A stretch of 64,000 nucleotides of DNA from a virus. Numbering within the stretch: the first letter of the stretch is position 1; each line of letters begins with the position of its first letter. Below, piece by piece: positions 1 to 64,000 of this stretch. The position numbers were made by a program, and so were the translations under genes. The notes under the pieces were generated by a model. It was not told where the DNA came from and searched no databases. It saw nothing but the letters and a program-made list of their open reading frames with translations. The stretch is from IMG/VR virus record IMGVR_UViG_3300028859_000006, positions 62,001 through 126,000 of that record, one strand, 5' to 3'.

Positions 1-10
1 TAAAATAAAA

Positions 11-286
11 ATGGCTAAGAAAAAAGATTCATATGTCTGTTCAGAGTGTTTAAATGAATTTCCTTCAAAGGAAATTTTTGCTGCATTAGTGCCCAATAGA
101 GAGTATTATACAAATTATTGTAAAAAATGTTTAATTGATTTAGAAATTGATAAATGTAAAGCATATACAAGTAGTACATTCAAAGGTCCTTATATTTTAG
201 TTAAAGATATTGGCAGTGAAAAAAAAGTAACGAAAAAGAAAACAACAACGAAAAAAACTACTAAAAAGATTATTAAAGAAAAATAA
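11..286 (+). CDS. small zinc-ribbon protein with Lys/Thr-rich tail
   Basis: Protein of 91 residues. Two CxxC pairs near residues 10-13 and 37-40 form a probable zinc ribbon. The last 25 residues are a Lys/Thr-rich basic tail (KKTTTKKTTKK) that could bind nucleic acid. It is the first complete gene in the window and lies 8 nt before the next + strand gene, so it is probably in the same operon. Function unknown; the zinc-binding call rests only on cysteine spacing. Confidence 0.75.
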   Translation: MAKKKDSYVCSECLNEFPSKEIFAALVPNREYYTNYCKKCLIDLEIDKCKAYTSSTFKGPYILVKDIGSEKKVTKKKTTTKKTTKKIIKEK

Positions 287-294
287 TTATTTTT

Positions 295-720
295 ATGAAA
301 GATAATAAAGAGAAAATAAAAAAATTACGAAAATATTATTGGGATAATTGTAGTCATGCATCAAGAGAAGAGTGGTCAAATGAAGAAAATGATTTAAAAA
401 ATGATATATCTTCAATATTTGGCAAATTTGATGTCACGGAAGAAAATATTAGTGATGATGAAATAGATAATTTAAAAAACTTAATAGATAATTGTGCTAT
501 AGAAGTTAAAAAAAGCAAAATAAATAGTTATTTAAAATATTTAGATGAAAAAATTATATGGAGATGTGAATCACCATATAACATTATTGAAAAAGAAAAA
601 ATTCAAACAAAATTTGATTATTTTTATAATTTAGATTATGATAAGATAGAAGAATCAGAATTGGATGATTTTTATGATTTAATTCAAAATTTTATGTGGA
701 GTAAAAATGAAAAGAATTAA
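295..720 (+). CDS. hypothetical acidic helical protein
   Basis: 141 residues, rich in Asp, Glu, Lys and Asn, with no recognised motif, signal peptide or membrane segment. Its last codons overlap the start of gmhA by 14 nt, which suggests translational coupling. I do not recognise the family. Confidence 0.7.
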   Translation: MKDNKEKIKKLRKYYWDNCSHASREEWSNEENDLKNDISSIFGKFDVTEENISDDEIDNLKNLIDNCAIEVKKSKINSYLKYLDEKIIWRCESPYNIIEKEKIQTKFDYFYNLDYDKIEESELDDFYDLIQNFMWSKNEKN

Positions 721-1282
721 AAATATAATAAGAGAATCAATAAATGTAAAAGAATTAATTTATTCTGATGATACTTTAATTAAAACAATAGAAGATATTA
801 CTAATTTGATGATTAAGTGCTTTAAAAATGACGGTAAAGTTCTTTTATGTGGAAATGGTGGAAGTGCTGCTGATGCTCAGCACATTGCTGCAGAATTATC
901 AGGTAGATTTTATATAGATAGAGATCCATTATTTGCTGAAGCATTACATGTAAATACATCATATTTGACTGCTGTTGCAAACGATTATTCCTTTGATAAT
1001 ATATATTCAAGATTAATAAAAGGAATGGGTAGAAAAAATGATATTCTAATTGCAATCTCAACCTCAGGTAACTCTAATAATGTTTTTAATGCTTGTTATG
1101 AAGCTAATAAATTAGGAATGATAACTATTGCATTAACAGGTAAAGATGGTGGAAAACTCAAAGGAATAAGTAATTACACAATTAATGTTCCATCTGATAA
1201 TACACCAAGAATACAAGAATCTCATATTATGATTGGACATATCATATGTGAAATGGTAGAAGAAATAATGTTTAAAAAATAA
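707..1282 (+). CDS. gmhA: phosphoheptose isomerase (GmhA-like)
   Basis: 191 residues, the usual GmhA length. The SIS-domain sugar-phosphate loop CGNGGSAADAQH (about residues 48-59) and the downstream ISTSGNSNN loop are intact, as is the C-terminal QESHIMIGH helix with the expected Glu and His. GmhA converts sedoheptulose 7-phosphate to D-glycero-D-manno-heptose 7-phosphate, the first step of ADP-heptose synthesis for LPS core or glycans. No other heptose-pathway gene is nearby, so the phage enzyme would have to feed a host pathway or act on a related sugar. Confidence 0.92.
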   Translation: MKRIKNIIRESINVKELIYSDDTLIKTIEDITNLMIKCFKNDGKVLLCGNGGSAADAQHIAAELSGRFYIDRDPLFAEALHVNTSYLTAVANDYSFDNIYSRLIKGMGRKNDILIAISTSGNSNNVFNACYEANKLGMITIALTGKDGGKLKGISNYTINVPSDNTPRIQESHIMIGHIICEMVEEIMFKK

Positions 1283-1291
1283 TAAAATCAA

Positions 1292-1690
1292 ATGAAAATA
1301 CGAAATGGATTTGTAAGTAACTCATCATCAAGCAGTTTTGTAGTAATTAAAGATTCTTTAACTAATAAACAAAAAGAAATGATTTATGATTATCAAAGTT
1401 ATGTTGAGTTTTTTAAAACTATTGATGAAATATGTATAGATAAATTCGAATATTGTGATACTGATCCATGGAGAATAGTTGATTATAATGATTTTATATT
1501 TGGTGAAACTTCAATGGATAATTTTAGTATGCAAGATTTTTTAGATTATATAAAAGTTGATCCAGATTCAATTAATTGGAACGAAGGATATAATGACGAG
1601 CCATATCAAAGTCAATTAGATTTTATAACTGAGTCAAAAAAAAAGTTTCGTAAAAAAAAACTTATTAAATTAAAATATAAAAAATATTAA
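1292..1690 (+). CDS. hypothetical protein with FVSNSSSSSF N-terminal leader
   Basis: 132 residues. It begins MKIRNGFVSNSSSSSFVV, an N-terminal signature I know from many phage proteins of unknown function. The body contains DPWRIVDYNDFIFGETS, shared with the next gene, and it ends in the basic tail FRKKKLIKLKYKKY, an instance of the [RK]KxKLxKL tail found throughout the window. It is the first of a tandem paralogous pair. Confidence 0.8.
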   Translation: MKIRNGFVSNSSSSSFVVIKDSLTNKQKEMIYDYQSYVEFFKTIDEICIDKFEYCDTDPWRIVDYNDFIFGETSMDNFSMQDFLDYIKVDPDSINWNEGYNDEPYQSQLDFITESKKKFRKKKLIKLKYKKY

Positions 1691-1695
1691 AATAG

Positions 1696-2172
1696 ATGAA
1701 AATTGAACCAAGTAGTTTTGTAGTTTCAAAAAAAGCGTTAAGTAAGAGACAAAAAGATATGATTATTAATTATGTTGATTGGATAAATATATTTATAACA
1801 AATGAAGATGATATTGATAAATTTAAAAATTATGAACCAAAATCTTGGAATATAACAGAATATAATGATTTAATATTTGGTGAAACATCTAAATATATAT
1901 TTGATATGATTGAATATTTAAAATATATAAGTGTTGATAGTAATTATATAATGTTTGATGACGGATGTACTGAACCAAGTGAAAATCAACTTGAATTTAT
2001 TAGTAATATTAAACAAGTAATTAAAAGTTCTGAAATTGAAAAAAATGAAAACATAAAAAAAGATTTTAAAACATCAGTAAATAGTTTAGATTTTAGTAAA
2101 TCAAAACCTAGTATTAATGGCATAATTTTTAATCAATCTAAGTCAAAAAGGCACGAAAAAAAGAAAAAATGA
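1696..2172 (+). CDS. paralogue of the preceding FVSNSSSSSF-type protein
   Basis: 158 residues. It aligns with the preceding protein over KxLxxxQKxMIxxY, the central SWNITEYNDLIFGETS segment and the EPSENQLEFI segment, so the pair is a tandem duplication. The Ser-rich leader is eroded to MKIEPSSFVVS. A Lys-rich C-terminal extension replaces the KLxKL tail of its neighbour. The stop overlaps the next ATG (ATGA). Confidence 0.78.
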   Translation: MKIEPSSFVVSKKALSKRQKDMIINYVDWINIFITNEDDIDKFKNYEPKSWNITEYNDLIFGETSKYIFDMIEYLKYISVDSNYIMFDDGCTEPSENQLEFISNIKQVIKSSEIEKNENIKKDFKTSVNSLDFSKSKPSINGIIFNQSKSKRHEKKKK

Positions 2173-2432
2173 GTCAAAAATTTTTAAAATATAATTTTAA
2201 TGAGGTTGATAATTCATCAAATCTACATAAGTATATTGATAAATATAATAGTTTAGTACTTTATATTTTCAAATCTAGTTGGGAAAAATATTATATTTGT
2301 GTAGAAGAATGGGGTGATGAAGAAAAATCAGAATTAAAATGCTTAACAGTAAAAGATATTAATAAAATTTATGGAATAAATAATTTTTTAAGAAAGGAAA
2401 AAATAAATGAAATTAATGAAAGCTCATTGTAA
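2169..2432 (+). CDS. hypothetical protein
   Basis: 87 residues, no recognised domain. It contains a WEKYYICVEEWGDEEKSELKCLTV stretch that looks like beta strands. It overlaps the previous gene by 4 nt (ATGA) and the next by 26 nt, typical of the tightly coupled operons here. Confidence 0.7.
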   Translation: MSQKFLKYNFNEVDNSSNLHKYIDKYNSLVLYIFKSSWEKYYICVEEWGDEEKSELKCLTVKDINKIYGINNFLRKEKINEINESSL

Positions 2433-2685
2433 AAATAATTTTTATCAATTTGAAAAAAATAAATATTATATTATTAATAACATTTATTCAGTATTTGATA
2501 AAGATGATTTTATATCAATTGAAGATAATGAACATTTGGTATTTAGATTTAGATTAAATAAATCTATGACATATGTTGATGATTTTATAGGTGATAATGA
2601 ATATTATTTTTATGACTATTTTTGTTTTTTAAATGAAGAAAGAAAGAAAAAATTAGAAAAACTATCTGAGTTAGAAAAAAGTTAG
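2407..2685 (+). CDS. small protein of the KLxKL-tail family
   Basis: 92 residues. The KYYIINNIYS strand followed by YDYFCFLNEERKKKLEKL matches the layout of the 15-gene family at 51261-55162 (KYYxVxDI ... YEYFYTKQEERKIKLEKL), so this is a distant single copy. The start overlaps the previous gene by 26 nt; a start at the second Met is also possible. The stop codon lies inside the stem of the terminator that closes the operon. Confidence 0.72.
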   Translation: MKLMKAHCKNNFYQFEKNKYYIINNIYSVFDKDDFISIEDNEHLVFRFRLNKSMTYVDDFIGDNEYYFYDYFCFLNEERKKKLEKLSELEKS

Positions 2686-2708
2686 TAATTTTTACTAACT
2701 TTTTTTTA
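2676..2708 (+). terminator. rho-independent terminator
   Basis: AAAGTTAGTAA-TTT-TTACTAACTTT hairpin followed by a run of T. It closes the first operon; a TATATATA stretch and the next ATG follow at once. Confidence 0.8.
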
Positions 2709-2719
2709 TATATATTAGT

Positions 2720-3262
2720 ATGAAATATTTGAAAAAATTTGAAAATTATGATTTAAGAGGAGAATATCCTGATATGTTTGAACCAAGAACAGAAGAGGAC
2801 GAGCCTCAAATTGTACCAGGGTTTGAAGATGGTACAATAGATCCAGATGATGATGAGGTATATCATATTAGTAGTGAAGTTAGTGAGAAGGAACAATATG
2901 AAAATTTTAAAAAAATAACAAAAGAAAGAAATTTCAAAGAAACTAATAATGAAATAATTATAAACATTCACAAATTATATCATGATTTTTATATGTCTAT
3001 TTATAATCCTAATAAGCATTATTCAAAATTTCTAAGAGAAGAAATTATAGGTAAATATATATCAGATGGAGTAATTGATTTTATGACTGATATAAAATAT
3101 CATGGTATAATAAAAGGATTAAACTTTCAATATATTAATGAAAGTGCTCTTGTTTCTGCTGAATTAGTCGGAATAGATGAGTTAAAATACGAAAATTCAA
3201 TATGTATGAATATTATTACTATTGATAAACTAAAGACTAATGCAAATAAATTCAATTTATGA
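2720..3262 (+). CDS. leader/NKFN-tail protein
   Basis: 180 residues. It starts MKYLKKFENYD, a member of the M-K-x-[IL]-K-x-[FY]-E leader class, and ends NANKFNL. The middle is acidic (TIDPDDDEVYH). It is the first gene after a terminator and has TATATATA 6 nt before the ATG. The stop overlaps the next start (TTATGAAA). Function unknown; the leader resembles T4 capsid-targeting peptides. Confidence 0.78.
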   Translation: MKYLKKFENYDLRGEYPDMFEPRTEEDEPQIVPGFEDGTIDPDDDEVYHISSEVSEKEQYENFKKITKERNFKETNNEIIINIHKLYHDFYMSIYNPNKHYSKFLREEIIGKYISDGVIDFMTDIKYHGIIKGLNFQYINESALVSAELVGIDELKYENSICMNIITIDKLKTNANKFNL

Positions 3263-3546
3263 AACATATTAATAAATTTAAAATGAATGAGAAAAAGTCA
3301 GATAATATACAGAAATATAATATAGGAAATTATGTTAAATTAAAAGCAATAATTTTTATTGATAATATTCCAAGATATACAAAAATAATAAAAATAGATC
3401 CAACTGTTAATGGCTATTATTATTTATGTAATGATCCTAATAACAAAACAATTTGGGTATCGAATGATGAAATTGAAAGAAAATTAACAACTAATGAGAT
3501 TGAAAAATATGAATTAGATTCAAATGTAAATAAATTTAATTTATGA
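3259..3546 (+). CDS. leader/NKFN-tail protein, small beta-barrel type
   Basis: 95 residues. MKHINKFKMNE leader, then IGNYVKLKAIIFI and YYYLCNDPNNKTIWV, a strand pattern typical of SH3-like barrels. It ends NVNKFNL. ATGA overlaps on both sides place it in one operon with its neighbours. Confidence 0.75.
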   Translation: MKHINKFKMNEKKSDNIQKYNIGNYVKLKAIIFIDNIPRYTKIIKIDPTVNGYYYLCNDPNNKTIWVSNDEIERKLTTNEIEKYELDSNVNKFNL

Positions 3547-3878
3547 ATAACCACAAATCAGATATAGTAATAGAGCATGAAATAGAATATCATTCATTAA
3601 AATTTAATTCTATAGATAAAGATGATGTTAAATTTATTACTAAATTTATACAAAAATATAAATATGTGAAAATAATACATGAATTAAATAATAATATTGA
3701 AATATCATATTATAAAAATAATGCATTTCATAATGATTTCGGACCATCTATATTATATAAAAAAGATAATGAAATAATTATTAATAAAAAATATTATTTG
3801 AATGGAGTTGAATTAAGTTATGATACTTGGAAAAATGGATTTCGTAAATACAAATTATTAAAATTAAAAGAACTATAA
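3543..3878 (+). CDS. NDFGPS-repeat protein with KLxKL tail
   Basis: 111 residues. The segment FHNDFGPSILY ... KKYYLNGVELS is one copy of the (H/N)xxGPA...YxNG repeat common in phage proteins of unknown function. It ends FRKYKLLKLKEL, so it has the KLxKL tail rather than NKFN. The last third and the terminator behind it are duplicated immediately downstream. Confidence 0.75.
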   Translation: MNNHKSDIVIEHEIEYHSLKFNSIDKDDVKFITKFIQKYKYVKIIHELNNNIEISYYKNNAFHNDFGPSILYKKDNEIIINKKYYLNGVELSYDTWKNGFRKYKLLKLKEL

Positions 3879-3896
3879 TTAAATTATAGATTTTTA
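3873..3896 (+). terminator. rho-independent terminator, copy 1
   Basis: CTATAATT-T-AATTATAG type palindrome at 3873-3889 followed by ATTTTTATTT. The same hairpin recurs exactly 100 nt downstream. Confidence 0.65.
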
Positions 3897-3978
3897 TTTA
3901 GATGGAGTTGAATTAAATTATGAAAAATGTAAAAATAAATTTCGTAATTATAAGTTATTAAAATTAAAAAATCTATAA
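3892..3978 (+). pseudogene. duplicated 3' fragment of the NDFGPS-repeat gene
   Basis: Without a start codon, this stretch translates as FYLDGVELNYEKCKNKFRNY followed by KLLKLKNL and a stop. It is a diverged copy of the last ~28 codons of the gene at 3543-3878, and the downstream terminator is duplicated with it. It is one of four orphan 3' fragments in the window that retain the KLxKL tail. Confidence 0.75.
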
Positions 3979-3998
3979 TTAAATTATAGATTTTTATA
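3973..3998. terminator. terminator, copy 2 (convergent)
   Basis: Second copy of the CTATAATT/AATTATAG hairpin, with T runs on both sides. It sits between convergent transcription units and can serve both strands; the - strand gene at 3994-4653 ends in it. Confidence 0.65.
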
Positions 3999-4653
3999 AA
4001 TTAAATTTGTTGGTAGATTTTTTTATCTTTAAATAATCTTCAACCTCTTTTTTGCTTTTAGAATATAATTTAATATCTTTAATTCTAAATTCATGTTTTC
4101 CTAGATTTTTAATAATAGGATTTGTATCATTATAAAACTGATTTATCTCTCCTATCATTTTTTTAGGTATATCTCTATATTCAATTACATATGTATTTTT
4201 CTCGTTTTGTCTAATAACTCTTCCAATGTTATTATTTATATATTCATCAAAAATATTGTCGTCATCACTATATCTATTACTATTTATTTCGCATAATACA
4301 TAATCTCCTATCATTGGTTCATCTGGAATCTTCCAGTCAGATTTCAATGTAAACATATATGCATTTTTCATAGTTATTATTTCATCTGTTTTAATATCTT
4401 GAACATCTACATAAGCATTATATAATAAATTAGTTGTTACATTCCTATAACCTCTTCCACTCCAATATATTTGTATAACTTTATATTCTCTACCATATTT
4501 AATTTCTTTTTCATTACCATATTCTAATTCACCATACTGAGTTATTCTACCTGTATAGTCACGATATGCGTCAAATTTTGTAGAACAAATTACAATATCA
4601 TTTACTGAATATACAATATCATCGTTACTCTCATATTTTTTTATATATTTCAT
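3994..4653 (-). CDS. leader/NKFN-tail protein
   Basis: 219 residues. MKYIKKYESNDD leader; two barrel-like segments (VNDIVICSTKF and IGDYVLCEINS ... NNNIGRVIRQ ... YVIEYRDIPKKMIG); ends STNKFNL. The N-terminal half looks like an extra barrel module added to the standard GDYV-NNNIGK-YxxIP core. It is the last gene of a - strand operon, so its NKFNL tail does not overlap a following start codon. Confidence 0.78.
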   Translation of the reverse strand: MKYIKKYESNDDIVYSVNDIVICSTKFDAYRDYTGRITQYGELEYGNEKEIKYGREYKVIQIYWSGRGYRNVTTNLLYNAYVDVQDIKTDEIITMKNAYMFTLKSDWKIPDEPMIGDYVLCEINSNRYSDDDNIFDEYINNNIGRVIRQNEKNTYVIEYRDIPKKMIGEINQFYNDTNPIIKNLGKHEFRIKDIKLYSKSKKEVEDYLKIKKSTNKFNL

Positions 4654-4656
4654 AAT

Positions 4657-4845
4657 TTAAAATTTTGTTTGAAATGATACCATATCTTTTGTTTTATTGG
4701 GCATTACATCAACTGGCTCAAGTGTACCTCCACCTTTTTTCTTTTTCTTTTTCTTTTTCTCTTCATTTTTATATGATTTGTGCTGTGGTTTATATGGAAC
4801 ATATTCAACACCAACATATTCTTCAAATGTTTTTAAATTTTTCAT
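4657..4845 (-). CDS. small Lys-rich leader protein
   Basis: 62 residues: MKNLKTFEEYVGVEYV leader, then a run of nine Lys and GGG, then VDVMPNKTKDMVSFQTKF. It lacks a barrel core; the end QTKF may be a shortened NKFN tail. A basic small protein with this leader fits a DNA-associated internal head protein, but that is inference. Confidence 0.65.
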   Translation of the reverse strand: MKNLKTFEEYVGVEYVPYKPQHKSYKNEEKKKKKKKKGGGTLEPVDVMPNKTKDMVSFQTKF

Positions 4846-4864
4846 AAATTAAATTTTTTTTGTA

Positions 4865-5263
4865 TCATATATTATATTTTTTAGATTTAATATAAAGTAA
4901 TATATTATCATCTTCAATATCTACATTGTAAAAATTTATAATAATTCCTGGAGAACCTTTTTCGTTTAATGCTCTTAAATAACCATAACTAAAACCATAA
5001 TCACCTATTCTTAATCCAATTGAATCACCATCATTAATATAAAAATCATTATGTATATTTATTTCAAGCATCTCAATATTATCAGATTTTTTATAATAAT
5101 GTTTATTTGTATTAATATTAATAGTAAATCCAACTGCTTTTGAATTATCTTTTAATATTATTAATTTTTTAATAGCTTCATGCATACCAAAAAATTCACA
5201 AAAATCAAATAATTCAATAGTTATTTTTGTTTCTAATGATTCAAATGTTTTTAAATATTTCAT
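4865..5263 (-). CDS. leader protein with KYNI end
   Basis: 132 residues. MKYLKTFESLETK leader; the body has INIHNDFYINDGDSIGLRIG. It ends SKKYNI, a variant of NKFNI. ATGA overlap with the upstream gene. Function unknown. Confidence 0.75.
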   Translation of the reverse strand: MKYLKTFESLETKITIELFDFCEFFGMHEAIKKLIILKDNSKAVGFTININTNKHYYKKSDNIEMLEINIHNDFYINDGDSIGLRIGDYGFSYGYLRALNEKGSPGIIINFYNVDIEDDNILLYIKSKKYNI

Positions 5264-5589
5264 ATGTTAAATTTATTTGCAATAATATTCAATTTATATT
5301 TTTTTATTTCTTTATCAGTTGCTAATTTTAACTCATTTGAATATGCTTTATATAAATTTTTATTTCTACCATTAAATGCCCATTTTATATCATCTGGAAT
5401 ATTTTCATATTTCACATTATATATAATATATTTTGGTATTTCAAAATGCTCAGTTATACTAACAATTTTTCCTATATTGTTATTTAAAAAATCATATAAT
5501 TGTGGAGTATATGATATGTATTTAACTATTACATATTGACCAACTTTAAATTTTTTACTTATATTTTCAAATGTTTTAATATATTTCAT
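5260..5589 (-). CDS. leader/NKFN-tail barrel protein
   Basis: 109 residues with the full layout of this family: MKYIKTFENISKK leader, FKVGQYVIVKYI strand, FLNNNIGKIVSI, YNVKYENIPDDI, a basic ELKLATDKEIKKYKL helix, and NKFNI at the end. It follows the broken gene 5586-5998 with a 4-nt overlap. Confidence 0.8.
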   Translation of the reverse strand: MKYIKTFENISKKFKVGQYVIVKYISYTPQLYDFLNNNIGKIVSITEHFEIPKYIIYNVKYENIPDDIKWAFNGRNKNLYKAYSNELKLATDKEIKKYKLNIIANKFNI

Positions 5590-5998
5590 AAGTTAAATTT
5601 ACTTGTCATTTTATATATTTCATATTTAGAGTCAAAATCATCATTTGTTATTTGTTCAATAATATCATTTATATTACCAATTATATCAAATTTTATTCTA
5701 TTTGAATATTCAGAATAAATTTCTAATCCTTTTATAGTTTTAAAATATTCTAATATATATTTATAAAATGATTCATTATTCTCTATTCTAATAGATAAAT
5801 GTTTACCAAGAATATTATCTACTGATATATCAAATAATAATCTTCTATCTGAAATAAAATATTCTGTTTCATATGTTCTATTTTCAAAATAATTTGAATA
5901 ATTAATTCCATAAAAACTAAAAAATTTATTTAAATGACTTAATATTTTTTTATATCAGTGACTTCATTAATGTCTTCATATATTTTTAAATGTTTCAT
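5586..5998 (-). pseudogene. frameshifted leader/NKFN-tail gene
   Basis: The - strand reading frame starts MKHLKIYEDINEVTDIKK and stops after 19 codons, at a run of seven A. Adding one A restores one open frame to the 3' end, finishing MTSKFNL. Its end (YFKTIKGLEIY ... IIGNINDIIEQI) is paralogous to the intact gene 6339-6776 (YMKTIKGIRFN ... IEGNVNDIINQI). Overlaps with both neighbours are of the normal ATGA type, so the gene was recently functional or is expressed by slippage; an assembly error at the homopolymer is also possible. Confidence 0.8.
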
Positions 5999-6342
5999 AT
6001 ATTAAATTTTTTTGCCGCTATTATTGCTTCTAACTCTTCTTTATTTTTAGAATTATAATTTATTTCATTTCTAGACATTACTCTACAATATTTATCTATA
6101 TCGCCTTCTTTCATAAAAAATTTATCTTTAAATTTTTGAGGTAAATCATCATAATAAATAGCATATTTGAATTTTCCATTATCAGGAATATATTTTACAT
6201 ATTTACCTATATTATTTTTTTCAAATTCAATAATATCTTTATAATTTTCTTTATCAAACATATCAGGAATTTCCTTGCATATAACATAGTCTCCTAAATT
6301 GAGTCTTTTATTACTAGTTTCAAATGTTTTTATATATTTCAT
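5995..6342 (-). CDS. leader/NKFN-tail barrel protein
   Basis: 115 residues. MKYIKTFETSNKR leader, LNLGDYVICKEI, NNIGKYVKYI, YAIYYDDLPQKF, ending AAKKFNI. Member of the GDYV-NNIGK-YxxIP group; ATGA overlaps on both sides. Confidence 0.8.
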   Translation of the reverse strand: MKYIKTFETSNKRLNLGDYVICKEIPDMFDKENYKDIIEFEKNNIGKYVKYIPDNGKFKYAIYYDDLPQKFKDKFFMKEGDIDKYCRVMSRNEINYNSKNKEELEAIIAAKKFNI

Positions 6343-6776
6343 ATGTTAAATTTATTTGTAATTGCGAACAATTTTATTTTTTCATTATCTATTTGATTAA
6401 TAATATCATTAACATTTCCTTCAATATAAAATTCATATTCATCACTTACTTTTTTATTAAATCTTATTCCTTTTATTGTTTTCATATATTCAGGTATAGA
6501 TGAAATAATAATATCGTTACTATTATTAAATGAATCTAAAACAAAGTATTCATCATTTCCCGTCATTATAGAAAATAACACTTTTTCAGTATTCTTTAAA
6601 TAAAATGAGAATTGAATATCTTCGTCTTCACTAAAATTAACGCACTCATAACCAAAATTCATGATAATTTTCCTAATATATTTTGCAAATTTAGGTAAAT
6701 TATCTTTCATACGTTTAATATCATCGTCTGTATAATATTCTCCTTCAAATATGGTATATTCTTTAATATGTTTCAT
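6339..6776 (-). CDS. leader/NKFN-tail protein
   Basis: 145 residues. MKHIKEYTIFEGEYY leader (the E-G pair after TIF would suit a T4 gp21-type cleavage site), an alpha/beta body without the GDYV core, ending ITNKFNI. It is the intact paralogue of the frameshifted gene 5586-5998. Confidence 0.78.
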   Translation of the reverse strand: MKHIKEYTIFEGEYYTDDDIKRMKDNLPKFAKYIRKIIMNFGYECVNFSEDEDIQFSFYLKNTEKVLFSIMTGNDEYFVLDSFNNSNDIIISSIPEYMKTIKGIRFNKKVSDEYEFYIEGNVNDIINQIDNEKIKLFAITNKFNI

Positions 6777-7108
6777 ATGTTAAATTTATTTGATTGTAAT
6801 ATAAGTTTTAATTCTTTTTTATTTTTAGACCAATATTTTATATCTTCTTTATTTAATGCTAATATATTATCTCCATATTCAGCAAATTTAAAAAAACTTA
6901 ATTCATCTGGTATATGATAATATTCTATCAAATAAGAATCATCAATATCATCATATTTACTCTCTAATATTTCAATTAGTTTACCAATATTATTTTTAGT
7001 AAAATCGTTAACTTCAGTAAAAAATTCAAGATTACTATATCCTATTACATAATCACCAACTTCTGGTTCATTTACATTCAATTTTTCGTATTCTTTTATA
7101 TATTTCAT
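6773..7108 (-). CDS. leader/NKFN-tail barrel protein
   Basis: 111 residues. MKYIKEYEKLNVNEPEVGDY leader and first strand, NNIGKLIEI, YLIEYYHIPDEL, a SKNKKELKLILQ helix, ending SNKFNI. It is closely related to the next gene upstream (7105-7437), sharing NEPEVGDY and the KNKxxLxxILQ helix. Confidence 0.8.
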   Translation of the reverse strand: MKYIKEYEKLNVNEPEVGDYVIGYSNLEFFTEVNDFTKNNIGKLIEILESKYDDIDDSYLIEYYHIPDELSFFKFAEYGDNILALNKEDIKYWSKNKKELKLILQSNKFNI

Positions 7109-7437
7109 ATGTTAAATTTATTTGTTTGTAATATCATTTCTAAATATTCTTTATTTTTTGAATATTTTATTAAATCTTCTTTTTTAAATCTAAACGAAGT
7201 ATCATTATTCATAGATTTATATATATCTATTTCTTTTGGTATATTATTATATTTTACTAAATATGTAACAATATTATACATATCTTTTTCTATTTTAATT
7301 AATTGCCCTATATTATTTGTTACAAAAATATTCGCAGGATGATCATCATCAGCGTTTTTCCATTTTGCTAATATATAATCACCAACTTCTGGCTCATTTG
7401 AATCTTCATACTCCTCATATAATTTCAAATGCTTCAT
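7105..7437 (-). CDS. leader/NKFN-tail barrel protein
   Basis: 110 residues. MKHLKLYEEYEDSNEPEVGD start, ILAKWKNADDD, NNIGQLIKI, YLVKYNNIPKEI, ending QTNKFNI. Its start touches the stop of the Nudix gene, so the whole - strand block down to 3994 is probably one operon beginning at 8018. Confidence 0.8.
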   Translation of the reverse strand: MKHLKLYEEYEDSNEPEVGDYILAKWKNADDDHPANIFVTNNIGQLIKIEKDMYNIVTYLVKYNNIPKEIDIYKSMNNDTSFRFKKEDLIKYSKNKEYLEMILQTNKFNI

Positions 7438-8018
7438 TATGATTCAATTCTTTTTAGTAATTTTGTTATTAAACATTTAGTAATTAAGTCATTATTTACT
7501 ATTTGATTAACATCAGCAATAGAAACTCGTATACATTTAGATAATTTTTCATTTTTTGATCCATCAGTAGGTGGTTTCATTTGACGATAAGTATTTACTG
7601 GTAGCTCTAAAAAACAAAGATATACTTGATTAGTACTATATTTATCTGTAAAAAAAGGTCCTTCAATATCAAATGGATATAAATTATTTAAAACTATACC
7701 ACCTTCTTCATATAATTCTCTTCTTATTGTTTGTTCTGGAGTTTCATTTTTTTCTATACTTCCTGTAATTACGGTTAAATAATTAGTTACATTTCTAAGA
7801 TTTGGTATTTCTCTATTTTTATGTTGATATGCTGTAAGATATTCTAATCTCATAAGAAATGTTGCCTCATCTCTGAAATATGGTAATATAGCAACACAAT
7901 CATGACCTTTTAGTATTTCATTTTCTTTATATTGAATCATATCTAAATATTTACCATTAAATAATACTTCTTCATCTGGTATAACTGGTATGTCTTTTAT
8001 TTGTGTAAATTTTTCCAT
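7437..8018 (-). CDS. Nudix hydrolase
   Basis: 193 residues with a perfect Nudix box at about residues 86-108: G-x5-E-x7-R-E-L-Y-E-E-G-G-I. Nudix enzymes hydrolyse nucleoside diphosphates linked to another group (NTPs, ADP-sugars, NAD, capped RNA); the substrate cannot be read from the sequence. It lacks both the leader and the tails seen downstream and is the first gene of a - strand operon. Phage Nudix enzymes often act on host nucleotide signals or RNA ends; this is general knowledge, not shown here. Confidence 0.92.
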   Translation of the reverse strand: MEKFTQIKDIPVIPDEEVLFNGKYLDMIQYKENEILKGHDCVAILPYFRDEATFLMRLEYLTAYQHKNREIPNLRNVTNYLTVITGSIEKNETPEQTIRRELYEEGGIVLNNLYPFDIEGPFFTDKYSTNQVYLCFLELPVNTYRQMKPPTDGSKNEKLSKCIRVSIADVNQIVNNDLITKCLITKLLKRIES

Positions 8019-8095
8019 TAATATTCTTTTTTCTTTATATATTAAAAAACTAAAAGCTTTTTTTTATCTATAAAAATAAAAAATAATTTATAAAA

Positions 8096-8359
8096 ATGAA
8101 AGATAATAATGTAGTTCAAAAATTAGAAAAATATGCTGAATATTTTAGTGATGCAATAGAATCTAAATTTATAAATTTTTCAGAATCTAAATATAATGAA
8201 GCATTAAAATATATTAATAATATAATTTCTAATAAAAATAATTATGATTCTACAGTATTTTTATATGCCGAATATTTATTATCTATATTAACACATAATA
8301 AAATATTTAGAAAATATAAATTAAAAATATTAAACCAATACTATGAATCCAATAATTAA
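8096..8359 (+). CDS. hypothetical protein with KYKLKIL end
   Basis: 87 residues, helical, ending HNKIFRKYKLKILNQYYESN, a form of the KLxKL tail followed by a short extension. It overlaps the next gene by 17 nt and opens the + strand operon that runs to 12695. No recognised domain. Confidence 0.72.
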   Translation: MKDNNVVQKLEKYAEYFSDAIESKFINFSESKYNEALKYINNIISNKNNYDSTVFLYAEYLLSILTHNKIFRKYKLKILNQYYESNN

Positions 8360-9197
8360 TATATCAGAACTAGATAATGATTTATTCTCTATATCTCCTG
8401 TAAATAATTTAAAATGCGAGATTAATTATATAGATATGCAAAATTATGTAAATCCTATGACTACTCCAGCTAGTTTAACTAGGATGTCATATCCAAATCT
8501 AAGTGTAAATCTTTGTAGTAAAACTATAAATCTTATAAAATTAACATTTGATATAAATAAAAAATATAATGAAGAACAAATAACTAAATATTTAAAATCT
8601 GGTATAATTAATGAACTAAAAAATAAATTTATACCTATAATTTTAGAATTAGGTAATAAAAATAGAGAAAATTTAAAATTAGATTCAAAAAATGATGATT
8701 ACTTTGATATTATTATAGATAAAATAGAAAAAAAATATAATCAAGAATTACCTAATGATAAACAAAAAAAAATAAAAAATAATATTTGTTCTAGAATTAT
8801 AAGTGCTAGTAATTATATAACAACAAAAGGTAGATATGGTCATCCTAATTTTTATATTTCAAATTATAAAACTCATAATTGTATAAACAAATATATTTAT
8901 GATATAAATAATATTAAATATGAAATAGTTAATTCAATTAAAGAAAATTATATTATTCTAGGTAGAAAAAATTCAATAGATAATAATGGAGTTCATTGCT
9001 TTATATATTCAGATAATAATAAAAATATAATATTTAACAAAATTGAAACTCCATATAATATAACATATGAAATGTATTATTCAATTGAAACTATTGGTGG
9101 TTCTGCAGAAAATCAATTTTTAGTAATAGATACAAAAGACATATCATATTATCGACGTGAAAAAATTAAAAAAATAAATGATAGCATAAATGATTAA
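8343..9197 (+). CDS. hypothetical protein
   Basis: 284 residues. Segments such as SYPNLSVNLCSKTINLIKLTF and GRYGHPNFYISNYKTHNCI suggest a mixed alpha/beta fold, but I do not recognise the family. It ends YYRREKIKKINDSIND, a form of the KLxKL tail. It is larger than the neighbouring genes and may be the original core of this operon. Confidence 0.75.
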   Translation: MNPIINISELDNDLFSISPVNNLKCEINYIDMQNYVNPMTTPASLTRMSYPNLSVNLCSKTINLIKLTFDINKKYNEEQITKYLKSGIINELKNKFIPIILELGNKNRENLKLDSKNDDYFDIIIDKIEKKYNQELPNDKQKKIKNNICSRIISASNYITTKGRYGHPNFYISNYKTHNCINKYIYDINNIKYEIVNSIKENYIILGRKNSIDNNGVHCFIYSDNNKNIIFNKIETPYNITYEMYYSIETIGGSAENQFLVIDTKDISYYRREKIKKINDSIND

Positions 9198-9654
9198 AGA
9201 TTTTAAACTTGAAATTGTAGAAAATAAATATTCAATCAAAATAGAAAATATAGAATATTTTATTTATGAATCTTATATTAAAAATGGTACTGGCTATACC
9301 TTTAGAATATATACAAATTCTAAATGTAGAACTAAACGTGAAAATTATTTTATTACAGAAAATTATGATAATATTGTTGTGGTTGGTAAAAAATATAATT
9401 ATTTATTAATTAAGAAAAAAGATAGTTTTGAATATGATATCACATTATATAATAAGGATATATTAAAACTCGAACTTGATTATACTCACGTTAATGCACT
9501 ATTTATGTATATTTATATCAATGATAAAAATATTGCTTCATACTATGGAGATATAAATAATCCAGATAAAATATTTTTGAATGAAATTGAATTATGTAAA
9601 AAAATTATCAGAAAGAAAAAAATAATTAAATTAAATGACAATATGGTTTTATAA
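9190..9654 (+). CDS. hypothetical beta-rich protein with basic tail
   Basis: 154 residues, many short strands (FKLEIVENKYSIKIENIEYF), ending IIRKKKIIKLNDNMVL, a form of the KLxKL tail. Overlaps the previous gene by 8 nt and the next by 20 nt. Function unknown. Confidence 0.72.
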   Translation: MIKDFKLEIVENKYSIKIENIEYFIYESYIKNGTGYTFRIYTNSKCRTKRENYFITENYDNIVVVGKKYNYLLIKKKDSFEYDITLYNKDILKLELDYTHVNALFMYIYINDKNIASYYGDINNPDKIFLNEIELCKKIIRKKKIIKLNDNMVL

Positions 9655-9922
9655 AAAAATAGGAAGTAAAAAAATATATTGTAGTAAATCTATAACTATA
9701 AATTTTCATATAAAATATTTTTTCAAATTCAAATGTTATACAAATGGTGCTAAAAAAGGAAATATAAAAGATATATGTTTTGATTTAAATATTCATTTAT
9801 TTGGAATATTATTATCGTATACTAATTGGGATTATAATTCTGAATATAAAATTGATAATATTAAAACTATACGCTTGAAAAAATTAAAAAAATTAAAAAA
9901 GATAAATGATAGAAATAAATAA
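9635..9922 (+). CDS. hypothetical protein with KLKKLKK tail
   Basis: 95 residues, with many aromatic and Lys residues, ending IRLKKLKKLKKINDRNK. The 20-nt overlap with the preceding gene matches the overlap length in the 51261-55162 array. Function unknown. Confidence 0.68.
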   Translation: MTIWFYKKIGSKKIYCSKSITINFHIKYFFKFKCYTNGAKKGNIKDICFDLNIHLFGILLSYTNWDYNSEYKIDNIKTIRLKKLKKLKKINDRNK

Positions 9923-10673
9923 AATATATAATGAGGATAATTTGATCACTATGAACAGAATGTCTAATCAATTTTTAAATGGAATTATATGCAGTCCGCC
10001 TTATAATTTAGGCAAAAATCCTAATCATAGACGAAAAGATCAAGATGATTTCAATTTATATGAAAATAATATTGATAATCTTACTATTAAAGAATATTTA
10101 AAAATAAGATTAAATGAATTTAAAGAATTTGATAGAATACTTAAATATGATGGAGTAATTTGTTATAATATGTCATATTCAGGAGATAACCCTATTTTAC
10201 CAACTCTTCTTTTAAATAAGATTAATGAAGAAACTAATCTAACACTTACAGATATTGTAATATGGAAAAAGAACTCAGCCAGTCCATTTCAAACAAGTCC
10301 AAACAAAGTAACAAGACTATGTGAATTGGTTTATATAATTGTACATAAAGATTATTTAAATACATTTAAAGCTAATAAAGAAGTAAGTTCGATAAATGAA
10401 AGAACTGGCCAGAAATTTTATAAAAATTATACTAATCTTATTGAAGCAAAAAATAATGACGGATTTAAATCTGAACTTAAAGCATCATACTCAAGTGAAT
10501 TTGTAGAAAAATTAATAAATATATATTTTCCTGAAAATTCTTTAATTTATGATCCTTTTATGGGCATCGGAACAACAGCAAAAGGATGTATTAATAAAAA
10601 ATGTGATTTTATTGGTAGTGAAAGAGTTGAAAAATTTTATAATGATTCTAAAATAAATGTAAAATATGATTAA
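9906..10673 (+). CDS. DNA methyltransferase, beta class (N4/N6)
   Basis: 255 residues. Catalytic motif SPPY at residues 30-33, target-recognition region in the middle, and the S-adenosylmethionine motif DPFMGIGTT near the C-terminus. This order (motif IV first, motif I last) is that of beta-class amino methyltransferases; SPPY leans towards N4-cytosine but does not exclude N6-adenine. No endonuclease gene adjoins it, so it probably protects phage DNA against host restriction. Confidence 0.9.
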   Translation: MIEINKIYNEDNLITMNRMSNQFLNGIICSPPYNLGKNPNHRRKDQDDFNLYENNIDNLTIKEYLKIRLNEFKEFDRILKYDGVICYNMSYSGDNPILPTLLLNKINEETNLTLTDIVIWKKNSASPFQTSPNKVTRLCELVYIIVHKDYLNTFKANKEVSSINERTGQKFYKNYTNLIEAKNNDGFKSELKASYSSEFVEKLINIYFPENSLIYDPFMGIGTTAKGCINKKCDFIGSERVEKFYNDSKINVKYD

Positions 10674-11034
10674 AGAACTAGCATTACAATATAATTATAT
10701 TGCAATTATATGTAAAAAATATAATAATTTTTTAGATTTTATTGACATGGCAACAAAAGAAATAGATTTTTCTAAAACCTTATCTGAACATGATAGATTT
10801 TTTGAAAATAGAGAATATATTTTAAAAAATTTCCAAAAAGGATTAAATAAAAAAGAAACAATTGCGTTAATTGATGTTGAAAGATATGATAATTATACTG
10901 AATTTAGATTTTATTGTAGAAATTATAGTGATTATAATGATTATCCTGATTGGAATATGTATAAATTTATAGATTATAATATCTTAAAACGGAAAGAAAA
11001 ATTGGAAAAATTAAAACAAATTTGTAATAATTGA
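10666..11034 (+). CDS. hypothetical protein with KLEKLK tail
   Basis: 122 residues. Contains FRFYCRNYSDYNDYPDWNMY and ends LKRKEKLEKLKQICNN (KLxKL tail). Overlaps the methyltransferase by 8 nt. Function unknown. Confidence 0.75.
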   Translation: MIKELALQYNYIAIICKKYNNFLDFIDMATKEIDFSKTLSEHDRFFENREYILKNFQKGLNKKETIALIDVERYDNYTEFRFYCRNYSDYNDYPDWNMYKFIDYNILKRKEKLEKLKQICNN

Positions 11035-11059
11035 ATATAAATAAAAAAGAAAATATAAA

Positions 11060-11383
11060 ATGAATTTTAGATTAAAATATAAAAAAATGACTATTGTAGA
11101 TATTGAAGTATATAAAAATGATAACTATATTGAAATAGATTCTGTAGTTTGTATTGAACCGTATTCTAATTTGCTAATTGAAGTATATTTAGATGATTCA
11201 AATAGGGTTACAGAATTTATTGAAACTTTTGATAATTTACAAGAATTAAGAGGCTGGTTATGGGAAGTATATTTTATGGATAATAAAAATACGATTGATA
11301 AATATGATGATGTAGTTGATGATATTAATAAAAGATTAACAGATATAGCAGGCGAATATAATTTATTTTTTATGAAAGATTAA
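11060..11383 (+). CDS. hypothetical protein
   Basis: 107 residues, acidic, beta-rich first half and a helical C-terminal half (DKYDDVVDDINKRLTDIA). It has neither of the two tails. Function unknown. Confidence 0.72.
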   Translation: MNFRLKYKKMTIVDIEVYKNDNYIEIDSVVCIEPYSNLLIEVYLDDSNRVTEFIETFDNLQELRGWLWEVYFMDNKNTIDKYDDVVDDINKRLTDIAGEYNLFFMKD

Positions 11384-11409
11384 TATATTCAAAAAAATAA
11401 AATTCAATA

Positions 11410-11610
11410 ATGTATAATTTTTTTACTTTACCTGGAATTATCATATATTGCGATTTATATATGGAAGATAATAAAATAATGATTTCTAATGATTCTTCTT
11501 ATATTATAGTCAATCCTAAAACAGCATTATCAATAAAAAATACATTTCTGAAAAAAGAAAGAAAAAATAAATTATTAAATATTAGAAGTTTAGATAATAA
11601 TATATCATGA
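11410..11610 (+). CDS. small hypothetical protein
   Basis: 66 residues, with KKERKNKLLNIRSLDNN near the end, a weak form of the KLxKL tail. A short tandem repeat begins at its stop codon. Function unknown. Confidence 0.6.
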   Translation: MYNFFTLPGIIIYCDLYMEDNKIMISNDSSYIIVNPKTALSIKNTFLKKERKNKLLNIRSLDNNIS

Positions 11611-11667
11611 AAAACTAATGACAGCACATCATGAAAAACTAATAACAGCACATCATAAAAAACTAAT
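11604..11667 (+). repeat. 24-bp tandem repeat at a gene junction
   Basis: About 2.5 copies of a 24-bp unit (ATCATGAAAAACTAATGACAGCAC and variants) span the stop of the preceding gene and the start of the next. Depending on copy number, the start codon and first residues of the downstream gene would change. Confidence 0.7.
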
Positions 11668-11881
11668 GAATATGCATAGAATGTTTGGAGAAATAAAAGA
11701 AAATAATGTCTATTATTGCAAAGAATGCAATAAAATTTATAATAGTTGTTATGAATTAGAAGGTGATTATATGTGCTCAAATTGCTGGTCTGAAGTTAAA
11801 GTTATTGAAGAAAAAAATATAACAGCTTTCATACGAAATAAAAGATTAAAAAGATTAAAAGAAATATCTAATAATGAGTAA
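11618..11881 (+). CDS. zinc-ribbon protein with KLxKL tail
   Basis: Up to 87 residues. A clear zinc ribbon, CKECNKIY ... YMCSNCWSE (two CxxC knuckles about 20 residues apart), is followed by IRNKRLKRLKEISNNE. The first 16 codons lie in the tandem repeat; the ATG at 11666 (MNMHRMFGEIKE) is an equally good start. It overlaps the Dam-like gene by 8 nt. Confidence 0.78.
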   Translation: MTAHHEKLITAHHKKLMNMHRMFGEIKENNVYYCKECNKIYNSCYELEGDYMCSNCWSEVKVIEEKNITAFIRNKRLKRLKEISNNE

Positions 11882-12695
11882 TTATATAAACACAGCACTA
11901 AATTTCACTGGATCTAAATATAAAATTTTAGATCCAATATTAATAGAGATGGATTATGAAAAAGATTATTTTATAGATTTGTTTGCAGGTAGCGGAGTTG
12001 TAGGATTTAATGTTGTTGATAAATATAAAAAAGTATTACTTAATGACATTATAAAAGATTTAATCGATATACATAAAGAAACAATTTATAATTCTGAAAT
12101 GTTCATAAATAAAGTTAAAAATTTATGTGTAGAAAAAGATGATCAAGACGGATTTAATAAATTAAGAAAAGAATACAATGAAAATAATACACCAGAAGGT
12201 TTATATGCTTTGATGTTATGCTCAACTAATAATATGATGAGATTTAATAAAAAATTTGAATATAATCAGACTTTTGGTCGTAGAAATTTTTCAAATAGTA
12301 CACAAAAAAAATTAGATTTATTTATTGATTATATTCAACCATATAAAGATAAAATATTATTTTCATCAAAACATTTTTCTGATGTTAAAATATTAAAACC
12401 TTGTATGGTATATTTAGATCCACCATATTTAGAAACTGAAGCTGGATATAATAATTATTTTTCTAATAGTGATGGTAATAAATTATATGATTATTGTAAA
12501 GAGTTAGATAAAAAAGGATGTTCTTTTATGATGTCTGGAGTTGTAGGCGAGCATAAAAATGGCAAAAGATCTAAACTTATAGATGATCTAATATCTGATG
12601 GCTATAGATATAAAATTTTAGATTTCGACTATGAAAAAGTTGCTAGAAATAAAAATACAAAAAATTCAAAAGAAATAATAATAATGAATTATTAA
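11874..12695 (+). CDS. DNA adenine methyltransferase, D12 (Dam-like) class
   Basis: 273 residues. N-terminal FTGSKYK (residues 11-17) and FIDLFAGSGVVG form the S-adenosylmethionine site; DPPY near residue 182 is the catalytic motif. The order and length fit the alpha-class Dam/D12 family, which methylates the N6 of adenine, usually at GATC. It ends the operon at a strong terminator. With the beta-class enzyme upstream, the phage carries two orphan methyltransferases, probably anti-restriction. Confidence 0.92.
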   Translation: MSNYINTALNFTGSKYKILDPILIEMDYEKDYFIDLFAGSGVVGFNVVDKYKKVLLNDIIKDLIDIHKETIYNSEMFINKVKNLCVEKDDQDGFNKLRKEYNENNTPEGLYALMLCSTNNMMRFNKKFEYNQTFGRRNFSNSTQKKLDLFIDYIQPYKDKILFSSKHFSDVKILKPCMVYLDPPYLETEAGYNNYFSNSDGNKLYDYCKELDKKGCSFMMSGVVGEHKNGKRSKLIDDLISDGYRYKILDFDYEKVARNKNTKNSKEIIIMNY

Positions 12696-12733
12696 AAAAC
12701 TCAGTAAAAATTAAATTTTACTGAGTTTTTTAA
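12696..12733. terminator. bidirectional terminator
   Basis: AAAAAACTCAGTAAAA-TTAAA-TTTTACTGAGTTTTTT: perfect stem with A run before and T run after, able to end transcripts on both strands. The orphan - strand fragment at 12711-12833 also ends in it. Confidence 0.85.
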
Positions 12734-12833
12734 GTTTTTCTTCTCTTAACATTATAATTGATTTATCATAATATTTTTGATATTTATCACGATGTTCAAA
12801 ATTATTAGTTATCCAAATATAACTATTTATAAA
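12711..12833 (-). pseudogene. orphan 3' gene fragment with KLxKL tail
   Basis: The - strand reads FINSYIWITNNFEHRDKYQK then YYDKSIIMLREEKLKKLSKI and a stop, with an in-frame TAA directly upstream and no start. It resembles the C-terminal remnant at 63107-63334 and other tail-family proteins. The remaining intergenic sequence to 12910 is AT-rich; I see only a TATATA stretch before the next gene. Confidence 0.65.
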
Positions 12834-12910
12834 TTACCTACCAAATAAATATAGATATTATTATTTGAAATTAATATTTTTTATATATAAGAAAAATAAT
12901 ATTTTATATC

Positions 12911-14215
12911 GTGCCAACAATAAAAATAGCAGCAAATAGAGTAACAATAAATACATCTGGAGTATCATCATCAAATGTATCATCATCATTGAATGGTAAT
13001 ATGAATTTAATAAAATCCCAAGTGACTCAAAAAACTAATGATTATATTAATGTTAAAAATGCTGTTAATATATTAGAAATTTATTCTAATTGGAATGGTT
13101 ATATAAAACTTTATACCGAAGTTCAAAGTAATTTTATAGTTGGTGACACTGCATATATTACTTATACTTCAACAAATACAGAGCCAAATATATTTAATCT
13201 TGAAAATCCTTCTATACCTGATGAGGGAAGTAATAGATTTTATTTAGGATATAAAATATTATACGTTAATCAATTTAAAAATGAAATAGTAATAAATAGA
13301 CATTATAATGATATACCGATTGGTTATTCATTAGCAAATCAACAAATCAGTAAAATATCATGTAGAGGTGGATATTTATATAACTCTGTATCTGATGGAG
13401 TTGTATTTTATAACTGTAGTATTCTTAATGCTGGATTTGCTACAATTAGTGGTATTATTAGTATAGGAAATATACCGATATCAGGAGCATTAATTACAGT
13501 ATCAGGAACAAAAATAATACATACAACAGATTCAAATGGATATTATATCATAAATGCGGCATCAGGAGATAATTTAATAAAATGTTATTCTCCTGGATTT
13601 ATAATAAATACTATTAATGTGCATATCAATTTAGATGAGAAAGTAACTCAAAATATTTCAATGATTGAAGGTAATAATAGTATAACTATATCATCTATTA
13701 ATATACAACCTAATTTTGGTACAAATATTATTTCTACATGTTCAACTAATATTATTAACTTTACATCAACAAATTTAGGATATTCACAAAATATTAATTA
13801 TAAATGGTTTATAACAAGAACTGGAATTAATATACCAGTTGGATCTAATAATAGTAATTTTTCATATAATAATTTTAATAACAATGATATGATTTATTGT
13901 ACAATTATAGATAATGATTTTATTGATGTTTTAACTGGATATACCAGTAATGTTATTTATATTAATATATTACAACCAATATTTGAAATTACCGCAGATA
14001 AATATACTATAAATAGTAGTGATAGTGTTACATTTTACGCAAATATTCAATGTTATTCAAATCCAACATTTCAATGGTATATACATAATACACCTGTCGG
14101 TACAAATAGTAATATATTTATTTCTGTTCCAGGTGAAATAGCTAATAATGATATAATAAGTTGTTATATGGGATCTATTTCTAGTACTAATAATATAAGA
14201 ATGATTGTTATATAA
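12911..14215 (+). CDS. Ig-like/carboxypeptidase-regulatory-like adhesin
   Basis: 434 residues, GTG start (no upstream ATG in frame). The N-terminal third is a beta-rich region of unknown type. Residues about 175-240 (SGIISIGNIPISGALITVSG ... TTDSNGYYIINA) match the carboxypeptidase-regulatory-like beta sandwich. Two Ig-like segments follow, each with a conserved Trp (NYKWFI and PTFQWYI). This is a typical modular decoration or receptor-binding protein exposed on virions. Its orientation is opposite to the adhesin block downstream. Confidence 0.75.
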   Translation: MPTIKIAANRVTINTSGVSSSNVSSSLNGNMNLIKSQVTQKTNDYINVKNAVNILEIYSNWNGYIKLYTEVQSNFIVGDTAYITYTSTNTEPNIFNLENPSIPDEGSNRFYLGYKILYVNQFKNEIVINRHYNDIPIGYSLANQQISKISCRGGYLYNSVSDGVVFYNCSILNAGFATISGIISIGNIPISGALITVSGTKIIHTTDSNGYYIINAASGDNLIKCYSPGFIINTINVHINLDEKVTQNISMIEGNNSITISSINIQPNFGTNIISTCSTNIINFTSTNLGYSQNINYKWFITRTGINIPVGSNNSNFSYNNFNNNDMIYCTIIDNDFIDVLTGYTSNVIYINILQPIFEITADKYTINSSDSVTFYANIQCYSNPTFQWYIHNTPVGTNSNIFISVPGEIANNDIISCYMGSISSTNNIRMIVI

Positions 14216-14221
14216 TTCAAA

Positions 14222-14253
14222 AAAAATCTTTACAATTTGTAAAGATTTTTTAT
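14222..14253. terminator. bidirectional terminator
   Basis: AAAAAATCTTTACAA-TTTG-TAAAGATTTTTT hairpin between convergent genes. Confidence 0.8.
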
Positions 14254-14538
14254 ATTTTCTAACTTATATTTTCTCATATATTTTAATCCTTCTGATTTAT
14301 TTTTAACTAAATTATATAATTTAGTTGATGATAATGATTCAGGTATTTTAATTATTCTTTCATATTTCGCAATACCAACTTTATTTATAAATCCAACATG
14401 TTTCATTAGTAATATATAATTTTCTCCAGTAGTATAAAAACCATTTTTATATAAATCTTTTCTTGTGAATTTTTCATGTGAATTTACAAAATCTTTAATA
14501 TCTCTCCATATAGTACTACACAAATCATTAGTTACCAT
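14230..14538 (-). CDS. hypothetical winged-helix-like protein with KLxxIK end
   Basis: 102 residues. IWRDIKDFVNSHEKFTRKDL followed by YTTGENYILLMKHVGFI looks like a helix-turn-helix with a wing, suggesting DNA binding. It ends LKYMRKYKLENIKNLYKL, related to the KLxKL tail. It overlaps the upstream membrane-protein gene by 7 nt. Low certainty on the fold. Confidence 0.7.
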   Translation of the reverse strand: MVTNDLCSTIWRDIKDFVNSHEKFTRKDLYKNGFYTTGENYILLMKHVGFINKVGIAKYERIIKIPESLSSTKLYNLVKNKSEGLKYMRKYKLENIKNLYKL

Positions 14539-15338
14539 TGAAATATACTATATTGTATACCAAATCCTATACTCCATCCAAATTGTGGATTACCTAAATT
14601 AGGTAAAGTATTCAATCCAAATCCTACATAAGGACCAAATCCCCATTTTTTTGCTTTAATTGGAGCTTGAATTTGTTTATCAATAAAATATCCTCCAGTT
14701 AAATCAGTTATTTTAATATTTGGAGATTTAGATATTGCAAATACTTGATATTTATTTTTCAAATCTTTAAATCCATAAGTTACACTAATACTAGTTAAAT
14801 TAGTATCAAGAACAGTAACATCAGGTTTTAATGTCCATTTCTTGGTATCTTCATTTGGAATAGCATAAAATTTGCTCATACCAACAATTTTTTGCTGAAA
14901 TCCACTATCAACATAATTAGTTGAAAACTTCAATCCATAATGATTTGTTGTACTATCTAAAACAGCTAAATTGTTAGATCCTTGTATACCACCAAGATTA
15001 CCTTCAACATTAGTTTGTATTGCAGATAAAACATCTCCTTTAACATTTTTTAATTCATTTGATAATGATTTATTATATTGTTCTAAATCAGATAATTTAT
15101 TTAAAACTAAATTATCTTTAGTAAATTCATAAGCATTTAATTTAGTATTAAATACTTTTGTAATACTATCAGTCATTGCTTTAACATTTTGAGTATATAA
15201 TTTTTGTTGAAATTCTGCGTTTGCTTTTTCATTTTTAAGATTTGAGCAAGTCTTAAAAAGAAATATTGATAACAAAATGATAACAACAAAAAATAACAAA
15301 GGGTAATATTTTTTTATAAAAGTTAAAAAATTTTCCAT
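14532..15338 (-). CDS. membrane-anchored protein with coiled coil and beta-hairpin C-terminus
   Basis: 268 residues. One N-terminal membrane helix (YPLLFFVVIILLSIFLF), then about 90 residues of likely coiled coil, a periplasmic domain, and a C-terminal GPYVGFGLN ... FGWSIGFGIQYSIFQW that alternates polar and non-polar residues and ends in Trp, like the last strands of outer-membrane barrels. A protein able to span from inner to outer membrane fits a spanin-like lysis role, but it could equally be a structural or envelope protein. Confidence 0.7.
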   Translation of the reverse strand: MENFLTFIKKYYPLLFFVVIILLSIFLFKTCSNLKNEKANAEFQQKLYTQNVKAMTDSITKVFNTKLNAYEFTKDNLVLNKLSDLEQYNKSLSNELKNVKGDVLSAIQTNVEGNLGGIQGSNNLAVLDSTTNHYGLKFSTNYVDSGFQQKIVGMSKFYAIPNEDTKKWTLKPDVTVLDTNLTSISVTYGFKDLKNKYQVFAISKSPNIKITDLTGGYFIDKQIQAPIKAKKWGFGPYVGFGLNTLPNLGNPQFGWSIGFGIQYSIFQW

Positions 15339-15383
15339 ATTTATTTTTTATTTTTTTATTATTAAAAAACAGATAAGTTTAAT

Positions 15384-15746
15384 TTAAATGAGTTTTTCAA
15401 TAAAAGTTTTTTTATTTATATTTATTTGATTGATATCATAGCCATTTAATGTACCATAATTAAATGTTCCTCCTCCAAAAAATCCTTCAAATGTTCCACC
15501 ATAAAAATTACCGCCAGTCCAAGATTCAGGATAATTAGATACATCTAATGATATTGAAAAATCTCCGATATCACTAAATATTACAGTACATCCACTATTA
15601 GTACTTATTAAAGTCGTTGTACTACCTGATACTAAATACCATTGATAAGTTGAATATGCAGTATATCCACTAACTATAAAAAATGTTACTGGTTGACCAA
15701 TATCAATATTACCTGATGGTAATCTATCTATTATTATTTCTGACAT
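15384..15746 (-). CDS. small Ig-like/beta-helix tail protein
   Basis: 120 residues. An Ig-like N-terminal half (GQPVTFFIVSGYTAYSTYQWYL) is followed by GGNFYGGTFEGFFGGGTFNYG, the same GGxF repeats as in the long gene upstream. Probably a fibre-associated or receptor-binding accessory. Confidence 0.72.
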   Translation of the reverse strand: MSEIIIDRLPSGNIDIGQPVTFFIVSGYTAYSTYQWYLVSGSTTTLISTNSGCTVIFSDIGDFSISLDVSNYPESWTGGNFYGGTFEGFFGGGTFNYGTLNGYDINQININKKTFIEKLI

Positions 15747-15784
15747 TTATTTTTATTTTTATTTTTATTTTTATTATATCAACA

Positions 15785-17650
15785 TTAAACTATTCCACAA
15801 TATCCATCGACTACAATTGTTATATAATTACCTGTTGGATATGTATAAGAGCAAAGTGTTAATGTACCTAGTTTCTCTAAAAATTGACTTTGAGTTTGAT
15901 GTGTATAATTTGTCCAATATACATAAGTATTATTTGGACTATTATTGGTGACAATATATTGTATCATTTGAATTACTGTGGTTGTAGTTGTTGTAGTTGG
16001 AGGAATATATGAAGAATTATCATAAAAGTATGAATTCGAATATACAGGAATCATACTACCTATACCTGTTGCTAATAATATAAATGTTAATCCTGTACTA
16101 GGAACTCCAACCAAACTAAATTGTCTTGGAGAGATAGTATTTCCAGCTAATTGCTTATCAGATGTTGAACCTGTAGAATATTCATAAATTATGATATTAT
16201 TTGCTCCAGATGGACATCCATTAAAATAAATATTAAGATTATTTTCTAATGAATTATAATAAATTCCAGTTATATTAAATCCTTCTGATGTAGTAGTTGT
16301 AGTTGTTGTAATTGGAATATAAGTTGTAGTAGTTGTAGTATAAGTTGTAGTAGTTGTGGTTGTTCCAGTTATAGGATATATTACAGATATAGATAATGAA
16401 TTAGATATACCAGAATTTATTAAAGTTGATATAAATGTTCCATCATTCCAATAACCGTCATTCCAAACGCAATCAAGCATATTACCATCACTATATACAC
16501 TATAATCAAAAATACAATTATTTGAATAACAATTAGTAAAATTACCATTTTTAATATTTGCATATGTAAAATTACTATTTTTAAAAATTCCATTATGAAT
16601 TTTTAATCCTAATGAATTATTCATACTTTCCATCGTTTCAATATTATTATCTTCCATAATTAATATATTACCATCTTCACTTAGCATATTAAAACTTAAA
16701 GATTTTATATTAACATAAAATCCATTATATATATCTCCACCATAAAAATTTACATTATTATATTTACCATTATAAAAACTACCTCCAATAATATTTAAAT
16801 TTGATATATTTGCATTATATATATTTGCATTATATATAGTATAAGTATCTGAATCATTTTCAATATATCCGCCATTAATATCTACATTTCCATCAATATT
16901 ACAATTAAAAATTGTACCATTATTAATGACTACATTTGTAGTATCACCAGAAATATTTGAATTCGTCATAGCGCCACCATTAAAATATCCTCCATTAAAT
17001 GAACCATCAGTAAATGTACCATCATTAAAAACTCCATCTTCAAATGTACAATCAATAAAATCAGCATAACGAACTAAACCATCACTCCATATAATACCGT
17101 TAAATGTTCCTCCATTAGCTGTTCCACCAGACCAAAAAGTATTTTGAAATGTTCCTCCATTAAATGTACCACCATACCATCCATATGGATTATCAAATAC
17201 TCCACTATTCCAAATTCCACTAGTCCATGGTTGAGTCCATTTAATATCTGAATTTATATTATTCCAAAATCCATTATTAAAATAATTAGTATCATCTAAA
17301 ATACAATCAATAAACTTACCATCATCTATAGTATAATTTAAAAATGTACAACCACTAAAATATCCATTTTTTATATAATTAGATTTATTAGTATTACCAT
17401 TTATATTACAATTAATAAATCTACCAGTTTCAATATTACAATTTGTTAATGTACAACTTTCAACTATATTATAATATGTAGTATCATCTGATATTATAGT
17501 AGATGTTTGAGATGTATTTGTATTAATATTACTTAAAAATTGTGAATTATATCCTTCACTTGTAATAATAGTTTTTATTCCTGCATATTTATCTATAAAT
17601 GTCATTCCATAGATATTAGTATTTTTAAAACCCCCTTGAGTTACGTTCAT
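15785..17650 (-). CDS. beta-helix tail fibre/adhesin with poly-Thr linkers
   Basis: 621 residues. Residues about 50-420 are imperfect short repeats of the type NGGTFNGGTF/FxDGxFxNGxF, expected to wind into a beta helix or beta solenoid. Two poly-Thr linkers (runs of six or seven Thr, encoded by GTT-GTA-type trinucleotide repeats on the + strand) join two C-terminal beta domains that end in DGYCGIV. The layout fits a long receptor-binding fibre with exchangeable tips. The linkers are prone to slippage and could vary in length. Confidence 0.8.
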   Translation of the reverse strand: MNVTQGGFKNTNIYGMTFIDKYAGIKTIITSEGYNSQFLSNINTNTSQTSTIISDDTTYYNIVESCTLTNCNIETGRFINCNINGNTNKSNYIKNGYFSGCTFLNYTIDDGKFIDCILDDTNYFNNGFWNNINSDIKWTQPWTSGIWNSGVFDNPYGWYGGTFNGGTFQNTFWSGGTANGGTFNGIIWSDGLVRYADFIDCTFEDGVFNDGTFTDGSFNGGYFNGGAMTNSNISGDTTNVVINNGTIFNCNIDGNVDINGGYIENDSDTYTIYNANIYNANISNLNIIGGSFYNGKYNNVNFYGGDIYNGFYVNIKSLSFNMLSEDGNILIMEDNNIETMESMNNSLGLKIHNGIFKNSNFTYANIKNGNFTNCYSNNCIFDYSVYSDGNMLDCVWNDGYWNDGTFISTLINSGISNSLSISVIYPITGTTTTTTTYTTTTTTYIPITTTTTTTSEGFNITGIYYNSLENNLNIYFNGCPSGANNIIIYEYSTGSTSDKQLAGNTISPRQFSLVGVPSTGLTFILLATGIGSMIPVYSNSYFYDNSSYIPPTTTTTTTVIQMIQYIVTNNSPNNTYVYWTNYTHQTQSQFLEKLGTLTLCSYTYPTGNYITIVVDGYCGIV

Positions 17651-17724
17651 TTAATTTATTAATTTTTTCATTATTATATATAAAAAAATATAACTTATAA
17701 ATAAAAATATTTATATATACTAAT

Positions 17725-18081
17725 ATGAGAATAAATGAAAGAAAAAAAGTTATAAAAGAAGCGTTAATAAACTCATTTGTTGAAGAACATAACTCTTATA
17801 AAAATACTGTCAATATTATTAATAAAGAATTATCTGATAATGGTATTAAATATCAATATTCATATGACGAGTTTTGTATCGAATTTTTAAATCAAACATT
17901 AAAAGAAATTGAAAATGTAGATATATTTAATTTTGATGAATATGATTCTTTTTATTCAAACTTTTGGGTATTTAATTTATACAATTTAAAAAATATGTTA
18001 TCTAATAAACTAGATACACTTGGATATAAATATGAAGATATTTATAAAAAAGATGTTAATATGAATATTTTATCAGAATAA
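17725..18081 (+). CDS. hypothetical protein
   Basis: 118 residues, helical, acidic. Starts MRINERKKVIKEALINSFVE. TATATATA lies a few bases before the ATG. It precedes the gp32 unit on the same strand. Function unknown. Confidence 0.75.
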   Translation: MRINERKKVIKEALINSFVEEHNSYKNTVNIINKELSDNGIKYQYSYDEFCIEFLNQTLKEIENVDIFNFDEYDSFYSNFWVFNLYNLKNMLSNKLDTLGYKYEDIYKKDVNMNILSE

Positions 18082-18137
18082 TTATATTTTTTGAAATTAA
18101 ATAAAACTTTTTATATATTCTCATATATAAATTATAA

Positions 18138-18206
18138 ATGTTGCAGGAATTAAAAAAATTGAAACATTTAAAGCTAAAAGGCTATAAAAAAAAATTAAAG
18201 GCATGA
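18138..18206 (+). CDS. 22-residue leader peptide ahead of gp32
   Basis: Short frame encoding MLQELKKLKHLKLKGYKKKL plus KA. Its TGA overlaps the gp32 ATG (ATGA), so ribosomes translating it would be positioned at the gp32 start. A TATATA stretch lies 13 nt upstream. The peptide is Leu/Lys-rich and resembles an isolated KLxKL tail. Real translation is unproven; the exact stop/start overlap is the main support. Confidence 0.5.
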   Translation: MLQELKKLKHLKLKGYKKKLKA

Positions 18207-19177
18207 AAGAATTTGAAAATGTCGATTTATTCGACGCAATTGACGCACAAAGCGAAACTCTAGATTTTCTAGAAAAAAAAGGTGGTAGTTTAGATGGTAT
18301 TTATCGTCCTAAAATTACAGACAAAAAGAAAGGTTATGTTTCTACTATTAGATTTTTACCAAATCTTACAAAAGATGGTAAAGTATCATTATCAGCAATT
18401 GAAAAACATCAGCATTATGTTGATTTTAAAAATCATCCAGAACTTCAAGGTTACTATGATTGTATGAAAAATTTCACAGATAAATGTGATATTTGTACTA
18501 TGTACTGGAAGTTGAAGAACTCAAAAAACGCATCAGATGTTGAAAAAGCAGATTTGATTAGTAGAAGTACTAAATATTATTCTTATATTTTAGTAATTGA
18601 AGATGAACAAAATCGTGATTTAGAAGGCAAAATTTTAATTTATCCTTATGGTTACAAAATCAAAGAAAAAATTAAAGATCAAAAAGATGGTATATCATCA
18701 GATGCTTGTAATGTTTTTGATTTGGCAAATGGTAAAGACTTCAAATTGGTTATGAAGCAATTAGGAGAATTTCCTAATTATGATTCTAGTACTTTTTTAG
18801 AAGTATCTCCTATTAAAATTATGACTCCAAAAGGTTTGGTTAAAGTTCCAATTGAAGTTGATGAAAAAACAGGAAAAAATAAAATTACTAATCCTAAAGT
18901 TAAAGAAAAAGTAATGACGTTTTTAAAGGAACGTACAATTGATCTTGAAGATCATCAACCAAAAGAATGGACTTCTGAAGATAGATTTAAAGTAACTCAA
19001 ATACTTGATATTATTTCAGGTAATGAAACATCTTTTGCTAAAAAAGAAGCTGAAAATTCATCTAATGATAATGTATCAACAAAAGAATCAAAATCTAGTA
19101 AAATTAATGATGAAGCATTTGGAGATGACGATGATGACGCTAACAATTTTTTTGATATTGATTCATCAGAAGAATAA
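18203..19177 (+). CDS. single-stranded DNA-binding protein (T4 gp32-like)
   Basis: 324 residues. The core has the gp32 layout: a basic N-terminal region, GYVSTIRFLPN, then a zinc module with His residues followed by YDC-x7-C-x2-C, and aromatic-rich OB-fold strands (YYSYILVIEDEQNRDLEGKI, LIYPYG). The C-terminal tail is strongly acidic (GDDDDDANNFFDIDSSEE), as required for binding partner replication proteins. T4 gp32 represses its own translation through its mRNA leader; the overlapping leader peptide here makes similar control plausible. Confidence 0.93.
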   Translation: MKEFENVDLFDAIDAQSETLDFLEKKGGSLDGIYRPKITDKKKGYVSTIRFLPNLTKDGKVSLSAIEKHQHYVDFKNHPELQGYYDCMKNFTDKCDICTMYWKLKNSKNASDVEKADLISRSTKYYSYILVIEDEQNRDLEGKILIYPYGYKIKEKIKDQKDGISSDACNVFDLANGKDFKLVMKQLGEFPNYDSSTFLEVSPIKIMTPKGLVKVPIEVDEKTGKNKITNPKVKEKVMTFLKERTIDLEDHQPKEWTSEDRFKVTQILDIISGNETSFAKKEAENSSNDNVSTKESKSSKINDEAFGDDDDDANNFFDIDSSEE

Positions 19178-19198
19178 TTAAACTCACATATAAATTAA

Positions 19199-19236
19199 AA
19201 AAATAAGTTACTATAAATAGTAACTTATTTTTTTTT
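19199..19236. terminator. bidirectional terminator
   Basis: AAAAAAATAAGTTACTA-TAAA-TAGTAACTTATTTTTTTT, a perfect stem between convergent genes. Confidence 0.88.
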
Positions 19237-19253
19237 GCTTAATTATTAAATAA

Positions 19254-19607
19254 TTATGCTGTTGTAGTTGTTGTAGTTGTAGGAGCATGAGTTGTAGTTG
19301 TTGTAGTTGTAGGAGCATTAGTTGTAGTTGTAGTTGTAGTTGGATATGCATAAATACTAATTGTTCCTGATACAACAGTAACGCCAGATAAATAAGTATA
19401 ATCAACATAAACATCGTTATCAACAGGAATTGTAGTACCTGTAATAAAATTATCTGTAATTGTTCTAATTCCAGTAATTGTAAATCCTGGATAAGATAAA
19501 ATTGCTGAATCGTCTACGTGAAATGAATATCCTTCACCGTAAGGAGCTGTATTACCAGTTGGTTGATAGCTATAAAATGCTCCGTCTATAATTTTTGTTT
19601 GTTTCAT
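19254..19607 (-). CDS. beta protein with poly-Thr C-terminal tract
   Basis: 117 residues. A beta-rich N-terminal domain (residues 1-85) is followed by three runs of seven Thr separated by NAP and HAP tripeptides, ending at the final TTA. The coding DNA is a GTTGTAGTTGTAGG-type microsatellite. The same poly-Thr element occurs in the fibre gene 15785-17650, which suggests a virion-surface protein. Confidence 0.75.
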   Translation of the reverse strand: MKQTKIIDGAFYSYQPTGNTAPYGEGYSFHVDDSAILSYPGFTITGIRTITDNFITGTTIPVDNDVYVDYTYLSGVTVVSGTISIYAYPTTTTTTTNAPTTTTTTTHAPTTTTTTTA

Positions 19608-19720
19608 ATTTTTTAATTTATTTTTTAATTTCTATTATATATTAAATAAAAAAACTGATTTTTTTATAAATATTTTTATTTTCTTTTTTTATATATATAA
19701 TTATAAAAAAATGATATTTT

Positions 19721-19990
19721 ATGATAACTAATTTCAAATTATTTGAAAATAATGAACAAATAAAAATAGGAGATGTGGTTAAATGTATAGATCATTCAGA
19801 TACTGAAGAGTTATTAGAATATGGCAAATTTTACAAAATTGAAAATATTATAACATATAGGAGTGGTGTTACACAATACAATTTTTATAATATTAATTAT
19901 GATTGGAATGATAATAGATTTAGATTAGCAACGCCAGAAGAAAAAATACAATATGAATTAGAACAATCAGCAAATAAATTTAACATATGA
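19721..19990 (+). CDS. leader/NKFN-tail barrel protein
   Basis: 89 residues. MITNFKLFENNEQIKIGDVV leader and first strand, YGKFYKIENIITY, RLATPEEKIQYELEQS helix, ending ANKFNI. First gene of a + strand block, with TATATATA about 22 nt upstream. ATGA overlap with the next gene. Confidence 0.78.
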   Translation: MITNFKLFENNEQIKIGDVVKCIDHSDTEELLEYGKFYKIENIITYRSGVTQYNFYNINYDWNDNRFRLATPEEKIQYELEQSANKFNI

Positions 19991-20847
19991 TACATATAAA
20001 AACATATAAAATTTTTGAAAAAACATCCCTTATTAATATAGGAGTGCCATATTCTGTTATGAAAAGTATGCAGAAAAATTATGAAATATCAAGTGATGCA
20101 GAATGGAAATTATTAAAAGTAAAAAAAGATATTATAAAATATTTAACAGAACCTACTAATAATCTAATAGTTTCAATTTGTAAAAATAATATATTTGTTT
20201 CATTCTCTTATGAATCAGAATATTATATAGAAACATTTAAGTTAATTGAAAAAGATGATTTTGGAAATGAAGATTGGGGAAAAGTAGATAGAGTAAAAAC
20301 AACAATATCTGATATTTTAAGTAAAATTAAAAGAGGATGTAAATCATATGTTATAGTATCAGGAGGTTGGTTACCTGAATATTCATCTGAACGAAAATTA
20401 AAAAAATCTGAAGTTGAATTTGATGAGGTTACAAATCAATTCAAAAGAGATTTTGCTGAAAACTTTACAAGAATTGTTAAAAATATGTACGGTAAAAAAG
20501 CTAATATAGTATCAGATATTATTGTAAATCATTTAAAAAATGTGCAATTTAATATAAGTGATAAAGAAATTCGTGAAATTTTATTTCTAAATGTAGAAAG
20601 AGCAAAAAATGTAGATGAATTTAAACAAAAATCAAAAGATAAAGATCCATATAAACTTTATAATGAGATAATTATGAATAACAGCCTGACAATTTTTGAT
20701 GAATATATTGTCACATTTGAAGATGAAATGTCAGATAAATATAAAGAATATTTAAATATTCCTATTATGATAGAAAATTATACCAGAGATAAGGTATTTA
20801 CCGCTTTTTTATATTATCTTTACTGTAAAAAACTGATGAAACTATAA
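19987..20847 (+). CDS. leader protein, larger, without NKFN tail
   Basis: 286 residues. MIHIKTYKIFEKTS leader; alpha/beta body with KSYVIVSGGWLPEYSSERK; helical second half; ends YCKKLMKL. It is one of the few leader proteins without NKFN, and has a KLMKL end instead. No recognised catalytic motif. Confidence 0.75.
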   Translation: MIHIKTYKIFEKTSLINIGVPYSVMKSMQKNYEISSDAEWKLLKVKKDIIKYLTEPTNNLIVSICKNNIFVSFSYESEYYIETFKLIEKDDFGNEDWGKVDRVKTTISDILSKIKRGCKSYVIVSGGWLPEYSSERKLKKSEVEFDEVTNQFKRDFAENFTRIVKNMYGKKANIVSDIIVNHLKNVQFNISDKEIREILFLNVERAKNVDEFKQKSKDKDPYKLYNEIIMNNSLTIFDEYIVTFEDEMSDKYKEYLNIPIMIENYTRDKVFTAFLYYLYCKKLMKL

Positions 20848-20848
20848 A

Positions 20849-21193
20849 ATGAAATATATTAAAGAATTTGAAAATATTAGTAATGATGATATAAAAGTAG
20901 GAGATTATGTTTTAATAAATATTAATTATAATTCTACAGTTGTTGGTTCAAAAGAATTTATGAAATTTATAAATAATAATATTGGTAAAGTTATAGAAAT
21001 ATTTAGTCCTAATAAGTTATATAATAATATAACAATAGAATATAATAATGTTCCAGAACGTATACGTAAGATATGGTTTATAGAAGAAAATGGTAAAATA
21101 ATAAAAAATGTTAGATATAATAGAATAGTTGAACATGGTAAAACAATTGAAGAATTAGAATTAAAATTACAAGCAAATAAATTTAATTTATGA
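20849..21193 (+). CDS. leader/NKFN-tail barrel protein
   Basis: 114 residues with the complete layout: MKYIKEFENISND leader, IKVGDYVLINI, FINNNIGKVIEI, ITIEYNNVPERI, RIVEHGKTIEELELKLQ helix, ANKFNL. Very close to the - strand protein at 26406-26735, which shares the RIVEHGKTxEQLELKLQANKFNL end. Confidence 0.8.
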   Translation: MKYIKEFENISNDDIKVGDYVLININYNSTVVGSKEFMKFINNNIGKVIEIFSPNKLYNNITIEYNNVPERIRKIWFIEENGKIIKNVRYNRIVEHGKTIEELELKLQANKFNL

Positions 21194-21720
21194 AATACGT
21201 AAAAACCTTTGAAAATATAATAGAAGGAAAACGTCGAAACGATGTACTTGATATTATTATTGAAGATAATTCATTAAAAATGAAGAAGCTATTAGATAAA
21301 AACAAGATAAATATAAATGATAGAATTTATAAACTTAATGGTATAATTTTTGGAGTATCTTATGATATTAAACGTACATTAGATATAATTCCAGATATCG
21401 ATAATGCAAATTGGACATTATTAATGATTGCATCTTATATTGGAAAAATTGATATAATTGAAACATTAATAGAATTTGGAGATGAAGAATATATAAATGA
21501 AAATTATAAAGGATTAACAGCGTTAATGTTAGCTTCTATGAATAATAAAATATTAGCAGTTGAAACATTAATTAAATTAGGTTCTAATATATATTTAACT
21601 AATGATAAAGGTCAAGATTTCTTGGATATTTCAACAAAAGAATTTAGAAAAGAAATTATTGATACTATTGATGATGAAAATGTTATACGATTTATTACAG
21701 CAAAAAAATTTAACATATAA
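21190..21720 (+). CDS. leader/NKFN-tail protein with ankyrin repeats
   Basis: 176 residues. MKYVKTFENIIEGKR leader; residues about 75-150 hold two or three ankyrin repeats (NWTLLMIASYIGKIDIIETL, GLTALMLASMNNKILAVETL, then DKGQDFLDIS); ends AKKFNI. Ankyrin repeats bind proteins, so the product may act on a host protein. Confidence 0.82.
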   Translation: MKYVKTFENIIEGKRRNDVLDIIIEDNSLKMKKLLDKNKININDRIYKLNGIIFGVSYDIKRTLDIIPDIDNANWTLLMIASYIGKIDIIETLIEFGDEEYINENYKGLTALMLASMNNKILAVETLIKLGSNIYLTNDKGQDFLDISTKEFRKEIIDTIDDENVIRFITAKKFNI

Positions 21721-21734
21721 AAATAAATAAAAAT

Positions 21735-22187
21735 ATGAAACACGTTAAAGCATTTGAGTCATTAACAGAAAAAGAACAAGAAAAAGTTGATTTATTAGCA
21801 GATTTGATGAGTAGAAATCCAAAAAGTGAAGACAATGATTTTTATATTTTTCTTGCAAAAGATACATTTAAAGAAACTAAAGGAGGATTATATAAAAAAG
21901 AATTAGAAATCGAAAATATGATTAGAATTACTCCTGATTATCATGGATTATTTTCAATTCATGGATTAGAAATGAGAGAAAAATTTCAAATTGATAGTAA
22001 AATATATCATATATGGTTACCAAAAGAAATGAGAACGGATATTGAAGGTAAATCTGACGGTGATATGAAGCCTTGGCTATTAAAAATGATAAATAAAAAT
22101 AAAAGTTACGGAGCTGATGAATATGGTAAAAAAGTTTATAAAGATGCAATTGATATGAGAAAAAATGCTTCAAAATTTAACATATAA
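21735..22187 (+). CDS. leader/KFN-tail protein
   Basis: 150 residues. MKHVKAFESLTEKEQEKVD leader, a compact alpha/beta body with IYHIWLPKEMR, ending NASKFNI. Function unknown. Confidence 0.78.
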   Translation: MKHVKAFESLTEKEQEKVDLLADLMSRNPKSEDNDFYIFLAKDTFKETKGGLYKKELEIENMIRITPDYHGLFSIHGLEMREKFQIDSKIYHIWLPKEMRTDIEGKSDGDMKPWLLKMINKNKSYGADEYGKKVYKDAIDMRKNASKFNI

Positions 22188-22189
22188 AT

Positions 22190-22567
22190 ATGGAAAAATA
22201 TACTAAAATATTTGAAGAAGCAAGCAAAGAAAAATGGAATAATTATTGCACAATTATAAGTTATATTGATGAAGATGACAATAATCCAGATGTTTATCTT
22301 TGTGATAATGAATATCAAGGATTTATTTATCTTAAAAATTTAATTTATGATGAATATGCTGAAAAATATAATTCAGAATATTGTAGCAAGATATTAATAG
22401 AATTTAGTACTGCTGATAATCTTAATGATTTATATGAAATTTTTTGTAGTAAAAATCATAGAATGAGAGTATATTTAATTTATTGTGAATTGAATGAAAA
22501 AGTTGAACTTAATGACTGGATAAAAGATTGGGAATTAAAAAATACAGCAAGCAAATTTAACGTATAA
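22190..22567 (+). CDS. leader/KFN-tail protein
   Basis: 125 residues. MEKYTKIFEEASKEKW leader (a variant lacking the initial MK), body with SYIDEDDNNPDVYLC, ending TASKFNV. Last full gene of the block. Confidence 0.76.
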   Translation: MEKYTKIFEEASKEKWNNYCTIISYIDEDDNNPDVYLCDNEYQGFIYLKNLIYDEYAEKYNSEYCSKILIEFSTADNLNDLYEIFCSKNHRMRVYLIYCELNEKVELNDWIKDWELKNTASKFNV

Positions 22568-22568
22568 T

Positions 22569-22592
22569 ATGAAATATTTAAAATATTTATGA
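22569..22592 (+). other. remnant start of a leader gene (MKYLKYL)
   Basis: ATGAAATATTTAAAATATTTATGA encodes MKYLKYL and a stop directly behind the last NKFN-type gene; a second ATGAAACACTGA follows. These look like stubs of deleted leader genes, since MKYLK is the family start. Confidence 0.45.
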
Positions 22593-22599
22593 AACACTG

Positions 22600-22632
22600 A
22601 ATAATAAAAAACTATTCATTTTTTGAATAGTA
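22600..22632 (-). terminator. terminator between convergent genes
   Basis: ACTATTCA/TGAATAGT stem. On the - strand it is followed by TTTTTTATTATT, so it mainly ends the polymerase-like gene. Confidence 0.65.
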
Positions 22633-22633
22633 A

Positions 22634-23818
22634 TTATAAATTTTTAATCAATTCTTTAAAATGTTTATCAAATATGATTTTAACTTTATCGTAATTAGAT
22701 TTAGAACATACAATTGAATCATGTACAGTAAATAATATTATATCTGGATAGGTATCATAAATTTCTTTTATAACAGTATTAAATATAAAATCACTCTCCA
22801 TTTTCTGAAGTTCATGTGATAATTCTTTATAATTATTTCTTTTATCTTTAAATTCTAAAATGTACTCATAAACAGATGGATACAAATTTTGAAATATTCT
22901 ATTTAATTTCTTATTTGTTTTTAAATTATTACCGAACAGAACTTTATAAATAAGTTCTTTAGCTTCATATCTTTCTTTTAATTTTGAATTTTTAATAATA
23001 TCTTCATATATTAATCCTTCTTTTACTAATTCAAAATATCTTTTAGTATCACCATTTATATATGACAATTCTTTTTTTAATAGAACAGCAAAAAATAATG
23101 GCTGAGAATTATTAATATCAATTTCTGAAAGATTCTCATTATTAATACTTAAATATTGATTACGAATTTCTTTTTTAAGAATTGTAAAATTTGTATGGAA
23201 TCTACCATAATCATCAAAATTAAAATAAATACTTTTGGAATTTATATTTTCAATTGATATTAAATTTTTTTGATATTTAGGCTCACACATTTCACCACTT
23301 TTTCGTCTACAATCAAGTAGTTTTAAAGCTCCTTCATAATCAATATCTATCTTGTTTAATGATTCTATTAACCTTGCTCTAATATCTACTTGGATAGAGC
23401 TAAAACTCATCTCTGTAATAGATGTCTCATACCTATTATTGATTTTTTTCAATAACATATTATCGTAATTTTTCCATCTTAATACATCATAAGTATAATC
23501 AATACACAATTTATATGTCTTAGTTTTTTTACCTACACAATAATTAGATATCATAGTCATGAAACCTTGCTCACATAAATAATTTATATAATAATTATAA
23601 TATTCTCCATATCGTTTTTTTAATATTATTGATGATAATTTAAATTTAGAATCTGTATTGTTACTGAAATAATATTTGATAATAAGTTCATGTACTATAT
23701 TAATAAGGTACGAACATTTCAAATTTATACCTTTATATTCTAATTTTTTTTGCTGAGTTAAATAATTTAAGTCCTTTGAAACAAATTGCCAAATATAATC
23801 ACTAGATTTTGAAACCAC
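22634..23818 (-). CDS. small Pol A/T7-RNAP-like polymerase palm protein
   Basis: 394 residues, GTG start (no better ATG in frame after the upstream stop). The C-terminal half has the polymerase order: GRFHTNFTILKKEIR, then LSEIDINNSQPLFF (motif A-like, about residue 232), KELIYKVLFGNN (motif B region), and ILFTVHDSIVC (motif C-like, about residue 367). No 3'-5' exonuclease domain or full fingers are visible. I take it as a compact single-subunit family A or T7 RNA polymerase relative of a type found on bacterial mobile elements; whether it makes DNA or RNA is not clear. Confidence 0.6.
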   Translation of the reverse strand: MVSKSSDYIWQFVSKDLNYLTQQKKLEYKGINLKCSYLINIVHELIIKYYFSNNTDSKFKLSSIILKKRYGEYYNYYINYLCEQGFMTMISNYCVGKKTKTYKLCIDYTYDVLRWKNYDNMLLKKINNRYETSITEMSFSSIQVDIRARLIESLNKIDIDYEGALKLLDCRRKSGEMCEPKYQKNLISIENINSKSIYFNFDDYGRFHTNFTILKKEIRNQYLSINNENLSEIDINNSQPLFFAVLLKKELSYINGDTKRYFELVKEGLIYEDIIKNSKLKERYEAKELIYKVLFGNNLKTNKKLNRIFQNLYPSVYEYILEFKDKRNNYKELSHELQKMESDFIFNTVIKEIYDTYPDIILFTVHDSIVCSKSNYDKVKIIFDKHFKELIKNL

Positions 23819-23958
23819 TGAACGTTATTTTTTCTTTCATATATAAGATTTATGAGTGTTTGTTTTCTTATATTATTTTTATTTTTAAAATAAATATTTA
23901 TAACAAAATATAAACTTTTAATTATAAATAATATACGAATTAAAAACAATTAATAATA

Positions 23959-24144
23959 ATGGATACATTTATATTTATATTAAATATTTTATATTTAGTA
24001 ATAATGATGACTTTAGTTTCATTAAACATAAAATATGGTAATAAATCACCAATATATGAAATATTTGGAATAATAATAATATCAATACTTATATTAACAG
24101 TATTATCATATGCAATATTAATAACCCCAATTATAGCGATATAA
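23959..24144 (+). CDS. small two-helix membrane protein
   Basis: 61 residues. Two hydrophobic segments (residues 4-24 and 36-58) flank a short polar loop NIKYGNKSPIYE. Size and shape would suit a holin or a small membrane effector, but nothing specific identifies it. Confidence 0.65.
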   Translation: MDTFIFILNILYLVIMMTLVSLNIKYGNKSPIYEIFGIIIISILILTVLSYAILITPIIAI

Positions 24145-24162
24145 ATAAAAAATCATTTTATT

Positions 24163-24192
24163 TTGTATATTTGAAAAAATATATTATCTTTA
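24163..24192 (+). promoter_or_regulatory. host-type promoter (TTG / TATCTTTA)
   Basis: TTTTG at 24161-24165 and TATCTTTA at 24185-24192, 19 nt apart, close to the Bacteroidetes TTTG-N20-TAnnTTTG consensus. Transcription would begin near 24200, which favours the downstream start at 24216 for the next gene. Confidence 0.55.
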
Positions 24193-24215
24193 CACAAAAT
24201 TTAAAATATATCACA

Positions 24216-24650
24216 ATGAAAAGATTTATAACTATCAATCAAAAAGACAAAGATTTCTTTAAAATGATTAATCAATCTGAACATGGATTTGATTTAATTA
24301 TTACGGCAGATTCAAAAATGAAATCATTATTAGATATTATAAATTTTAATAATCAAGAAGATGAAATTTATATATCTTGGCAACAAAAATTCAAAAATGA
24401 GAATTTTACATTATATAAAAAATGTATATTTTCAAATCCAGAAGATAATTATTTTAAAGAACAAGGATTTTTTTCAATACAAAAAAAATGTGGTACTAAA
24501 ATTCATGTTAGTTGTTCAGGAATATCTTATTTTACTTCGAATAAAATGTTTATAAATAAAAATGTAAAATATTCTACATATTCATTTAAAGATTCTAAAT
24601 CATTAATTAGAATGTTAAAAATTGGAGAATTAAACTCAATTGAATTATGA
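24216..24650 (+). CDS. hypothetical protein
   Basis: 144 residues from the ATG at 24216 (MKRFITINQKDKDFFK). A longer frame from 24171 would run through the promoter, so I reject it. Contains ISWQQKFKNENFTLYKKCIF and a Cys-containing CGTKIHVSCSG. Overlaps the next gene (ATGA). Function unknown. Confidence 0.7.
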   Translation: MKRFITINQKDKDFFKMINQSEHGFDLIITADSKMKSLLDIINFNNQEDEIYISWQQKFKNENFTLYKKCIFSNPEDNYFKEQGFFSIQKKCGTKIHVSCSGISYFTSNKMFINKNVKYSTYSFKDSKSLIRMLKIGELNSIEL

Positions 24651-24985
24651 AAATAACTATAAATCAAGTAAATCCTCCTATTAATATTATTAGAAAAATT
24701 AAACTTAATAAGATTAATAGAAATAAAATTCAAACAGATTATATAAAATATAATTGGAAAATTACTACTGAAAATATAAACGAAGATTTGAGAGATTTTC
24801 ATTTATTTTGTTTATCTATTGCAATGGAGTTAATTGATGATAATTCAAAAACAAACGAAATAGGAAAAATTGAATACATTAAAATAAAAAAGTCAAAAAA
24901 AGACATTTCAAAAATTAAAGAATTATTTGAATATATTGCTAATGATAAAAAAAAATATCCTGATAAATACAAAAAAAATAAATAA
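24647..24985 (+). CDS. hypothetical basic protein
   Basis: 112 residues, Lys/Ile/Asn-rich, ending KKYPDKYKKNK. No recognised domain. Translationally coupled to the preceding gene by ATGA. Confidence 0.68.
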   Translation: MKITINQVNPPINIIRKIKLNKINRNKIQTDYIKYNWKITTENINEDLRDFHLFCLSIAMELIDDNSKTNEIGKIEYIKIKKSKKDISKIKELFEYIANDKKKYPDKYKKNK

Positions 24986-25027
24986 ATATTAAAAAATATT
25001 AAATGTTCAATAAAAATATCATTTAAT

Positions 25028-25058
25028 TTTCATATATCATTAAAAAACTATATCTTTG
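25028..25058 (+). promoter_or_regulatory. host-type promoter of the mini-ORF transcript
   Basis: TATCTTTG at 25051-25058 is a perfect -7 element; a TTTT run lies 20 nt upstream instead of TTTG. The same arrangement (T run, N20, TATCTTTG) is seen before 26832 and 28513. Confidence 0.6.
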
Positions 25059-25104
25059 TACTGTAATTAAAACTTAATATATTTACTTTAAAAAAATATT
25101 TAAT

Positions 25105-25140
25105 ATGGAAGATAGTTGCAATTCACCGCCGATACAATAA
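25105..25140 (+). CDS. mini-ORF MEDSCNSPPIQ
   Basis: Eleven codons plus stop: MEDSCNSPPIQ. The same peptide core is repeated at 25203. Pro-Pro near the end is a known slow site for ribosomes. Coding status is uncertain. Confidence 0.4.
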   Translation: MEDSCNSPPIQ

Positions 25141-25202
25141 TAGATAAAAATATAATAGATAAAATATAAATAAATTAGATAAAATATAAATAATATAATA
25201 AT

Positions 25203-25235
25203 ATGAAAGATAGTTGCAATTCACCGCCGATATAA
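25203..25235 (+). CDS. mini-ORF MKDSCNSPPI
   Basis: Ten codons plus stop: MKDSCNSPPI, nine of ten residues identical to the mini-ORF at 25105. The spacer between the two holds AGATAAAATATAAAT repeats that would act as A-rich initiation regions. Confidence 0.4.
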   Translation: MKDSCNSPPI

Positions 25236-25298
25236 CAAAATATAAGATATATAATCGAAAAATATAGATAAAAATATAAATGAAAGCCATAAAAGCAA

Positions 25299-25332
25299 AA
25301 AGTCATTCTTTTTAAAGAATGACTTTTTATTT
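25299..25332. terminator. bidirectional terminator
   Basis: AAAAAGTCATTCTTT-TT-AAAGAATGACTTTTT, perfect stem with flanking A and T runs. Confidence 0.88.
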
Positions 25333-25350
25333 TATAATACATTTTAATAT

Positions 25351-25824
25351 TTAAACTTCTTCAGCGGCTTCTTTAGCATTAGTTACTTTTTTAGCAAGAT
25401 TTACACCTTCTTCACCTAATTCACCATTATTTAATTGTCCAATAACATCTTGATATTTACTAAATTCACTATTAACTTGTTCAGGAAAAGATTCGTCTTT
25501 TTGCTTAGTTTTAAATAATTCTGCTCCTTTTTTGCCCAATTCTATGACTTTTTCAGCGAATTCTTTACCACGCTCTCCTAATTTATTATTTTTTAATAAT
25601 TCTAAAACTCCACTTGTTGTAACTTTAACGATACCTGTTCCAATTGCTCCTACTGCTAATGCATCAATTGCTATTCCAGCCCAATAATACACTTGTTCAA
25701 GAGCACCTAATGATGCTGCATTAGAAAATAATTCAGACCATATATTTTCATTTAAGTTATTTTCTTCGTTATTAGTTTTTACTTTTTCAGTTATAAATGA
25801 ACCAAAATCTTTAAGTTTTTTCAT
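25351..25824 (-). CDS. leader protein with hydrophobic segment
   Basis: 157 residues. MKKLKDFGSFITEKVK is the copy of the leader most like the T4 capsid-targeting peptide (MKTYQEFIAE). A hydrophobic Ala/Gly stretch (WAGIAIDALAVGAIGTGIVKV, about residues 48-68) and a charged helical C-terminal half follow. A candidate internal or ejected virion protein that interacts with membranes; this is inference. Confidence 0.75.
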   Translation of the reverse strand: MKKLKDFGSFITEKVKTNNEENNLNENIWSELFSNAASLGALEQVYYWAGIAIDALAVGAIGTGIVKVTTSGVLELLKNNKLGERGKEFAEKVIELGKKGAELFKTKQKDESFPEQVNSEFSKYQDVIGQLNNGELGEEGVNLAKKVTNAKEAAEEV

Positions 25825-25896
25825 ATAATTTATTTTTTTATTTTTTATTTATTATTTATTCTATATATAATTTTTATTTATTCTTTTTTATTTACA

Positions 25897-26409
25897 TTAT
25901 ATATTAAATTTATCAGTATTAAATATATATGAAAATGCATTTTTTACTTTAGATGTAAAATAATAAGAATATTCGTTGTAATATTTTTTAATTATTTCTA
26001 AATTCGGAATATTTGATAATAATTCAATTATTTTATTGTCTAATTTATTAGTAAATTCAGGTTTATAATATTTATAAATATTATCTTCTATTTTAAATAT
26101 AGATTTACGATTAATTAAACTAGAAGAATTAATGTTTTTTTCTTTAATAAATTTGTCTATATTTTTATAAAAACTATTAGTATCAGTATATGAATTATTT
26201 ATTCCAATAAGATTATTGAAAATTGTTCTATGTTGAAACCTATCTGATTCAAGTTCTGTTAATGTTAAATCATCAATTTTATCTAAAATATTTAATCTTT
26301 TTATATAATCAGTGATAAACACTGAAAGTAAAGATTCTTCTTCTTTTGTTAAATATTGATTATTATAATCAGATGATTTTCTTTCTTCAAATGTTTTTAC
26401 GTATTTCAT
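25897..26409 (-). CDS. leader/KFN-tail protein
   Basis: 170 residues. MKYVKTFEERKSSDYNN leader, helical body, ending NTDKFNI. ATGA overlap with the upstream gene. Function unknown. Confidence 0.77.
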   Translation of the reverse strand: MKYVKTFEERKSSDYNNQYLTKEEESLLSVFITDYIKRLNILDKIDDLTLTELESDRFQHRTIFNNLIGINNSYTDTNSFYKNIDKFIKEKNINSSSLINRKSIFKIEDNIYKYYKPEFTNKLDNKIIELLSNIPNLEIIKKYYNEYSYYFTSKVKNAFSYIFNTDKFNI

Positions 26410-26735
26410 AAATTAAATTTATTTGCTTGTAATTTTAATTCTAATTGCTCTTTTGTTTTACCATGCTCAACTATTCTATTAATATCAAAAGTTCGAATAT
26501 CTAATCCATTATTAATATTAAAATAAGATTTAATAGTTTCAGGCACATTTTCATATAACACAACAACATCATTACGGTCAGTAATAATATCAATTATTTT
26601 ACCAATAGTATTATTTATAAAATTCTCTGTATCTATTTGTTTTTGAGTATAAGGAAGTATATTAATTTTAATTAATACATAATCACCAACTTCTAAATTA
26701 TCTTCTATATTTTCATAATATTTTAAATATTTCAT
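26406..26735 (-). CDS. leader/NKFN-tail barrel protein
   Basis: 109 residues from the internal ATG (MKYLKYYENIEDNLEVGDY). A frame opening seven codons earlier would begin inside the TATATATA element, so the later start is preferred. NNTIGKIIDI, VVLYENVPETI and RIVEHGKTKEQLELKLQANK followed by FNL match the + strand protein 20849-21193. Confidence 0.8.
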   Translation of the reverse strand: MKYLKYYENIEDNLEVGDYVLIKINILPYTQKQIDTENFINNTIGKIIDIITDRNDVVVLYENVPETIKSYFNINNGLDIRTFDINRIVEHGKTKEQLELKLQANKFNL

Positions 26736-26764
26736 ATTATTATATATAAAAATCATTATATCAT

Positions 26765-26795
26765 TTTTTTATTTCAAAATAATGTATTATCTTTG
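26765..26795 (+). promoter_or_regulatory. host-type promoter
   Basis: TATCTTTG at 26788-26795 with a T run 20 nt upstream. Transcription would start near 26803, which sets the start of the next gene at 26832. Confidence 0.55.
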
Positions 26796-26831
26796 TTGAA
26801 AATATTATATAACCTATTCAATAAAAATATC

Positions 26832-27008
26832 ATGAAAAAAATATTAATTTTAATTGCATATCCTATTATTTTTGCTATATTAGGATTATTAGTATTTTCT
26901 TATGTTGGATTGATATTTGGATTCCTATTTGGTTTAATTATTGATTTTTTTTGGTTCGAAATATCAAAATCAATTATACACGGAGAAACATTATATGATG
27001 AATATTAA
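26832..27008 (+). CDS. small two-helix membrane protein
   Basis: 58 residues from the ATG at 26832 (MKKILILIAYPIIFAILGLL). Two hydrophobic helices with a Gly-rich turn (FGFLFGLIIDFFWF). The longer frame from 26793 overlaps the promoter and is rejected. Function unknown. Confidence 0.65.
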   Translation: MKKILILIAYPIIFAILGLLVFSYVGLIFGFLFGLIIDFFWFEISKSIIHGETLYDEY

Positions 27009-27324
27009 AACATTAGTAATACGACTTAAAGAATCATGTAAAAATGCGATAATTCAATGTTCAACAAGAACATTTGAAATTAATAATTGGTCAACATTAT
27101 ATAATAAAGATAGAACAAATTTTAGGGAGTATAAGTTAACTGATAGAGGATGGATTAATTTAAATCTTTCTGATTTTCAATTTTCAAATATTAAACCTAT
27201 TAATATTAAACTTCAAAGAAATATGAAAATAAAATCATTAGAATTAATACCAGAATATGATTATAAAATTTGGACTGATGATGAAGTTTATAAACATTCT
27301 AGATTTAAAGAATTACCATTTTAA
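26995..27324 (+). CDS. hypothetical protein
   Basis: 109 residues from MMNIKTLVIRLKESCKN. The start overlaps the end of the membrane-protein gene by 14 nt; an upstream extension of the frame is a shadow of that gene. Beta-rich; no recognised domain. Confidence 0.68.
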   Translation: MMNIKTLVIRLKESCKNAIIQCSTRTFEINNWSTLYNKDRTNFREYKLTDRGWINLNLSDFQFSNIKPINIKLQRNMKIKSLELIPEYDYKIWTDDEVYKHSRFKELPF

Positions 27325-27336
27325 AAATAATAAAAA

Positions 27337-27645
27337 ATGAAAACAGAAATTGAAAAAATTAAAGAAGAAATTGAACTCAAGAAAAAAGAACTTGAACAAT
27401 TAGAGCTAAAAGCTGAATTAAAAAATAAAGAAGTAGCAATCAAAAATTTATCTGAATTTACAGATTTAGAAAAATGTAATTTTTTTGATAAATTATACAA
27501 ATTAGCATCAGATCAATTTGAAACATCAAAAGAAAATGGTGATCGAAATGATGATGATGAACATTATGCATGGGAAGTATGCATGGAAATATTAGCACGT
27601 GATAGTACTACATTTTGGAATTATTATAATTCATTATTTTATTAA
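27337..27645 (+). CDS. coiled-coil protein
   Basis: 102 residues. Residues 1-40 form a Glu/Lys heptad coiled coil (EKIKEEIELKKKELEQLELK). The second half contains DNDDDEHYAWEVCMEILARD-like acidic sequence ending in aromatic residues. Function unknown. Confidence 0.72.
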   Translation: MKTEIEKIKEEIELKKKELEQLELKAELKNKEVAIKNLSEFTDLEKCNFFDKLYKLASDQFETSKENGDRNDDDEHYAWEVCMEILARDSTTFWNYYNSLFY

Positions 27646-27695
27646 AAAATAAAATATCTAATATTTTATATATACAAAAAAATATTAGATACTTA

Positions 27696-28430
27696 ATGAA
27701 AAGCTATAATAACTTCATAACAGAAAGAAAAATATCATATAAAAAATTACTTTGCCCTGATATTTGGGAAAATAAAGTAATTATACCAAGAATCGAAGAA
27801 AAATTATTAAGAATTGCAAGAGATTTTTATAAAGAGTTAGATGTAGAAGCAGAAATAAAAGATATTATATTAACAGGATCAATTACCAATTTTAATTATA
27901 CAAAATTATCAGATTTAGACGTACATATTATAATTGATTTTTCTGAAGTAGATGATAATGTTGAATTAGTTAAAAAAGCATTTGATGGGCAAAGATTCAT
28001 GTGGAACATAAGACATAACATTATTATAAAAGAACATGATGTTGAGTTATATGTACAAGATGTAAATGAAGAAAATATATCATCAGGTAGTTATTCATTA
28101 ATGAATCATATATGGTTAAAAGAGCCATCTTATAGTCAGCCAAATGTAGACAATAAAGAAGTTAATTCTAAATATGAACTAAGAGCATCAGATATTAATG
28201 AATTTGAAAAATTATCAAAACAAAATTTAGATCCTTATGATTCTGAGCAATATTATAACAAAGCAAAAGAATTAAAAACTAAGATAATGAAATCTAGAAA
28301 AGATGGATTATCAGAAAGTGGAGAATTTTCAATTGAAAATTTAGTATTCAAAAAATTAAGAAATGAAGGAAAATTTAAAAAATTAATTGATATAATAGGC
28401 ATTTTATATGATAAAATATATTCTCAGTAA
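27696..28430 (+). CDS. nucleotidyltransferase-like protein with T4-type leader
   Basis: 244 residues. Residues 59-81 hold the Pol beta-type nucleotidyltransferase motif: LTGS, then LSDLDVHIIID, with the Gly-Ser pair and two catalytic Asp present and a third candidate Asp/Glu further on (ELYVQD). The first ten residues, MKSYNNFITE, closely match the T4 capsid-targeting peptide MKTYQEFIAE. In T4 this peptide sends Alt and the internal proteins into the head for injection. An injected nucleotidyltransferase that modifies a host target is an attractive but unproven reading. Confidence 0.78.
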   Translation: MKSYNNFITERKISYKKLLCPDIWENKVIIPRIEEKLLRIARDFYKELDVEAEIKDIILTGSITNFNYTKLSDLDVHIIIDFSEVDDNVELVKKAFDGQRFMWNIRHNIIIKEHDVELYVQDVNEENISSGSYSLMNHIWLKEPSYSQPNVDNKEVNSKYELRASDINEFEKLSKQNLDPYDSEQYYNKAKELKTKIMKSRKDGLSESGEFSIENLVFKKLRNEGKFKKLIDIIGILYDKIYSQ

Positions 28431-28448
28431 TTAAATTGTTAAAAAAGA

Positions 28449-28482
28449 ATAAAAGTTAATCATTTTTGATTAACTTTTTTAG
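28449..28482 (+). terminator. rho-independent terminator
   Basis: AAAAGTTAATCA-TTTT-TGATTAACTTTTTT hairpin after the nucleotidyltransferase gene. Confidence 0.85.
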
Positions 28483-28508
28483 TATGCCAATATTTATTAT
28501 TATCTTTG
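28478..28508 (+). promoter_or_regulatory. host-type promoter
   Basis: TATCTTTG at 28501-28508, with a T run 20 nt upstream provided by the terminator tail. The ATG of the next gene is only 5 nt further on, so the transcript would be almost leaderless. Confidence 0.6.
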
Positions 28509-28512
28509 TACT

Positions 28513-28782
28513 ATGAAAACAGAAGATAAAATACAACAAGTAATTGATTTATCAGAACAGAAAACAAGTCTTTTAAAAGAATTGAAAGAATCTGTTATAT
28601 ATGAACAAAAATCATATGACTTAATTAAATTCAATATTGGATTTGAAAATACATATCTTCTGATCCGTATTTCTGATAAAATAGAAGTTTCATCAGGAGG
28701 AATTAATATAATTAAATCTTTCATAAAAATAAGAAATATTGATATTGATACTATATATAACAATAAATGTTTAATCAACTAA
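28513..28782 (+). CDS. hypothetical protein
   Basis: 89 residues. Helical N-terminus (IQQVIDLSEQKTSLLKELKE) and beta strands after it. First gene of a host-type-promoter operon. Function unknown. Confidence 0.72.
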   Translation: MKTEDKIQQVIDLSEQKTSLLKELKESVIYEQKSYDLIKFNIGFENTYLLIRISDKIEVSSGGINIIKSFIKIRNIDIDTIYNNKCLIN

Positions 28783-28794
28783 ATTATTAAAATC

Positions 28795-29157
28795 ATGAAA
28801 GTAAGTTTTGAAAAAGTTAGTGCTATTGCACTTGATGAAGTATCAAAAAGCAAATACATTTATTTTAATCAAATGACAGGTGTTATAGCCACAGTATTAG
28901 ACAGATCAGGCGTAGAAAAAATTAATCCTATTCCTGAAGATTATTTTATTGCAATTAAAAATGCTCTCGCAGATGAATTTCATGGTGGAATGGAGCCAGA
29001 ATTTAAAACTGAAGAAGAATTTAATAATTGGAATAATTTAGATTCTAACCATTTTTTCTATATCACAATAGAAGAAGCAAAAATTGATCCAAGATTCAGA
29101 TTTACTCATTCTCCTTATCAAGATAAAAAACTTCCTTTTTTAGTTTACTCTAAATAA
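28795..29157 (+). CDS. hypothetical protein
   Basis: 120 residues, compact alpha/beta (VIATVLDRSGVEKINPIPED, FRFTHSPYQDKKLPFLVY). No recognised domain, leader or tail. Confidence 0.73.
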   Translation: MKVSFEKVSAIALDEVSKSKYIYFNQMTGVIATVLDRSGVEKINPIPEDYFIAIKNALADEFHGGMEPEFKTEEEFNNWNNLDSNHFFYITIEEAKIDPRFRFTHSPYQDKKLPFLVYSK

Positions 29158-29160
29158 TAT

Positions 29161-29763
29161 ATGGCAACTATAAAATTAACAAATAAACAGCTTACTTTAA
29201 TTCAAAGGGCTTTAGATTTATATTCAAGAATTGGAATTTTACAACTAAATGAAATTGTATCACATCCAACTATTGATAAATGTATAACTGATCAATTTAC
29301 AGTTAAAAAAACTCTTGAAGTTGGTGATGATACTATGAGAGGAAAAATAGTTGAAATAGGTGAAGATTTTATAAAAACAGAAGGTAGTTGGGGTAATGGA
29401 AATGAAATAAGAACTTGGAATGACATTAAAAATATAAAAATGTCGCCAGATTGGTCAAAATTGCAATTTACTCGTGATGAAATTGATAAAAAATTAAAAG
29501 AAATTAAATATTTAATTACGGGAGATATCACTTTTTATAATGGAGATTTTGGAATTTATAATCCACAAACTGATGAAACATGTAGAGAAGCTTATGATAT
29601 TTTACAAGTTATAAGATACGAATTCTGGAAAAATCAAAAAGATAAAAGTAATTATACAGTAGACTCATCTATTACTAAATCTACAATGGATTATTCTGTT
29701 GAAGTTAAATTAGATACATTACAAGAATTAAGAAAAAGAAAAATTAACAAATTAAATCAATAA
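29161..29763 (+). CDS. hypothetical protein with KINKLNQ tail
   Basis: 200 residues. Contains DDTMRGKIVEIGEDFIKTEG, a small barrel-like stretch, and ends LRKRKINKLNQ (KLxKL-type tail). It has more varied codon use than its neighbours. Function unknown. Confidence 0.74.
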   Translation: MATIKLTNKQLTLIQRALDLYSRIGILQLNEIVSHPTIDKCITDQFTVKKTLEVGDDTMRGKIVEIGEDFIKTEGSWGNGNEIRTWNDIKNIKMSPDWSKLQFTRDEIDKKLKEIKYLITGDITFYNGDFGIYNPQTDETCREAYDILQVIRYEFWKNQKDKSNYTVDSSITKSTMDYSVEVKLDTLQELRKRKINKLNQ

Positions 29764-29764
29764 T

Positions 29765-29935
29765 ATGAATTACTACTTTTTTTTATACGGAGAAACCTTA
29801 ATTTGGTGTGCATCAGAGAAAGATTTTAATATTATGCTTCATGATAATAAATATAAATACATGGGAACAATATTAGAACGTGGAATTAGTACTGGACCAA
29901 ATATTGAACCATTTAACGGAAAAAACTTATGCTAA
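29765..29935 (+). CDS. small hypothetical protein (56 residues)
   Basis: Starts MNYYFFLYGETLIWCASEKD and ends NGKNLC. The end overlaps the ATG of the next gene by 7 nt and the start follows the previous stop by one base, so it fills an otherwise empty gap with operon-like spacing. Function unknown. Confidence 0.65.
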   Translation: MNYYFFLYGETLIWCASEKDFNIMLHDNKYKYMGTILERGISTGPNIEPFNGKNLC

Positions 29936-30360
29936 ATTTAATTTTTATTTTATTTATTGGAATATTTCTTTCATTTGAAATTCATAAACTGTTCAGAGCT
30001 AATCTATTTTATAGAATTACCACAATTTCAGTTTATTATGGTAAAAATATACAAAAAAAATTGAATTCTAATATGTTATCGTTATTTTCTAAAATAGCAC
30101 TTGCTGATATTATTTATTCAATTATAACACTGATAGGAATATTTACAATAAATTTTGAATTGTTCTTTATTTTAATATTAATGTCATTTATAAAAACATT
30201 TTCTTTTAAATATTTAAAAAATATAAATATAAGAAAATTAATTTTAATAATTGACTCAGTTTTATCAATATTAATATTAACTATAATACTAATAAATTTA
30301 TTATTCTATAAAATACCTGATATAGTATTACTTACAAATTTATATAAACAAATATTTTAA
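29929..30360 (+). CDS. multi-pass membrane protein
   Basis: 143 residues with four or five hydrophobic segments (for example LIFILFIGIFLSFEI and FELFFILILMSFI). No charged catalytic motif. Possibly a superinfection or lysis-related membrane protein; unidentified. Confidence 0.68.
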   Translation: MLNLIFILFIGIFLSFEIHKLFRANLFYRITTISVYYGKNIQKKLNSNMLSLFSKIALADIIYSIITLIGIFTINFELFFILILMSFIKTFSFKYLKNINIRKLILIIDSVLSILILTIILINLLFYKIPDIVLLTNLYKQIF

Positions 30361-30366
30361 TAAATT

Positions 30367-30573
30367 ATGAATATAGAATCTGAAGCAATTTATCGTGAAA
30401 TAAAGAAAGTAATACCAACTCTAAATATAATAATTACTTATAACACTGGAATTGTAATGATTGAAAATAATATTAAATATTCTACTCAAGTACCAATGAC
30501 AGAAGATATGATACAATGCTATTTAGCAGGATTATATGAAGGTACAGTAGGTGGACTTAAATATTTAAAATAA
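30367..30573 (+). CDS. small hypothetical protein
   Basis: 68 residues; an alpha/beta pattern with IYREIKKVIPTLNIII and MTEDMIQCYLAGLYEG. The stop shares a base with the next start (TAATG). Function unknown. Confidence 0.66.
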   Translation: MNIESEAIYREIKKVIPTLNIIITYNTGIVMIENNIKYSTQVPMTEDMIQCYLAGLYEGTVGGLKYLK

Positions 30574-31283
30574 TGAATGATCAAATAAAATTAATAAATT
30601 CTCCAATTAAAGTAATTTGTATTGATACAAAAGATGCAATAAATTTAATAAAAGGTGGAATATATTATGCTATTAATTTATATCAATATGATAATGAAAC
30701 AAATAAGCGTGTTGTTATAAAAGGATTGAGTACTTATTCTGCAGAAAAATTCAAATTAGAAAATGATGAATTATTAATTAATCATGAATTGTTTCGTATT
30801 ACTGATAAATATTTAGATAGTTATAATATTAATTATGTTGGACAATATATTAGAAGTAGATATAGCTCAAAATTAATTAAAGAAAATGAAATATACTACG
30901 TAGAAAAACAATATTCTAATGATTATATAAAAGTTAAAGGAATAAAAAATAAATTATCAACATATAATTTTTGTGAAGTTAGTATAAGAGAGCAAAGAGA
31001 ATTAAAATTAAATCAAATAAACGGAAATATTATAAAAATATCTCGTACTCCAAATGATTTTGAAAGTTATTCAGAAATAGAAAAACTTAATATTTTTTTA
31101 AAATCGTTAACAATGTCATTATCAGATATTAATAAAATAGAAAATTCTGACACTTTAAAAATAGATATTAAGCAAATGATATTAAATAGATTAAAAAAAT
31201 ATAGTAATATTGAAGAATTTTCTGAAAAATTTTTTAACCTTAATATAAAAAGCATAATTGATAAATATAGCAAAACCACATAA
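30573..31283 (+). CDS. two-barrel hypothetical protein
   Basis: 236 residues. Two barrel-like modules (IKVICIDTKDAINLIKGGIYY and LIKENEIYYVEKQYSNDYIK) are followed by IREQRELKLNQING, which is the KLxKL tail but in an internal position, and then a helical extension of about 85 residues. It looks like a tail-family protein fused to an extra domain. Confidence 0.73.
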   Translation: MNDQIKLINSPIKVICIDTKDAINLIKGGIYYAINLYQYDNETNKRVVIKGLSTYSAEKFKLENDELLINHELFRITDKYLDSYNINYVGQYIRSRYSSKLIKENEIYYVEKQYSNDYIKVKGIKNKLSTYNFCEVSIREQRELKLNQINGNIIKISRTPNDFESYSEIEKLNIFLKSLTMSLSDINKIENSDTLKIDIKQMILNRLKKYSNIEEFSEKFFNLNIKSIIDKYSKTT

Positions 31284-31309
31284 TTTCTATATCATAATAA
31301 TGTTTGTTG

Positions 31310-31365
31310 AATAAGTACTAAGTTAGTATATCTGTGAAGATAAAAAACTTAGTACTTATTTTTTA
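31310..31365 (+). terminator. long-stem terminator
   Basis: 15-bp perfect stem (AATAAGTACTAAGTT with AACTTAGTACTTATT) around a 21-nt loop, then a T run. TATATATA and the next start follow. Confidence 0.85.
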
Positions 31366-31389
31366 TATATAACATAAAAAAAATAAAGC

Positions 31390-31668
31390 ATGAAATTTAT
31401 TAAAACTTATGAATTTTTCGAATATAACATTCCTGAAAAAATTAAAAAATTAGCAATTGAATTAGAGTTTAAATTTAGAACTACAAGTAAAGAAGATATG
31501 AAAAATAAAACTATCTTCCAAATTATAAAAGAACTTGGATTTGATTCAGGTGAATTATCTGGAGCTGAATTAGGACAAATTCTAATGTACCAAATGAAAT
31601 TTAATAAACAAACAGATGAAGAATATCTTAAATTCTATAATGATTATAAAAAAAATCCTGAAATTTAA
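31390..31668 (+). CDS. leader protein, helical
   Basis: 92 residues. MKFIKTYEFFEYNIPEK leader and a helical body (KTIFQIIKELGFDSGELSGA). No NKFN end; the stop lies inside the terminator stem. Confidence 0.74.
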   Translation: MKFIKTYEFFEYNIPEKIKKLAIELEFKFRTTSKEDMKNKTIFQIIKELGFDSGELSGAELGQILMYQMKFNKQTDEEYLKFYNDYKKNPEI

Positions 31669-31686
31669 ATTTCAGGATTTTTTTGT
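31657..31686. terminator. bidirectional terminator
   Basis: AATCCTGAAATTTAAATTTCAGGATT palindrome with T runs on both strands. It ends the + strand leader gene and the - strand tRNA unit. Confidence 0.85.
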
Positions 31687-31756
31687 TCTTTCTCTAAGAT
31701 TTGAACTTAGTCATTCATTGTCAGAAAATGATATGCTATCATTACATCAAGAAAGA
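31686..31756 (-). tRNA. tRNA-Gln, anticodon CUG
   Basis: On the - strand: acceptor TCTTTCT pairs perfectly with AGAAAGA; D stem ATG/CAT with loop TAATGATAG; anticodon stem TCATT/AATGA with loop TTCTGAC, anticodon CTG; T stem CTAAG/CTTAG with loop TTCAAAT. U1-A72 is typical of bacterial tRNA-Gln. The D loop lacks the usual GG and no CCA is encoded. It is 6 nt downstream of a second tRNA, so both are probably processed from one transcript. Confidence 0.75.
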
Positions 31757-31762
31757 ATATTG

Positions 31763-31848
31763 TCGCCTTGGTGGGGTTCGAACCCACAAGCTCACAATGA
31801 GCATCAGTTTCAAAGACTGAAATGTTTAGCCAATTCCATCACAAGGCA
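31763..31848 (-). tRNA. class II (long variable arm) tRNA with UUG anticodon
   Basis: On the - strand: acceptor TGCCTTG with CAAGGCG (one U-G pair at 1-72); D arm with AATTGG; anticodon stem TCAGT/ACTGA, loop CTTTGAA, anticodon TTG; long variable arm GCTCA-TTG-TGAGC; T stem GTGGG/CCCAC with loop TTCGAAC; discriminator A; no CCA. The anticodon reads CAA (Gln), yet the long variable arm and A73 are features of tRNA-Leu. U1 by contrast is a Gln feature. Amino acid identity is therefore uncertain. Confidence 0.82.
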
Positions 31849-31862
31849 GTATATTAACAAAA

Positions 31863-31918
31863 AACCCAACATAAAATGTTGGGCACAAAAAAACCCAAAC
31901 CATTTCAGGATTGGGTAA
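31863..31918 (-). terminator. two tandem hairpins upstream of the tRNAs
   Basis: CCCAACATAAAATGTTGGG (31865-31883) and ACCCAA/TTGGGT (31893-31916). On the - strand each is followed by a T run, so they may attenuate transcription into the tRNA pair or act as processing signals. Between 31919 and 32042 I see no gene. Confidence 0.6.
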
Positions 31919-32042
31919 AAAACAGACATGACTCTAACCCAATCAAACGTAAGTTTGTTGTTGTTGCTGAATCATGTTTGAAATATTATTATTCATAAGA
32001 ATTTTAATTTTTGTTTGTAATGTATATAGTAATATAATTTTA

Positions 32043-32246
32043 TTAAGTTTTTTCTATTTTTAAATTTTCTAAATCTTTTTTTGTTGCAATTTCGAATAAT
32101 TGAATATATTCATGTAATTCCAAATCACATAATCTTTTTTTATCAAATAATCTTAGCATAGTTTCCCATCTATCGGCTTCATTCCAATCTAATAAATAAT
32201 AATATCCTCTATCTGGAACCTGAGTATCATCTATTAATTCTTTCAT
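32043..32246 (-). CDS. small hypothetical protein
   Basis: 67 residues: MKELIDDTQVPDRGYYYLLD ... WETMLRLFDKKRLCDLELHE. Codon use looks less extreme than in its neighbours. It lies downstream of a structured leader and its own host-type promoter. Function unknown. Confidence 0.72.
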   Translation of the reverse strand: MKELIDDTQVPDRGYYYLLDWNEADRWETMLRLFDKKRLCDLELHEYIQLFEIATKKDLENLKIEKT

Positions 32247-32267
32247 ATTTTTAATTTTTTAATTTAT

Positions 32268-32399
32268 TAAACTTCCTTACTGAATATATCAGTAAGGAAG
32301 TCTTTCTAAAAACTAAGTAATACAACTAACAAAATTTAACAAAAAGAAACATCTTTTGCTTCACAGCAAATTGTAGATGTAAAAAGAAATCCAAAGATA
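32268..32399 (-). promoter_or_regulatory. structured mRNA leader, copy 1
   Basis: Untranslated leader between the promoter at 32392-32422 and the ATG at 32246. On the - strand it holds hairpin B (CATCT ... TTTGC-TGTGAA-GCAAA ... AGATG, 32350-32379), a U-rich stretch, and hairpin A (CTTCCTTACTG/CAGTAAGGAAG, 32272-32300) before the start codon. A second, diverged copy lies upstream. Confidence 0.6.
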
Positions 32400-32422
32400 A
32401 GTAAAATATTTTATTCCTACAA
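32392..32422 (-). promoter_or_regulatory. host-type promoter of leader copy 1
   Basis: On the - strand: TTG (32420-32422), exactly 20 nt, then TATCTTTG (32392-32399). Full match to the Bacteroidetes primary sigma consensus. Confidence 0.75.
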
Positions 32423-32483
32423 TAGGAAAATGATTTTATTTATAAAAATATTATATATTGATGTCTTTTAATATTTTAATTTT

Positions 32484-32597
32484 ATTAAACTCTCTTACTG
32501 ATAAACAGCAAGAGAGTTTTTTATAAAACAATATAACTAATAAAATTAAAAATTAAATATCTCTTGCTTCACAACAAATAGATATTAAAATCAAATA
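32484..32597 (-). promoter_or_regulatory. structured mRNA leader, copy 2
   Basis: Diverged duplicate of the leader at 32268-32399. Hairpin B is ATATCT ... AGATAT with the same TGTGAAGCAA loop region (32557-32585), and hairpin A is CTCTCTTACTG/CAGCAAGAGAG (32490-32516). Several stem positions differ in compensating pairs. No gene of normal size follows it before copy 1. Confidence 0.6.
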
Positions 32598-32628
32598 CAA
32601 AGATAATATAAATATTTTTATTGTGCAA
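32598..32628 (-). promoter_or_regulatory. host-type promoter of leader copy 2
   Basis: On the - strand: TTG (32626-32628), exactly 20 nt, then TATCTTTG (32598-32605). Confidence 0.75.
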
Positions 32629-32658
32629 GTTTTTTATATATAAATAAAAAATATTTTT

Positions 32659-33099
32659 ATGAAACATTTAAAAACATTTAAAATATACGAAACAGGAGAA
32701 TGGAGTAGAGATGTAAATTGGAACTATGTTAAAGATAATCCTGATGATGATAGTGAAGAAGCAAGTTTAATTAGGTATTTAGAAGAAAGATTAGATTATA
32801 TAATTTCAAATTTAGATAATGATACTATATTAAAAATAAAAGATATTAGAGGACACGATTTATATCAAGGTGCTTATGCTATAGTTAGTATATTTGGGAA
32901 AACATATAAAATTTGGAGTATGGAAAGTTCTGGATTAGAAGATGAATTATATATTGAAGGATTTCCAATTAACAATTTAGATGAAAATTCTAATCCTGGA
33001 TATGTTGGTGACACAGAAAATATAGCAGAATTATTAAATAGTATTAATGAAGTTGGAGGAATTGAAATATATAAAACAACAAATAAATTTAACATATAA
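32659..33099 (+). CDS. leader/NKFN-tail protein
   Basis: 146 residues. MKHLKTFKIYETGEWSRDV leader, acidic alpha/beta body, ending TTNKFNI. TATATA lies about 18 nt before the ATG. The layout of the end (NIAELLNSINEVGGIEIY) resembles 6339-6776. Confidence 0.78.
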   Translation: MKHLKTFKIYETGEWSRDVNWNYVKDNPDDDSEEASLIRYLEERLDYIISNLDNDTILKIKDIRGHDLYQGAYAIVSIFGKTYKIWSMESSGLEDELYIEGFPINNLDENSNPGYVGDTENIAELLNSINEVGGIEIYKTTNKFNI

Positions 33100-33100
33100 T

Positions 33101-33592
33101 ATGATAACAAAATTTAATATATTTACTCTAAATGAGACTATGATATCTCATGATACACGTGAGTTACGCAGTGGTAATTATTTAACATTAGAAAGATTAG
33201 AAAATGGGAATCTTAAAATATCATTAACTGAAGAAGGAAAAGAAAAAGTTGAAGAAGATATTGATATAAAGGAAGCAGATTTTTTTGATTATTTTGAAAA
33301 TATATCTTCAAACTCTGAATTATTATATATTTATAATATTTCTGATATTGGTATTATGATGGAAGCTCCTTGTATTACAATAGGATATTATATTGATGAT
33401 TCTGGTGAATTAACTGACGAAGGTAATGAAGATTACTCAGAAATTTTTTATTATGCTGATTATGCTATTAAAAATTTCACAGAAGAATTAAAAAATAACG
33501 GATTTGTAATATTCCAAACATCTGGTGTATTAACTCCAGAAGAATTTGAAGAATTTAAATTAAATAAATCAGCAAACAAATTTAACATATGA
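33101..33592 (+). CDS. leader/NKFN-tail protein
   Basis: 163 residues from MITKFNIFTLNETM, chosen because an earlier in-frame start lies inside the previous gene. Ends SANKFNI. Acidic body with TELKNNGFVIFQTSGVLTPE-like sequence. Function unknown. Confidence 0.76.
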   Translation: MITKFNIFTLNETMISHDTRELRSGNYLTLERLENGNLKISLTEEGKEKVEEDIDIKEADFFDYFENISSNSELLYIYNISDIGIMMEAPCITIGYYIDDSGELTDEGNEDYSEIFYYADYAIKNFTEELKNNGFVIFQTSGVLTPEEFEEFKLNKSANKFNI

Positions 33593-33921
33593 TAACAAAT
33601 TTTAAAATATTTGAAGAAAATGACGATATATATTTTTCAGTAGGTGATGAAGTAATATGCATTCACGGTGAAAAAAGGAAAAATTATAATAGTACTGAAC
33701 CAAAAGAAGGTAAAAAATATTTAGTATTAAAAATATATGAGGAAAATTTTGATGATGAAGGAAATCCATTTATAATTGATCATCAATATGTAACAGAAAA
33801 ATATAAAGGGGATTGGTGGATTGACGTTAAAGACATAAAACATAATATAATTTTAAATCAATGCTTAGCTAATGATTTTAAATCAGAAATTATATTAGCA
33901 TCAAACAAATTTAATTTATAA
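33589..33921 (+). CDS. leader/NKFN-tail barrel protein
   Basis: 110 residues. MITNFKIFEENDD leader, YFSVGDEVICIHGE, KKYLVLKIYEE, WWIDVKDI, ending ASNKFNL. The tail is kept although only a terminator follows, so it is not merely the initiation region of another gene. Confidence 0.8.
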   Translation: MITNFKIFEENDDIYFSVGDEVICIHGEKRKNYNSTEPKEGKKYLVLKIYEENFDDEGNPFIIDHQYVTEKYKGDWWIDVKDIKHNIILNQCLANDFKSEIILASNKFNL

Positions 33922-33953
33922 AAAAAGCTACTAAATTTTTAGTAGCTTTTTAA
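33922..33953 (+). terminator. rho-independent terminator
   Basis: AAAAAAGCTACTAAA-TTT-TTAGTAGCTTTTTA hairpin. Confidence 0.85.
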
Positions 33954-33995
33954 TTAATCTAATTTTTTACTTAGTAATAGTTGTATATATTACAA

Positions 33996-34547
33996 TTATA
34001 CAGCTTTCACAGGTACTGTTGTAGTATCTGTTACAGTTTCTACTACTTTAACAGGTACTGTTGTAGCATCTGTTATTAAAGCGTCTACTACTTTAACAGG
34101 CTCTTCTGTTGTAGTTTTTTCTGCATCTGATTTAACATCAGATATAATTTTTTCAATATTAGCAACAAAAGTTTTAACGTCATCAACGGTAGTAACAATT
34201 GAATTTTTTGATTTTTCTTTAAAATCTAAAATAATTTTCTCAATTTTAGAAACAATATCTTCAACATTAGCAACTTCTGTGACAAATGTCTTTTTAACAT
34301 TATCAACATCTGTTACAATTGAATCTTTAATTTCATCAACTTTAGTAACAATTGAATCTTTTACATCAATAACATCTTTAACGATATCATCGACTTTAGT
34401 AACAACTGAATCTTTTACATTATCAACGTCTTTTACGACATTATCTGCATTAGTAATAATTGTTTTAGAATTATTTTTATACCAACCAATTCCAAAAATA
34501 AGTGCTAACACACCAAAAACAATAGTCAAAATTTGAAATATTCCCAT
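33996..34547 (-). CDS. membrane-anchored repeat protein
   Basis: 183 residues. One N-terminal membrane helix (ILTIVFGVLALIFGIGWY), then about ten imperfect repeats of the type VVTKVDDIVKDVxDVKDSI, giving an extended amphipathic helix, and a Thr/Val/Pro tail with two copies of TTTVPVKVVE-like sequence. The repeat DNA is likely to change copy number. A structural or envelope role is likely; nothing more specific can be said. Confidence 0.78.
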   Translation of the reverse strand: MGIFQILTIVFGVLALIFGIGWYKNNSKTIITNADNVVKDVDNVKDSVVTKVDDIVKDVIDVKDSIVTKVDEIKDSIVTDVDNVKKTFVTEVANVEDIVSKIEKIILDFKEKSKNSIVTTVDDVKTFVANIEKIISDVKSDAEKTTTEEPVKVVDALITDATTVPVKVVETVTDTTTVPVKAV

Positions 34548-34613
34548 AATCTTTTTTCTTTTTTATATTATAATAATTTGAATAAGTTTAAAATTTAATC
34601 AAAATAATTATAT

Positions 34614-35210
34614 TTATTTCCAAATATATAATCCTTTATTATCTATAAATCCTTTACAATAGTCAATTTTTATATTATAATTAGGAAAAACATAAATCAT
34701 AAATTTTTTATATAATAATATCTTTTTTTCTAAAAAAGTATTACCTATTATAAATATTTTATCAACTGTAAAATTATTTAATATATCACTAATTCTAAGC
34801 AGAACTTCTTTTTCTTCATTTAATCCAGTTAATTCTTCATAATTTATATCATCAATATCATATTTACTTAATGTAAAAGATATATACCAAACAAAATCTG
34901 ATGATATATCTTTATTGTAATTTTTTATAGGAATTAAATCTATTCTATATTCAGTGTTAGAATTTGTTAAAAAATATATTTTATATCCATTAGAAGGTAT
35001 ATAATTTGTATATTGTTTATCAAATTTAAACTTTTCAACTCTATATTTAGTATTTGTATATAATTTATCAAATGATTCAATTATAATATTTTCATTAAAT
35101 TTTTCAAATGTATAAATTTTCAAAAACCTATCTATTCTATCAGTATTATATTTACTGATATATTTTTTATATGTTTCATTAGTTACTATTATGCTCTTAG
35201 TTTTTATCAT
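34614..35210 (-). CDS. hypothetical protein
   Basis: 198 residues, Tyr/Lys/Ile-rich, mixed alpha/beta, ending CKGFIDNKGLYIWK. Its start adjoins the stop of the upstream ligase-like gene. Function unknown. Confidence 0.72.
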   Translation of the reverse strand: MIKTKSIIVTNETYKKYISKYNTDRIDRFLKIYTFEKFNENIIIESFDKLYTNTKYRVEKFKFDKQYTNYIPSNGYKIYFLTNSNTEYRIDLIPIKNYNKDISSDFVWYISFTLSKYDIDDINYEELTGLNEEKEVLLRISDILNNFTVDKIFIIGNTFLEKKILLYKKFMIYVFPNYNIKIDYCKGFIDNKGLYIWK

Positions 35211-36545
35211 TTAAAATTTACCTTTTTTTATATCAAAAGGTTTACCTCCTTTTAATTCTTCTTTAGGATTTTCTTTCTTTTTTTCTCCACCTGAAGGTAT
35301 TTCTGCTCCTAATTTTTTTACGTCAGGATAAATATTTTTTTCTGAATCAGTATTAAAATTAACATTAAAATAATCTTTAAAATTCAATAAATCATTATTT
35401 CTCAATAAATATTCACGATTCACTTTCAGCATATTATCCAAATAAATAGAAATTTTATCTACTTCTCTATTAAACATTTCTAAAGTTTTTTCGTTAAAAA
35501 TGCCAATAGGCTTCTTTAATTTTTTATTAAATGAACTCAATATAAGTTTAAAAATATACTCAATTTTATCATCAGATTTTATATAATCAATTGTTTTATC
35601 ATTCTTCAATAAAAATGTATTGATTTTAAATTTATCCTCTGAAAAAAATGTAGGTATTGATAAATTCCAATCTTTTATTTCTTTAGTAATATTCTCAACA
35701 TAATCATTAAATATTGCTGAAATTAATTCAATATATAATTCTTCTTTTGTAATCTCTTTTAGTTTTATTTTATCAAAACTAATAAGTTGTAAAAATTCTA
35801 AGAAATTTAATAATATTAACGAATAATTCTCTAAATAATCTGTTCTACTATCAAGATTCATTTTTTCATACGACGGATTTAATATCTCAAATGAAAATTC
35901 ATCATCTCCGTTTATTCTAACTATTATCTTTTCTAAATTATCATTGAAACTATCCATTAAAAATGAATTGTTTAATTGAGGATTTAATATCTTATAAAAA
36001 AAATATGCAAAATTAGATTCTCCATATACATAATCTAAATCTTCTTTTGATGTATGTAAGAACAAGTTAATTACCTCTAACTGCTTATCATTCAATTTAC
36101 CTTTAAATATCACTGGTAATGCATCTACGTTGAATAATTTAGCATATTCTAATATCTCATTGTAATTATATTTATATTTTGTACCTTTAACTATACACGT
36201 TAATATTAAATTATTCTTCGGAATTTTCTTATATTCAATATTACCTGGCTGATTATCTGGAAAATATTCAAAACAAAACCACCAAGTTTTTGATAATAAA
36301 TTAGTTACAAAATCCGGTAATGTGTAAAAATATTGAAATACGAAATTATAATATTTTTGTATAGCTAAATCTACAAAATTTAGATCTGTATTATTAATTG
36401 ATTTTGGTCTTATTGAGAATTTATTTCCGTCCCATTGTACAAATACTTGAGATCCTTGAATATCTTCATATATTAATAATTCTTTATCTTTTAATTGACT
36501 TATTAAGTCATCAGGTTGGTTGTTTAATTTGATTATTTGTGTCAT
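35211..36545 (-). CDS. degenerate RNA/DNA ligase-like protein
   Basis: 444 residues. The N-terminal half follows the order of the ligase nucleotidyltransferase fold: YEDIQGSQVFV (motif I, where EKxDGS is expected), FCFEYF ... IEYKKIPKNNLIL (motif III region), and EKIIVR ... FSFEILNPSYE (motifs IV/V). The nucleophilic Lys is replaced by Asp and other key residues differ, so it is probably inactive. The C-terminal half is helical, and the end is Gly/Lys-rich (GGEKKKENPKEELKGGKPFD). Assignment is by pattern only. Confidence 0.5.
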   Translation of the reverse strand: MTQIIKLNNQPDDLISQLKDKELLIYEDIQGSQVFVQWDGNKFSIRPKSINNTDLNFVDLAIQKYYNFVFQYFYTLPDFVTNLLSKTWWFCFEYFPDNQPGNIEYKKIPKNNLILTCIVKGTKYKYNYNEILEYAKLFNVDALPVIFKGKLNDKQLEVINLFLHTSKEDLDYVYGESNFAYFFYKILNPQLNNSFLMDSFNDNLEKIIVRINGDDEFSFEILNPSYEKMNLDSRTDYLENYSLILLNFLEFLQLISFDKIKLKEITKEELYIELISAIFNDYVENITKEIKDWNLSIPTFFSEDKFKINTFLLKNDKTIDYIKSDDKIEYIFKLILSSFNKKLKKPIGIFNEKTLEMFNREVDKISIYLDNMLKVNREYLLRNNDLLNFKDYFNVNFNTDSEKNIYPDVKKLGAEIPSGGEKKKENPKEELKGGKPFDIKKGKF

Positions 36546-36601
36546 AATAATTCTTTTGTTTTTTGAATTTTTATTTATATAGTTATTTATAAAGGTTCAT
36601 T

Positions 36602-37351
36602 TTAAAATAAATCAGGAGTCCAGTTGAACAATTCAGGTTTAAATATAAGTTTTTTTGTACCTAATTCATTTTCAAAGAAATCTATTTCAATTAAATTTCC
36701 ATTAACAGATATCACATCTCCTCTACCAAATTTTTTATGATTAAGAATATCACCAACTTGAACAAATGATTGTTCATCTGATTTTATATCATTAAGTTTT
36801 GATATTGGTCTACCATATGAATCAGTTGAATCATCTACTGGTATATTTTTTATTTCTATATCACTAGAACTTGGTCTTCCTATTCTTCTACCTGGATTCA
36901 TTTCTTTTGCCTTTCTTTTAGATTCTCTTCTTTTAAGAACTTCTTTTCTTTGATTTTCTGCTTGTGATACATTCTTAAATATTTGAGATTCAGTTGTATT
37001 ATCTATAATATTCTCTACAACTTCTCTTAATTCTGGTTCAGAAAAACTATCGTATTCATTTATAACTTTCACATGTAATTTTGAAAATCTAGATAATCCT
37101 TCTGGTTCTTCATTATATTTTAATCCTAATGCATATCTTATGTTCAATGCTTCCATTTTTAATGATGATTCATTTGAACCAATATATTCATTTACAAATT
37201 TTTCAATTTTATCATCTTTAATACCAAGTTTACTAAATCCAAATTTTTCATAATATAATGCTATAATTACATCATTTTCTGTCCATCTGGTTTTTATTTT
37301 TTCACCTGTGGCATATTCAAACATTTTTTGAAAACTTATCAAGTTTCTCAT
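36602..37351 (-). CDS. protein with C-terminal UvrD/PcrA-type Tudor domain, paralogue 1
   Basis: 249 residues. N-terminal domain with KIKTRWTENDVIIALYY ... FVNEYIGSNESSLKMEALNI; a basic helical linker; C-terminal VGDILNHKKFGRGDVISVNG ... IEIDFFENELGTKKLIF, matching the Tudor-like tail of UvrD/PcrA helicases that contacts RNA polymerase. It is paralogous to 39848-40606 over its whole length. Possible role: linking a DNA-binding module to transcription; inference. Confidence 0.72.
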   Translation of the reverse strand: MRNLISFQKMFEYATGEKIKTRWTENDVIIALYYEKFGFSKLGIKDDKIEKFVNEYIGSNESSLKMEALNIRYALGLKYNEEPEGLSRFSKLHVKVINEYDSFSEPELREVVENIIDNTTESQIFKNVSQAENQRKEVLKRRESKRKAKEMNPGRRIGRPSSSDIEIKNIPVDDSTDSYGRPISKLNDIKSDEQSFVQVGDILNHKKFGRGDVISVNGNLIEIDFFENELGTKKLIFKPELFNWTPDLF

Positions 37352-37421
37352 ATTTAACTATTATTTTTTAGTATATATATTTTTTTGAAAACATAATAAA
37401 TATTTTATACTAATATAAAAA

Positions 37422-37709
37422 ATGGAATACGACGAAAAAGAAACTGAGCTTGCTAAATATCTTAAAAATAGCACAGCATTAAGAAATTTATATAGACAAT
37501 GTATATCTTACGGACTTAATAATTCAGGTGAAGAATGGACAGATTGGATAAATGCAGGTGATGAATTTGCAAAAATTTCATTTGATATTTATCACCACGG
37601 ATTTAAATTTAAACAAGAAACTTTAACTAAATTATATAATATGAAATTACCAAATAATATAATAGTCGTAAATAGAGTACTAAAATTAATAAAACTTGAT
37701 AATGAGTAA
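37422..37709 (+). CDS. small hypothetical protein with LKLIKLDNE tail
   Basis: 95 residues, helical (STALRNLYRQCISYGL), ending NRVLKLIKLDNE, a form of the KLxKL tail. Overlaps the next gene by 8 nt. Confidence 0.72.
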   Translation: MEYDEKETELAKYLKNSTALRNLYRQCISYGLNNSGEEWTDWINAGDEFAKISFDIYHHGFKFKQETLTKLYNMKLPNNIIVVNRVLKLIKLDNE

Positions 37710-38463
37710 AAAAGAAATTAAAAATAAATATTTTGAATTTACTCCAGAGTGGAGTGGATTTAGTATACAATATCATTTAGCAGGATATTATGATACAAAG
37801 CCAATACTTCAAATATATTTTATTTGGGGTAAATTATTTTTATATTTACCTTGGAAGCATTATAAAAAAGTTGAAGTTGAAAAAAATATTAAAGAAAAAA
37901 GAAAAGATAAAATTTCTATTTTATCTAATAAAAATATAAAAATAAAGAAAAAATTTGATAAGGTTCTTTACGATCAATGTACTGCGCCAACATATGGAGT
38001 ATATATTCTTGAAAGAAAAATATGGTTTAGTTGTGGAATGAAACACAAAGTTTTTTATTTACCTTGGAATTGGGAATGGATAAGAACAAGTTGCCTTGCT
38101 AAAAATGATACTTGGATTAATGAAACAAAGAAAAATAGAAATATGGAGTTTTGGAATAAAAACAAATGGAAAGATATTATTTTTTCAGAAACATATCCGT
38201 ATACATATAACACAAAATATGATGATGAACAAAATTGTTTAGCAACAATTAGAGTACAAGAACGTGAATGGAGATGGAAATGGTTCACTTGGTTGAAGTT
38301 TCCTAGATTAATAAGTAAAGACATTGAAATAGAATTTAGTGATGATATAGGTGAAAGGAAAGGTACCTGGAAAGGTGGTACAACTGGCTGTAATTATAAA
38401 ATGAAAAAAGGTGAAACTCCATATGATACTTTAAAAAGAATGGAACGTGAAAGAAAATTTTAA
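37702..38463 (+). CDS. Trp-rich phage protein
   Basis: 253 residues from MSKKEIKNK. Rich in Trp and aromatic residues (FTPEWSGFSIQYHLAGYYDT, LPWNWEWIRTSC) and ends GTWKGGTTGCNYKMKKGETP ... LKRMERERKF. I know this C-terminal pattern from conserved phage proteins of unknown function. Probably structural or enzyme-associated. Confidence 0.78.
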   Translation: MSKKEIKNKYFEFTPEWSGFSIQYHLAGYYDTKPILQIYFIWGKLFLYLPWKHYKKVEVEKNIKEKRKDKISILSNKNIKIKKKFDKVLYDQCTAPTYGVYILERKIWFSCGMKHKVFYLPWNWEWIRTSCLAKNDTWINETKKNRNMEFWNKNKWKDIIFSETYPYTYNTKYDDEQNCLATIRVQEREWRWKWFTWLKFPRLISKDIEIEFSDDIGERKGTWKGGTTGCNYKMKKGETPYDTLKRMERERKF

Positions 38464-38465
38464 AT

Positions 38466-38720
38466 ATGAATGATAATTGTTTAAATTGCATGTATTCAAA
38501 ATACTCAGAAACATCAATATTTCTTGATGATATATTAAAAGAATGTAATCAACAAGATAATCAGCATACAACATGTGATAATATAAATAGTCCATATTTT
38601 AATGAAATTGTTGACTATAATAATTCTTGTAGATTATTTGTAGATGAATATAATTATTTCTTATTAAAAGATAGAAAAGACAAAATAGATAAATTAAATT
38701 CAAATGATTTAGATTATTAA
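38466..38720 (+). CDS. small Cys-containing protein with KIDKLN tail
   Basis: 84 residues. Cys residues at CLNCMY, ECNQ, CDN and SCR could bind a metal. Ends LKDRKDKIDKLNSNDLDY (KLxKL tail). It overlaps the convergent gene at its last codon. Confidence 0.7.
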   Translation: MNDNCLNCMYSKYSETSIFLDDILKECNQQDNQHTTCDNINSPYFNEIVDYNNSCRLFVDEYNYFLLKDRKDKIDKLNSNDLDY

Positions 38721-38959
38721 ATTTTATTTATAACATCTTTAATCAATTTCATTCTTTCTTCTTCAGTCATATCAATCCATTTAGTTTGATTAATAAGATG
38801 ATATTTAGTACAATATTTAGATTCTGAATTTTTACACAATTTAATTTCATCTGAATCTTTTCCATATTTACCTAAATATGCTAAATATGTCGGACAATAT
38901 TCATATTGATCACATTCAATGTGAATAGGTTTTTTCTTAAACCAATTAAATAATTTCAT
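38717..38959 (-). CDS. small Cys-containing protein
   Basis: 80 residues. Basic N-terminus MKLFNWFKKKP, then four Cys (ECDQYEYC ... LCKN ... YCTKYH) that may bind zinc, and a helical end. Function unknown. Confidence 0.7.
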   Translation of the reverse strand: MKLFNWFKKKPIHIECDQYEYCPTYLAYLGKYGKDSDEIKLCKNSESKYCTKYHLINQTKWIDMTEEERMKLIKDVINKI

Positions 38960-39003
38960 ATATTTGATTTTTTACAGTATATATAAAAAAACTATAATAA
39001 TGA

Positions 39004-39372
39004 TTATTCTACTTTTTCAATTTCAATTAATTTTTTCTTACGTGATATTATTGTTATATATTCATCAATGCACCCATTGTACCAATTTAATATATAAATT
39101 AACATCATATCAAAATTTGAAAATTTACTACCATAATTATCATATTCAGACACAAATTTAATATCATAATATATACGTTTATTATTTATACACGAACGTC
39201 CACAACAAGTTTCAATTACTACAGAATTTATGATATCACGATAAATTCTCCAATCAATCAATTCTGTTTTATTTTTATTTCTAGTTGTGAATGCTGATAT
39301 TCTACCATATTTTAATCGTTTAACAAGATCATATATTTCTTTCTCATCTTTATTTAAATTTTTTTTCAACAC
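39004..39372 (-). CDS. hypothetical protein
   Basis: 122 residues. Contains ETCCGRSCINNKRIYYD and an aromatic helical segment, ending ISRKKKLIEIEKVE, a weak KLxKL-type tail. Function unknown. Confidence 0.7.
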   Translation of the reverse strand: MLKKNLNKDEKEIYDLVKRLKYGRISAFTTRNKNKTELIDWRIYRDIINSVVIETCCGRSCINNKRIYYDIKFVSEYDNYGSKFSNFDMMLIYILNWYNGCIDEYITIISRKKKLIEIEKVE

Positions 39373-39387
39373 TTTTTTAATATCATA

Positions 39388-39741
39388 TTAATATATTTCA
39401 GTATTTATAAATCTATTAGTTTCATTATCTGTATTTTTTTCGACATCAGTTACATCTTCACCAGTTTTCATATTAAAATATCCTTCAGTATGAGTTTCAT
39501 CTTTAAATCCATATATATCAACACTATTATAATTTAAAATATAATATCTTATGCTATCATTTACTTTTGAATGTTTCACATTTTCATAATTTATTATATT
39601 CAAATTACCATTATTATACTCATTAATTTGAGATTTTAGAGAAACTATAATAGATTTTTCTATTTTATTTTTATCATTCTTACATAAGCATAGCATAAAT
39701 ATTACACACACAGAAATAAAAATCATATACATTTTTTTCAT
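39388..39741 (-). CDS. secreted or lipoprotein-like protein
   Basis: 117 residues. N-terminal signal-type segment MKKMYMIFISVCVIFMLCLC followed by Lys/Asn. The Cys at the end of the hydrophobic stretch could be a lipidation site, though the lipobox is not canonical. The rest is polar and beta-rich. Envelope location is likely. Confidence 0.68.
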   Translation of the reverse strand: MKKMYMIFISVCVIFMLCLCKNDKNKIEKSIIVSLKSQINEYNNGNLNIINYENVKHSKVNDSIRYYILNYNSVDIYGFKDETHTEGYFNMKTGEDVTDVEKNTDNETNRFINTEIY

Positions 39742-39788
39742 ATTATTTATTTATTATCTTATAAAGATAATCAAAAAAATTTGTATAA

Positions 39789-39823
39789 CAAAAAAGAGAA
39801 GAATAAATCTTCTCTTTTTATAT
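39789..39823. terminator. terminator
   Basis: AAAAAAGAGAAGA-ATAAA-TCTTCTCTTTTTA stem with flanking A and T runs. Confidence 0.8.
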
Positions 39824-39847
39824 TAATATAACGATTATAAATAATAA

Positions 39848-40606
39848 TTATTCTGAAAAAATAAAAAACTTTTCATCAAATAACATAACCTTACTGCCTA
39901 TTTTACTATCACGAAAATTTATAGTAAGTCTATTACCATCTATTTCTTTTACTGCGCCTTTACCATATGCTTTATGATCAAGAACATCTCCGATACTAGC
40001 AAATACATTATTAACAACAGTTTGAACATATGCTACTTTTGAAGGATTCATTTGTTTAAATGTCATTGGTTTACAATCTCCTGATAATTTAGCATATTTT
40101 TCTTTCTGAGCTTTCTTAACAAGAGCTTTTCTTTTTTTCTCTTCTTTTTTTGCAAGAACTTCTAACCTATGTTTTTCTTTTTCTGCATTAAGTTCTGCAT
40201 TTATACCTTCTGCAATTGATAAATTAATCTTTTTTTCTTCTTCGGTCATATTATCTAATATTAAGTTTACAATTTCTGCTAATTCATTTTCATCACATTT
40301 ATCATATTCATTTACAACTTCTTCTTGTATTTTTGAATAATGTGCTAATCCTTCTACTTTTTCGTTATGTTTTATGCACAATGCATATTTTATATTTAAT
40401 GCTTCCATTTTTATTGAATTCGCAATTGAACCAATATATTCATTAACAAAACTTTCAAGTTGAGTATCATCATCAGTTACTCCAACCTTTCTTAATGTAA
40501 ATTTAGTATATAAAAAAGCTATAATGACATCATTTTTTGTCCATCTAGTTTTAATCTTTGAACCTGCTACGTGTTCAACTCTTTGTTCAATTTGTGTTTT
40601 TTCCAT
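39848..40606 (-). CDS. protein with C-terminal UvrD/PcrA-type Tudor domain, paralogue 2
   Basis: 252 residues. Shares KIKTRWTKNDVIIAF, FVNEYIGSIANSIKMEALNI and the C-terminal IGDVLDHKAYGKGAVKEIDG ... FRDSKIGSKVMLF with 36602-37351. The middle is a charged coiled coil. It has its own strong host-type promoter, so it may be expressed early. Confidence 0.72.
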   Translation of the reverse strand: MEKTQIEQRVEHVAGSKIKTRWTKNDVIIAFLYTKFTLRKVGVTDDDTQLESFVNEYIGSIANSIKMEALNIKYALCIKHNEKVEGLAHYSKIQEEVVNEYDKCDENELAEIVNLILDNMTEEEKKINLSIAEGINAELNAEKEKHRLEVLAKKEEKKRKALVKKAQKEKYAKLSGDCKPMTFKQMNPSKVAYVQTVVNNVFASIGDVLDHKAYGKGAVKEIDGNRLTINFRDSKIGSKVMLFDEKFFIFSE

Positions 40607-40637
40607 GTTTAAATGTTTTTATTAATATTTTTATATG

Positions 40638-40669
40638 CAAAGATATAAAAAAACATTTAATTGGACAAA
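40638..40669 (-). promoter_or_regulatory. host-type promoter
   Basis: On the - strand: TTTG (40666-40669), exactly 20 nt, then TATCTTTG (40638-40645), 32 nt before the start codon of the Tudor-domain gene. Confidence 0.8.
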
Positions 40670-40706
40670 TAAAAAATAGATTTTTTTGGTTAATTGTAGT
40701 TAATAA

Positions 40707-40958
40707 TTAATTAGAACTCAAGCATTCAATATCATCACTTAGCATGTCATATAAATCATTTTCTATATCCATATCTAAGTATTTCAAATCTCCACTATTT
40801 AATGATTCTATTAACTTCTTTACTTTATTTTGAATTGAAATTGATTCCGTATCATTTTCATTTTCATCATAAAAAAAACACCATTTTTTATCATCATTAA
40901 AATAATAAACATTTTCACAATATTTTCTTAATTTTTCTTTTGATTCTAATATATTCAT
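40707..40958 (-). CDS. small acidic protein
   Basis: 83 residues; MNILESKEKLRKYCENVYYF then a strongly acidic body ending CLSSN. Two bases separate it from the upstream gene. Function unknown. Confidence 0.7.
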   Translation of the reverse strand: MNILESKEKLRKYCENVYYFNDDKKWCFFYDENENDTESISIQNKVKKLIESLNSGDLKYLDMDIENDLYDMLSDDIECLSSN

Positions 40959-40960
40959 AA

Positions 40961-41416
40961 TTATATAGTTGATTTTAATTCTATTGTTTTTATAACATTA
41001 TTGGTATTAATTCCTGGTAAAATAGTAATTATTTTTATTGTATTATCATTTTTGATTACAACAACGGAAAAATTATATTCAGAAAACCATAATGAATATT
41101 TACCATTCATCATAGCTCCTATTAAATGTGTAGTATATAATTCTTCTATTCCATCTCCAATTAATTTATTTAATTCTTTAATACTTTTTAAATTAGTTCT
41201 TTTTTCTATTCTACCTTTCAAATCATGTAATAAAGAATCATTCCATAAAATAGATATTCTAATTTTTTTATTATTTATTCTTGCTGAAATTGTTTTATAT
41301 TTTATAAATTCATCAGAATAATCACTTGAATTATTATAGGAAATTTCAGAATCTATATTTTTATATACATCTGAAAATCTTGCTTCTTTAAATAATTCAT
41401 AATTATATATGTACAT
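40961..41416 (-). CDS. hypothetical protein
   Basis: 151 residues. MYIYNYELFKEARF at the start is loosely like the leader class. The body is alpha/beta with WNDSLLHDLKGRIEKRTNLK. It has a strong host-type promoter upstream. Function unknown. Confidence 0.72.
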   Translation of the reverse strand: MYIYNYELFKEARFSDVYKNIDSEISYNNSSDYSDEFIKYKTISARINNKKIRISILWNDSLLHDLKGRIEKRTNLKSIKELNKLIGDGIEELYTTHLIGAMMNGKYSLWFSEYNFSVVVIKNDNTIKIITILPGINTNNVIKTIELKSTI

Positions 41417-41486
41417 ATCTAAAATTTATTTATTCATATATATTAATATTTTACTTGATTAAAATATTAATTATATATTTAAAGTA

Positions 41487-41518
41487 CAAAGGTACTATAA
41501 ATTATTTAATTACGCAAA
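41487..41518 (-). promoter_or_regulatory. host-type promoter
   Basis: On the - strand: TTTG (41515-41518), exactly 20 nt, then TACCTTTG (41487-41494). It overlaps the terminator of the helicase gene. Confidence 0.78.
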
Positions 41519-41546
41519 AAAAGAAGATATAATCTTCTTTTTTTAT
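41514..41546 (-). terminator. terminator after the helicase gene
   Basis: AAAAAAAGAAGAT-AT-AATCTTCTTTTTTT stem just past the stop of the gene at 41553. Confidence 0.8.
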
Positions 41547-41552
41547 AATTTA

Positions 41553-43505
41553 TTAAAATTCAAATTCTAATAAATCAATAAATTTTTTACCATTTTTAGT
41601 TTTAATATCATTTATTGTTATTTTTGATGATATAAGTTGACAGTAATATGTTAATGCATTTTTTACATCAATTAAATTTGCACAAGGAGTTTTAATATCA
41701 GAAATAACAACATAATCTTCAATATATGATGCAAGAAAATTTGTTTCTACTTTTGATTTTTTAGATAATACTAAATTTTTATCTTTATCTAAATATATTG
41801 TTATGATATTATTATTTAATTCTATATAACCTTCATTCGGTGTATTATGTACAATTTTTAATGAAAAATCATTTGTATGTGATGAATCATTTTGATCACT
41901 ATATGATGAAGCTTGTTCTTTTATACCATTTTTAAAATTAAATTTATTTTTCTTAATTACATGTTTACATGGAGGAACATTATATTTATTTTTTAAATAT
42001 GAAAGATGAAGTTTGATGTGTTTTATTTCTGTATAAATTATAAAATTATAATTATGATATCCACATGATCTACCTGCAAAACTTTGAACAATAAAACTTG
42101 TTCTATATGTAGAATCATTAACTGTAGTTCTATCAAATAACATTACAATATTTTCTTTCTCTAATTGATATGATTGCTTCATTTTCTCCTTAATAAATAT
42201 TATGGTAGGAGCATCTGGTGCATTTTTTAATACATCATTAATAACTTCTTTATCTTTCTCATAATATGTCAAAGTTTTAAATCCATCAGGTATTAGATTA
42301 TTTGTATTTGTATTTTTATTTATTCTAACAATATAATATCCTATTTTATTATTAAAGCTTTCTGCTTCATTTATAAAATGTTTTTCACCTTCTGTTGTTG
42401 ATAAATCAAATGATTCTCTTAAAAAATTATTTTTTAAAAAATATTCTAAGCCTTTGTAATTAGGTCCGTGAGATAATTCAATAGTGTTCTTTCTTTTATA
42501 TAAAATATTACCAACATGTTCTTCATACGGAGTTGCTGATATAGAAAATAAGAAAATATTTTTTTTTGATAAATCAGTTGAACCATTTAAATTTATACCA
42601 TTTTTTTGAAGATAACTATTCATAGCACTATCAACATTTGATGCTAAATGAGCTTCATCAATAAATATAATACAATTATTTAAATCACCTACTTTATTTT
42701 TTCTTGACCAACGAATTAAATCTGGATTATGCATAATACCATTCCTCTTTAATATTTTTTGATCATCTTGCCGACACTCTCCATGAGATATGTCAGTTTT
42801 TAATTGTTCTTTATTTGAATTATCACACATTGGAGTTATTAATACACTACTTCTAAATTTCAAATTTAGATATTCTCTTAATTCTTGATAAGTTTCTAAT
42901 AAATATATTATATTACGTACAACACCAGTTTTACCTGCTTGAGTTTCTGCAGTTAACATATTATACCTACTATGTTTTGAATTAAGTTTTGATGATAACA
43001 TATTATATATGCAACTTAATGATGCAAAAATCTGATCATCAAATACGTGTGATTTATCATTAATATTATCAGTTCTATTTAATTTTTCTAATTTGATGCC
43101 AGTTAGACGATATATTTCAGAAATCAATTTATTAATACGAAATTTTATACTATGAGCTAAATTAGTATTTGCTGGAATAGTTGTGGTGGTGGTAGTTGTT
43201 TTACTATTACTATTAGCAGATTTTATTAATTGGTGTTTTTTATTATATACAATATCTTTTAGATTTTCAATATCATATTTAGTACATTTATCATTTTTAA
43301 TTCTAATATCTATTAATTTATTAATTGCAATAAGTGCTTTTTTTCGATTAGTATTCCATTTCTTACTATATAAAGCATCAACTAATTGATCATTGCTATA
43401 ACGACTAAAATCAAATTTTCTTACGTATGGTTTATTATTTTTAGTAAGTTGACCATTAATTAAATTTCTTTTAGCTTTAACACTAATAATGTTATTATTT
43501 ACCAT
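41553..43505 (-). CDS. SF2 DEAH-type helicase/ATPase next to cas3
   Basis: 650 residues. Walker A-like AETQAGKTGVVRN (about residue 186), Walker B/DEAH IFIDEAHLA (about 283) and motif III FSISATPYEE (about 319). The first 110 residues are basic and end in a poly-Thr linker (run of seven Thr), like the linkers of the adhesins. It has its own TTTG-N20-TATATTTG promoter, so it is a separate unit from cas3, although both lie on the same strand. Function in CRISPR is not implied by any motif; it could act in replication, restriction or DNA repair. Confidence 0.78.
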   Translation of the reverse strand: MVNNNIISVKAKRNLINGQLTKNNKPYVRKFDFSRYSNDQLVDALYSKKWNTNRKKALIAINKLIDIRIKNDKCTKYDIENLKDIVYNKKHQLIKSANSNSKTTTTTTTIPANTNLAHSIKFRINKLISEIYRLTGIKLEKLNRTDNINDKSHVFDDQIFASLSCIYNMLSSKLNSKHSRYNMLTAETQAGKTGVVRNIIYLLETYQELREYLNLKFRSSVLITPMCDNSNKEQLKTDISHGECRQDDQKILKRNGIMHNPDLIRWSRKNKVGDLNNCIIFIDEAHLASNVDSAMNSYLQKNGINLNGSTDLSKKNIFLFSISATPYEEHVGNILYKRKNTIELSHGPNYKGLEYFLKNNFLRESFDLSTTEGEKHFINEAESFNNKIGYYIVRINKNTNTNNLIPDGFKTLTYYEKDKEVINDVLKNAPDAPTIIFIKEKMKQSYQLEKENIVMLFDRTTVNDSTYRTSFIVQSFAGRSCGYHNYNFIIYTEIKHIKLHLSYLKNKYNVPPCKHVIKKNKFNFKNGIKEQASSYSDQNDSSHTNDFSLKIVHNTPNEGYIELNNNIITIYLDKDKNLVLSKKSKVETNFLASYIEDYVVISDIKTPCANLIDVKNALTYYCQLISSKITINDIKTKNGKKFIDLLEFEF

Positions 43506-43527
43506 GGTTATATATTTTAATTACAGA

Positions 43528-43559
43528 CAAATATAAGGATAATATTTGAAACAAACAAA
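43528..43559 (-). promoter_or_regulatory. host-type promoter of the helicase gene
   Basis: On the - strand: TTTG, 20 nt, TATATTTG (43528-43535), close before the helicase ATG. Confidence 0.78.
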
Positions 43560-43597
43560 AAAAGAAAGTATTTTTAACCTTCTTTTTTAAAATTTAA

Positions 43598-45895
43598 TTA
43601 TATTAAATTATCGTAAATATCATTTTTTACTAATCCTAATTTTTCACAATAAACTTTATCAAATGCAATATATGGGGTTTCTTTTTTCCTGGCATAATCT
43701 TTAAGTATAGGTAAAGTATATTGATTATTTTTAAATAACGAATATTTATTATAAAAAAATCTATCATCCTTAATTTTTATAATATTCTTTATTATTCTCT
43801 TAATTTTACTATCTAAACCTGTTATTGGTTCAGATTTTTTAATATCTCGATTAAAATCTACACTAAATGAGTCCGTCATTTGTCTTTTTTTTGCATATTT
43901 ATATATACAATATATATCTCCTCCACTTCTTAATTTAGTATTATTATTTTTAATTGTATTGTTTTTAGATTTCTCCATCATCTTATACGGTTCAATTTTA
44001 CATAAATTTAATAAACTTGTTTTTAGTTTAGATGTGATAAACTTTTTTAAATTTTCATTATTTTCATTATTAAACATATTATAATATTCATATAATTCAT
44101 TTATTGAATATAAATTTCCGTTAATAATATGTTTTTTAATAAATGAAATCCATAATTTATTTAATTCTAAATCATATTGATTTGATATACTAGTGTTTTC
44201 TGAGTTTCTAAATTCACTTTTATTTTCATTAAAAAATAAATTTATTTTTGGAGTTTTATTTTTTTTATAATAAAAATGTCCCCACCTATCACATCGACCT
44301 ATTCTTTGTAAAGTAGTTTCTGGAGACATCACACTATCTGTTAAATTTAAAAATGATATATCCATAGATGCTTGTAAAATAGGTGCTGATATAATACTAT
44401 CTTTATTCAAAATATTTTTATTTTCTTTGCCATATAAATGAATAATTTTATTCATTATTTTTTCTTTATCAGAATCTATATATCTACTATGTATTAAAAT
44501 ATCGCCTTTTTTATAACAATATAATCTTTGAGAATTTGAAATAGAATTCATAATAACAACTGAATCTTTTTCATTAGTTATTGTATCAATATCATCAATA
44601 TAATTAATCAAATATTTACCATTATGTGCAGATGTATAATGAGAATTTTTATTTGGTAAAATTTTAGTTTTTTTATCTATATTTGTTCCATCCCATAAAT
44701 ATTCCATTATAGTTTGTGTAGCACTTAATAATAATGTGTGACTATTTGTTAACATATGTCTAGATTTCATGATATTAATAAAACATGCAAATAGTGCATC
44801 ATCTTTAATTAATTCATGATATTCATCAAAAATCACATCACAATAATTAATAACAAATAATCTATTTCTAATAGAATTATTCACATTAGGAGATAAATAA
44901 TTATCTATATTAGTTATTATAATATCAGATGTAAATTCTTTAGTGTTTTCATTATTTGTTTTCTGTCTATTACCTGTTAAATATAACTCAACTGATAATT
45001 CAACTGATATATTTTTTAATTCTTGTAAAACAGAATTATATACATTTTCAGCAATAATATTTCTAGGGCATACCCATATTAATTTTTTATTAGATTTTAA
45101 TGACCATAATAACCCCAATAATGTTTTACCAAAACCGGCTGGGGCTTTCATTATTGTAGTTCGATTATTTAATGATTGATTTGCGTAATCAACTTGAGAA
45201 TCAAAACGAATAGAATCATAATTAATAGGTTTGCTATATACTTTAGTATCTTTATATGATAAATTGTTTATTAATTCTTCACAATAATCATCATCATACA
45301 ATATTTTTTCTTGATCTGATGCTGATACAAGTCTATCAGCAGTTATAACACAAGATCTTACTAATGAATTTTTAGAATTTGTTAAACTATTTGGTTCATT
45401 TAAATAATATAATGGAGTATTGATAGATTTTTCAAAATTTATATCTTCAAATAATATATTTTCATTCATTAAAAAATTATACATTGATAAAATATTTTTT
45501 TTATCATCATCACACATATCACTTAAAATTAATGATATATTATCATTACTTATATAATTTATTTTTGGTTTAGAATGATGCCAATATATTGAATCTAAAG
45601 AATATCTATATTCATCATTATTTAAAATACATGACACAAATGCCCAACTTATTTCATGATGAAATATTGGAGAATTAATAAAAGAAATTGTTTTACTTTT
45701 TGATTTTATATAATTTTGAAAATCTAAATTACATTTACCTAAATCATGCAATAAACAAGCTATTGAAATTTGTTTTTCAAGGTCTTCATTTAATGATAAC
45801 TTTTTTGATAACATCATTCCTATTTTTTTAACTGCTTTTGAATGAGTTATTAATGATATTCCACTACTATTTGATACAATTTCTTCTAATTTCAT
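43598..45895 (-). CDS. cas3: CRISPR-associated nuclease/helicase Cas3
   Basis: 765 residues, normal for Cas3. HD nuclease domain: His18, HD at residues 50-51 (CLLHDLGKC), HHE and a following YWHHSKP. Helicase domain: Walker A APAGFGKT, DEYHEL (motif II), LLSATQ (motif III) and QRIGRCDRWG (motif VI). Cas3 is recruited by a type I Cascade bound to its target and degrades the DNA. It lies directly downstream of the CRISPR array on the same strand and is separated from the other cas genes by the array. No Cas2 fusion is visible. Confidence 0.93.
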   Translation of the reverse strand: MKLEEIVSNSSGISLITHSKAVKKIGMMLSKKLSLNEDLEKQISIACLLHDLGKCNLDFQNYIKSKSKTISFINSPIFHHEISWAFVSCILNNDEYRYSLDSIYWHHSKPKINYISNDNISLILSDMCDDDKKNILSMYNFLMNENILFEDINFEKSINTPLYYLNEPNSLTNSKNSLVRSCVITADRLVSASDQEKILYDDDYCEELINNLSYKDTKVYSKPINYDSIRFDSQVDYANQSLNNRTTIMKAPAGFGKTLLGLLWSLKSNKKLIWVCPRNIIAENVYNSVLQELKNISVELSVELYLTGNRQKTNNENTKEFTSDIIITNIDNYLSPNVNNSIRNRLFVINYCDVIFDEYHELIKDDALFACFINIMKSRHMLTNSHTLLLSATQTIMEYLWDGTNIDKKTKILPNKNSHYTSAHNGKYLINYIDDIDTITNEKDSVVIMNSISNSQRLYCYKKGDILIHSRYIDSDKEKIMNKIIHLYGKENKNILNKDSIISAPILQASMDISFLNLTDSVMSPETTLQRIGRCDRWGHFYYKKNKTPKINLFFNENKSEFRNSENTSISNQYDLELNKLWISFIKKHIINGNLYSINELYEYYNMFNNENNENLKKFITSKLKTSLLNLCKIEPYKMMEKSKNNTIKNNNTKLRSGGDIYCIYKYAKKRQMTDSFSVDFNRDIKKSEPITGLDSKIKRIIKNIIKIKDDRFFYNKYSLFKNNQYTLPILKDYARKKETPYIAFDKVYCEKLGLVKNDIYDNLI

Positions 45896-45950
45896 ATTTT
45901 TTATTTTAATTGTGAATAAAAATAATTTTTTAATTATTTATAATATAAAT

Positions 45951-45990
45951 CATAAATTTAATTACTGATTTATATAAATATAATAAACAC
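45951..45990 (-). repeat. degenerate CRISPR repeat relic
   Basis: TTACTGATTTATATAAATATAAT resembles the inner part of the CRISPR repeat (TTACGGATTTATATAAATAATAT) with an insertion and substitutions, one spacer length before the first intact repeat. It marks the old, trailer end of the array. Confidence 0.6.
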
Positions 45991-46014
45991 ATATTTAAAT
46001 AGTGTCACTATTTT

Positions 46015-48422
46015 GTTGAGATTCCCTTACGGATTTATATAAATAATATCGAATTCGACTTCTGTGCGACCTTGTTCGTCGTTGAGACTCCCTTACGGAT
46101 TTATATAAATAATATCTTCACTTAATGTAATAAATTCTAAATCATGTTGAGACTCCCTTACGGATTTATATAAATAATATCTTATCATTTTTTTCAAAAA
46201 TAGAAAGAGAAGTTGAGATTCCCTTACGGATTTATATAAATAATATCTTATCATTCAGAATTATTTTTTCTTCTTTAGTTGAGACTCCCTTACGGATTTA
46301 TATAAATAATATCAACTATAGAAACAATAGAAAGAGATTTATTGTTGAGACTCCCTTACAGATTTATATAAATAATATCAATATTTGTCATTTGTTTTTC
46401 TTCTATATATGTTGAGACTCCATTACGGATTTATATAAATAATATCTAAACTGTCATCTAAATGATCATTTGATTTGTTGAGACTCCCTTACGGATTTAT
46501 ATAAATAATATCATTATCTGAATATGCTGCAAATCATAAACTGTTAAGACTCCTTTACGGATTTATATAAATAATATCTGCATACAGAATTCACCGTTGT
46601 AATTCATTGTTGAGACTCCATTACGGATTTATATAAATAATATCTTTAACAAGTGTCTTCCCTCCTTTTCTATAGTTGAGATTCCCTTACGGATTTATAT
46701 AAATAATATCTAAATACTCTGAATATTCAACTGGTAAGAAGTTGAGATTCCCTTACGGATTTATATAAATAATATCAAAATCATCTGTGAAAATTGGAGT
46801 TACACCGTTGAGACTCCCTTACGGATTTATATAAATAATATCAAATTATTTTATAACTGAATATCAATCAATGTTGAGACTCCCTTACGGATTTATATAA
46901 ATAATATCTGTTGTACCTAAAACTAAAACTGTTTCTCTGTTGAGACTCCCTTACGGATTTATATAAATAATATCTAATTCTAATTCTAAATCTGTATAAT
47001 CACCGTTGAGACTCCCTTACGGATTTATATAAATAATATCTTATTTGAAAATCTTTACAAGAAAATCAGGGTTGAGACTCCCTTACGGATTTATATAAAT
47101 AATATCTTACCAATTAAGAAAAAGAATTGATACCTTGTTAAGACTCCCTTACGGATTTATATAAATAATATCTTATTAATAGATGTGCTGGCACCACCTT
47201 CGTTGAGACTCCCTTACGGATTTATATAAATAATATCTTTTGTATTTGAAATAATATCACTTCCTTTGTTGAGACTCCCTTACGGATTTATATAAATAAT
47301 ATCTTATATTACTATATTTATTAAATATGATAAGTTGAGACTCCCTTACGGATTTATATAAATAATATCTGAATCACTTTTTGTTTTACGTAGTAATTCG
47401 TTGAGACTCCCTTACGGATTTATATAAATAATATCATCAAGAACTTCGGTTGCCTTTAATTCATTGTTGAGACTCCCTTACGGATTTATATAAATAATAT
47501 CCTATAACCTCCCTATTTTTTTCATCAACTGTTGAGACTCCCTTACGGATTTATATAAATAATATCATATAATCACTTCTTTTCCTGCTCTGCTTTGTTG
47601 AGACTCCCTTACGGATTTATATAAATAATATCATTGCACTAAAAATGTCATTAATAGGGTTCGTTGAGACTCCCTTACGGATTTATATAAATAATATCGC
47701 ACTTTTCCCATTTTTTCTGGCTACACTTGTTGAGACTCCCTTACGGATTTATATAAATAATATCATTTCTTCTTTGAATGATTTGTAGAAATATGTTGAG
47801 ACTCCCTTACGGATTTATATAAATAATATCTAGCGTATTTGATTCTAATAAGCAATATGTGTTGAGACTCCCTTACGGATTTATATAAATAATATCACCG
47901 ATTAACTCTTTTCTTAATTGACTATAGTTGAGACTCCCTTACGGATTTATATAAATAATATCTAGCGTATTTAATGTAAATAAGCAATATGTGTTGAGAC
48001 TCCCTTACGGATTTATATAAATAATATCAAAAGCGAATTCAACATTGACTGACGCTCGTTGAGACTCCCTTACGGATTTATATAAATAATATCGACAAAT
48101 TAAATACATATATATAACATATGTTGAGACTCCCTTACGGATTTATATAAATAATATCTGATATAATTGAAAGTCAATCATTTTATTTGTTGAGACTCCC
48201 TTACGGATTTATATAAATAATATCCTGTTATGTTAGAATAAGTAATTGCACTATGTTGAGACTCCCTTACGGATTTATATAAATAATATCAAATCTATTT
48301 AAAGAGATTGAACAGCTAGAGTTGAGACTCCCTTACGGATTTATATAAATAATATCTAGCAGAACAGGATAGACATCAATTCATTGGTTGAGACTCCCTT
48401 ACGGATTTATATAAATAATATC
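46015..48422 (-). CRISPR. CRISPR array, 37 repeats and 36 spacers
   Basis: 36-bp repeat, starting GTTGAGACTC and ending AAATAATATC on the + strand, at a regular spacing of 65-67 bp; spacers are 29-31 bp. Variant repeats cluster at the left end (46015, 46344, 46411, 46543, 46609, 46675 and 46741 carry single changes); the right half is nearly uniform. On the - strand the repeat ends TCC-GTAAG-GGA then GTCTCAAC: a small hairpin followed by an 8-nt sequence, as expected for a Cas6-generated 5' handle. Polarity and handle both point to leftward transcription from the cas6 side. Spacers at 47831 and 47963 are near-duplicates. Confidence 0.97.
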
Positions 48423-48523
48423 AGGATATTTATAATTAATTGATATTGAGTTATTTATAGTATATATTAATAAATAAAAATGAGTTATTAATATACGTAT
48501 ATCATTATATTTATTCATTTTTA
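48423..48523 (-). promoter_or_regulatory. probable CRISPR leader
   Basis: About 100 bp of A/T-rich sequence between cas6 and the uniform end of the array. It contains the palindrome TATACGTATA and several TATA-type stretches. No clean TTTG-N20-TAnnTTTG is seen on the - strand, so the array may be co-transcribed with the cas operon. Confidence 0.5.
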
Positions 48524-49228
48524 TCATACTAATTTATATTTATCTTTATTTTCTGTTTTATAAATTGTACCAAATCCAGAACCAGTTGATTGTCCTATAC
48601 CTAAATTATAAATTTTTTCTGCCACATCAGATGAACAAAATATACTAATGTGACATTGATTAGCTTCATTTTTGACATTTTTAACCATTATTTTCTTTAC
48701 TTTATGTGAAGGATGATTTATTATTTTAACATCAAAATCTTTTAAATTAATACCGTTATAAATTTTACTCAATTTTTTTATAATATGGTTTTTTACAATA
48801 TATACGAAATCAGAATCATTTAAAGTTGAATAAGTATATTTCTTTTTATTAATATGCTTTCTAATAATAAATGGAGATAATGTTGCGAAATGATTCCATC
48901 CATTTATAAATTTTTCAAAGATAAAATTAATTTTATTAAATTTCATTCCCCAATTTAAATCTTGATTAGACATCACTCCACTTATTAAATCATTCAAAAA
49001 TTCTTCATTTTTTGAAGTTACTACAATAATTCCTCCATTCTTAAATGATAAATGTAACTTATCTTCAGTTAGGTTTCCACCATATAAAGATGATATAGAG
49101 TAATCATTTTTAGAATCATGATATTTATTATTAACTCCAAGACATTTGTGTATATAATAATTAATATATGATTGATTCTTAATCGGTACCAATGTTTTAT
49201 TTTCTGTAAATTCAATTTTTATTCTCAT
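48524..49228 (-). CDS. cas6: CRISPR RNA endonuclease Cas6
   Basis: 234 residues. The C-terminus carries the RAMP glycine-rich loop GIGQSTGSGFGTI, diagnostic for Cas6. The N-terminal half has ferredoxin-like strands. Cas6 cuts the repeat transcript to make crRNAs; the catalytic His cannot be assigned by eye. It overlaps the cas5-like gene by 17 nt and adjoins the array. Confidence 0.88.
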   Translation of the reverse strand: MRIKIEFTENKTLVPIKNQSYINYYIHKCLGVNNKYHDSKNDYSISSLYGGNLTEDKLHLSFKNGGIIVVTSKNEEFLNDLISGVMSNQDLNWGMKFNKINFIFEKFINGWNHFATLSPFIIRKHINKKKYTYSTLNDSDFVYIVKNHIIKKLSKIYNGINLKDFDVKIINHPSHKVKKIMVKNVKNEANQCHISIFCSSDVAEKIYNLGIGQSTGSGFGTIYKTENKDKYKLV

Positions 49229-50111
49229 ATTCTTCTAATTTATTAATATTAATATAACTATCTAAATCATTTTCAATCATTTCATCTTCATTTATCAAAT
49301 CTTCTATCCAAACAAATCCTCCATCTAATAACGTTGCACAACCTTTTGAATTTTTAATTTTGTCAACATATTCTGATGTTAAAGGAATTATTATAGAACC
49401 ACTAATTTTTGTAATATTATCAATTCCTCTAATATTTGTTAATGTAGTTTTTGGATTTTGACCAATTGTTATTGCTGATTGATTTACAATACCAATAAGA
49501 AGATTTGCAATTGGAGTTTTATTATTTTTAACTAATTTTTTACAAAAAATTGTAAAATCAGAATTATCATTATATTGTTTAATGAAATTTGCAAATTTTA
49601 TTTTGCTATTATTTTTTATTTCATTATTAATATCTATAACTAATTTAGAACTACTATAATATGTAATAATCTCTTTTATTATATACATTGCAGGTTTTGA
49701 TTTAACATCATAACCTAATATATTATTAAATAAATTAATCATTTCTATAAATAGATCAGTAGTTAAATAACATTCTAGATTTTCCCAATAAATAAAACTT
49801 CTTTTTTTATCTCTATAGCTATCATAAGCAAATTTATTTGTTTGTATAAACTCATTCATATAACACATTTTACCACTAGATTTATTTAAAAATCTTGTTG
49901 TATCTATTTTTATATAAGCTAAATTAGCTATATTAAATATATCTGATATAGGTTTAATTAATGTATCTCTATATGTTGGACTTGGACGTTCACCCATTAA
50001 AACATGCAGCATGTTACTTATTTGATGAACACTTATACTAGGTTTTTGATTATTAGTTGCTTTTTCAAAAAATCCAGCATCTTTAAATGACAATTTTAAA
50101 AAATATTCCAT
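49212..50111 (-). CDS. cas5: Cas5-like Cascade subunit
   Basis: 299 residues. The N-terminus (LKLSFKDAGFFEKATNNQKP, SISVHQISNMLHVLMGERPS) fits the Cas5 start, in which a strand is followed by a Pro-containing segment and a short helix. The middle 130 residues are helical, and the C-terminus returns to beta strands (ISGSIIIPLTSEYVDKI). The helical insert could take over the PAM-reading role of Cas8, as in the reduced I-F variant, but this is inference. Position between cas6 and cas7 supports the call. Confidence 0.6.
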   Translation of the reverse strand: MEYFLKLSFKDAGFFEKATNNQKPSISVHQISNMLHVLMGERPSPTYRDTLIKPISDIFNIANLAYIKIDTTRFLNKSSGKMCYMNEFIQTNKFAYDSYRDKKRSFIYWENLECYLTTDLFIEMINLFNNILGYDVKSKPAMYIIKEIITYYSSSKLVIDINNEIKNNSKIKFANFIKQYNDNSDFTIFCKKLVKNNKTPIANLLIGIVNQSAITIGQNPKTTLTNIRGIDNITKISGSIIIPLTSEYVDKIKNSKGCATLLDGGFVWIEDLINEDEMIENDLDSYININKLEEYENKN

Positions 50112-50121
50112 ATTATTAGAA

Positions 50122-51195
50122 TTATTTAGCTTCTTTTTGAGATTTTAATTTAGCTTCTTTTTTTTCTTTTTTATCATCTTTAGCTTTCAATTTAGCATCT
50201 ATTCTTTTTTTAATTATAATAGATCTCTTATCTGACAATTCTATATCTAAAGTTTTTGCATTTTCAAAATCATATTCAGTATAAAAATTTTCATTTTCAA
50301 AATTTAAATTATCTATAACATCTTTTGTTAATTCAATCCATCCATCAGAATTATTTTTTTTATCATTAAATACGTCATATACTAATTTAATTTTAAGTTT
50401 AGACGTAACAACACTAGATCCAGATTTATAAATATTCATTTTTAGCATTTTATATAATAGATTTTTTGTTAGTTCAACAACATCTGTATTGGATAATAAA
50501 AAACCATATTCTGGTAATTCAACAACACTATTTGTAATCCTATAATATTTTAATTCCGAATTAAATGATGGTAATCTTTTTTTCAATAATTCTGAATATA
50601 AAGGAAATAAATCTGGATTGAATGCTAATCGATCTAAATTTTTAGAACAACTAATAAATTGCATTTGCATTAAATCAATATTACCATCAGTCTCATATGT
50701 TATATCTCCTACAGTTTCTTTGTTAAATAATGAAGTATCACTTATTTTTTCACCACTAACTGTCATAAGTTCTATTTTTGATTTACAATTATTTGTTTGT
50801 TCAGCGTCAATTATACATAAAACACTTTTTCTTCTAATTGTTTTATCAATCTCATCTTCATTCAATGCAAATAAATGACCTCTATTTATAATTGCAGGAG
50901 AAGCCAACATTGACACAAGTAAATAATTATTATGCAATATATTTGGAGATTGAAATGGAATATCATCAATAAAAATATTATGTCTTAAACAATTACTAGA
51001 AATTTTTATTTTATAATCATATTCACCATTACTTTTCTGATATATATTTTTTTTTGCAAATATTAAATTATTATCAGTTTCATACTTTCCACCACTAATT
51101 TCATTCCATATCCATTTTTGTCCATTACTATCACAGTTAACAACACCATTACCTTCTAATTCCATTTTAAATAAAATGTTCTTTACTTTTTTCAT
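50122..51195 (-). CDS. cas7: Cas7-like Cascade backbone subunit
   Basis: 357 residues. ILFKMELEGNGVVNCDSNGQ at the start, KISSNCLRHNIF, SMLASPAIINRGHLFALN and CIIDAEQTNNCKSKIELMTV are consistent with a Cas7/RAMP backbone protein. A highly charged Lys/Glu tail ends it. First gene of the cas operon. Cas7 polymerises along the crRNA. I cannot assign the subtype; it does not show the usual I-B, I-C or I-E Cas7 starts. Confidence 0.65.
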   Translation of the reverse strand: MKKVKNILFKMELEGNGVVNCDSNGQKWIWNEISGGKYETDNNLIFAKKNIYQKSNGEYDYKIKISSNCLRHNIFIDDIPFQSPNILHNNYLLVSMLASPAIINRGHLFALNEDEIDKTIRRKSVLCIIDAEQTNNCKSKIELMTVSGEKISDTSLFNKETVGDITYETDGNIDLMQMQFISCSKNLDRLAFNPDLFPLYSELLKKRLPSFNSELKYYRITNSVVELPEYGFLLSNTDVVELTKNLLYKMLKMNIYKSGSSVVTSKLKIKLVYDVFNDKKNNSDGWIELTKDVIDNLNFENENFYTEYDFENAKTLDIELSDKRSIIIKKRIDAKLKAKDDKKEKKEAKLKSQKEAK

Positions 51196-51227
51196 ATTAA
51201 ATAATTTTAAATTGTTTTTATAAAGTA

Positions 51228-51235
51228 CAAAAGTA
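51228..51235 (-). promoter_or_regulatory. host-type -7 element of the cas operon
   Basis: TACTTTTG on the - strand fits TAnnTTTG, 33 nt before the cas7 start. No TTG lies at the expected -33 position. Confidence 0.5.
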
Positions 51236-51260
51236 AAGTAAATATTTGGTATAACCTAAT

Positions 51261-51524
51261 TTAATTAAAAATATTATTCAATTTTTTCAATTTAATTTTT
51301 CTAATCTCATTTTTTCTATAAAAATAAGTATATAAATATTCTTCATCACGTTTAAAAGATGAATAAGCATTTTTATCATCAGATATCAAATACTGATAAT
51401 CATCATCATAATTAATAATAAAATGAACAATATAATATCTATCTTTATGATATATTGAATATGATGTTGTTAAATCTTTTTTACATAATAACTTATCTCC
51501 TACATTAAGATTCTGATTCTTCAT
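51261..51524 (-). CDS. tandem family protein, copy 1 (most promoter-distal)
   Basis: 87 residues. MKNQNLNVGDKLLCKKDLTT start, RYYIVHFI strand, YLYTYFYRKNEIRKIKLKKL end. The family layout is: conserved start with NxGDKLLCK, a variable middle of about 45 residues with YYIVxDI, then YxYFYTKxExRKIKLxKL. It fits a small SH3-like barrel plus a basic helix. This last copy ends ahead of the cas operon and carries an NNIFN end. Confidence 0.82.
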   Translation of the reverse strand: MKNQNLNVGDKLLCKKDLTTSYSIYHKDRYYIVHFIINYDDDYQYLISDDKNAYSSFKRDEEYLYTYFYRKNEIRKIKLKKLNNIFN

Positions 51525-51771
51525 AAATTTTTTCTAATTTAATTTTTCTTTCTTCTTGTTTAGTATAAAAATGTTCAGACATCTCTTTTATGCTAAATGA
51601 AAATGGTAATATTCTATCATTTTCATCATTAAAATAATAACAATATTCATAAGGACCGTATACTACCATAACAATATAATAATTATCAACATATAAATAT
51701 TTATTTGCTCCAACTAGAAGATTTTTTTTACATAATAATTTATCTTCATCATTAATATCCTGTTTCTTCAT
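51505..51771 (-). CDS. tandem family protein, copy 2
   Basis: 88 residues. MKKQDINDEDKLLCKKNLLV (GD replaced by ED), YYIVMVVYGPYEYCYYFND, tail HFYTKQEERKIKLEKIYEES. Overlaps copy 1 by 20 nt. Confidence 0.82.
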   Translation of the reverse strand: MKKQDINDEDKLLCKKNLLVGANKYLYVDNYYIVMVVYGPYEYCYYFNDENDRILPFSFSIKEMSEHFYTKQEERKIKLEKIYEESES

Positions 51772-52024
51772 AAAGTTTTTCTAATTTTATTTTTCTCTCC
51801 TCTTGTTTAGTATAAAAATGTTCATAAAAAAATCTAACGCTATATCTAAAAGAATAATATTTTTTTTTATCAAATTCTATATAATAACAATAATCAGTAT
51901 TATTGTCAAATAATTTAATATCATAAACAATATAATATTTATTTTTATTAAAACTTGCATATAATTCATTTAAATTTTTTTTACACAATAACTTATCACC
52001 TACATTAAGATTCTGATTCTTCAT
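51752..52024 (-). CDS. tandem family protein, copy 3
   Basis: 90 residues. MKNQNLNVGDKLLCKKNLNE, KYYIVYDIKLF, tail HFYTKQEERKIKLEKLYEET. 20-nt overlap with copy 2. Confidence 0.82.
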   Translation of the reverse strand: MKNQNLNVGDKLLCKKNLNELYASFNKNKYYIVYDIKLFDNNTDYCYYIEFDKKKYYSFRYSVRFFYEHFYTKQEERKIKLEKLYEETGY

Positions 52025-52271
52025 AAAGTTTTTCTAATTTAATTTTTCTCTCTTCTTGTTTAGTATAAAAATGATTTAGTAATTCATTTTTATTTAAAAA
52101 ATATGGATATATTCCATTAGATTCATTAAATATACAGCAGGCAAAACCTTTAAATGAATCATTCAGAATTTTATGATAAATATAATATTTACATTCTATA
52201 AAATGTGTACTATAATTAGCTATTAAATCTTTTTTACATAATATTTTATCACCTTCATTAAAATTATTCAT
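52005..52271 (-). CDS. tandem family protein, copy 4
   Basis: 88 residues. Short start MNNFNEGDKILCKKDLIANY, CKYYIYHKIL, tail HFYTKQEERKIKLEKLYEES. The MNNFNxGDKILCKKDL start is shared with copy 6, so the two form a subgroup. Confidence 0.82.
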   Translation of the reverse strand: MNNFNEGDKILCKKDLIANYSTHFIECKYYIYHKILNDSFKGFACCIFNESNGIYPYFLNKNELLNHFYTKQEERKIKLEKLYEESES

Positions 52272-52515
52272 AAAGTTTTTCTAATTTGATTTTTCTTTCT
52301 TCTTGTTTAGTATAAAAATACTGATGTAAATATGATTCACTAAAAAATGGTAATATTGTATTGAATTCTGATCTTAAATCATAAAAATATTCACTATAAT
52401 CAGTTGAAAAATTTTTAATATCATCTACATAATAATATTTATCTTTAATAAATATTTTATCAATCTCCTCTTTACATAATAATCTATCTCCTACATTAAT
52501 ATTCTGTTTCTTCAT
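52264..52515 (-). CDS. tandem family protein, copy 5
   Basis: 83 residues, the shortest. MKKQNINVGDRLLCKEEIDK, KYYYVDDIKNF, tail YFYTKQEERKIKLEKLYE. Overlaps copy 4 by only 8 nt because its C-terminal EESES extension is missing. Confidence 0.82.
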   Translation of the reverse strand: MKKQNINVGDRLLCKEEIDKIFIKDKYYYVDDIKNFSTDYSEYFYDLRSEFNTILPFFSESYLHQYFYTKQEERKIKLEKLYE

Positions 52516-52762
52516 AAAGTTTTTCTAATTTTAATTTTCTAATCTCATTTTTCATAAAAAAATGACCAACTAAATCATGTTCAGTTAAATAATATGAAAA
52601 TATATTATTAGATTCACTTATATAACAGCAGTAAAAATCATTAAAAATACCACTAAACATATTATCATGAAAAATATAATAATCACCTTCTATAATATGG
52701 TTACCATAATAAGTTAAATCCTTTTTACATAATATTTTATCACCATCATTAAAATTATTCAT
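52496..52762 (-). CDS. tandem family protein, copy 6
   Basis: 88 residues. MNNFNDGDKILCKKDLTYYG, YYIFHDNMF, tail HFFMKNEIRKLKLEKLYEET. 20-nt overlap with copy 5. Confidence 0.82.
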   Translation of the reverse strand: MNNFNDGDKILCKKDLTYYGNHIIEGDYYIFHDNMFSGIFNDFYCCYISESNNIFSYYLTEHDLVGHFFMKNEIRKLKLEKLYEETEY

Positions 52763-53030
52763 AATTTTCTATTTTATCTAATTTTCTTTTTCTTTCTTCT
52801 TGTTTAGTATAAAAATATTCATATAAATCTTCTTCACCACAAAATAATATTAAATTATCATCATCATCAAATAAATAATAATAATAAAAATCCACACCGC
52901 TTATAGTATTAGAAATAATATAAATTGATATCATAGCATAATATTTGTCTATTTTGAAATTTTTATTTATATTAATTATATTATATTTACATAATAAATT
53001 ATCTCCTACTTTAAGATTTTGATTCTTCAT
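52755..53030 (-). CDS. tandem family protein, copy 7
   Basis: 91 residues. MKNQNLKVGDNLLCKYNIIN, KYYAMISIYII, tail YFYTKQEERKRKLDKIENYE. Overlaps copy 6 by 8 nt. Confidence 0.82.
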   Translation of the reverse strand: MKNQNLKVGDNLLCKYNIININKNFKIDKYYAMISIYIISNTISGVDFYYYYLFDDDDNLILFCGEEDLYEYFYTKQEERKRKLDKIENYE

Positions 53031-53286
53031 AAAGTTTTTCTAATTTGATTTTTCTTTCTTCTTGTTTAGTATAAAAATATTCACAAAATTCTCCGTAATA
53101 TCTAAAATTAACAGGTTGATATTGTTCACATATAAGCATATAAATATAATCAGTATAATTATTATTAGTTGGAGTAATTTCACAAACATAATAATATTCA
53201 AATTCAATAAGATATGTACTTTCTGAATTAAAAAGATTTTTTTTGCATAATAATTTATCTCCTACATTAATATTCTGCTTCTTCAT
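53011..53286 (-). CDS. tandem family protein, copy 8
   Basis: 91 residues. MKKQNINVGDKLLCKKNLFN, YYYVCEITPT, tail YFYTKQEERKIKLEKLYEES. 20-nt overlap with copy 7. Confidence 0.82.
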   Translation of the reverse strand: MKKQNINVGDKLLCKKNLFNSESTYLIEFEYYYVCEITPTNNNYTDYIYMLICEQYQPVNFRYYGEFCEYFYTKQEERKIKLEKLYEESKS

Positions 53287-53536
53287 AAAGTTTTTCTAAT
53301 TTAATTTTTCTTTCTTCTTGTTTAGTATAAAAATATTTACAAAATTCTTTTTCATCACAACATACCAATGATTCGAAATCGTCTAAATAATAGAAATAAT
53401 AATCTTTACGAGCTACATTAATAATATCAATATATTTAATATAATAATATTTACCTTTTATAATATATGTAGAATTTGATAAAAAACTAATCTTACATAA
53501 TAACTTATCTCCAATATTAATATTCTGCTTCTTCAT
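53267..53536 (-). CDS. tandem family protein, copy 9
   Basis: 89 residues. MKKQNINIGDKLLCKISFLS, KYYYIKYIDII, tail YFYTKQEERKIKLEKLYEEA. 20-nt overlap with copy 8. Confidence 0.82.
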   Translation of the reverse strand: MKKQNINIGDKLLCKISFLSNSTYIIKGKYYYIKYIDIINVARKDYYFYYLDDFESLVCCDEKEFCKYFYTKQEERKIKLEKLYEEAEY

Positions 53537-53801
53537 TTTTTAATTTTTCTAATTTAATTTTTCGTACTTCATTTTTAGTATAAAAATAATCATCAAATTC
53601 TTCTATATAATAGAAATCTTTATTGGTATCATCTATTATATTATATTTATAATAAAGTACATCAATGTCAGCACTCAAAAGTACATCAAAGTCAGCACTC
53701 AAAATTATATATTCTACACCTTTCGTTAATGTCAGATATGATTTATTAACATCAATTTTACACAATAATTTATCTCCTATATTAAAATTTTGATTCTTCA
53801 T
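53517..53801 (-). CDS. tandem family protein, copy 10
   Basis: 94 residues from MKNQNFNIGDKLLCKIDVNK; an upstream extension of the frame reads through the neighbour and is rejected. Contains an in-frame 24-bp tandem duplication (ADFDVLLSADIDVL), so the variable middle is longer. Tail YFYTKNEVRKIKLEKLKNEE. Confidence 0.82.
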   Translation of the reverse strand: MKNQNFNIGDKLLCKIDVNKSYLTLTKGVEYIILSADFDVLLSADIDVLYYKYNIIDDTNKDFYYIEEFDDYFYTKNEVRKIKLEKLKNEEAEY

Positions 53802-54069
53802 GAAGTTTTTGTAATTTAATTTTTCTAGTTTCGTTTTTTGTGTAAAAATAAGTATAAATATCTTCATATGAACAAACAATATTCATTTTTTCATTTCCTA
53901 TGGTCATATAATAATATGCATTATCAATATTAAAAAATTTATTATCAATATTAAAAAATTTAATATCATAAACAGTATAACATGAATTTAGTATATAATA
54001 TTCAAAATTTGGATGAAATATACGTTTACATATTAATTCATCTCCTATATTAAGATTCTGTTCCTTCAT
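53782..54069 (-). CDS. tandem family protein, copy 11
   Basis: 95 residues. MKEQNLNIGDELICKRIFHP, tail YFYTKNETRKIKLQKLHEES. The middle has a 21-bp duplication giving KFFNIDNKFFNIDN. Confidence 0.82.
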   Translation of the reverse strand: MKEQNLNIGDELICKRIFHPNFEYYILNSCYTVYDIKFFNIDNKFFNIDNAYYYMTIGNEKMNIVCSYEDIYTYFYTKNETRKIKLQKLHEESKF

Positions 54070-54319
54070 TACCCAACTTTTTTAATTTAATATTCCTAAC
54101 TTCCTTCTCAGTGTAAAAAAATTCATAAATATCTTTTTCATACTGAACTTCTACCTTTACATTATTATCATCAATTATATAAATAAAAGTATAATATTCA
54201 GTCTCAAATAAACTATCACTTATAATATATTCGTTCCCTTTATGAATAGATATCTTATGATGAATATAATCTTTTTTGCATAATAATTTATCTCCTACTT
54301 TAAAATTATGATCCTTCAT
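54050..54319 (-). CDS. tandem family protein, copy 12
   Basis: 89 residues. MKDHNFKVGDKLLCKKDYIH, EYIISDSLF, tail FFYTEKEVRNIKLKKLGNEG. 20-nt overlap with copy 11. Confidence 0.82.
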   Translation of the reverse strand: MKDHNFKVGDKLLCKKDYIHHKISIHKGNEYIISDSLFETEYYTFIYIIDDNNVKVEVQYEKDIYEFFYTEKEVRNIKLKKLGNEGTES

Positions 54320-54599
54320 TTATTTCATTTAATTTCATGCTTCTAATTTCATTTTTAGTATAAAAATAAGTATATAAATATCTTTCCATCCAAAATGAAT
54401 ATCGTTCATTATTATCATCAATTATATAATAAAAATATTCATTATAATCCACAAAAATATCATTAATTAATCTAATTTCATCAACAACATAATATTTACC
54501 TTTTTTAAAAAATAATAATGAAGTATTATTAGATACCAATGATTTTAAATCATTTTTGCATAATAATTTATCTCCAATATTAAGATTCTGTTTATCCAT
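54306..54599 (-). CDS. tandem family protein, copy 13
   Basis: 97 residues. MDKQNLNIGDKLLCKNDLKS, KYYVVDEIRLI, tail YFYTKNEIRSMKLNEINEGS, a more diverged end. Overlaps copy 12 by 14 nt. Confidence 0.8.
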   Translation of the reverse strand: MDKQNLNIGDKLLCKNDLKSLVSNNTSLLFFKKGKYYVVDEIRLINDIFVDYNEYFYYIIDDNNERYSFWMERYLYTYFYTKNEIRSMKLNEINEGS

Positions 54600-54915
54600 T
54601 TATTTTCTGCAATTTCTTATTTCTTAATTCTTTTTTTTCATAAAAATAATCATGAAAAAAACTTTCAGACCAAAATGAACATGATTTATTCATTTCTCCA
54701 TTTATATAATAAATATAATCATCTTGTCCAAATATATGATCACATGTATTCTTATAAGCATATTTATCATCTATTATTTTTATATCAACAATAGAATAAT
54801 ATTTATCTTTTATAAAATGAGAAAATATTATTAATTTATCATCACTAATTAAATTTTGAAATAAATCTTTTTTACATAATAACTTATCTCCTAAATTAAT
54901 ATTCTTTTTCGTCAT
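54592..54915 (-). CDS. tandem family protein, copy 14
   Basis: 107 residues, the longest. MTKKNINLGDKLLCKKDLFQ, KYYSIVDIKII, tail YFYEKKELRNKKLQKING. Confidence 0.8.
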   Translation of the reverse strand: MTKKNINLGDKLLCKKDLFQNLISDDKLIIFSHFIKDKYYSIVDIKIIDDKYAYKNTCDHIFGQDDYIYYINGEMNKSCSFWSESFFHDYFYEKKELRNKKLQKING

Positions 54916-55162
54916 TTTTTAATTTGTTTAATTTTATTTTTCTTTCTTCTTGTTTAGTATAAAAAACATCATAAAAATCAACTTTACGTAGATATAATAA
55001 ATTTTTGCTATTTTTTTCTTTTAATGAATAAAAATTACTACTATAAAATATGTTAGTATTAACTATTTCATATTCTCTATCTTTATAAAAAACTTCAGTA
55101 TAATTATAATAACTATTTTTGCATAATAATTTATCTCCAATATTAATATTCTGTTTATCCAT
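54896..55162 (-). CDS. tandem family protein, copy 15 (promoter-proximal)
   Basis: 88 residues. MDKQNINIGDKLLCKNSYYN, REYEIVNTNIF, tail VFYTKQEERKIKLNKLKNDE. First intact copy; a truncated sixteenth copy precedes it. No clear promoter is visible directly upstream. Confidence 0.82.
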   Translation of the reverse strand: MDKQNINIGDKLLCKNSYYNYTEVFYKDREYEIVNTNIFYSSNFYSLKEKNSKNLLYLRKVDFYDVFYTKQEERKIKLNKLKNDEKEY

Positions 55163-55217
55163 AAAGTGGTTCTAATTTTATTTTTCTATCATGAACTGTT
55201 GCTAATGTAAAGTAATT
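55155..55217 (-). pseudogene. truncated sixteenth copy of the tandem family
   Basis: The - strand reads NYFTLATVHDRKIKLEPLYG and stop, overlapping the start of copy 15 as a normal family end would. An in-frame TAG precedes it. Only the tail survives. Confidence 0.7.
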
Positions 55218-55345
55218 CTAAACTAATTTCATTGTTTTTCACCGAAATTAGAAACTCTGACTCCAACTGTATTCAATTTTCCATTCAATATCAAATATAA
55301 TCATTTTATTCCGTATTATATGTATTTTTTAAATTTTTCTTTCAT

Positions 55346-55474
55346 CTATTCATATTTTAATCTGTAACATTTACCACCACTCTTAAATTCTATAACATCA
55401 AATCCAATATAAGTCCTTTCATTCACTGGAATAACCTTCTTTTTAGATCTTTTAATAGTCTTAATATCCTTCAT
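55346..55474 (-). CDS. small basic protein
   Basis: 42 residues: MKDIKTIKRSKKKVIPVNER ... GGKCYRLKYE. Its ATG overlaps the stop of the ribbon-helix-helix gene (TAATG), so it is translationally coupled to it. Between 55218 and 55345 I see only two very short frames and no convincing gene; this stretch is less A/T-biased than the flanks. Confidence 0.55.
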   Translation of the reverse strand: MKDIKTIKRSKKKVIPVNERTYIGFDVIEFKSGGKCYRLKYE

Positions 55475-55632
55475 TAAATTTTTAATTTTTCAATTATTAT
55501 CTTCTCAATATATCCAGAATAATTCTCAATCTCATTCTGCTCACAATATCTAACAAACATATCATAAACCCTTGGATCTATCGAAAATGAAATCTTCTTC
55601 CTTTTTTGATCATCAGGTATCTTTTTCCGCAT
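55474..55632 (-). CDS. ribbon-helix-helix DNA-binding protein (52 residues)
   Basis: MRKKIPDDQKRKKISFSIDP starts with a basic arm and the RHH beta strand (KKISFSI), followed by two helices (RVYDMFVRYCEQ and SGYIEKIIIEKLK). Size and pattern fit Arc/CopG-type repressors. It is divergent from a second RHH gene at 55767, with 134 bp between them. Confidence 0.7.
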   Translation of the reverse strand: MRKKIPDDQKRKKISFSIDPRVYDMFVRYCEQNEIENYSGYIEKIIIEKLKI

Positions 55633-55766
55633 AATATAATTTTTATCTATTATATGAAAAATAATTTAAAAAGTTATTTTAAATTTTATATAGTAAGATT
55701 TTAGTAAAAATATAGCAATTTACGACCTTAAGTTATTTATATATAGAAGAAAAATAACTAAAATAT
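55633..55766. promoter_or_regulatory. divergent regulatory region between two RHH genes
   Basis: AT-rich region with imperfect dyads (AAATAATTTAAAAAGTTATTT) and repeated TATATAG motifs, suitable as an operator for one or both RHH proteins. Promoters are not clear. Confidence 0.4.
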
Positions 55767-55949
55767 ATGAAATCACCAAAGAAAAATAGAAAATTGTCGA
55801 TATCTATATCACTAGACGTTAATATTATTAAACAAATAGATGATAATTTTACAAATAAATCAAAATTTTTAGAATATAGCATAATAGAAGAACTCTGTAA
55901 AGATCTAAAATTTAAAGATGAACTAAAAAATAAACATATTATACTATGA
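55767..55949 (+). CDS. ribbon-helix-helix DNA-binding protein (60 residues)
   Basis: MKSPKKNRKLSISISLDVNI: basic arm, RHH strand (KLSISISL), then helices (NIIKQIDDNFTN and KFLEYSIIEELCK). Its stop overlaps the start of the GIY-YIG gene (ATGA), so the two are co-expressed; it may repress the endonuclease. Confidence 0.72.
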   Translation: MKSPKKNRKLSISISLDVNIIKQIDDNFTNKSKFLEYSIIEELCKDLKFKDELKNKHIIL

Positions 55950-56596
55950 AATTAAAATGGACTTATGAAAAATGTAAAGAAGAAGCTTTGAAATATAATA
56001 CAAGAGGTAGCTTTAGTTTAAATTCTGGCTCTGCGTATTTCGCATCTGCAAAAAATAAATGGTTAGACGATATTTGTTCACATATGATTAAATTAAAACA
56101 TCATGAAGATTATTGGACAAAAGAAATATGTTTAGAACTAGCATTAAAATGTAAAAATAGAAAAGAATTTGGTGAAAAATATTATGCTGCTCATAACGTT
56201 TCTATAAAAAATAACTGGATAGATGAAATTTGTTCTCATATGATACAACCTAACGATTTTTTAAGATGTATATATTCTTATGAATTTAGTGATAAGAATG
56301 TATATGTTGGCTTGACATATAATTTAAAAAATAGAAATAGTAGACATTTCAATGAATATAATAATAGTATTGTATATAAATATTTTAAAGAATTTAAATT
56401 AAATCCAACACTTATTCAATTAACAGATTATTTAAATATTAGTGATGCAAAAATTATGGAAGAAACACATTTAGAAATATATAAAAAAAAATGGTTGGAT
56501 TATTTTAAATACAGCGAAAACAGGAAGTTTAGGAGGAATTACTTTAATATGGACAAAAGAAAAATGTCAAGAAGTTGCATTACAATGCAAAACTAA
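55946..56596 (+). CDS. GIY-YIG endonuclease, frameshifted near the C-terminus
   Basis: 216 residues as read. Two N-terminal repeats of about 45 residues (W-x-YEKCKEEALKYN ... AKNKWLDDICSHM), then a GIY-YIG domain (CIYSYEFSDKNVYVGLTYNL, Arg, His, and a Glu at MEETHLE). After a run of nine A (56482-56491) the frame leaves the conserved sequence; one A fewer would continue it as NGWIILNTAKTGSLGG, typical of such phage enzymes. The part up to about residue 180 is therefore reliable, and the last residues are not. Confidence 0.78.
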   Translation: MKLKWTYEKCKEEALKYNTRGSFSLNSGSAYFASAKNKWLDDICSHMIKLKHHEDYWTKEICLELALKCKNRKEFGEKYYAAHNVSIKNNWIDEICSHMIQPNDFLRCIYSYEFSDKNVYVGLTYNLKNRNSRHFNEYNNSIVYKYFKEFKLNPTLIQLTDYLNISDAKIMEETHLEIYKKKWLDYFKYSENRKFRRNYFNMDKRKMSRSCITMQN

Positions 56597-56846
56597 AAGT
56601 GAATTTTACTTAAAATATGCAAGTGCTGCTGGATCAGCATTAAAAAATGGTTGGATTGATGATATATGTTCACACATGGAAAATAAAACAAAACCTAAAG
56701 GTTATTGGAATTATGAAAATTGTTTGAATGAAACAATAAAAATAAATAATAAAAAATTATTAAATAGTTCTGGCGCTTATAAATCAATGATTAGAAATAA
56801 TTGGAAAGATAAGATTTATGATTATATGAATTGGAATAAACAATAA
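56493..56846 (+). pseudogene. out-of-frame C-terminal part of the GIY-YIG gene
   Basis: The shifted frame reads GWIILNTAKTGSLGGITLIW, then two more W-C-A-x-F-x-AY-x-W-D-I-HM repeats (TKEKCQEVALQCKTKSEFYL ... GWIDDICSHM; YWNYENCLNETIKI ... NWKDKIYDYM) up to a stop at 56844-56846. Full conservation of both parts suggests either a recent mutation, slippage expression or an assembly error. Confidence 0.78.
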
Positions 56847-56883
56847 TAATATTTTTATATACAATAAATAAAATTACAATTAA

Positions 56884-58518
56884 ATGATTCAAATAGACGA
56901 CAAAAAAATATTTTTTCCTCTCAAATACGAACCAAAATCTTACCAAATTGATGGACTAAATTTTATTAAAAATAGTATATTGACAGGTAAACGTTTTATT
57001 TTAGAAAATTTGCCGACTGGGGTTGGTAAGTCATTCATGGTCATAATGCTAGCCAATTGGTATAAAGGATTCGTGAATCCAGATGCCAAATTTGATATTC
57101 TTACAGCATCGAAGGTACTTCAAGGCCAGTATATCAGAGATTTTCCGTTCATAAATGATTATAGAGGCAAATCTAACTATTATTGTAAAGATTTTGATTG
57201 TGATTGCGGTACAGCTAAAGAACTCTGTGCTATAATGAAAAAACATTGTGATCAATGTCCATATGACATTGCTAAAAATTCCTGGATATCTGGAGATATA
57301 GGTTTGAGTAATTTTCATCTATTTGATACATTATCATTATTTCAACCTGATATTTTAAAAAGAAGAGATGGTAATGTACTTATAATTGATGAGTGTCAAT
57401 CATTCGAAGAAACCTTCTCATCCTATCTTTCCTCAAAATTAAGTTCAAAAACTTTAAAAAGATGTGGATTTGGATTAAAAGAAATTGAAGAGATTGATAG
57501 CAAATATATTTCAAAAATTAAATTTTTAGATAAATATTTAGAATTTTTAGAAAGAAAGTTAATACCAATGTTAGAGAAAAAAAGAACTCAATTTGAATCT
57601 GATATTGCTGGATCATCAAAATCAAAACAAAAAGTAGAGTTATCTAAATATTTACAAAATATTGATAGTAAACTATTATCGTTTAAACATTTATTTGATT
57701 CACATAAAAATGATCCAGATAATGTAGTTCTTGATATCAATAAAAATAAGAGTGAAAAAAATTATAGTGGGATAGAGTTGGTAACTGAACATATTTTCGT
57801 TTATGAGTACCTAAATCAATATGTATGGTCTAAATACGATCATATAATTTTTATGTCTGCTTCTGTACTCGATTCTAAAATGTTTAGTTTCATTAATGGA
57901 TTAGATGAAGAATTAACAAGTTATCATGAAATGGATTCTCCTTTTGAATTAAAAAATCATCCTATATTTTATATGAAACTTGGTAAAATGTCTTTTTATA
58001 GTAAAGAAGAGACTTTTAAGAATCAGATACCTTGGATAAAAAAAATATTAGCTAAATATAAAAACAAAAAAGGAATAATTCACACATCAAATTATGAAAT
58101 AACAGAATGGTTAAAAGAAAATATTATGGATGAAAGGTTATTATTTCACACTACTGAAGATAGAAATGAAATTCTTGAAAAACATTTAACAAGTACAGCT
58201 CCAACAGTTTTAGTAAGTCCATCTATGATGGAAGGAATTTCTTTAGATGATGAATTAGCTCGTTTTCAAATAGTGTTAAAAATATCATTCGCAAATTTGG
58301 GTAGTAAAAAAATTAAAGCAAGACAAAAAATGATGCCTGAATGGTATAGCTGGAATGCATGTGTTCAAACAATACAAGAAGTAGGTAGAGGAATTCGTAG
58401 TGAAACAGATTACTGCGATACGTTTATATTAGACTCAAACTTTTCAGATTTATTAAAATATAATTCTAATATATTACCTAAGCACTTTACAGATTCTATA
58501 AAAGTTTTAAAAACATAA
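56884..58518 (+). CDS. DinG/XPD-like SF2 helicase with Fe-S cluster motif
   Basis: 544 residues. Walker A LPTGVGKS (43-50), a cysteine cluster YYCKDFDCDC ... CAIMKKHCDQC (about 101-126) placed as in XPD/DinG 4Fe-4S helicases, DECQ box (LIIDECQSF), MSASVLDS (motif III) and QEVGRGIRS (motif VI). Such 5'-3' helicases unwind forked DNA or R-loops in repair and replication. The base composition is less A/T-biased than that of the small genes around it. Confidence 0.88.
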   Translation: MIQIDDKKIFFPLKYEPKSYQIDGLNFIKNSILTGKRFILENLPTGVGKSFMVIMLANWYKGFVNPDAKFDILTASKVLQGQYIRDFPFINDYRGKSNYYCKDFDCDCGTAKELCAIMKKHCDQCPYDIAKNSWISGDIGLSNFHLFDTLSLFQPDILKRRDGNVLIIDECQSFEETFSSYLSSKLSSKTLKRCGFGLKEIEEIDSKYISKIKFLDKYLEFLERKLIPMLEKKRTQFESDIAGSSKSKQKVELSKYLQNIDSKLLSFKHLFDSHKNDPDNVVLDINKNKSEKNYSGIELVTEHIFVYEYLNQYVWSKYDHIIFMSASVLDSKMFSFINGLDEELTSYHEMDSPFELKNHPIFYMKLGKMSFYSKEETFKNQIPWIKKILAKYKNKKGIIHTSNYEITEWLKENIMDERLLFHTTEDRNEILEKHLTSTAPTVLVSPSMMEGISLDDELARFQIVLKISFANLGSKKIKARQKMMPEWYSWNACVQTIQEVGRGIRSETDYCDTFILDSNFSDLLKYNSNILPKHFTDSIKVLKT

Positions 58519-58567
58519 TTAATAATAATGAATAATAGTTCATTATTTTTCATTATCTTTATATAAT

Positions 58568-58891
58568 ATGAAAGAGATAGAAGAATGGTTTTATGATTGT
58601 AAATTTATTTATTTTAGTTTCAATTTAGATATTGAGCCTACAAATAAAATAAATGAATTTAGAATAATAGCAGAATCTGAAATACCTAAGATACCAAATA
58701 AATATATATCTGGATTTTATGGATATGTAGAAAAAGGAATATCATATTGTTGGTTAGATTTAATAAATTGTAACATTATCATGACTGATTATGATCATAG
58801 TATTATACCATCTGTATTTGAGTTTAATAGAACTGATTGGATTAAGAATAAAAGAAAGAAAAAATTAGAAAATATAATTAATAATGTATAA
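58568..58891 (+). CDS. hypothetical protein with KKLENI tail
   Basis: 107 residues. Contains IYFSFNLDIEPTNK and ends KNKRKKKLENIINNV (KLxKL-type tail). TATCTTTA lies a few bases before the start. Overlaps the next gene by 8 nt. Confidence 0.75.
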   Translation: MKEIEEWFYDCKFIYFSFNLDIEPTNKINEFRIIAESEIPKIPNKYISGFYGYVEKGISYCWLDLINCNIIMTDYDHSIIPSVFEFNRTDWIKNKRKKKLENIINNV

Positions 58892-59168
58892 AGTTGGCGA
58901 TAAAGTTTTTTGCATAAAGGACTGTTACAGAGAGTTTGATAAACTATTGATTTTTAAAAAAAATTATTCATATTTTATTTACGAGAAAAAAGATTATAAT
59001 AATATTATTGTAATAAAATACACTAATGATGGTTATGGTTGTGATGGTGATGGTTGGTATTCATTTTGGTTCACCCCAAGAATGGAAGATTATGATTTTG
59101 ATACATATTTTTGTGATTTAAAAGAATTTAGAAAAAATAAATTAGAAAAAATAATTAAAGAATGTTAG
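58884..59168 (+). CDS. tandem-family relative
   Basis: 94 residues. MYKVGDKVFCIKDCYREFDK, YSYFIYEKKDY, then YFCDLKEFRKNKLEKIIKEC: the same plan as the 51261-55162 family, on the opposite strand. The middle has a Gly-rich GYGCDGDGWYSFWF. Confidence 0.78.
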   Translation: MYKVGDKVFCIKDCYREFDKLLIFKKNYSYFIYEKKDYNNIIVIKYTNDGYGCDGDGWYSFWFTPRMEDYDFDTYFCDLKEFRKNKLEKIIKEC

Positions 59169-59239
59169 TAATTACAAAAGAAGAGATAAAGTTTACTGTA
59201 AGAAAAATACAGAAAAAAAAAAATAAAAAAAAATATTAG
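59162..59239 (+). CDS. 25-residue basic mini-ORF
   Basis: MLVITKEEIKFTVRKIQKKK then NKKKY; the start overlaps the previous stop. It resembles a stub of a tail-family gene. Coding is uncertain. Confidence 0.35.
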   Translation: MLVITKEEIKFTVRKIQKKKNKKKY

Positions 59240-59242
59240 AAC

Positions 59243-59542
59243 ATGAAAAATAAAGAAGAAATATTAATTTGTAGTTGTCATTCAACTGATCATCAACTTA
59301 TATTTTTATATGAAGAAGATATAACAGAATCAGGTAAAATTGATCCTATATGTTATGCTCATGTATTATTAAATAGAAGATCATTTTGGAATAGATTAAA
59401 ATATGGTATTAAATATATTTTTGGTTATAGATGTAGGTATGGCGCATTTGATGAATTTATTTTTAAACCTGAAGATGCTTATAAAATTCAAAGATTAGCT
59501 AATTATTTAAAAAGTGAGTTAGAAAATGCGTCCAAAGATTAA
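59243..59542 (+). CDS. hypothetical protein
   Basis: 99 residues. LICSCHSTDHQLIFLYEED with a Cys/His group, then YAHVLLNRRSFWNRLKYGIK and a helical end. I recall similar small phage proteins of unknown function. Overlaps the next gene by 17 nt. Confidence 0.76.
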   Translation: MKNKEEILICSCHSTDHQLIFLYEEDITESGKIDPICYAHVLLNRRSFWNRLKYGIKYIFGYRCRYGAFDEFIFKPEDAYKIQRLANYLKSELENASKD

Positions 59543-59780
59543 TGAATATTATTATTGCAAGAAAGCAATGAAATTTTTATTTAATAATGACTATTTTGAA
59601 AAAGGAAAACATTATAAAGTTTCAGATCGTCATCATGGTGACGTAGTTATAATTTCTAATATTGGTGAAATGGTGTTCTCATTAGAGAATCATATGAGTT
59701 ATTTGTATTTTTATGAATATTTTGGAACTATTAAAGAAGAAAGAAAAGAAAAATTAAATAAGTTATTAAATGCATCCTAA
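59526..59780 (+). CDS. tandem-family relative
   Basis: 84 residues. MRPKINEYYYCKKAMKFLFN, HYKVSDRH, tail YFGTIKEERKEKLNKLLNAS. Paired with the next gene (MHPKINELYFCKKTLN...), a local tandem duplication. Confidence 0.78.
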   Translation: MRPKINEYYYCKKAMKFLFNNDYFEKGKHYKVSDRHHGDVVIISNIGEMVFSLENHMSYLYFYEYFGTIKEERKEKLNKLLNAS

Positions 59781-60048
59781 GATTAATGAATTATATTTTT
59801 GTAAAAAGACATTAAATACAACTCTTAATAATTTTCCTGAATTAGAAAAAGGAAAATATTATAAATTAACTCATATATATGATAGTGTTATTACAATTAT
59901 ACTTAATGATAAAATTAGTGAAATATCATTTTCATTAGATGATGAATATGATGAATATAGTGTTTATTTTTATTTTTATGAATATTTTGGAGATAATCAA
60001 GATGCAAGAAAATATAAATTAAATAAGTTATTAAATGATAATGTATAA
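59770..60048 (+). CDS. tandem-family relative
   Basis: 92 residues. MHPKINELYFCKKTLNTTLN, KYYKLTHIYDS, tail YFGDNQDARKYKLNKLLNDN. Sister of the preceding gene, overlapping it by 11 nt. Confidence 0.78.
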   Translation: MHPKINELYFCKKTLNTTLNNFPELEKGKYYKLTHIYDSVITIILNDKISEISFSLDDEYDEYSVYFYFYEYFGDNQDARKYKLNKLLNDNV

Positions 60049-60574
60049 ATTTTTAGATGTTGAATGTAAGATTGATTTTGATTCTTTTTTATCTATAGAT
60101 TCCGTAACAGGTAGATTATATAAAAAAGATTTTGAGTCATTTTATTCTTTATATGAGTACATTGAATTCAATTTGAAGGATATTACTCATATATTATTTG
60201 ATGACTATGAGTACTACTTAAATCATGGTAAACTTCATAATTTGTATGGTCCTGCTATGATAAAATATAATGTTACTAGTGAATTTAGTCCAACTCAATT
60301 TAATATTAATAAATTTTATATTGATGGTAAATTAGTAGTTGATGATATAATGAGTACAAAAGGTTGTCGTAAATTAGAATTCTTTAAGTCAAGAGAAATT
60401 TTTTTCTATAAAGAGTTAACAAATAAAAAATCAGGACGAGATGAACTAACTGGAATTTTTTACAGAAGAAAAGAAGGAATTGATTATGAAAAAACTATCA
60501 TAAATCTTAATGATAGAATTAGAATTGATCAAAGAAAATTAAAATTAATATCATTAAAAAATGTCAATATTTAA
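60041..60574 (+). CDS. GPA-repeat protein with KLISLK tail
   Basis: 177 residues from MYKFLDVECK (an ATG two codons earlier is possible). HGKLHNLYGPAMIKYN ... NKFYIDGKLV is one copy of the GPA...YxDG repeat also seen at 3543-3878. Ends RIDQRKLKLISLKNVNI (KLxKL-type tail). Confidence 0.76.
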   Translation: MYKFLDVECKIDFDSFLSIDSVTGRLYKKDFESFYSLYEYIEFNLKDITHILFDDYEYYLNHGKLHNLYGPAMIKYNVTSEFSPTQFNINKFYIDGKLVVDDIMSTKGCRKLEFFKSREIFFYKELTNKKSGRDELTGIFYRRKEGIDYEKTIINLNDRIRIDQRKLKLISLKNVNI

Positions 60575-60626
60575 TTTAAATAAATTATTAGACTTTCCAG
60601 ATAATCCTATTGAAGTGTATTTATGA
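60561..60626 (+). CDS. 21-residue mini-ORF
   Basis: MSIFNLNKLLDFPDNPIEVY then L and stop, overlapping the end of the previous gene by 14 nt and followed by terminators. Coding is uncertain. Confidence 0.4.
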   Translation: MSIFNLNKLLDFPDNPIEVYL

Positions 60627-60633
60627 TATAAAC

Positions 60634-60664
60634 AAAAAAGTCAGTTTAAAAACTGACTTTTTTA
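60634..60664. terminator. terminator 1 of a tandem pair
   Basis: AAAAAAGTCAGTTT-AAA-AACTGACTTTTTT stem, usable on both strands. Confidence 0.85.
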
Positions 60665-60669
60665 ATATT

Positions 60670-60697
60670 TTGTCAGTTTGTAAACTGACTTTTTATA
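60670..60697. terminator. terminator 2 of a tandem pair
   Basis: GTCAGTTT-GT-AAACTGACTTTTTA; the stem sequence is the same as in terminator 1, so it is a duplicate. Confidence 0.8.
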
Positions 60698-60994
60698 TTA
60701 TAAACTATCTTTTTTATTTTTAACAATAGGTACAAAAAACTTATGATGCTTTACAGGTCTTATAGTATCATATACAGGAATTGTATCATAAATTATCTGT
60801 TTAACAATTGGAATTACAGGTTTTTCTGCTGCTTCTTTTGCTTCAACTTCTGCTTTATGTTTATCTTCAATTTTATTATAAGAAAATATAACAAAAGATA
60901 TAATAATAACAGCAGCAAAAAATACAACTGCAGAATAAAAAATTAATCCTATATAATATAAAGATTTGAATTTATTTTTATTAATTTTTTTCAT
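60698..60994 (-). CDS. small membrane protein with YDTI repeats
   Basis: 98 residues. One membrane helix (IGLIFYSAVVFFAAVIIISFVIF), a short charged coiled stretch, then IIYDTIPVYDTIRPVKHHKF. Single-span phage proteins with Pro/Asp-rich periplasmic parts of this kind are common in Bacteroidetes phages; a lysis or envelope role is possible. Confidence 0.7.
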   Translation of the reverse strand: MKKINKNKFKSLYYIGLIFYSAVVFFAAVIIISFVIFSYNKIEDKHKAEVEAKEAAEKPVIPIVKQIIYDTIPVYDTIRPVKHHKFFVPIVKNKKDSL

Positions 60995-60997
60995 TTT

Positions 60998-61516
60998 TTA
61001 GTTATTTTTGATGTTATTAATTTCATTATTTTTTCTTTCTTGTTCGATTAAATCAGTTTGAACGATATTAGCATAAATCATTTTGAATGAATTTTTAACT
61101 TTATTATCAATTTCTTTTTCTTTTTCATTTTCAATTTCTTCTTTTTTAATATCAAATATTTCAAGAAGATATAAATATTTTTTATCTGAAATAATAATTG
61201 GTGGATATGCAGTTTCTTTATGGTAAACAAGAACTTGCATATTTCTAATAATAATATATGTTCCAGTTATTTTATTGTCTATAATTCTTTTAAGTGTTTT
61301 TGAAGTCATTGATAATACTGAATCATTATCTCTAATAAGTCGTCTACATAGACTTACTACTTCATTTTCACTATTATTTACTTTATTAATCTTATTATCA
61401 CTAATTGTAAAAAACCTAATAAGTTTAATTGCAAATTTTTGTGTGTCACGACGAAATTTTTGTTTCTTGACTTTAAAATAAGATTTCTTAATTTCAATTC
61501 TTTCTGTTAATTTCAT
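60998..61516 (-). CDS. hypothetical basic protein
   Basis: 172 residues. Basic N-terminus (KKSYFKVKKQKFRRDTQKF), then VVSLCRRLIRDNDSVLSMTS and a beta region, with a highly charged C-terminal helix. Preceded by TATCTTTG on the - strand (near 61550). Function unknown. Confidence 0.73.
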   Translation of the reverse strand: MKLTERIEIKKSYFKVKKQKFRRDTQKFAIKLIRFFTISDNKINKVNNSENEVVSLCRRLIRDNDSVLSMTSKTLKRIIDNKITGTYIIIRNMQVLVYHKETAYPPIIISDKKYLYLLEIFDIKKEEIENEKEKEIDNKVKNSFKMIYANIVQTDLIEQERKNNEINNIKNN

Positions 61517-61754
61517 ATTAATGTTTTTTTAATGAATAATTTTTACACTACAAAGATATATATAATAACTGATATAAAAAAGTTAATAATAATTAATCAA
61601 CTATATTTAGTTTTTTATGATTACAAAAGTAGATATTTTTATTTTAATAAAAAAATTATTTAATATTTTTTATAAATTATAAACAGTTATAGCATAATAT
61701 ATCAAAACAAATCATAACAATAATAATATATAATTACAAATATAATGATTGAAT

Positions 61755-62054
61755 ATGATTGATTTTAAATATAGAGAATATTATGATGAAAAATGCATAA
61801 AATTAATTGAATCTATAGGCTATAAAAATAAAACAAATAATTTCATGCTATTTGAACAAGATGGCTATATTAATATAAATTTTTATATAATAAATGATTG
61901 GGATAAAATAATTTCATTTAATAGGTACTACCAAATAACAAATGAAATTAAAGTCTATACAAAAGAATTTTTTAATTTTGAAGATTTTAAAAAATTTATA
62001 ATTGAATATCATATAAAAATATTTAGAAAATTAAAATTAAAAAATTTGATATGA
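61755..62054 (+). CDS. hypothetical protein with KLKNLI end
   Basis: 99 residues from MIDFKYREYYDE. Contains GYKNKTNNFMLFEQDGYINI and ends HIKIFRKLKLKNLI, a KLxKL-type tail. The 61517-61754 gap before it is A/T-rich and holds only - strand promoter-like elements (TACTTTTG near 61625, TATCTTTG near 61550). Confidence 0.72.
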   Translation: MIDFKYREYYDEKCIKLIESIGYKNKTNNFMLFEQDGYININFYIINDWDKIISFNRYYQITNEIKVYTKEFFNFEDFKKFIIEYHIKIFRKLKLKNLI

Positions 62055-62176
62055 ATGATCATTTAGAAAAAGATTATATAGATGATGATTTTAAAAATAA
62101 ATATAATAGAGAAATAATAAAATCAAAAATATTAAATAATATATTTAAACAAGAAATTAATCAAGATATAATTTAA
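62051..62176 (+). CDS. 41-residue hypothetical protein
   Basis: MNDHLEKDYIDDDFKNKYNR ... NQDII. The start overlaps the previous stop (ATGA-type). Charged, helical; function unknown. Confidence 0.55.
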   Translation: MNDHLEKDYIDDDFKNKYNREIIKSKILNNIFKQEINQDII

Positions 62177-62198
62177 AAAATATTTAATATATACAGAT

Positions 62199-62564
62199 AT
62201 GAAGCACTTAAAATTTTTTGAATTAGATCAATACACAGAGAAAGAAATTAAGCAGTATAAAATGTCATATTCTCAAGCAGGTAAAGCTTGGAAATCTTTA
62301 TGGTATGATTGTTATTCTTGGAAATCTTTATGGTATGAACATAATTTTTTTCATCCAGCTCAAAAATTTTTTAAAATAAAAATATCATTGAATTATGATA
62401 AAGATGAAGATCTTGGATATTTTGAAATTTTAAAATATAGTAAAGAAAATAAATCATATACTAATCTTGGAGGTAAATTTTTTAGAGGTACACCTGAAGA
62501 TAGAATGAATTTTATAAAATGGTTAGATGAACTTAATTTAATAAATAAAAATAGAGATATTTAA
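62199..62564 (+). CDS. leader protein with internal duplication
   Basis: 121 residues. MKHLKFFELDQYTEKE leader; an in-frame 27-bp tandem duplication gives WKSLWYDCYSWKSLWYEH. No NKFN end. TATATA lies 6 nt before the start. Confidence 0.76.
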   Translation: MKHLKFFELDQYTEKEIKQYKMSYSQAGKAWKSLWYDCYSWKSLWYEHNFFHPAQKFFKIKISLNYDKDEDLGYFEILKYSKENKSYTNLGGKFFRGTPEDRMNFIKWLDELNLINKNRDI

Positions 62565-62578
62565 ATCTCTCTATTTTT
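62545..62578. terminator. bidirectional terminator
   Basis: AAAAATAGAGAGATTTAAATCTCTCTATTTTT-type palindrome spanning the stop codon, between convergent genes. Confidence 0.8.
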
Positions 62579-62585
62579 AATATTC

Positions 62586-63101
62586 TTAACTAAAACAAAC
62601 AAGTCCATTATCTGATGCTACTCTAAATGCTTCTTTAAATTTAGAATAAATATCATAAAAATAATCTCCTTGACTAATTGCTACTTTATCAAATTCAACA
62701 AAATCTTCATATAGTTTTTTTGATATTTCAGGTCCTATAACGCCTTCACAATCACTGAATATTATAATTTCATAAAAAGATTTAGCTACATATTTTTCTC
62801 CTGAATTAATTTCATCTAATTTAATTTTTCTAATATTTGTATCAAAATCATTAAATACATCTTGCATACTAATATATCCTAGCATTTCTAATAAATTCTT
62901 TCTCCAAACACCATAACCTGAACATGATCCAACATGAAAAGAGTCACTTTCAGATTCATCTGTTTCATGATAACATTGACCATTTTTTAATGAACCTAAT
63001 TGATATATGAAATATTTATGATTTTCAATATAATTATCGTCATCATCGTCATTACTTTCTGATATTTTAATTTTACTATAATATGATATATCTAAACCCA
63101 T
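62586..63101 (-). CDS. MGLDI-type phage protein
   Basis: 171 residues. MGLDISYYSKIKI start, GSCSGYGVWRKNLLEMLGY centre and FSDCEGVIGPEISKKLYEDF near the end: a conserved family I know from phages and prophages, function unknown. An internal IRKIKLDEINSGEKY resembles the KLxKL tail. Confidence 0.8.
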   Translation of the reverse strand: MGLDISYYSKIKISESNDDDDDNYIENHKYFIYQLGSLKNGQCYHETDESESDSFHVGSCSGYGVWRKNLLEMLGYISMQDVFNDFDTNIRKIKLDEINSGEKYVAKSFYEIIIFSDCEGVIGPEISKKLYEDFVEFDKVAISQGDYFYDIYSKFKEAFRVASDNGLVCFS

Positions 63102-63106
63102 TTTTA

Positions 63107-63334
63107 TTATTTTTTAATATTTTTTAATTTTTCTTTTCTAACTAATTTAATTGGTAAACAATTATTATATTTCAACATATCAGCTTCTTTTTTTCTTATT
63201 ATTTCATCTTTTTCATACTTCAAAATAAGTTTTTTGTATTTATATAATACTTCACGTGATGGAGAATCGTTTCTCCAATCAATTGTATTACCATTATGAA
63301 ATGAGGTAACTAAAATATAGTAATTTGTAGTATT
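63107..63334 (-). pseudogene. C-terminal remnant of a small gene cut by insertion
   Basis: The - strand reads YYILVTSFHNGNTIDWRNDS ... LVRKEKLKNIKK and stop, without a start. It continues in the same frame directly after the double stop (TAATAA) of the TnpB-like gene. It is a tail-family C-terminus whose 5' part is missing, which fits an insertion. Confidence 0.7.
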
Positions 63335-63337
63335 TTA

Positions 63338-64000
63338 TTAGATTTGTTGGGTAACAATTCTAACTTTACTTTTACAATTTCCTAAGTGATAGTCTATTAA
63401 CACATCATCTTTTAATAACATGTTCCGATACTTCAGTTGGTTGGTCTTTCTATATAATTGAATCCAATTATCCTGTGTTGTGTTGATATTCTCACCAAGT
63501 AGATAAAACAATTTCTCTTGATTTATTAAATTCATACACGGGTATATAGAACTACCTTTTTTAAATTTATTCATCCCTCTACTGCCAATTTCAATGCTAG
63601 ATGAAATTGGGTCAAAGAAGGTATGTATCATATTTCCGATAAAACTACTATAAGCAGCGTTTACCTCTATTTTATTTAAGCCATTTTCATTACAATATTT
63701 AGTAATCAAGTTGGTCGTTAAAGTTCGATGCCATAGATTTTTAGTTTGTTTATTTAACTCTTTACCTACTGTATCTTTTGATTGTTTATCTTTAAAATCA
63801 AGATCTTCCATCACAAAATTATACACTCTGAAGTGCTTACACATCATGAATATTTGTTTCCAGACTTCTTTTATTTCATGTTTTCTTTTATCATTTTGTT
63901 TAACTTGTTTCTTGTCTGAAGAGCTTAAACTTAATTTCGTACTTAACTCAGATAAAATAAAGCACTGAACATGAATTAATTTCTGCTCATCATTAATGTC
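63338..64000 (-). CDS. TnpB-like RuvC nuclease, C-terminal part (runs off the window)
   Basis: 221 codons visible; the frame is open to the right edge, so the N-terminus lies outside. NFVMEDLDFK matches the RuvC Glu motif of TnpB/Cas12 relatives (EDLxxK); NLWHRT ... LITKYCNENGLNKIEVNAAY followed by SSFIGN and DPISSSIEIGSRG match the last RuvC part. No zinc-finger CxxC pairs are present, unlike in most TnpB. Base composition is clearly less A/T-rich than the neighbours, a sign of recent transfer. Confidence 0.65.
   Translation of the reverse strand, partial: DINDEQKLIHVQCFILSELSTKLSLSSSDKKQVKQNDKRKHEIKEVWKQIFMMCKHFRVYNFVMEDLDFKDKQSKDTVGKELNKQTKNLWHRTLTTNLITKYCNENGLNKIEVNAAYSSFIGNMIHTFFDPISSSIEIGSRGMNKFKKGSSIYPCMNLINQEKLFYLLGENINTTQDNWIQLYRKTNQLKYRNMLLKDDVLIDYHLGNCKSKVRIVTQQI

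What the first reader, a model, noticed from the sequence alone, without database searches (positions are those of the whole stretch)
43598..51195. Streamlined phage-encoded type I CRISPR-Cas without cas1/cas2/cas4 and without a recognisable cas8
Seen: cas3 (HD and DEYH helicase), a 37-repeat array, cas6 (GSGFG loop), a cas5-like and a cas7-like gene, all on the - strand, with no adaptation genes and no large subunit between the helicase gene (41553) and the tandem gene array (51261). Known: type I interference normally needs Cas8 for PAM reading, and only reduced variants such as I-Fv lack it. Inference: the helical middle of the cas5-like protein may do this job, and spacers must be acquired with host machinery or by recombination. 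The Cas7-like start does not match the common subtypes, so this could be a new subtype.
Basis: partly seen in the sequence, partly recalled or inferred. Interest (0 to 1): 0.92.

Follow-up and report, generated by a model that had tools for sequence, protein, structure and literature searches.

The report
Phage-carried stripped-down type I-F2-like CRISPR
Large phages, probably of Bacteroidota, carry a four-protein CRISPR interference system related to the minimal bacterial type I-F2, without the spacer-capturing parts and with a different RNA-processing enzyme, perhaps used against rival DNA in the infected cell.

Summary
On the - strand of window 43598-51195 lie cas7, a cas5-like gene, cas6, an array of 37 36-nt repeats with 36 different spacers, and cas3. 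Cas1, Cas2, Cas4 and Csy1 (Cas8f) models found nothing in this record or in 15 related virus records. Cas7 is a Cas7fv relative (profile E 2e-19; structure Z 22.6 against 12.8 for the next family), Cas3 is nearest to Cas3fv, and the cas5-like protein has a Cas5 fold whose best solved match is Cas5fv (Z 8.9, weak). So this is a relative of type I-F2 (I-Fv), the known type I system without Cas8. It differs from bacterial I-F2: no cas1, no Cas2 domain on Cas3, a Cas6 unlike Cas6f, and 36-nt repeats. Sixteen distinct loci were found; the 14 not cut by a contig end have a cas3-cas7-cas5-cas6 set plus an array, and seven lie on contigs of 256-597 kb. One divergent locus has a Cas6e-like enzyme, so Cas6 is exchangeable. 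HD, Walker A, DExH and SAT residues of Cas3 are conserved in 15 of 15. Targets, PAM and spacer source remain unknown. New variant of a known kind.

The parts
50122..51195 (-). cas7 (Cas7fv-related backbone, 357 aa)
   Evidence: NF040577 E 2.1e-19; PDB 5o6u/9g44 E about 4e-16; hhalign to plasmid Cas7fv Prob 99.7; AF2 model Z 22.6 to 5o7h_E
49212..50111 (-). cas5-like gene (299 aa): Cas5 fold with an inserted all-helical stretch, residues about 109-217; putative PAM reader
   Evidence: AF2 pLDDT 78.4, pTM 0.53; VIA-align best hit 5o6u_F Z 8.9, 117 aligned, rmsd 2.8; no family hit beyond chance; hhalign to Cas5fv not significant
48524..49228 (-). cas6 (234 aa, general Cas6/Cas6b-like crRNA endonuclease)
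   Evidence: TIGR01877 6.1e-22 over its cut-off; PADLOC Cas6b 6.5e-36; not alignable to Cas6f
48423..48523 (-). putative leader between cas6 and the first repeat
   Evidence: lies next to the undamaged end of the array; function inferred
46015..48422 (-). CRISPR array: 37 repeats of 36 nt, 36 unique spacers of 29-31 nt
   Evidence: the 9 variant repeats all fall in the last 18 of 37
43598..45895 (-). cas3 (765 aa: HD nuclease and DExH helicase, no N-terminal Cas2 domain)
   Evidence: Pfam, NCBIfam and PADLOC Cas3fv 6.5e-66; hhalign to plasmid I-F2 Cas2-3 E 5e-55, starting at its residue 108; motifs conserved in 15 of 15

Best explanation
It is a virus-borne derivative of the minimal type I-F2 (I-Fv) interference machine. 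Cas6 cuts the array transcript at the 36-nt repeats. Cas5-like binds the 5' tag, several Cas7 copies coat the guide, the helical insertion of Cas5-like replaces Cas8 in sensing the PAM duplex, and Cas3 (HD nuclease and helicase) is recruited to shred the target DNA. The adaptation half of bacterial I-F2 (cas1 and the Cas2 domain fused to Cas3) is missing, so new spacers, if any, must come from host Cas1-Cas2 acting on the phage array or from recombination. The likely use is destruction of competing DNA (other phages, plasmids or satellites) in the infected cell. Shown: gene content, homology of Cas3 and Cas7, conserved catalytic residues, array form. Inferred: complex assembly, PAM reading by Cas5, DNA cleavage, adaptation in trans, targets.
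For: Cas7: Cas7fv profile and structure well above any other family. Cas3: PADLOC Cas3fv best (6.5e-66, next Cas3b 7.6e-38), solved I-F2 complex 9g44 E 4e-52 against 8e-4 for the next chain, hhalign E 5e-55. Gene order of annotated plasmid I-F2, cas1f-cas3-cas7fv-cas5fv-cas6f, is kept without cas1 in 10 of 14 complete loci; cas7 and cas5 are neighbours in 14 of 14. The plasmid Cas3 has Pfam Cas3_I-F_Cas2 at 1-79, E 8e-37; none of 15 phage Cas3 proteins matches it at E 0.001, and the open frame leaves at most 14 codons before the start chosen for them. HD, Walker A (GxGKT), DExH and SAT residues are invariant in 15 of 15; of four motif-VI positions checked one is Ser for Gly in one protein. Cas6 window against L036: dN 0.065, dS 0.536. 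Published I-Fv mechanism: no large subunit, PAM read by a Cas5fv helical domain (PMC6546366, passages). Variant repeats sit at the cas6-distal end, as expected from past one-ended growth.
Against: The Cas5-like protein has no significant sequence match to Cas5fv (hhalign Prob 0.5, E 0.11; PADLOC 0 of 14 members) and Foldseek gave no hit below E 0.098; VIA-align covered only 117 residues, so equivalence of the helical part is untested. Cas7 is far below the NCBIfam Cas7fv cut-off (70 of 200 bits). One of 15 Cas3 proteins did not reach E 0.001 with the Cas3_HD model, though its HD residues are present. No protospacer was found. The 21-kb stretch with the array is identical in all seven sibling records, so no recent acquisition is seen.
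Confidence: 0.8

Rival explanations
1. A separate type I subtype that lost Cas8 on its own, with Cas7 only distantly linked to Cas7fv.
For: Cas5-like not alignable to Cas5fv; Cas7 below the curated Cas7fv cut-off; different Cas6 and repeats; only virus contigs and one contig in a Bacteroidetes bin found.
Against: Cas3 and Cas7 both point to I-F2 above other subtypes; operon order is that of I-F2 in most loci; the best fold match of Cas5-like is Cas5fv; L052 Cas7 scores higher to Cas7fv, E 8e-39.
Confidence: 0.13
2. A binding-only or regulatory system that silences host or rival genes without cutting.
For: A huge-phage CRISPR effector thought to act in repression is reported (PMC7162821, passages).
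Against: Cas3 nuclease and helicase residues are intact in 15 of 15, which a silencing-only system would not need.
Confidence: 0.1
3. A decaying relic without function in this phage.
For: No matching protospacer found; identical array in all seven sibling records; 9 of 37 repeats mutated.
Against: Full-length frames of all four genes in the window and in 11 of the other 12 uncut loci scanned, the twelfth, L052, having a different cas6; one search counted one stop codon in 4 of 16 Cas7 matches, but the open frames given there (340-364 codons) place it at the match ends. Cas6 is under purifying selection; Cas3 motifs are conserved over deep divergence; the first 19 repeats are identical.
Confidence: 0.05

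Closest known systems
Type I-F2 (I-Fv) of Shewanella putrefaciens CN-32, Vibrio islands and Acinetobacter plasmids
   Same: Cas7fv-type backbone, Cas3fv-type nuclease-helicase, a Cas5 in the same slot, no Cas8, no small subunit, same order cas3-cas7-cas5-cas6 in 10 of 14 loci (Vibrio order cas1-cas3-cas7fv-cas5fv-cas6f in PMC6360697, passages)
   Different: No cas1; no Cas2 domain on Cas3; Cas6 not Cas6f; 36-nt repeats with 30-nt spacers against 8 + 20 nt repeat tags in CN-32 (PMC4605320, passages); on large phages, most with Bacteroidota-type promoters, instead of beta- and gammaproteobacteria (same paper)
Vibrio phage ICP1 type I-F system
   Same: Type I-F-related system on a phage
   Different: ICP1 has an adaptation module (PMC11656645, passages); recalled: it has Cas8f; here neither was found
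Type I-C variant of huge phages (Al-Shayeb 2020)
   Same: Huge phage, class 1 system, no Cas1/Cas2
   Different: That one lacks Cas6 and has another helicase in place of Cas3 (PMC7162821, passages); here both Cas6 and Cas3 are present
I-F variant between I-F1 and I-F2 (2025 classification)
   Same: Rare I-F derivative
   Different: Only one sentence and a figure legend seen (PMC12669027); gene content not seen, so identity with the present system cannot be excluded
Prophage III-B/I-F hybrid of Vibrio
   Same: A Cas6 from one type serving another effector
   Different: There a type III-B effector with Cas6f (PMC6360697, passages); here an I-F2-like effector with a Cas6b- or Cas6e-like enzyme

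Membership tests
Type I-F2 (I-Fv) | Cas7fv backbone homology | tested here: met
   NF040577 E 2.1e-19, PDB E 3.6e-16, hhalign Prob 99.7, Z 22.6 against 12.8 for the next family
Type I-F2 (I-Fv) | Cas7fv curated cut-off (NF040577, 200 bits) | tested here: not met
   70 bits for the window, 133.8 for L052, 69.6 for L051
Type I-F2 (I-Fv) | No large or small subunit gene in the operon | tested here: met
   No gene beyond the four cas genes and the array between 43598 and 51195; Csy1 0 of 16 records
Type I-F2 (I-Fv) | Cas5fv with inserted helical domain | tested here: inconclusive
   Best VIA-align hit Cas5fv Z 8.9, 117 residues; helical insertion predicted; sequence profiles do not match
Type I-F2 (I-Fv) | cas1 and Cas2-3 fusion | tested here: not met
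   Cas1 0 of 16 virus records; Cas2 domain not found in 15 of 15 Cas3
Type I-F2 (I-Fv) | Cas6f and 28-nt repeats | tested here: not met
   General Cas6/Cas6b, no match to Cas6f, 36-nt repeats
Type I-F2 (I-Fv) | GG PAM | not testable with these tools
   No protospacer found
Type I CRISPR-Cas in general | Cas3 with HD and helicase, RAMP Cas5/Cas7, Cas6, array | tested here: met
   the Cas5 part rests on a fold match of moderate Z
Type I-B | Cas8b and Cas7b with Cas6b | tested here: not met
   Only Cas6 is Cas6b-like and Cas3b is second to Cas3fv; Cas7 is Cas7fv-like; none of the five proteins scanned is a Cas8

The most novel reading that the evidence does not exclude
A virus-only branch of type I (sister to or derived from I-F2) has been kept over deep divergence by huge phages, most of them probably of Bacteroidota, as an interference-only weapon: four proteins, 1,655 aa, in which Cas6 is an exchangeable part (Cas6b-like in most, Cas6e-like in one) and the array is fed by host Cas1-Cas2 in trans. 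It would merit its own variant name.
Probability: 0.55. Interest if true: 0.72.

Novelty: new variant of a known kind. Interest (0 to 1): 0.62.

Why it matters
It extends the Cas8-less I-F2 design from proteobacteria to large phages, most with Bacteroidota-type promoters, shows adaptation missing down to a single protein domain, and gives many natural versions of a very small Cas3-based system (1,655 aa for four proteins). Conserved, polarised arrays without Cas1-Cas2 make the question of who feeds phage arrays directly testable.

Tried and rejected
Protospacers: the pattern shared by spacers 7 and 9 occurs in IMG/VR only in the seven sibling arrays themselves. blastn of the array against 50,697 phage records gave only hits with E of 0.7 or more in the rows shown (40 of 72 records listed). 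158 spacers from 10 arrays against DNA held (G000, G001, G002, G003 and the cas flanks of eleven other loci, stretches near repeats masked) gave scores no better than shuffled or reversed spacers; the one 25/25 match (L008 spacer 8 in L069) lies in that contig's own array. The other spacers of the window were not searched in IMG/VR. No target or PAM can be stated. Spacers showed no clear coding-phase signal.

Host array: a GGGAATCACAAC repeat pair with 66-nt-like spacing occurs in 1 of 395 Bacteroidota genomes, and that one is the L053 contig itself. This exact pattern would miss repeats like the window's own. The L053 bin has one Cas1 on another contig; it shows that a donor is possible, no more.

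Bacterial relatives: two scans of the 84,980-species collection, with Cas5-like (0 loci) and Cas7 (1 locus, L053), are pattern-limited. The L053 contig looks phage-like by its gene content (my reading), not tested further. In the phage collection of named records neither Cas7 nor Cas5-like had a match, and Cas3 had one weak one.

Foldseek alone did not identify the Cas5-like protein. hhalign of it with two Cas5fv sequences failed. VIA-align lists only chains that Foldseek ranked.

Repeat stem: of seven repeats folded, only L052 (z -2.6) and L036 (z -1.9) fold clearly better than shuffles.

Literature: eight searches and passages of eleven papers showed no phage-borne I-F2 without Cas1/Cas2. 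The most relevant paper, Al-Shayeb 2022 in Cell, is not held, and no supplements were seen, so I do not claim that the system is undescribed.
Full report
What is there. The window is positions 62001-126000 of a 190,824-bp virus record. On the - strand, in transcription order, lie cas7 (50122-51195), a 299-codon gene (49212-50111), cas6 (48524-49228), an array (46015-48422) and cas3 (43598-45895). The array has 37 repeats of 36 nt and 36 different spacers of 29-31 nt, mostly 30. The first 19 repeats counted from cas6 are identical; all 9 variant repeats lie in the last 18 (chance 4e-4 if placed at random). Eight other arrays put their mismatches mainly in the cas-distal half. Nine of the 14 arrays were tabulated; L008 was left out because two of its ten repeat matches lie on the other side of the genes, and L041, L042, L049 and L051 because their repeats were not extracted. 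This polarity points to past growth at the cas6 end.

What the proteins are. Cas3 has HD, DEAD and Cas3 C-terminal domains; its best PADLOC profile is Cas3fv, E 6.5e-66, then Cas3b, 7.6e-38, and its best solved relative is chain A of 9g44 (E 4e-52, next 8e-4), which the structure library titles the minimal type I-F2 DNA-interference complex. Cas7 matches only the Cas7fv model in NCBIfam (2.1e-19). Its AlphaFold model (pLDDT 84) matches I-Fv/I-F2 Cas7 at Z 22.6 to 21.3, then other Cas7 at 12.8 and below. Cas6 is a general Cas6 (TIGR01877 over cut-off; PADLOC Cas6b 6.5e-36). The 299-aa protein has no family hit, nor have the 14 aligned members of its family beyond chance. Its model (pLDDT 78.4, pTM 0.53) has strands at both ends and helices from 109 to 217. 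Foldseek finds only weak Cas5-type hits (best E 0.098). VIA-align puts Cas5fv (5o6u_F) first, Z 8.9 over 117 residues, followed by Cas5 of other subtypes at 7.3 and lower. So it is a Cas5 by fold and place; that it is Cas5fv in the strict sense is not shown, and a profile comparison with two Cas5fv sequences failed.

Relatives. Scans of IMG/VR with Cas7 and Cas5-like and two genome scans (none, one) gave 16 distinct loci. Loci were merged where coordinates and scores, or a 400-bp probe, agreed, not by full comparison; the seven sibling records of this phage are identical over 21 kb. Of the 16, L045 and L048 are cut by contig ends; the other 14 all have cas3, cas7, cas5-like, a cas6 and an array (L052 by ORFs with the Cas6e hit; L053 by reading with the array). 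Order cas3-cas7-cas5-cas6 occurs in 10 of 14; cas7-cas5-cas6-array-cas3 in the window phage, L036 and L053; cas6-cas7-cas5-array-cas3 in L051. Seven lie on contigs of 256 to 597 kb. None of 16 virus records (own record, its longer copy and 14 others) has a Cas1, Cas2, Cas4 or Csy1 match; many may be fragments. In 395 Bacteroidota genomes only the bin that holds L053 has the Cas7 or the repeat.

Comparison with bacterial I-F2. Two Acinetobacter plasmids carry cas1f, cas3, cas7fv, cas5fv, cas6f in this order, as Vibrio islands do (PMC6360697, passages). Their Cas3 starts with the I-F Cas2 domain (shown for L103: Pfam PF21384, residues 1-79, E 8e-37). The phage Cas3 profile aligns from residue 108 of that protein onward (E 5e-55), none of 15 phage Cas3 proteins matches the Cas2 domain (L053 not included), and their frames leave at most 14 codons before the start chosen. 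So both halves of adaptation, cas1 and the Cas2 domain, are missing while the interference half is kept. Cas6 differs: the phage Cas6 profile does not align to Cas6f, and divergent L052 has a Cas6e-type enzyme (TIGR01907, 47.3 bits over a cut-off of 45.2) with a 32-nt strongly hairpinned repeat (-10.5 kcal/mol). The 36-nt repeats of 12 loci can form a small stem before the last six nucleotides, 90% of cells paired, with one compensated pair in three sequences; the controls are mixed (1 of 500 shuffles reach the covariation score, 304 of 500 the number of compensated pairs), and most single repeats do not fold better than shuffles. The stem is therefore only suggested.

Function. The HD, Walker A (GxGKT), DExH and SAT residues are invariant in 15 of 15 Cas3; one of four motif-VI positions has one Gly-to-Ser. 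The Cas3_HD model reached E 0.001 in 14 of 15. Cas6 of the window phage and L036 are 85% identical in protein, 87.7% in DNA, dN 0.065 and dS 0.536, while their Cas3, Cas7 and Cas5-like are 44, 52 and 49% identical, which suggests exchange of cas6 between phages and purifying selection on it. In S. putrefaciens the I-Fv complex works without large or small subunits; Cas5fv binds the 5' tag and its extra six-helix domain serves PAM reading, while Cas7fv loops guide the other strand (PMC6546366, passages; PMC4605320, abstract and passages). The same division of labour is the simplest reading here. Assembly, PAM and cleavage are inferred.

Spacer supply and targets. Without Cas1-Cas2 the array could be fed by the host; a plasmid type IV-A system using host I-E adaptation is a precedent (PMC11656645, passage). 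Against recent acquisition, the array is identical in all seven siblings. No target was found. Near-duplicate spacers in the window (7 and 9: same ends, four differences within six central bases) and in L052 (17 and 20 share 20 nt) suggest targeting of variants of one sequence.

Host. Upstream of genes, the Bacteroidota-type motif TTG-N-TAnnTTTG (motif recalled) occurs in 12 of 163 regions of the longer record of this phage, against 5 on the other strand, 0 reversed and 0.6 in shuffles; G002 gives 18 of 205 against 2, 1 and 0.9; six further loci together 11 of 75 against 1, 0 and 0.5; L051 and L052 show no signal (1 of 17 against 2, 0 and 0.2). A stricter form over the whole window was not above chance (4 seen, 4.7 expected), nor in L031 (3 against 1.7). 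L053 sits in a Bacteroidetes bin. A Bacteroidota host is therefore likely for the window phage, not shown, and open for L051 and L052.

Verdict. The finding is real. It is a conserved, phage-borne, interference-only relative of type I-F2 with exchanged Cas6; a new variant of a known kind. Since several defining features of I-F2 were tested and not met, I do not file it as I-F2, but it most likely works like it.

Noticed in passing
window 51261-55162: Fifteen tandem paralogues of about 88 aa directly upstream of cas7; the related phage L036 has 12 copies in the same place (L036:6258-9596), and single copies lie elsewhere in the window (2407, 59526, 59770). Unknown function; an accessory or anti-defence role next to cas is possible.
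   Followed up: partly
window 48524-49228 and L036:11957-12667: cas6 is 85% identical between two phages whose other cas proteins are 44-52% identical, although their repeats differ at nine positions.
   Followed up: partly
L052:12038-12556 and 12723-14142: Divergent locus with a Cas6e-type enzyme and a 32-nt strongly hairpinned repeat beside Cas7fv-like genes.
   Followed up: partly
L051:12119-12900: Several repeats carry a tandem duplication of their last 15 nt, giving 51-nt units.
   Followed up: no
L008:12650-12810: Two degenerate repeat copies after cas6 while the main array lies before cas3, as if the array had moved or been copied.
   Followed up: no
window 41553-43505: 650-aa gene with only a weak AAA ATPase hit (E 0.016, below cut-off), downstream of cas3, with a Bacteroidota-type promoter-like site at 43528-43559.
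   Followed up: no
L050 array: One spacer is present twice, letter for letter (spacers 8 and 12).
   Followed up: no
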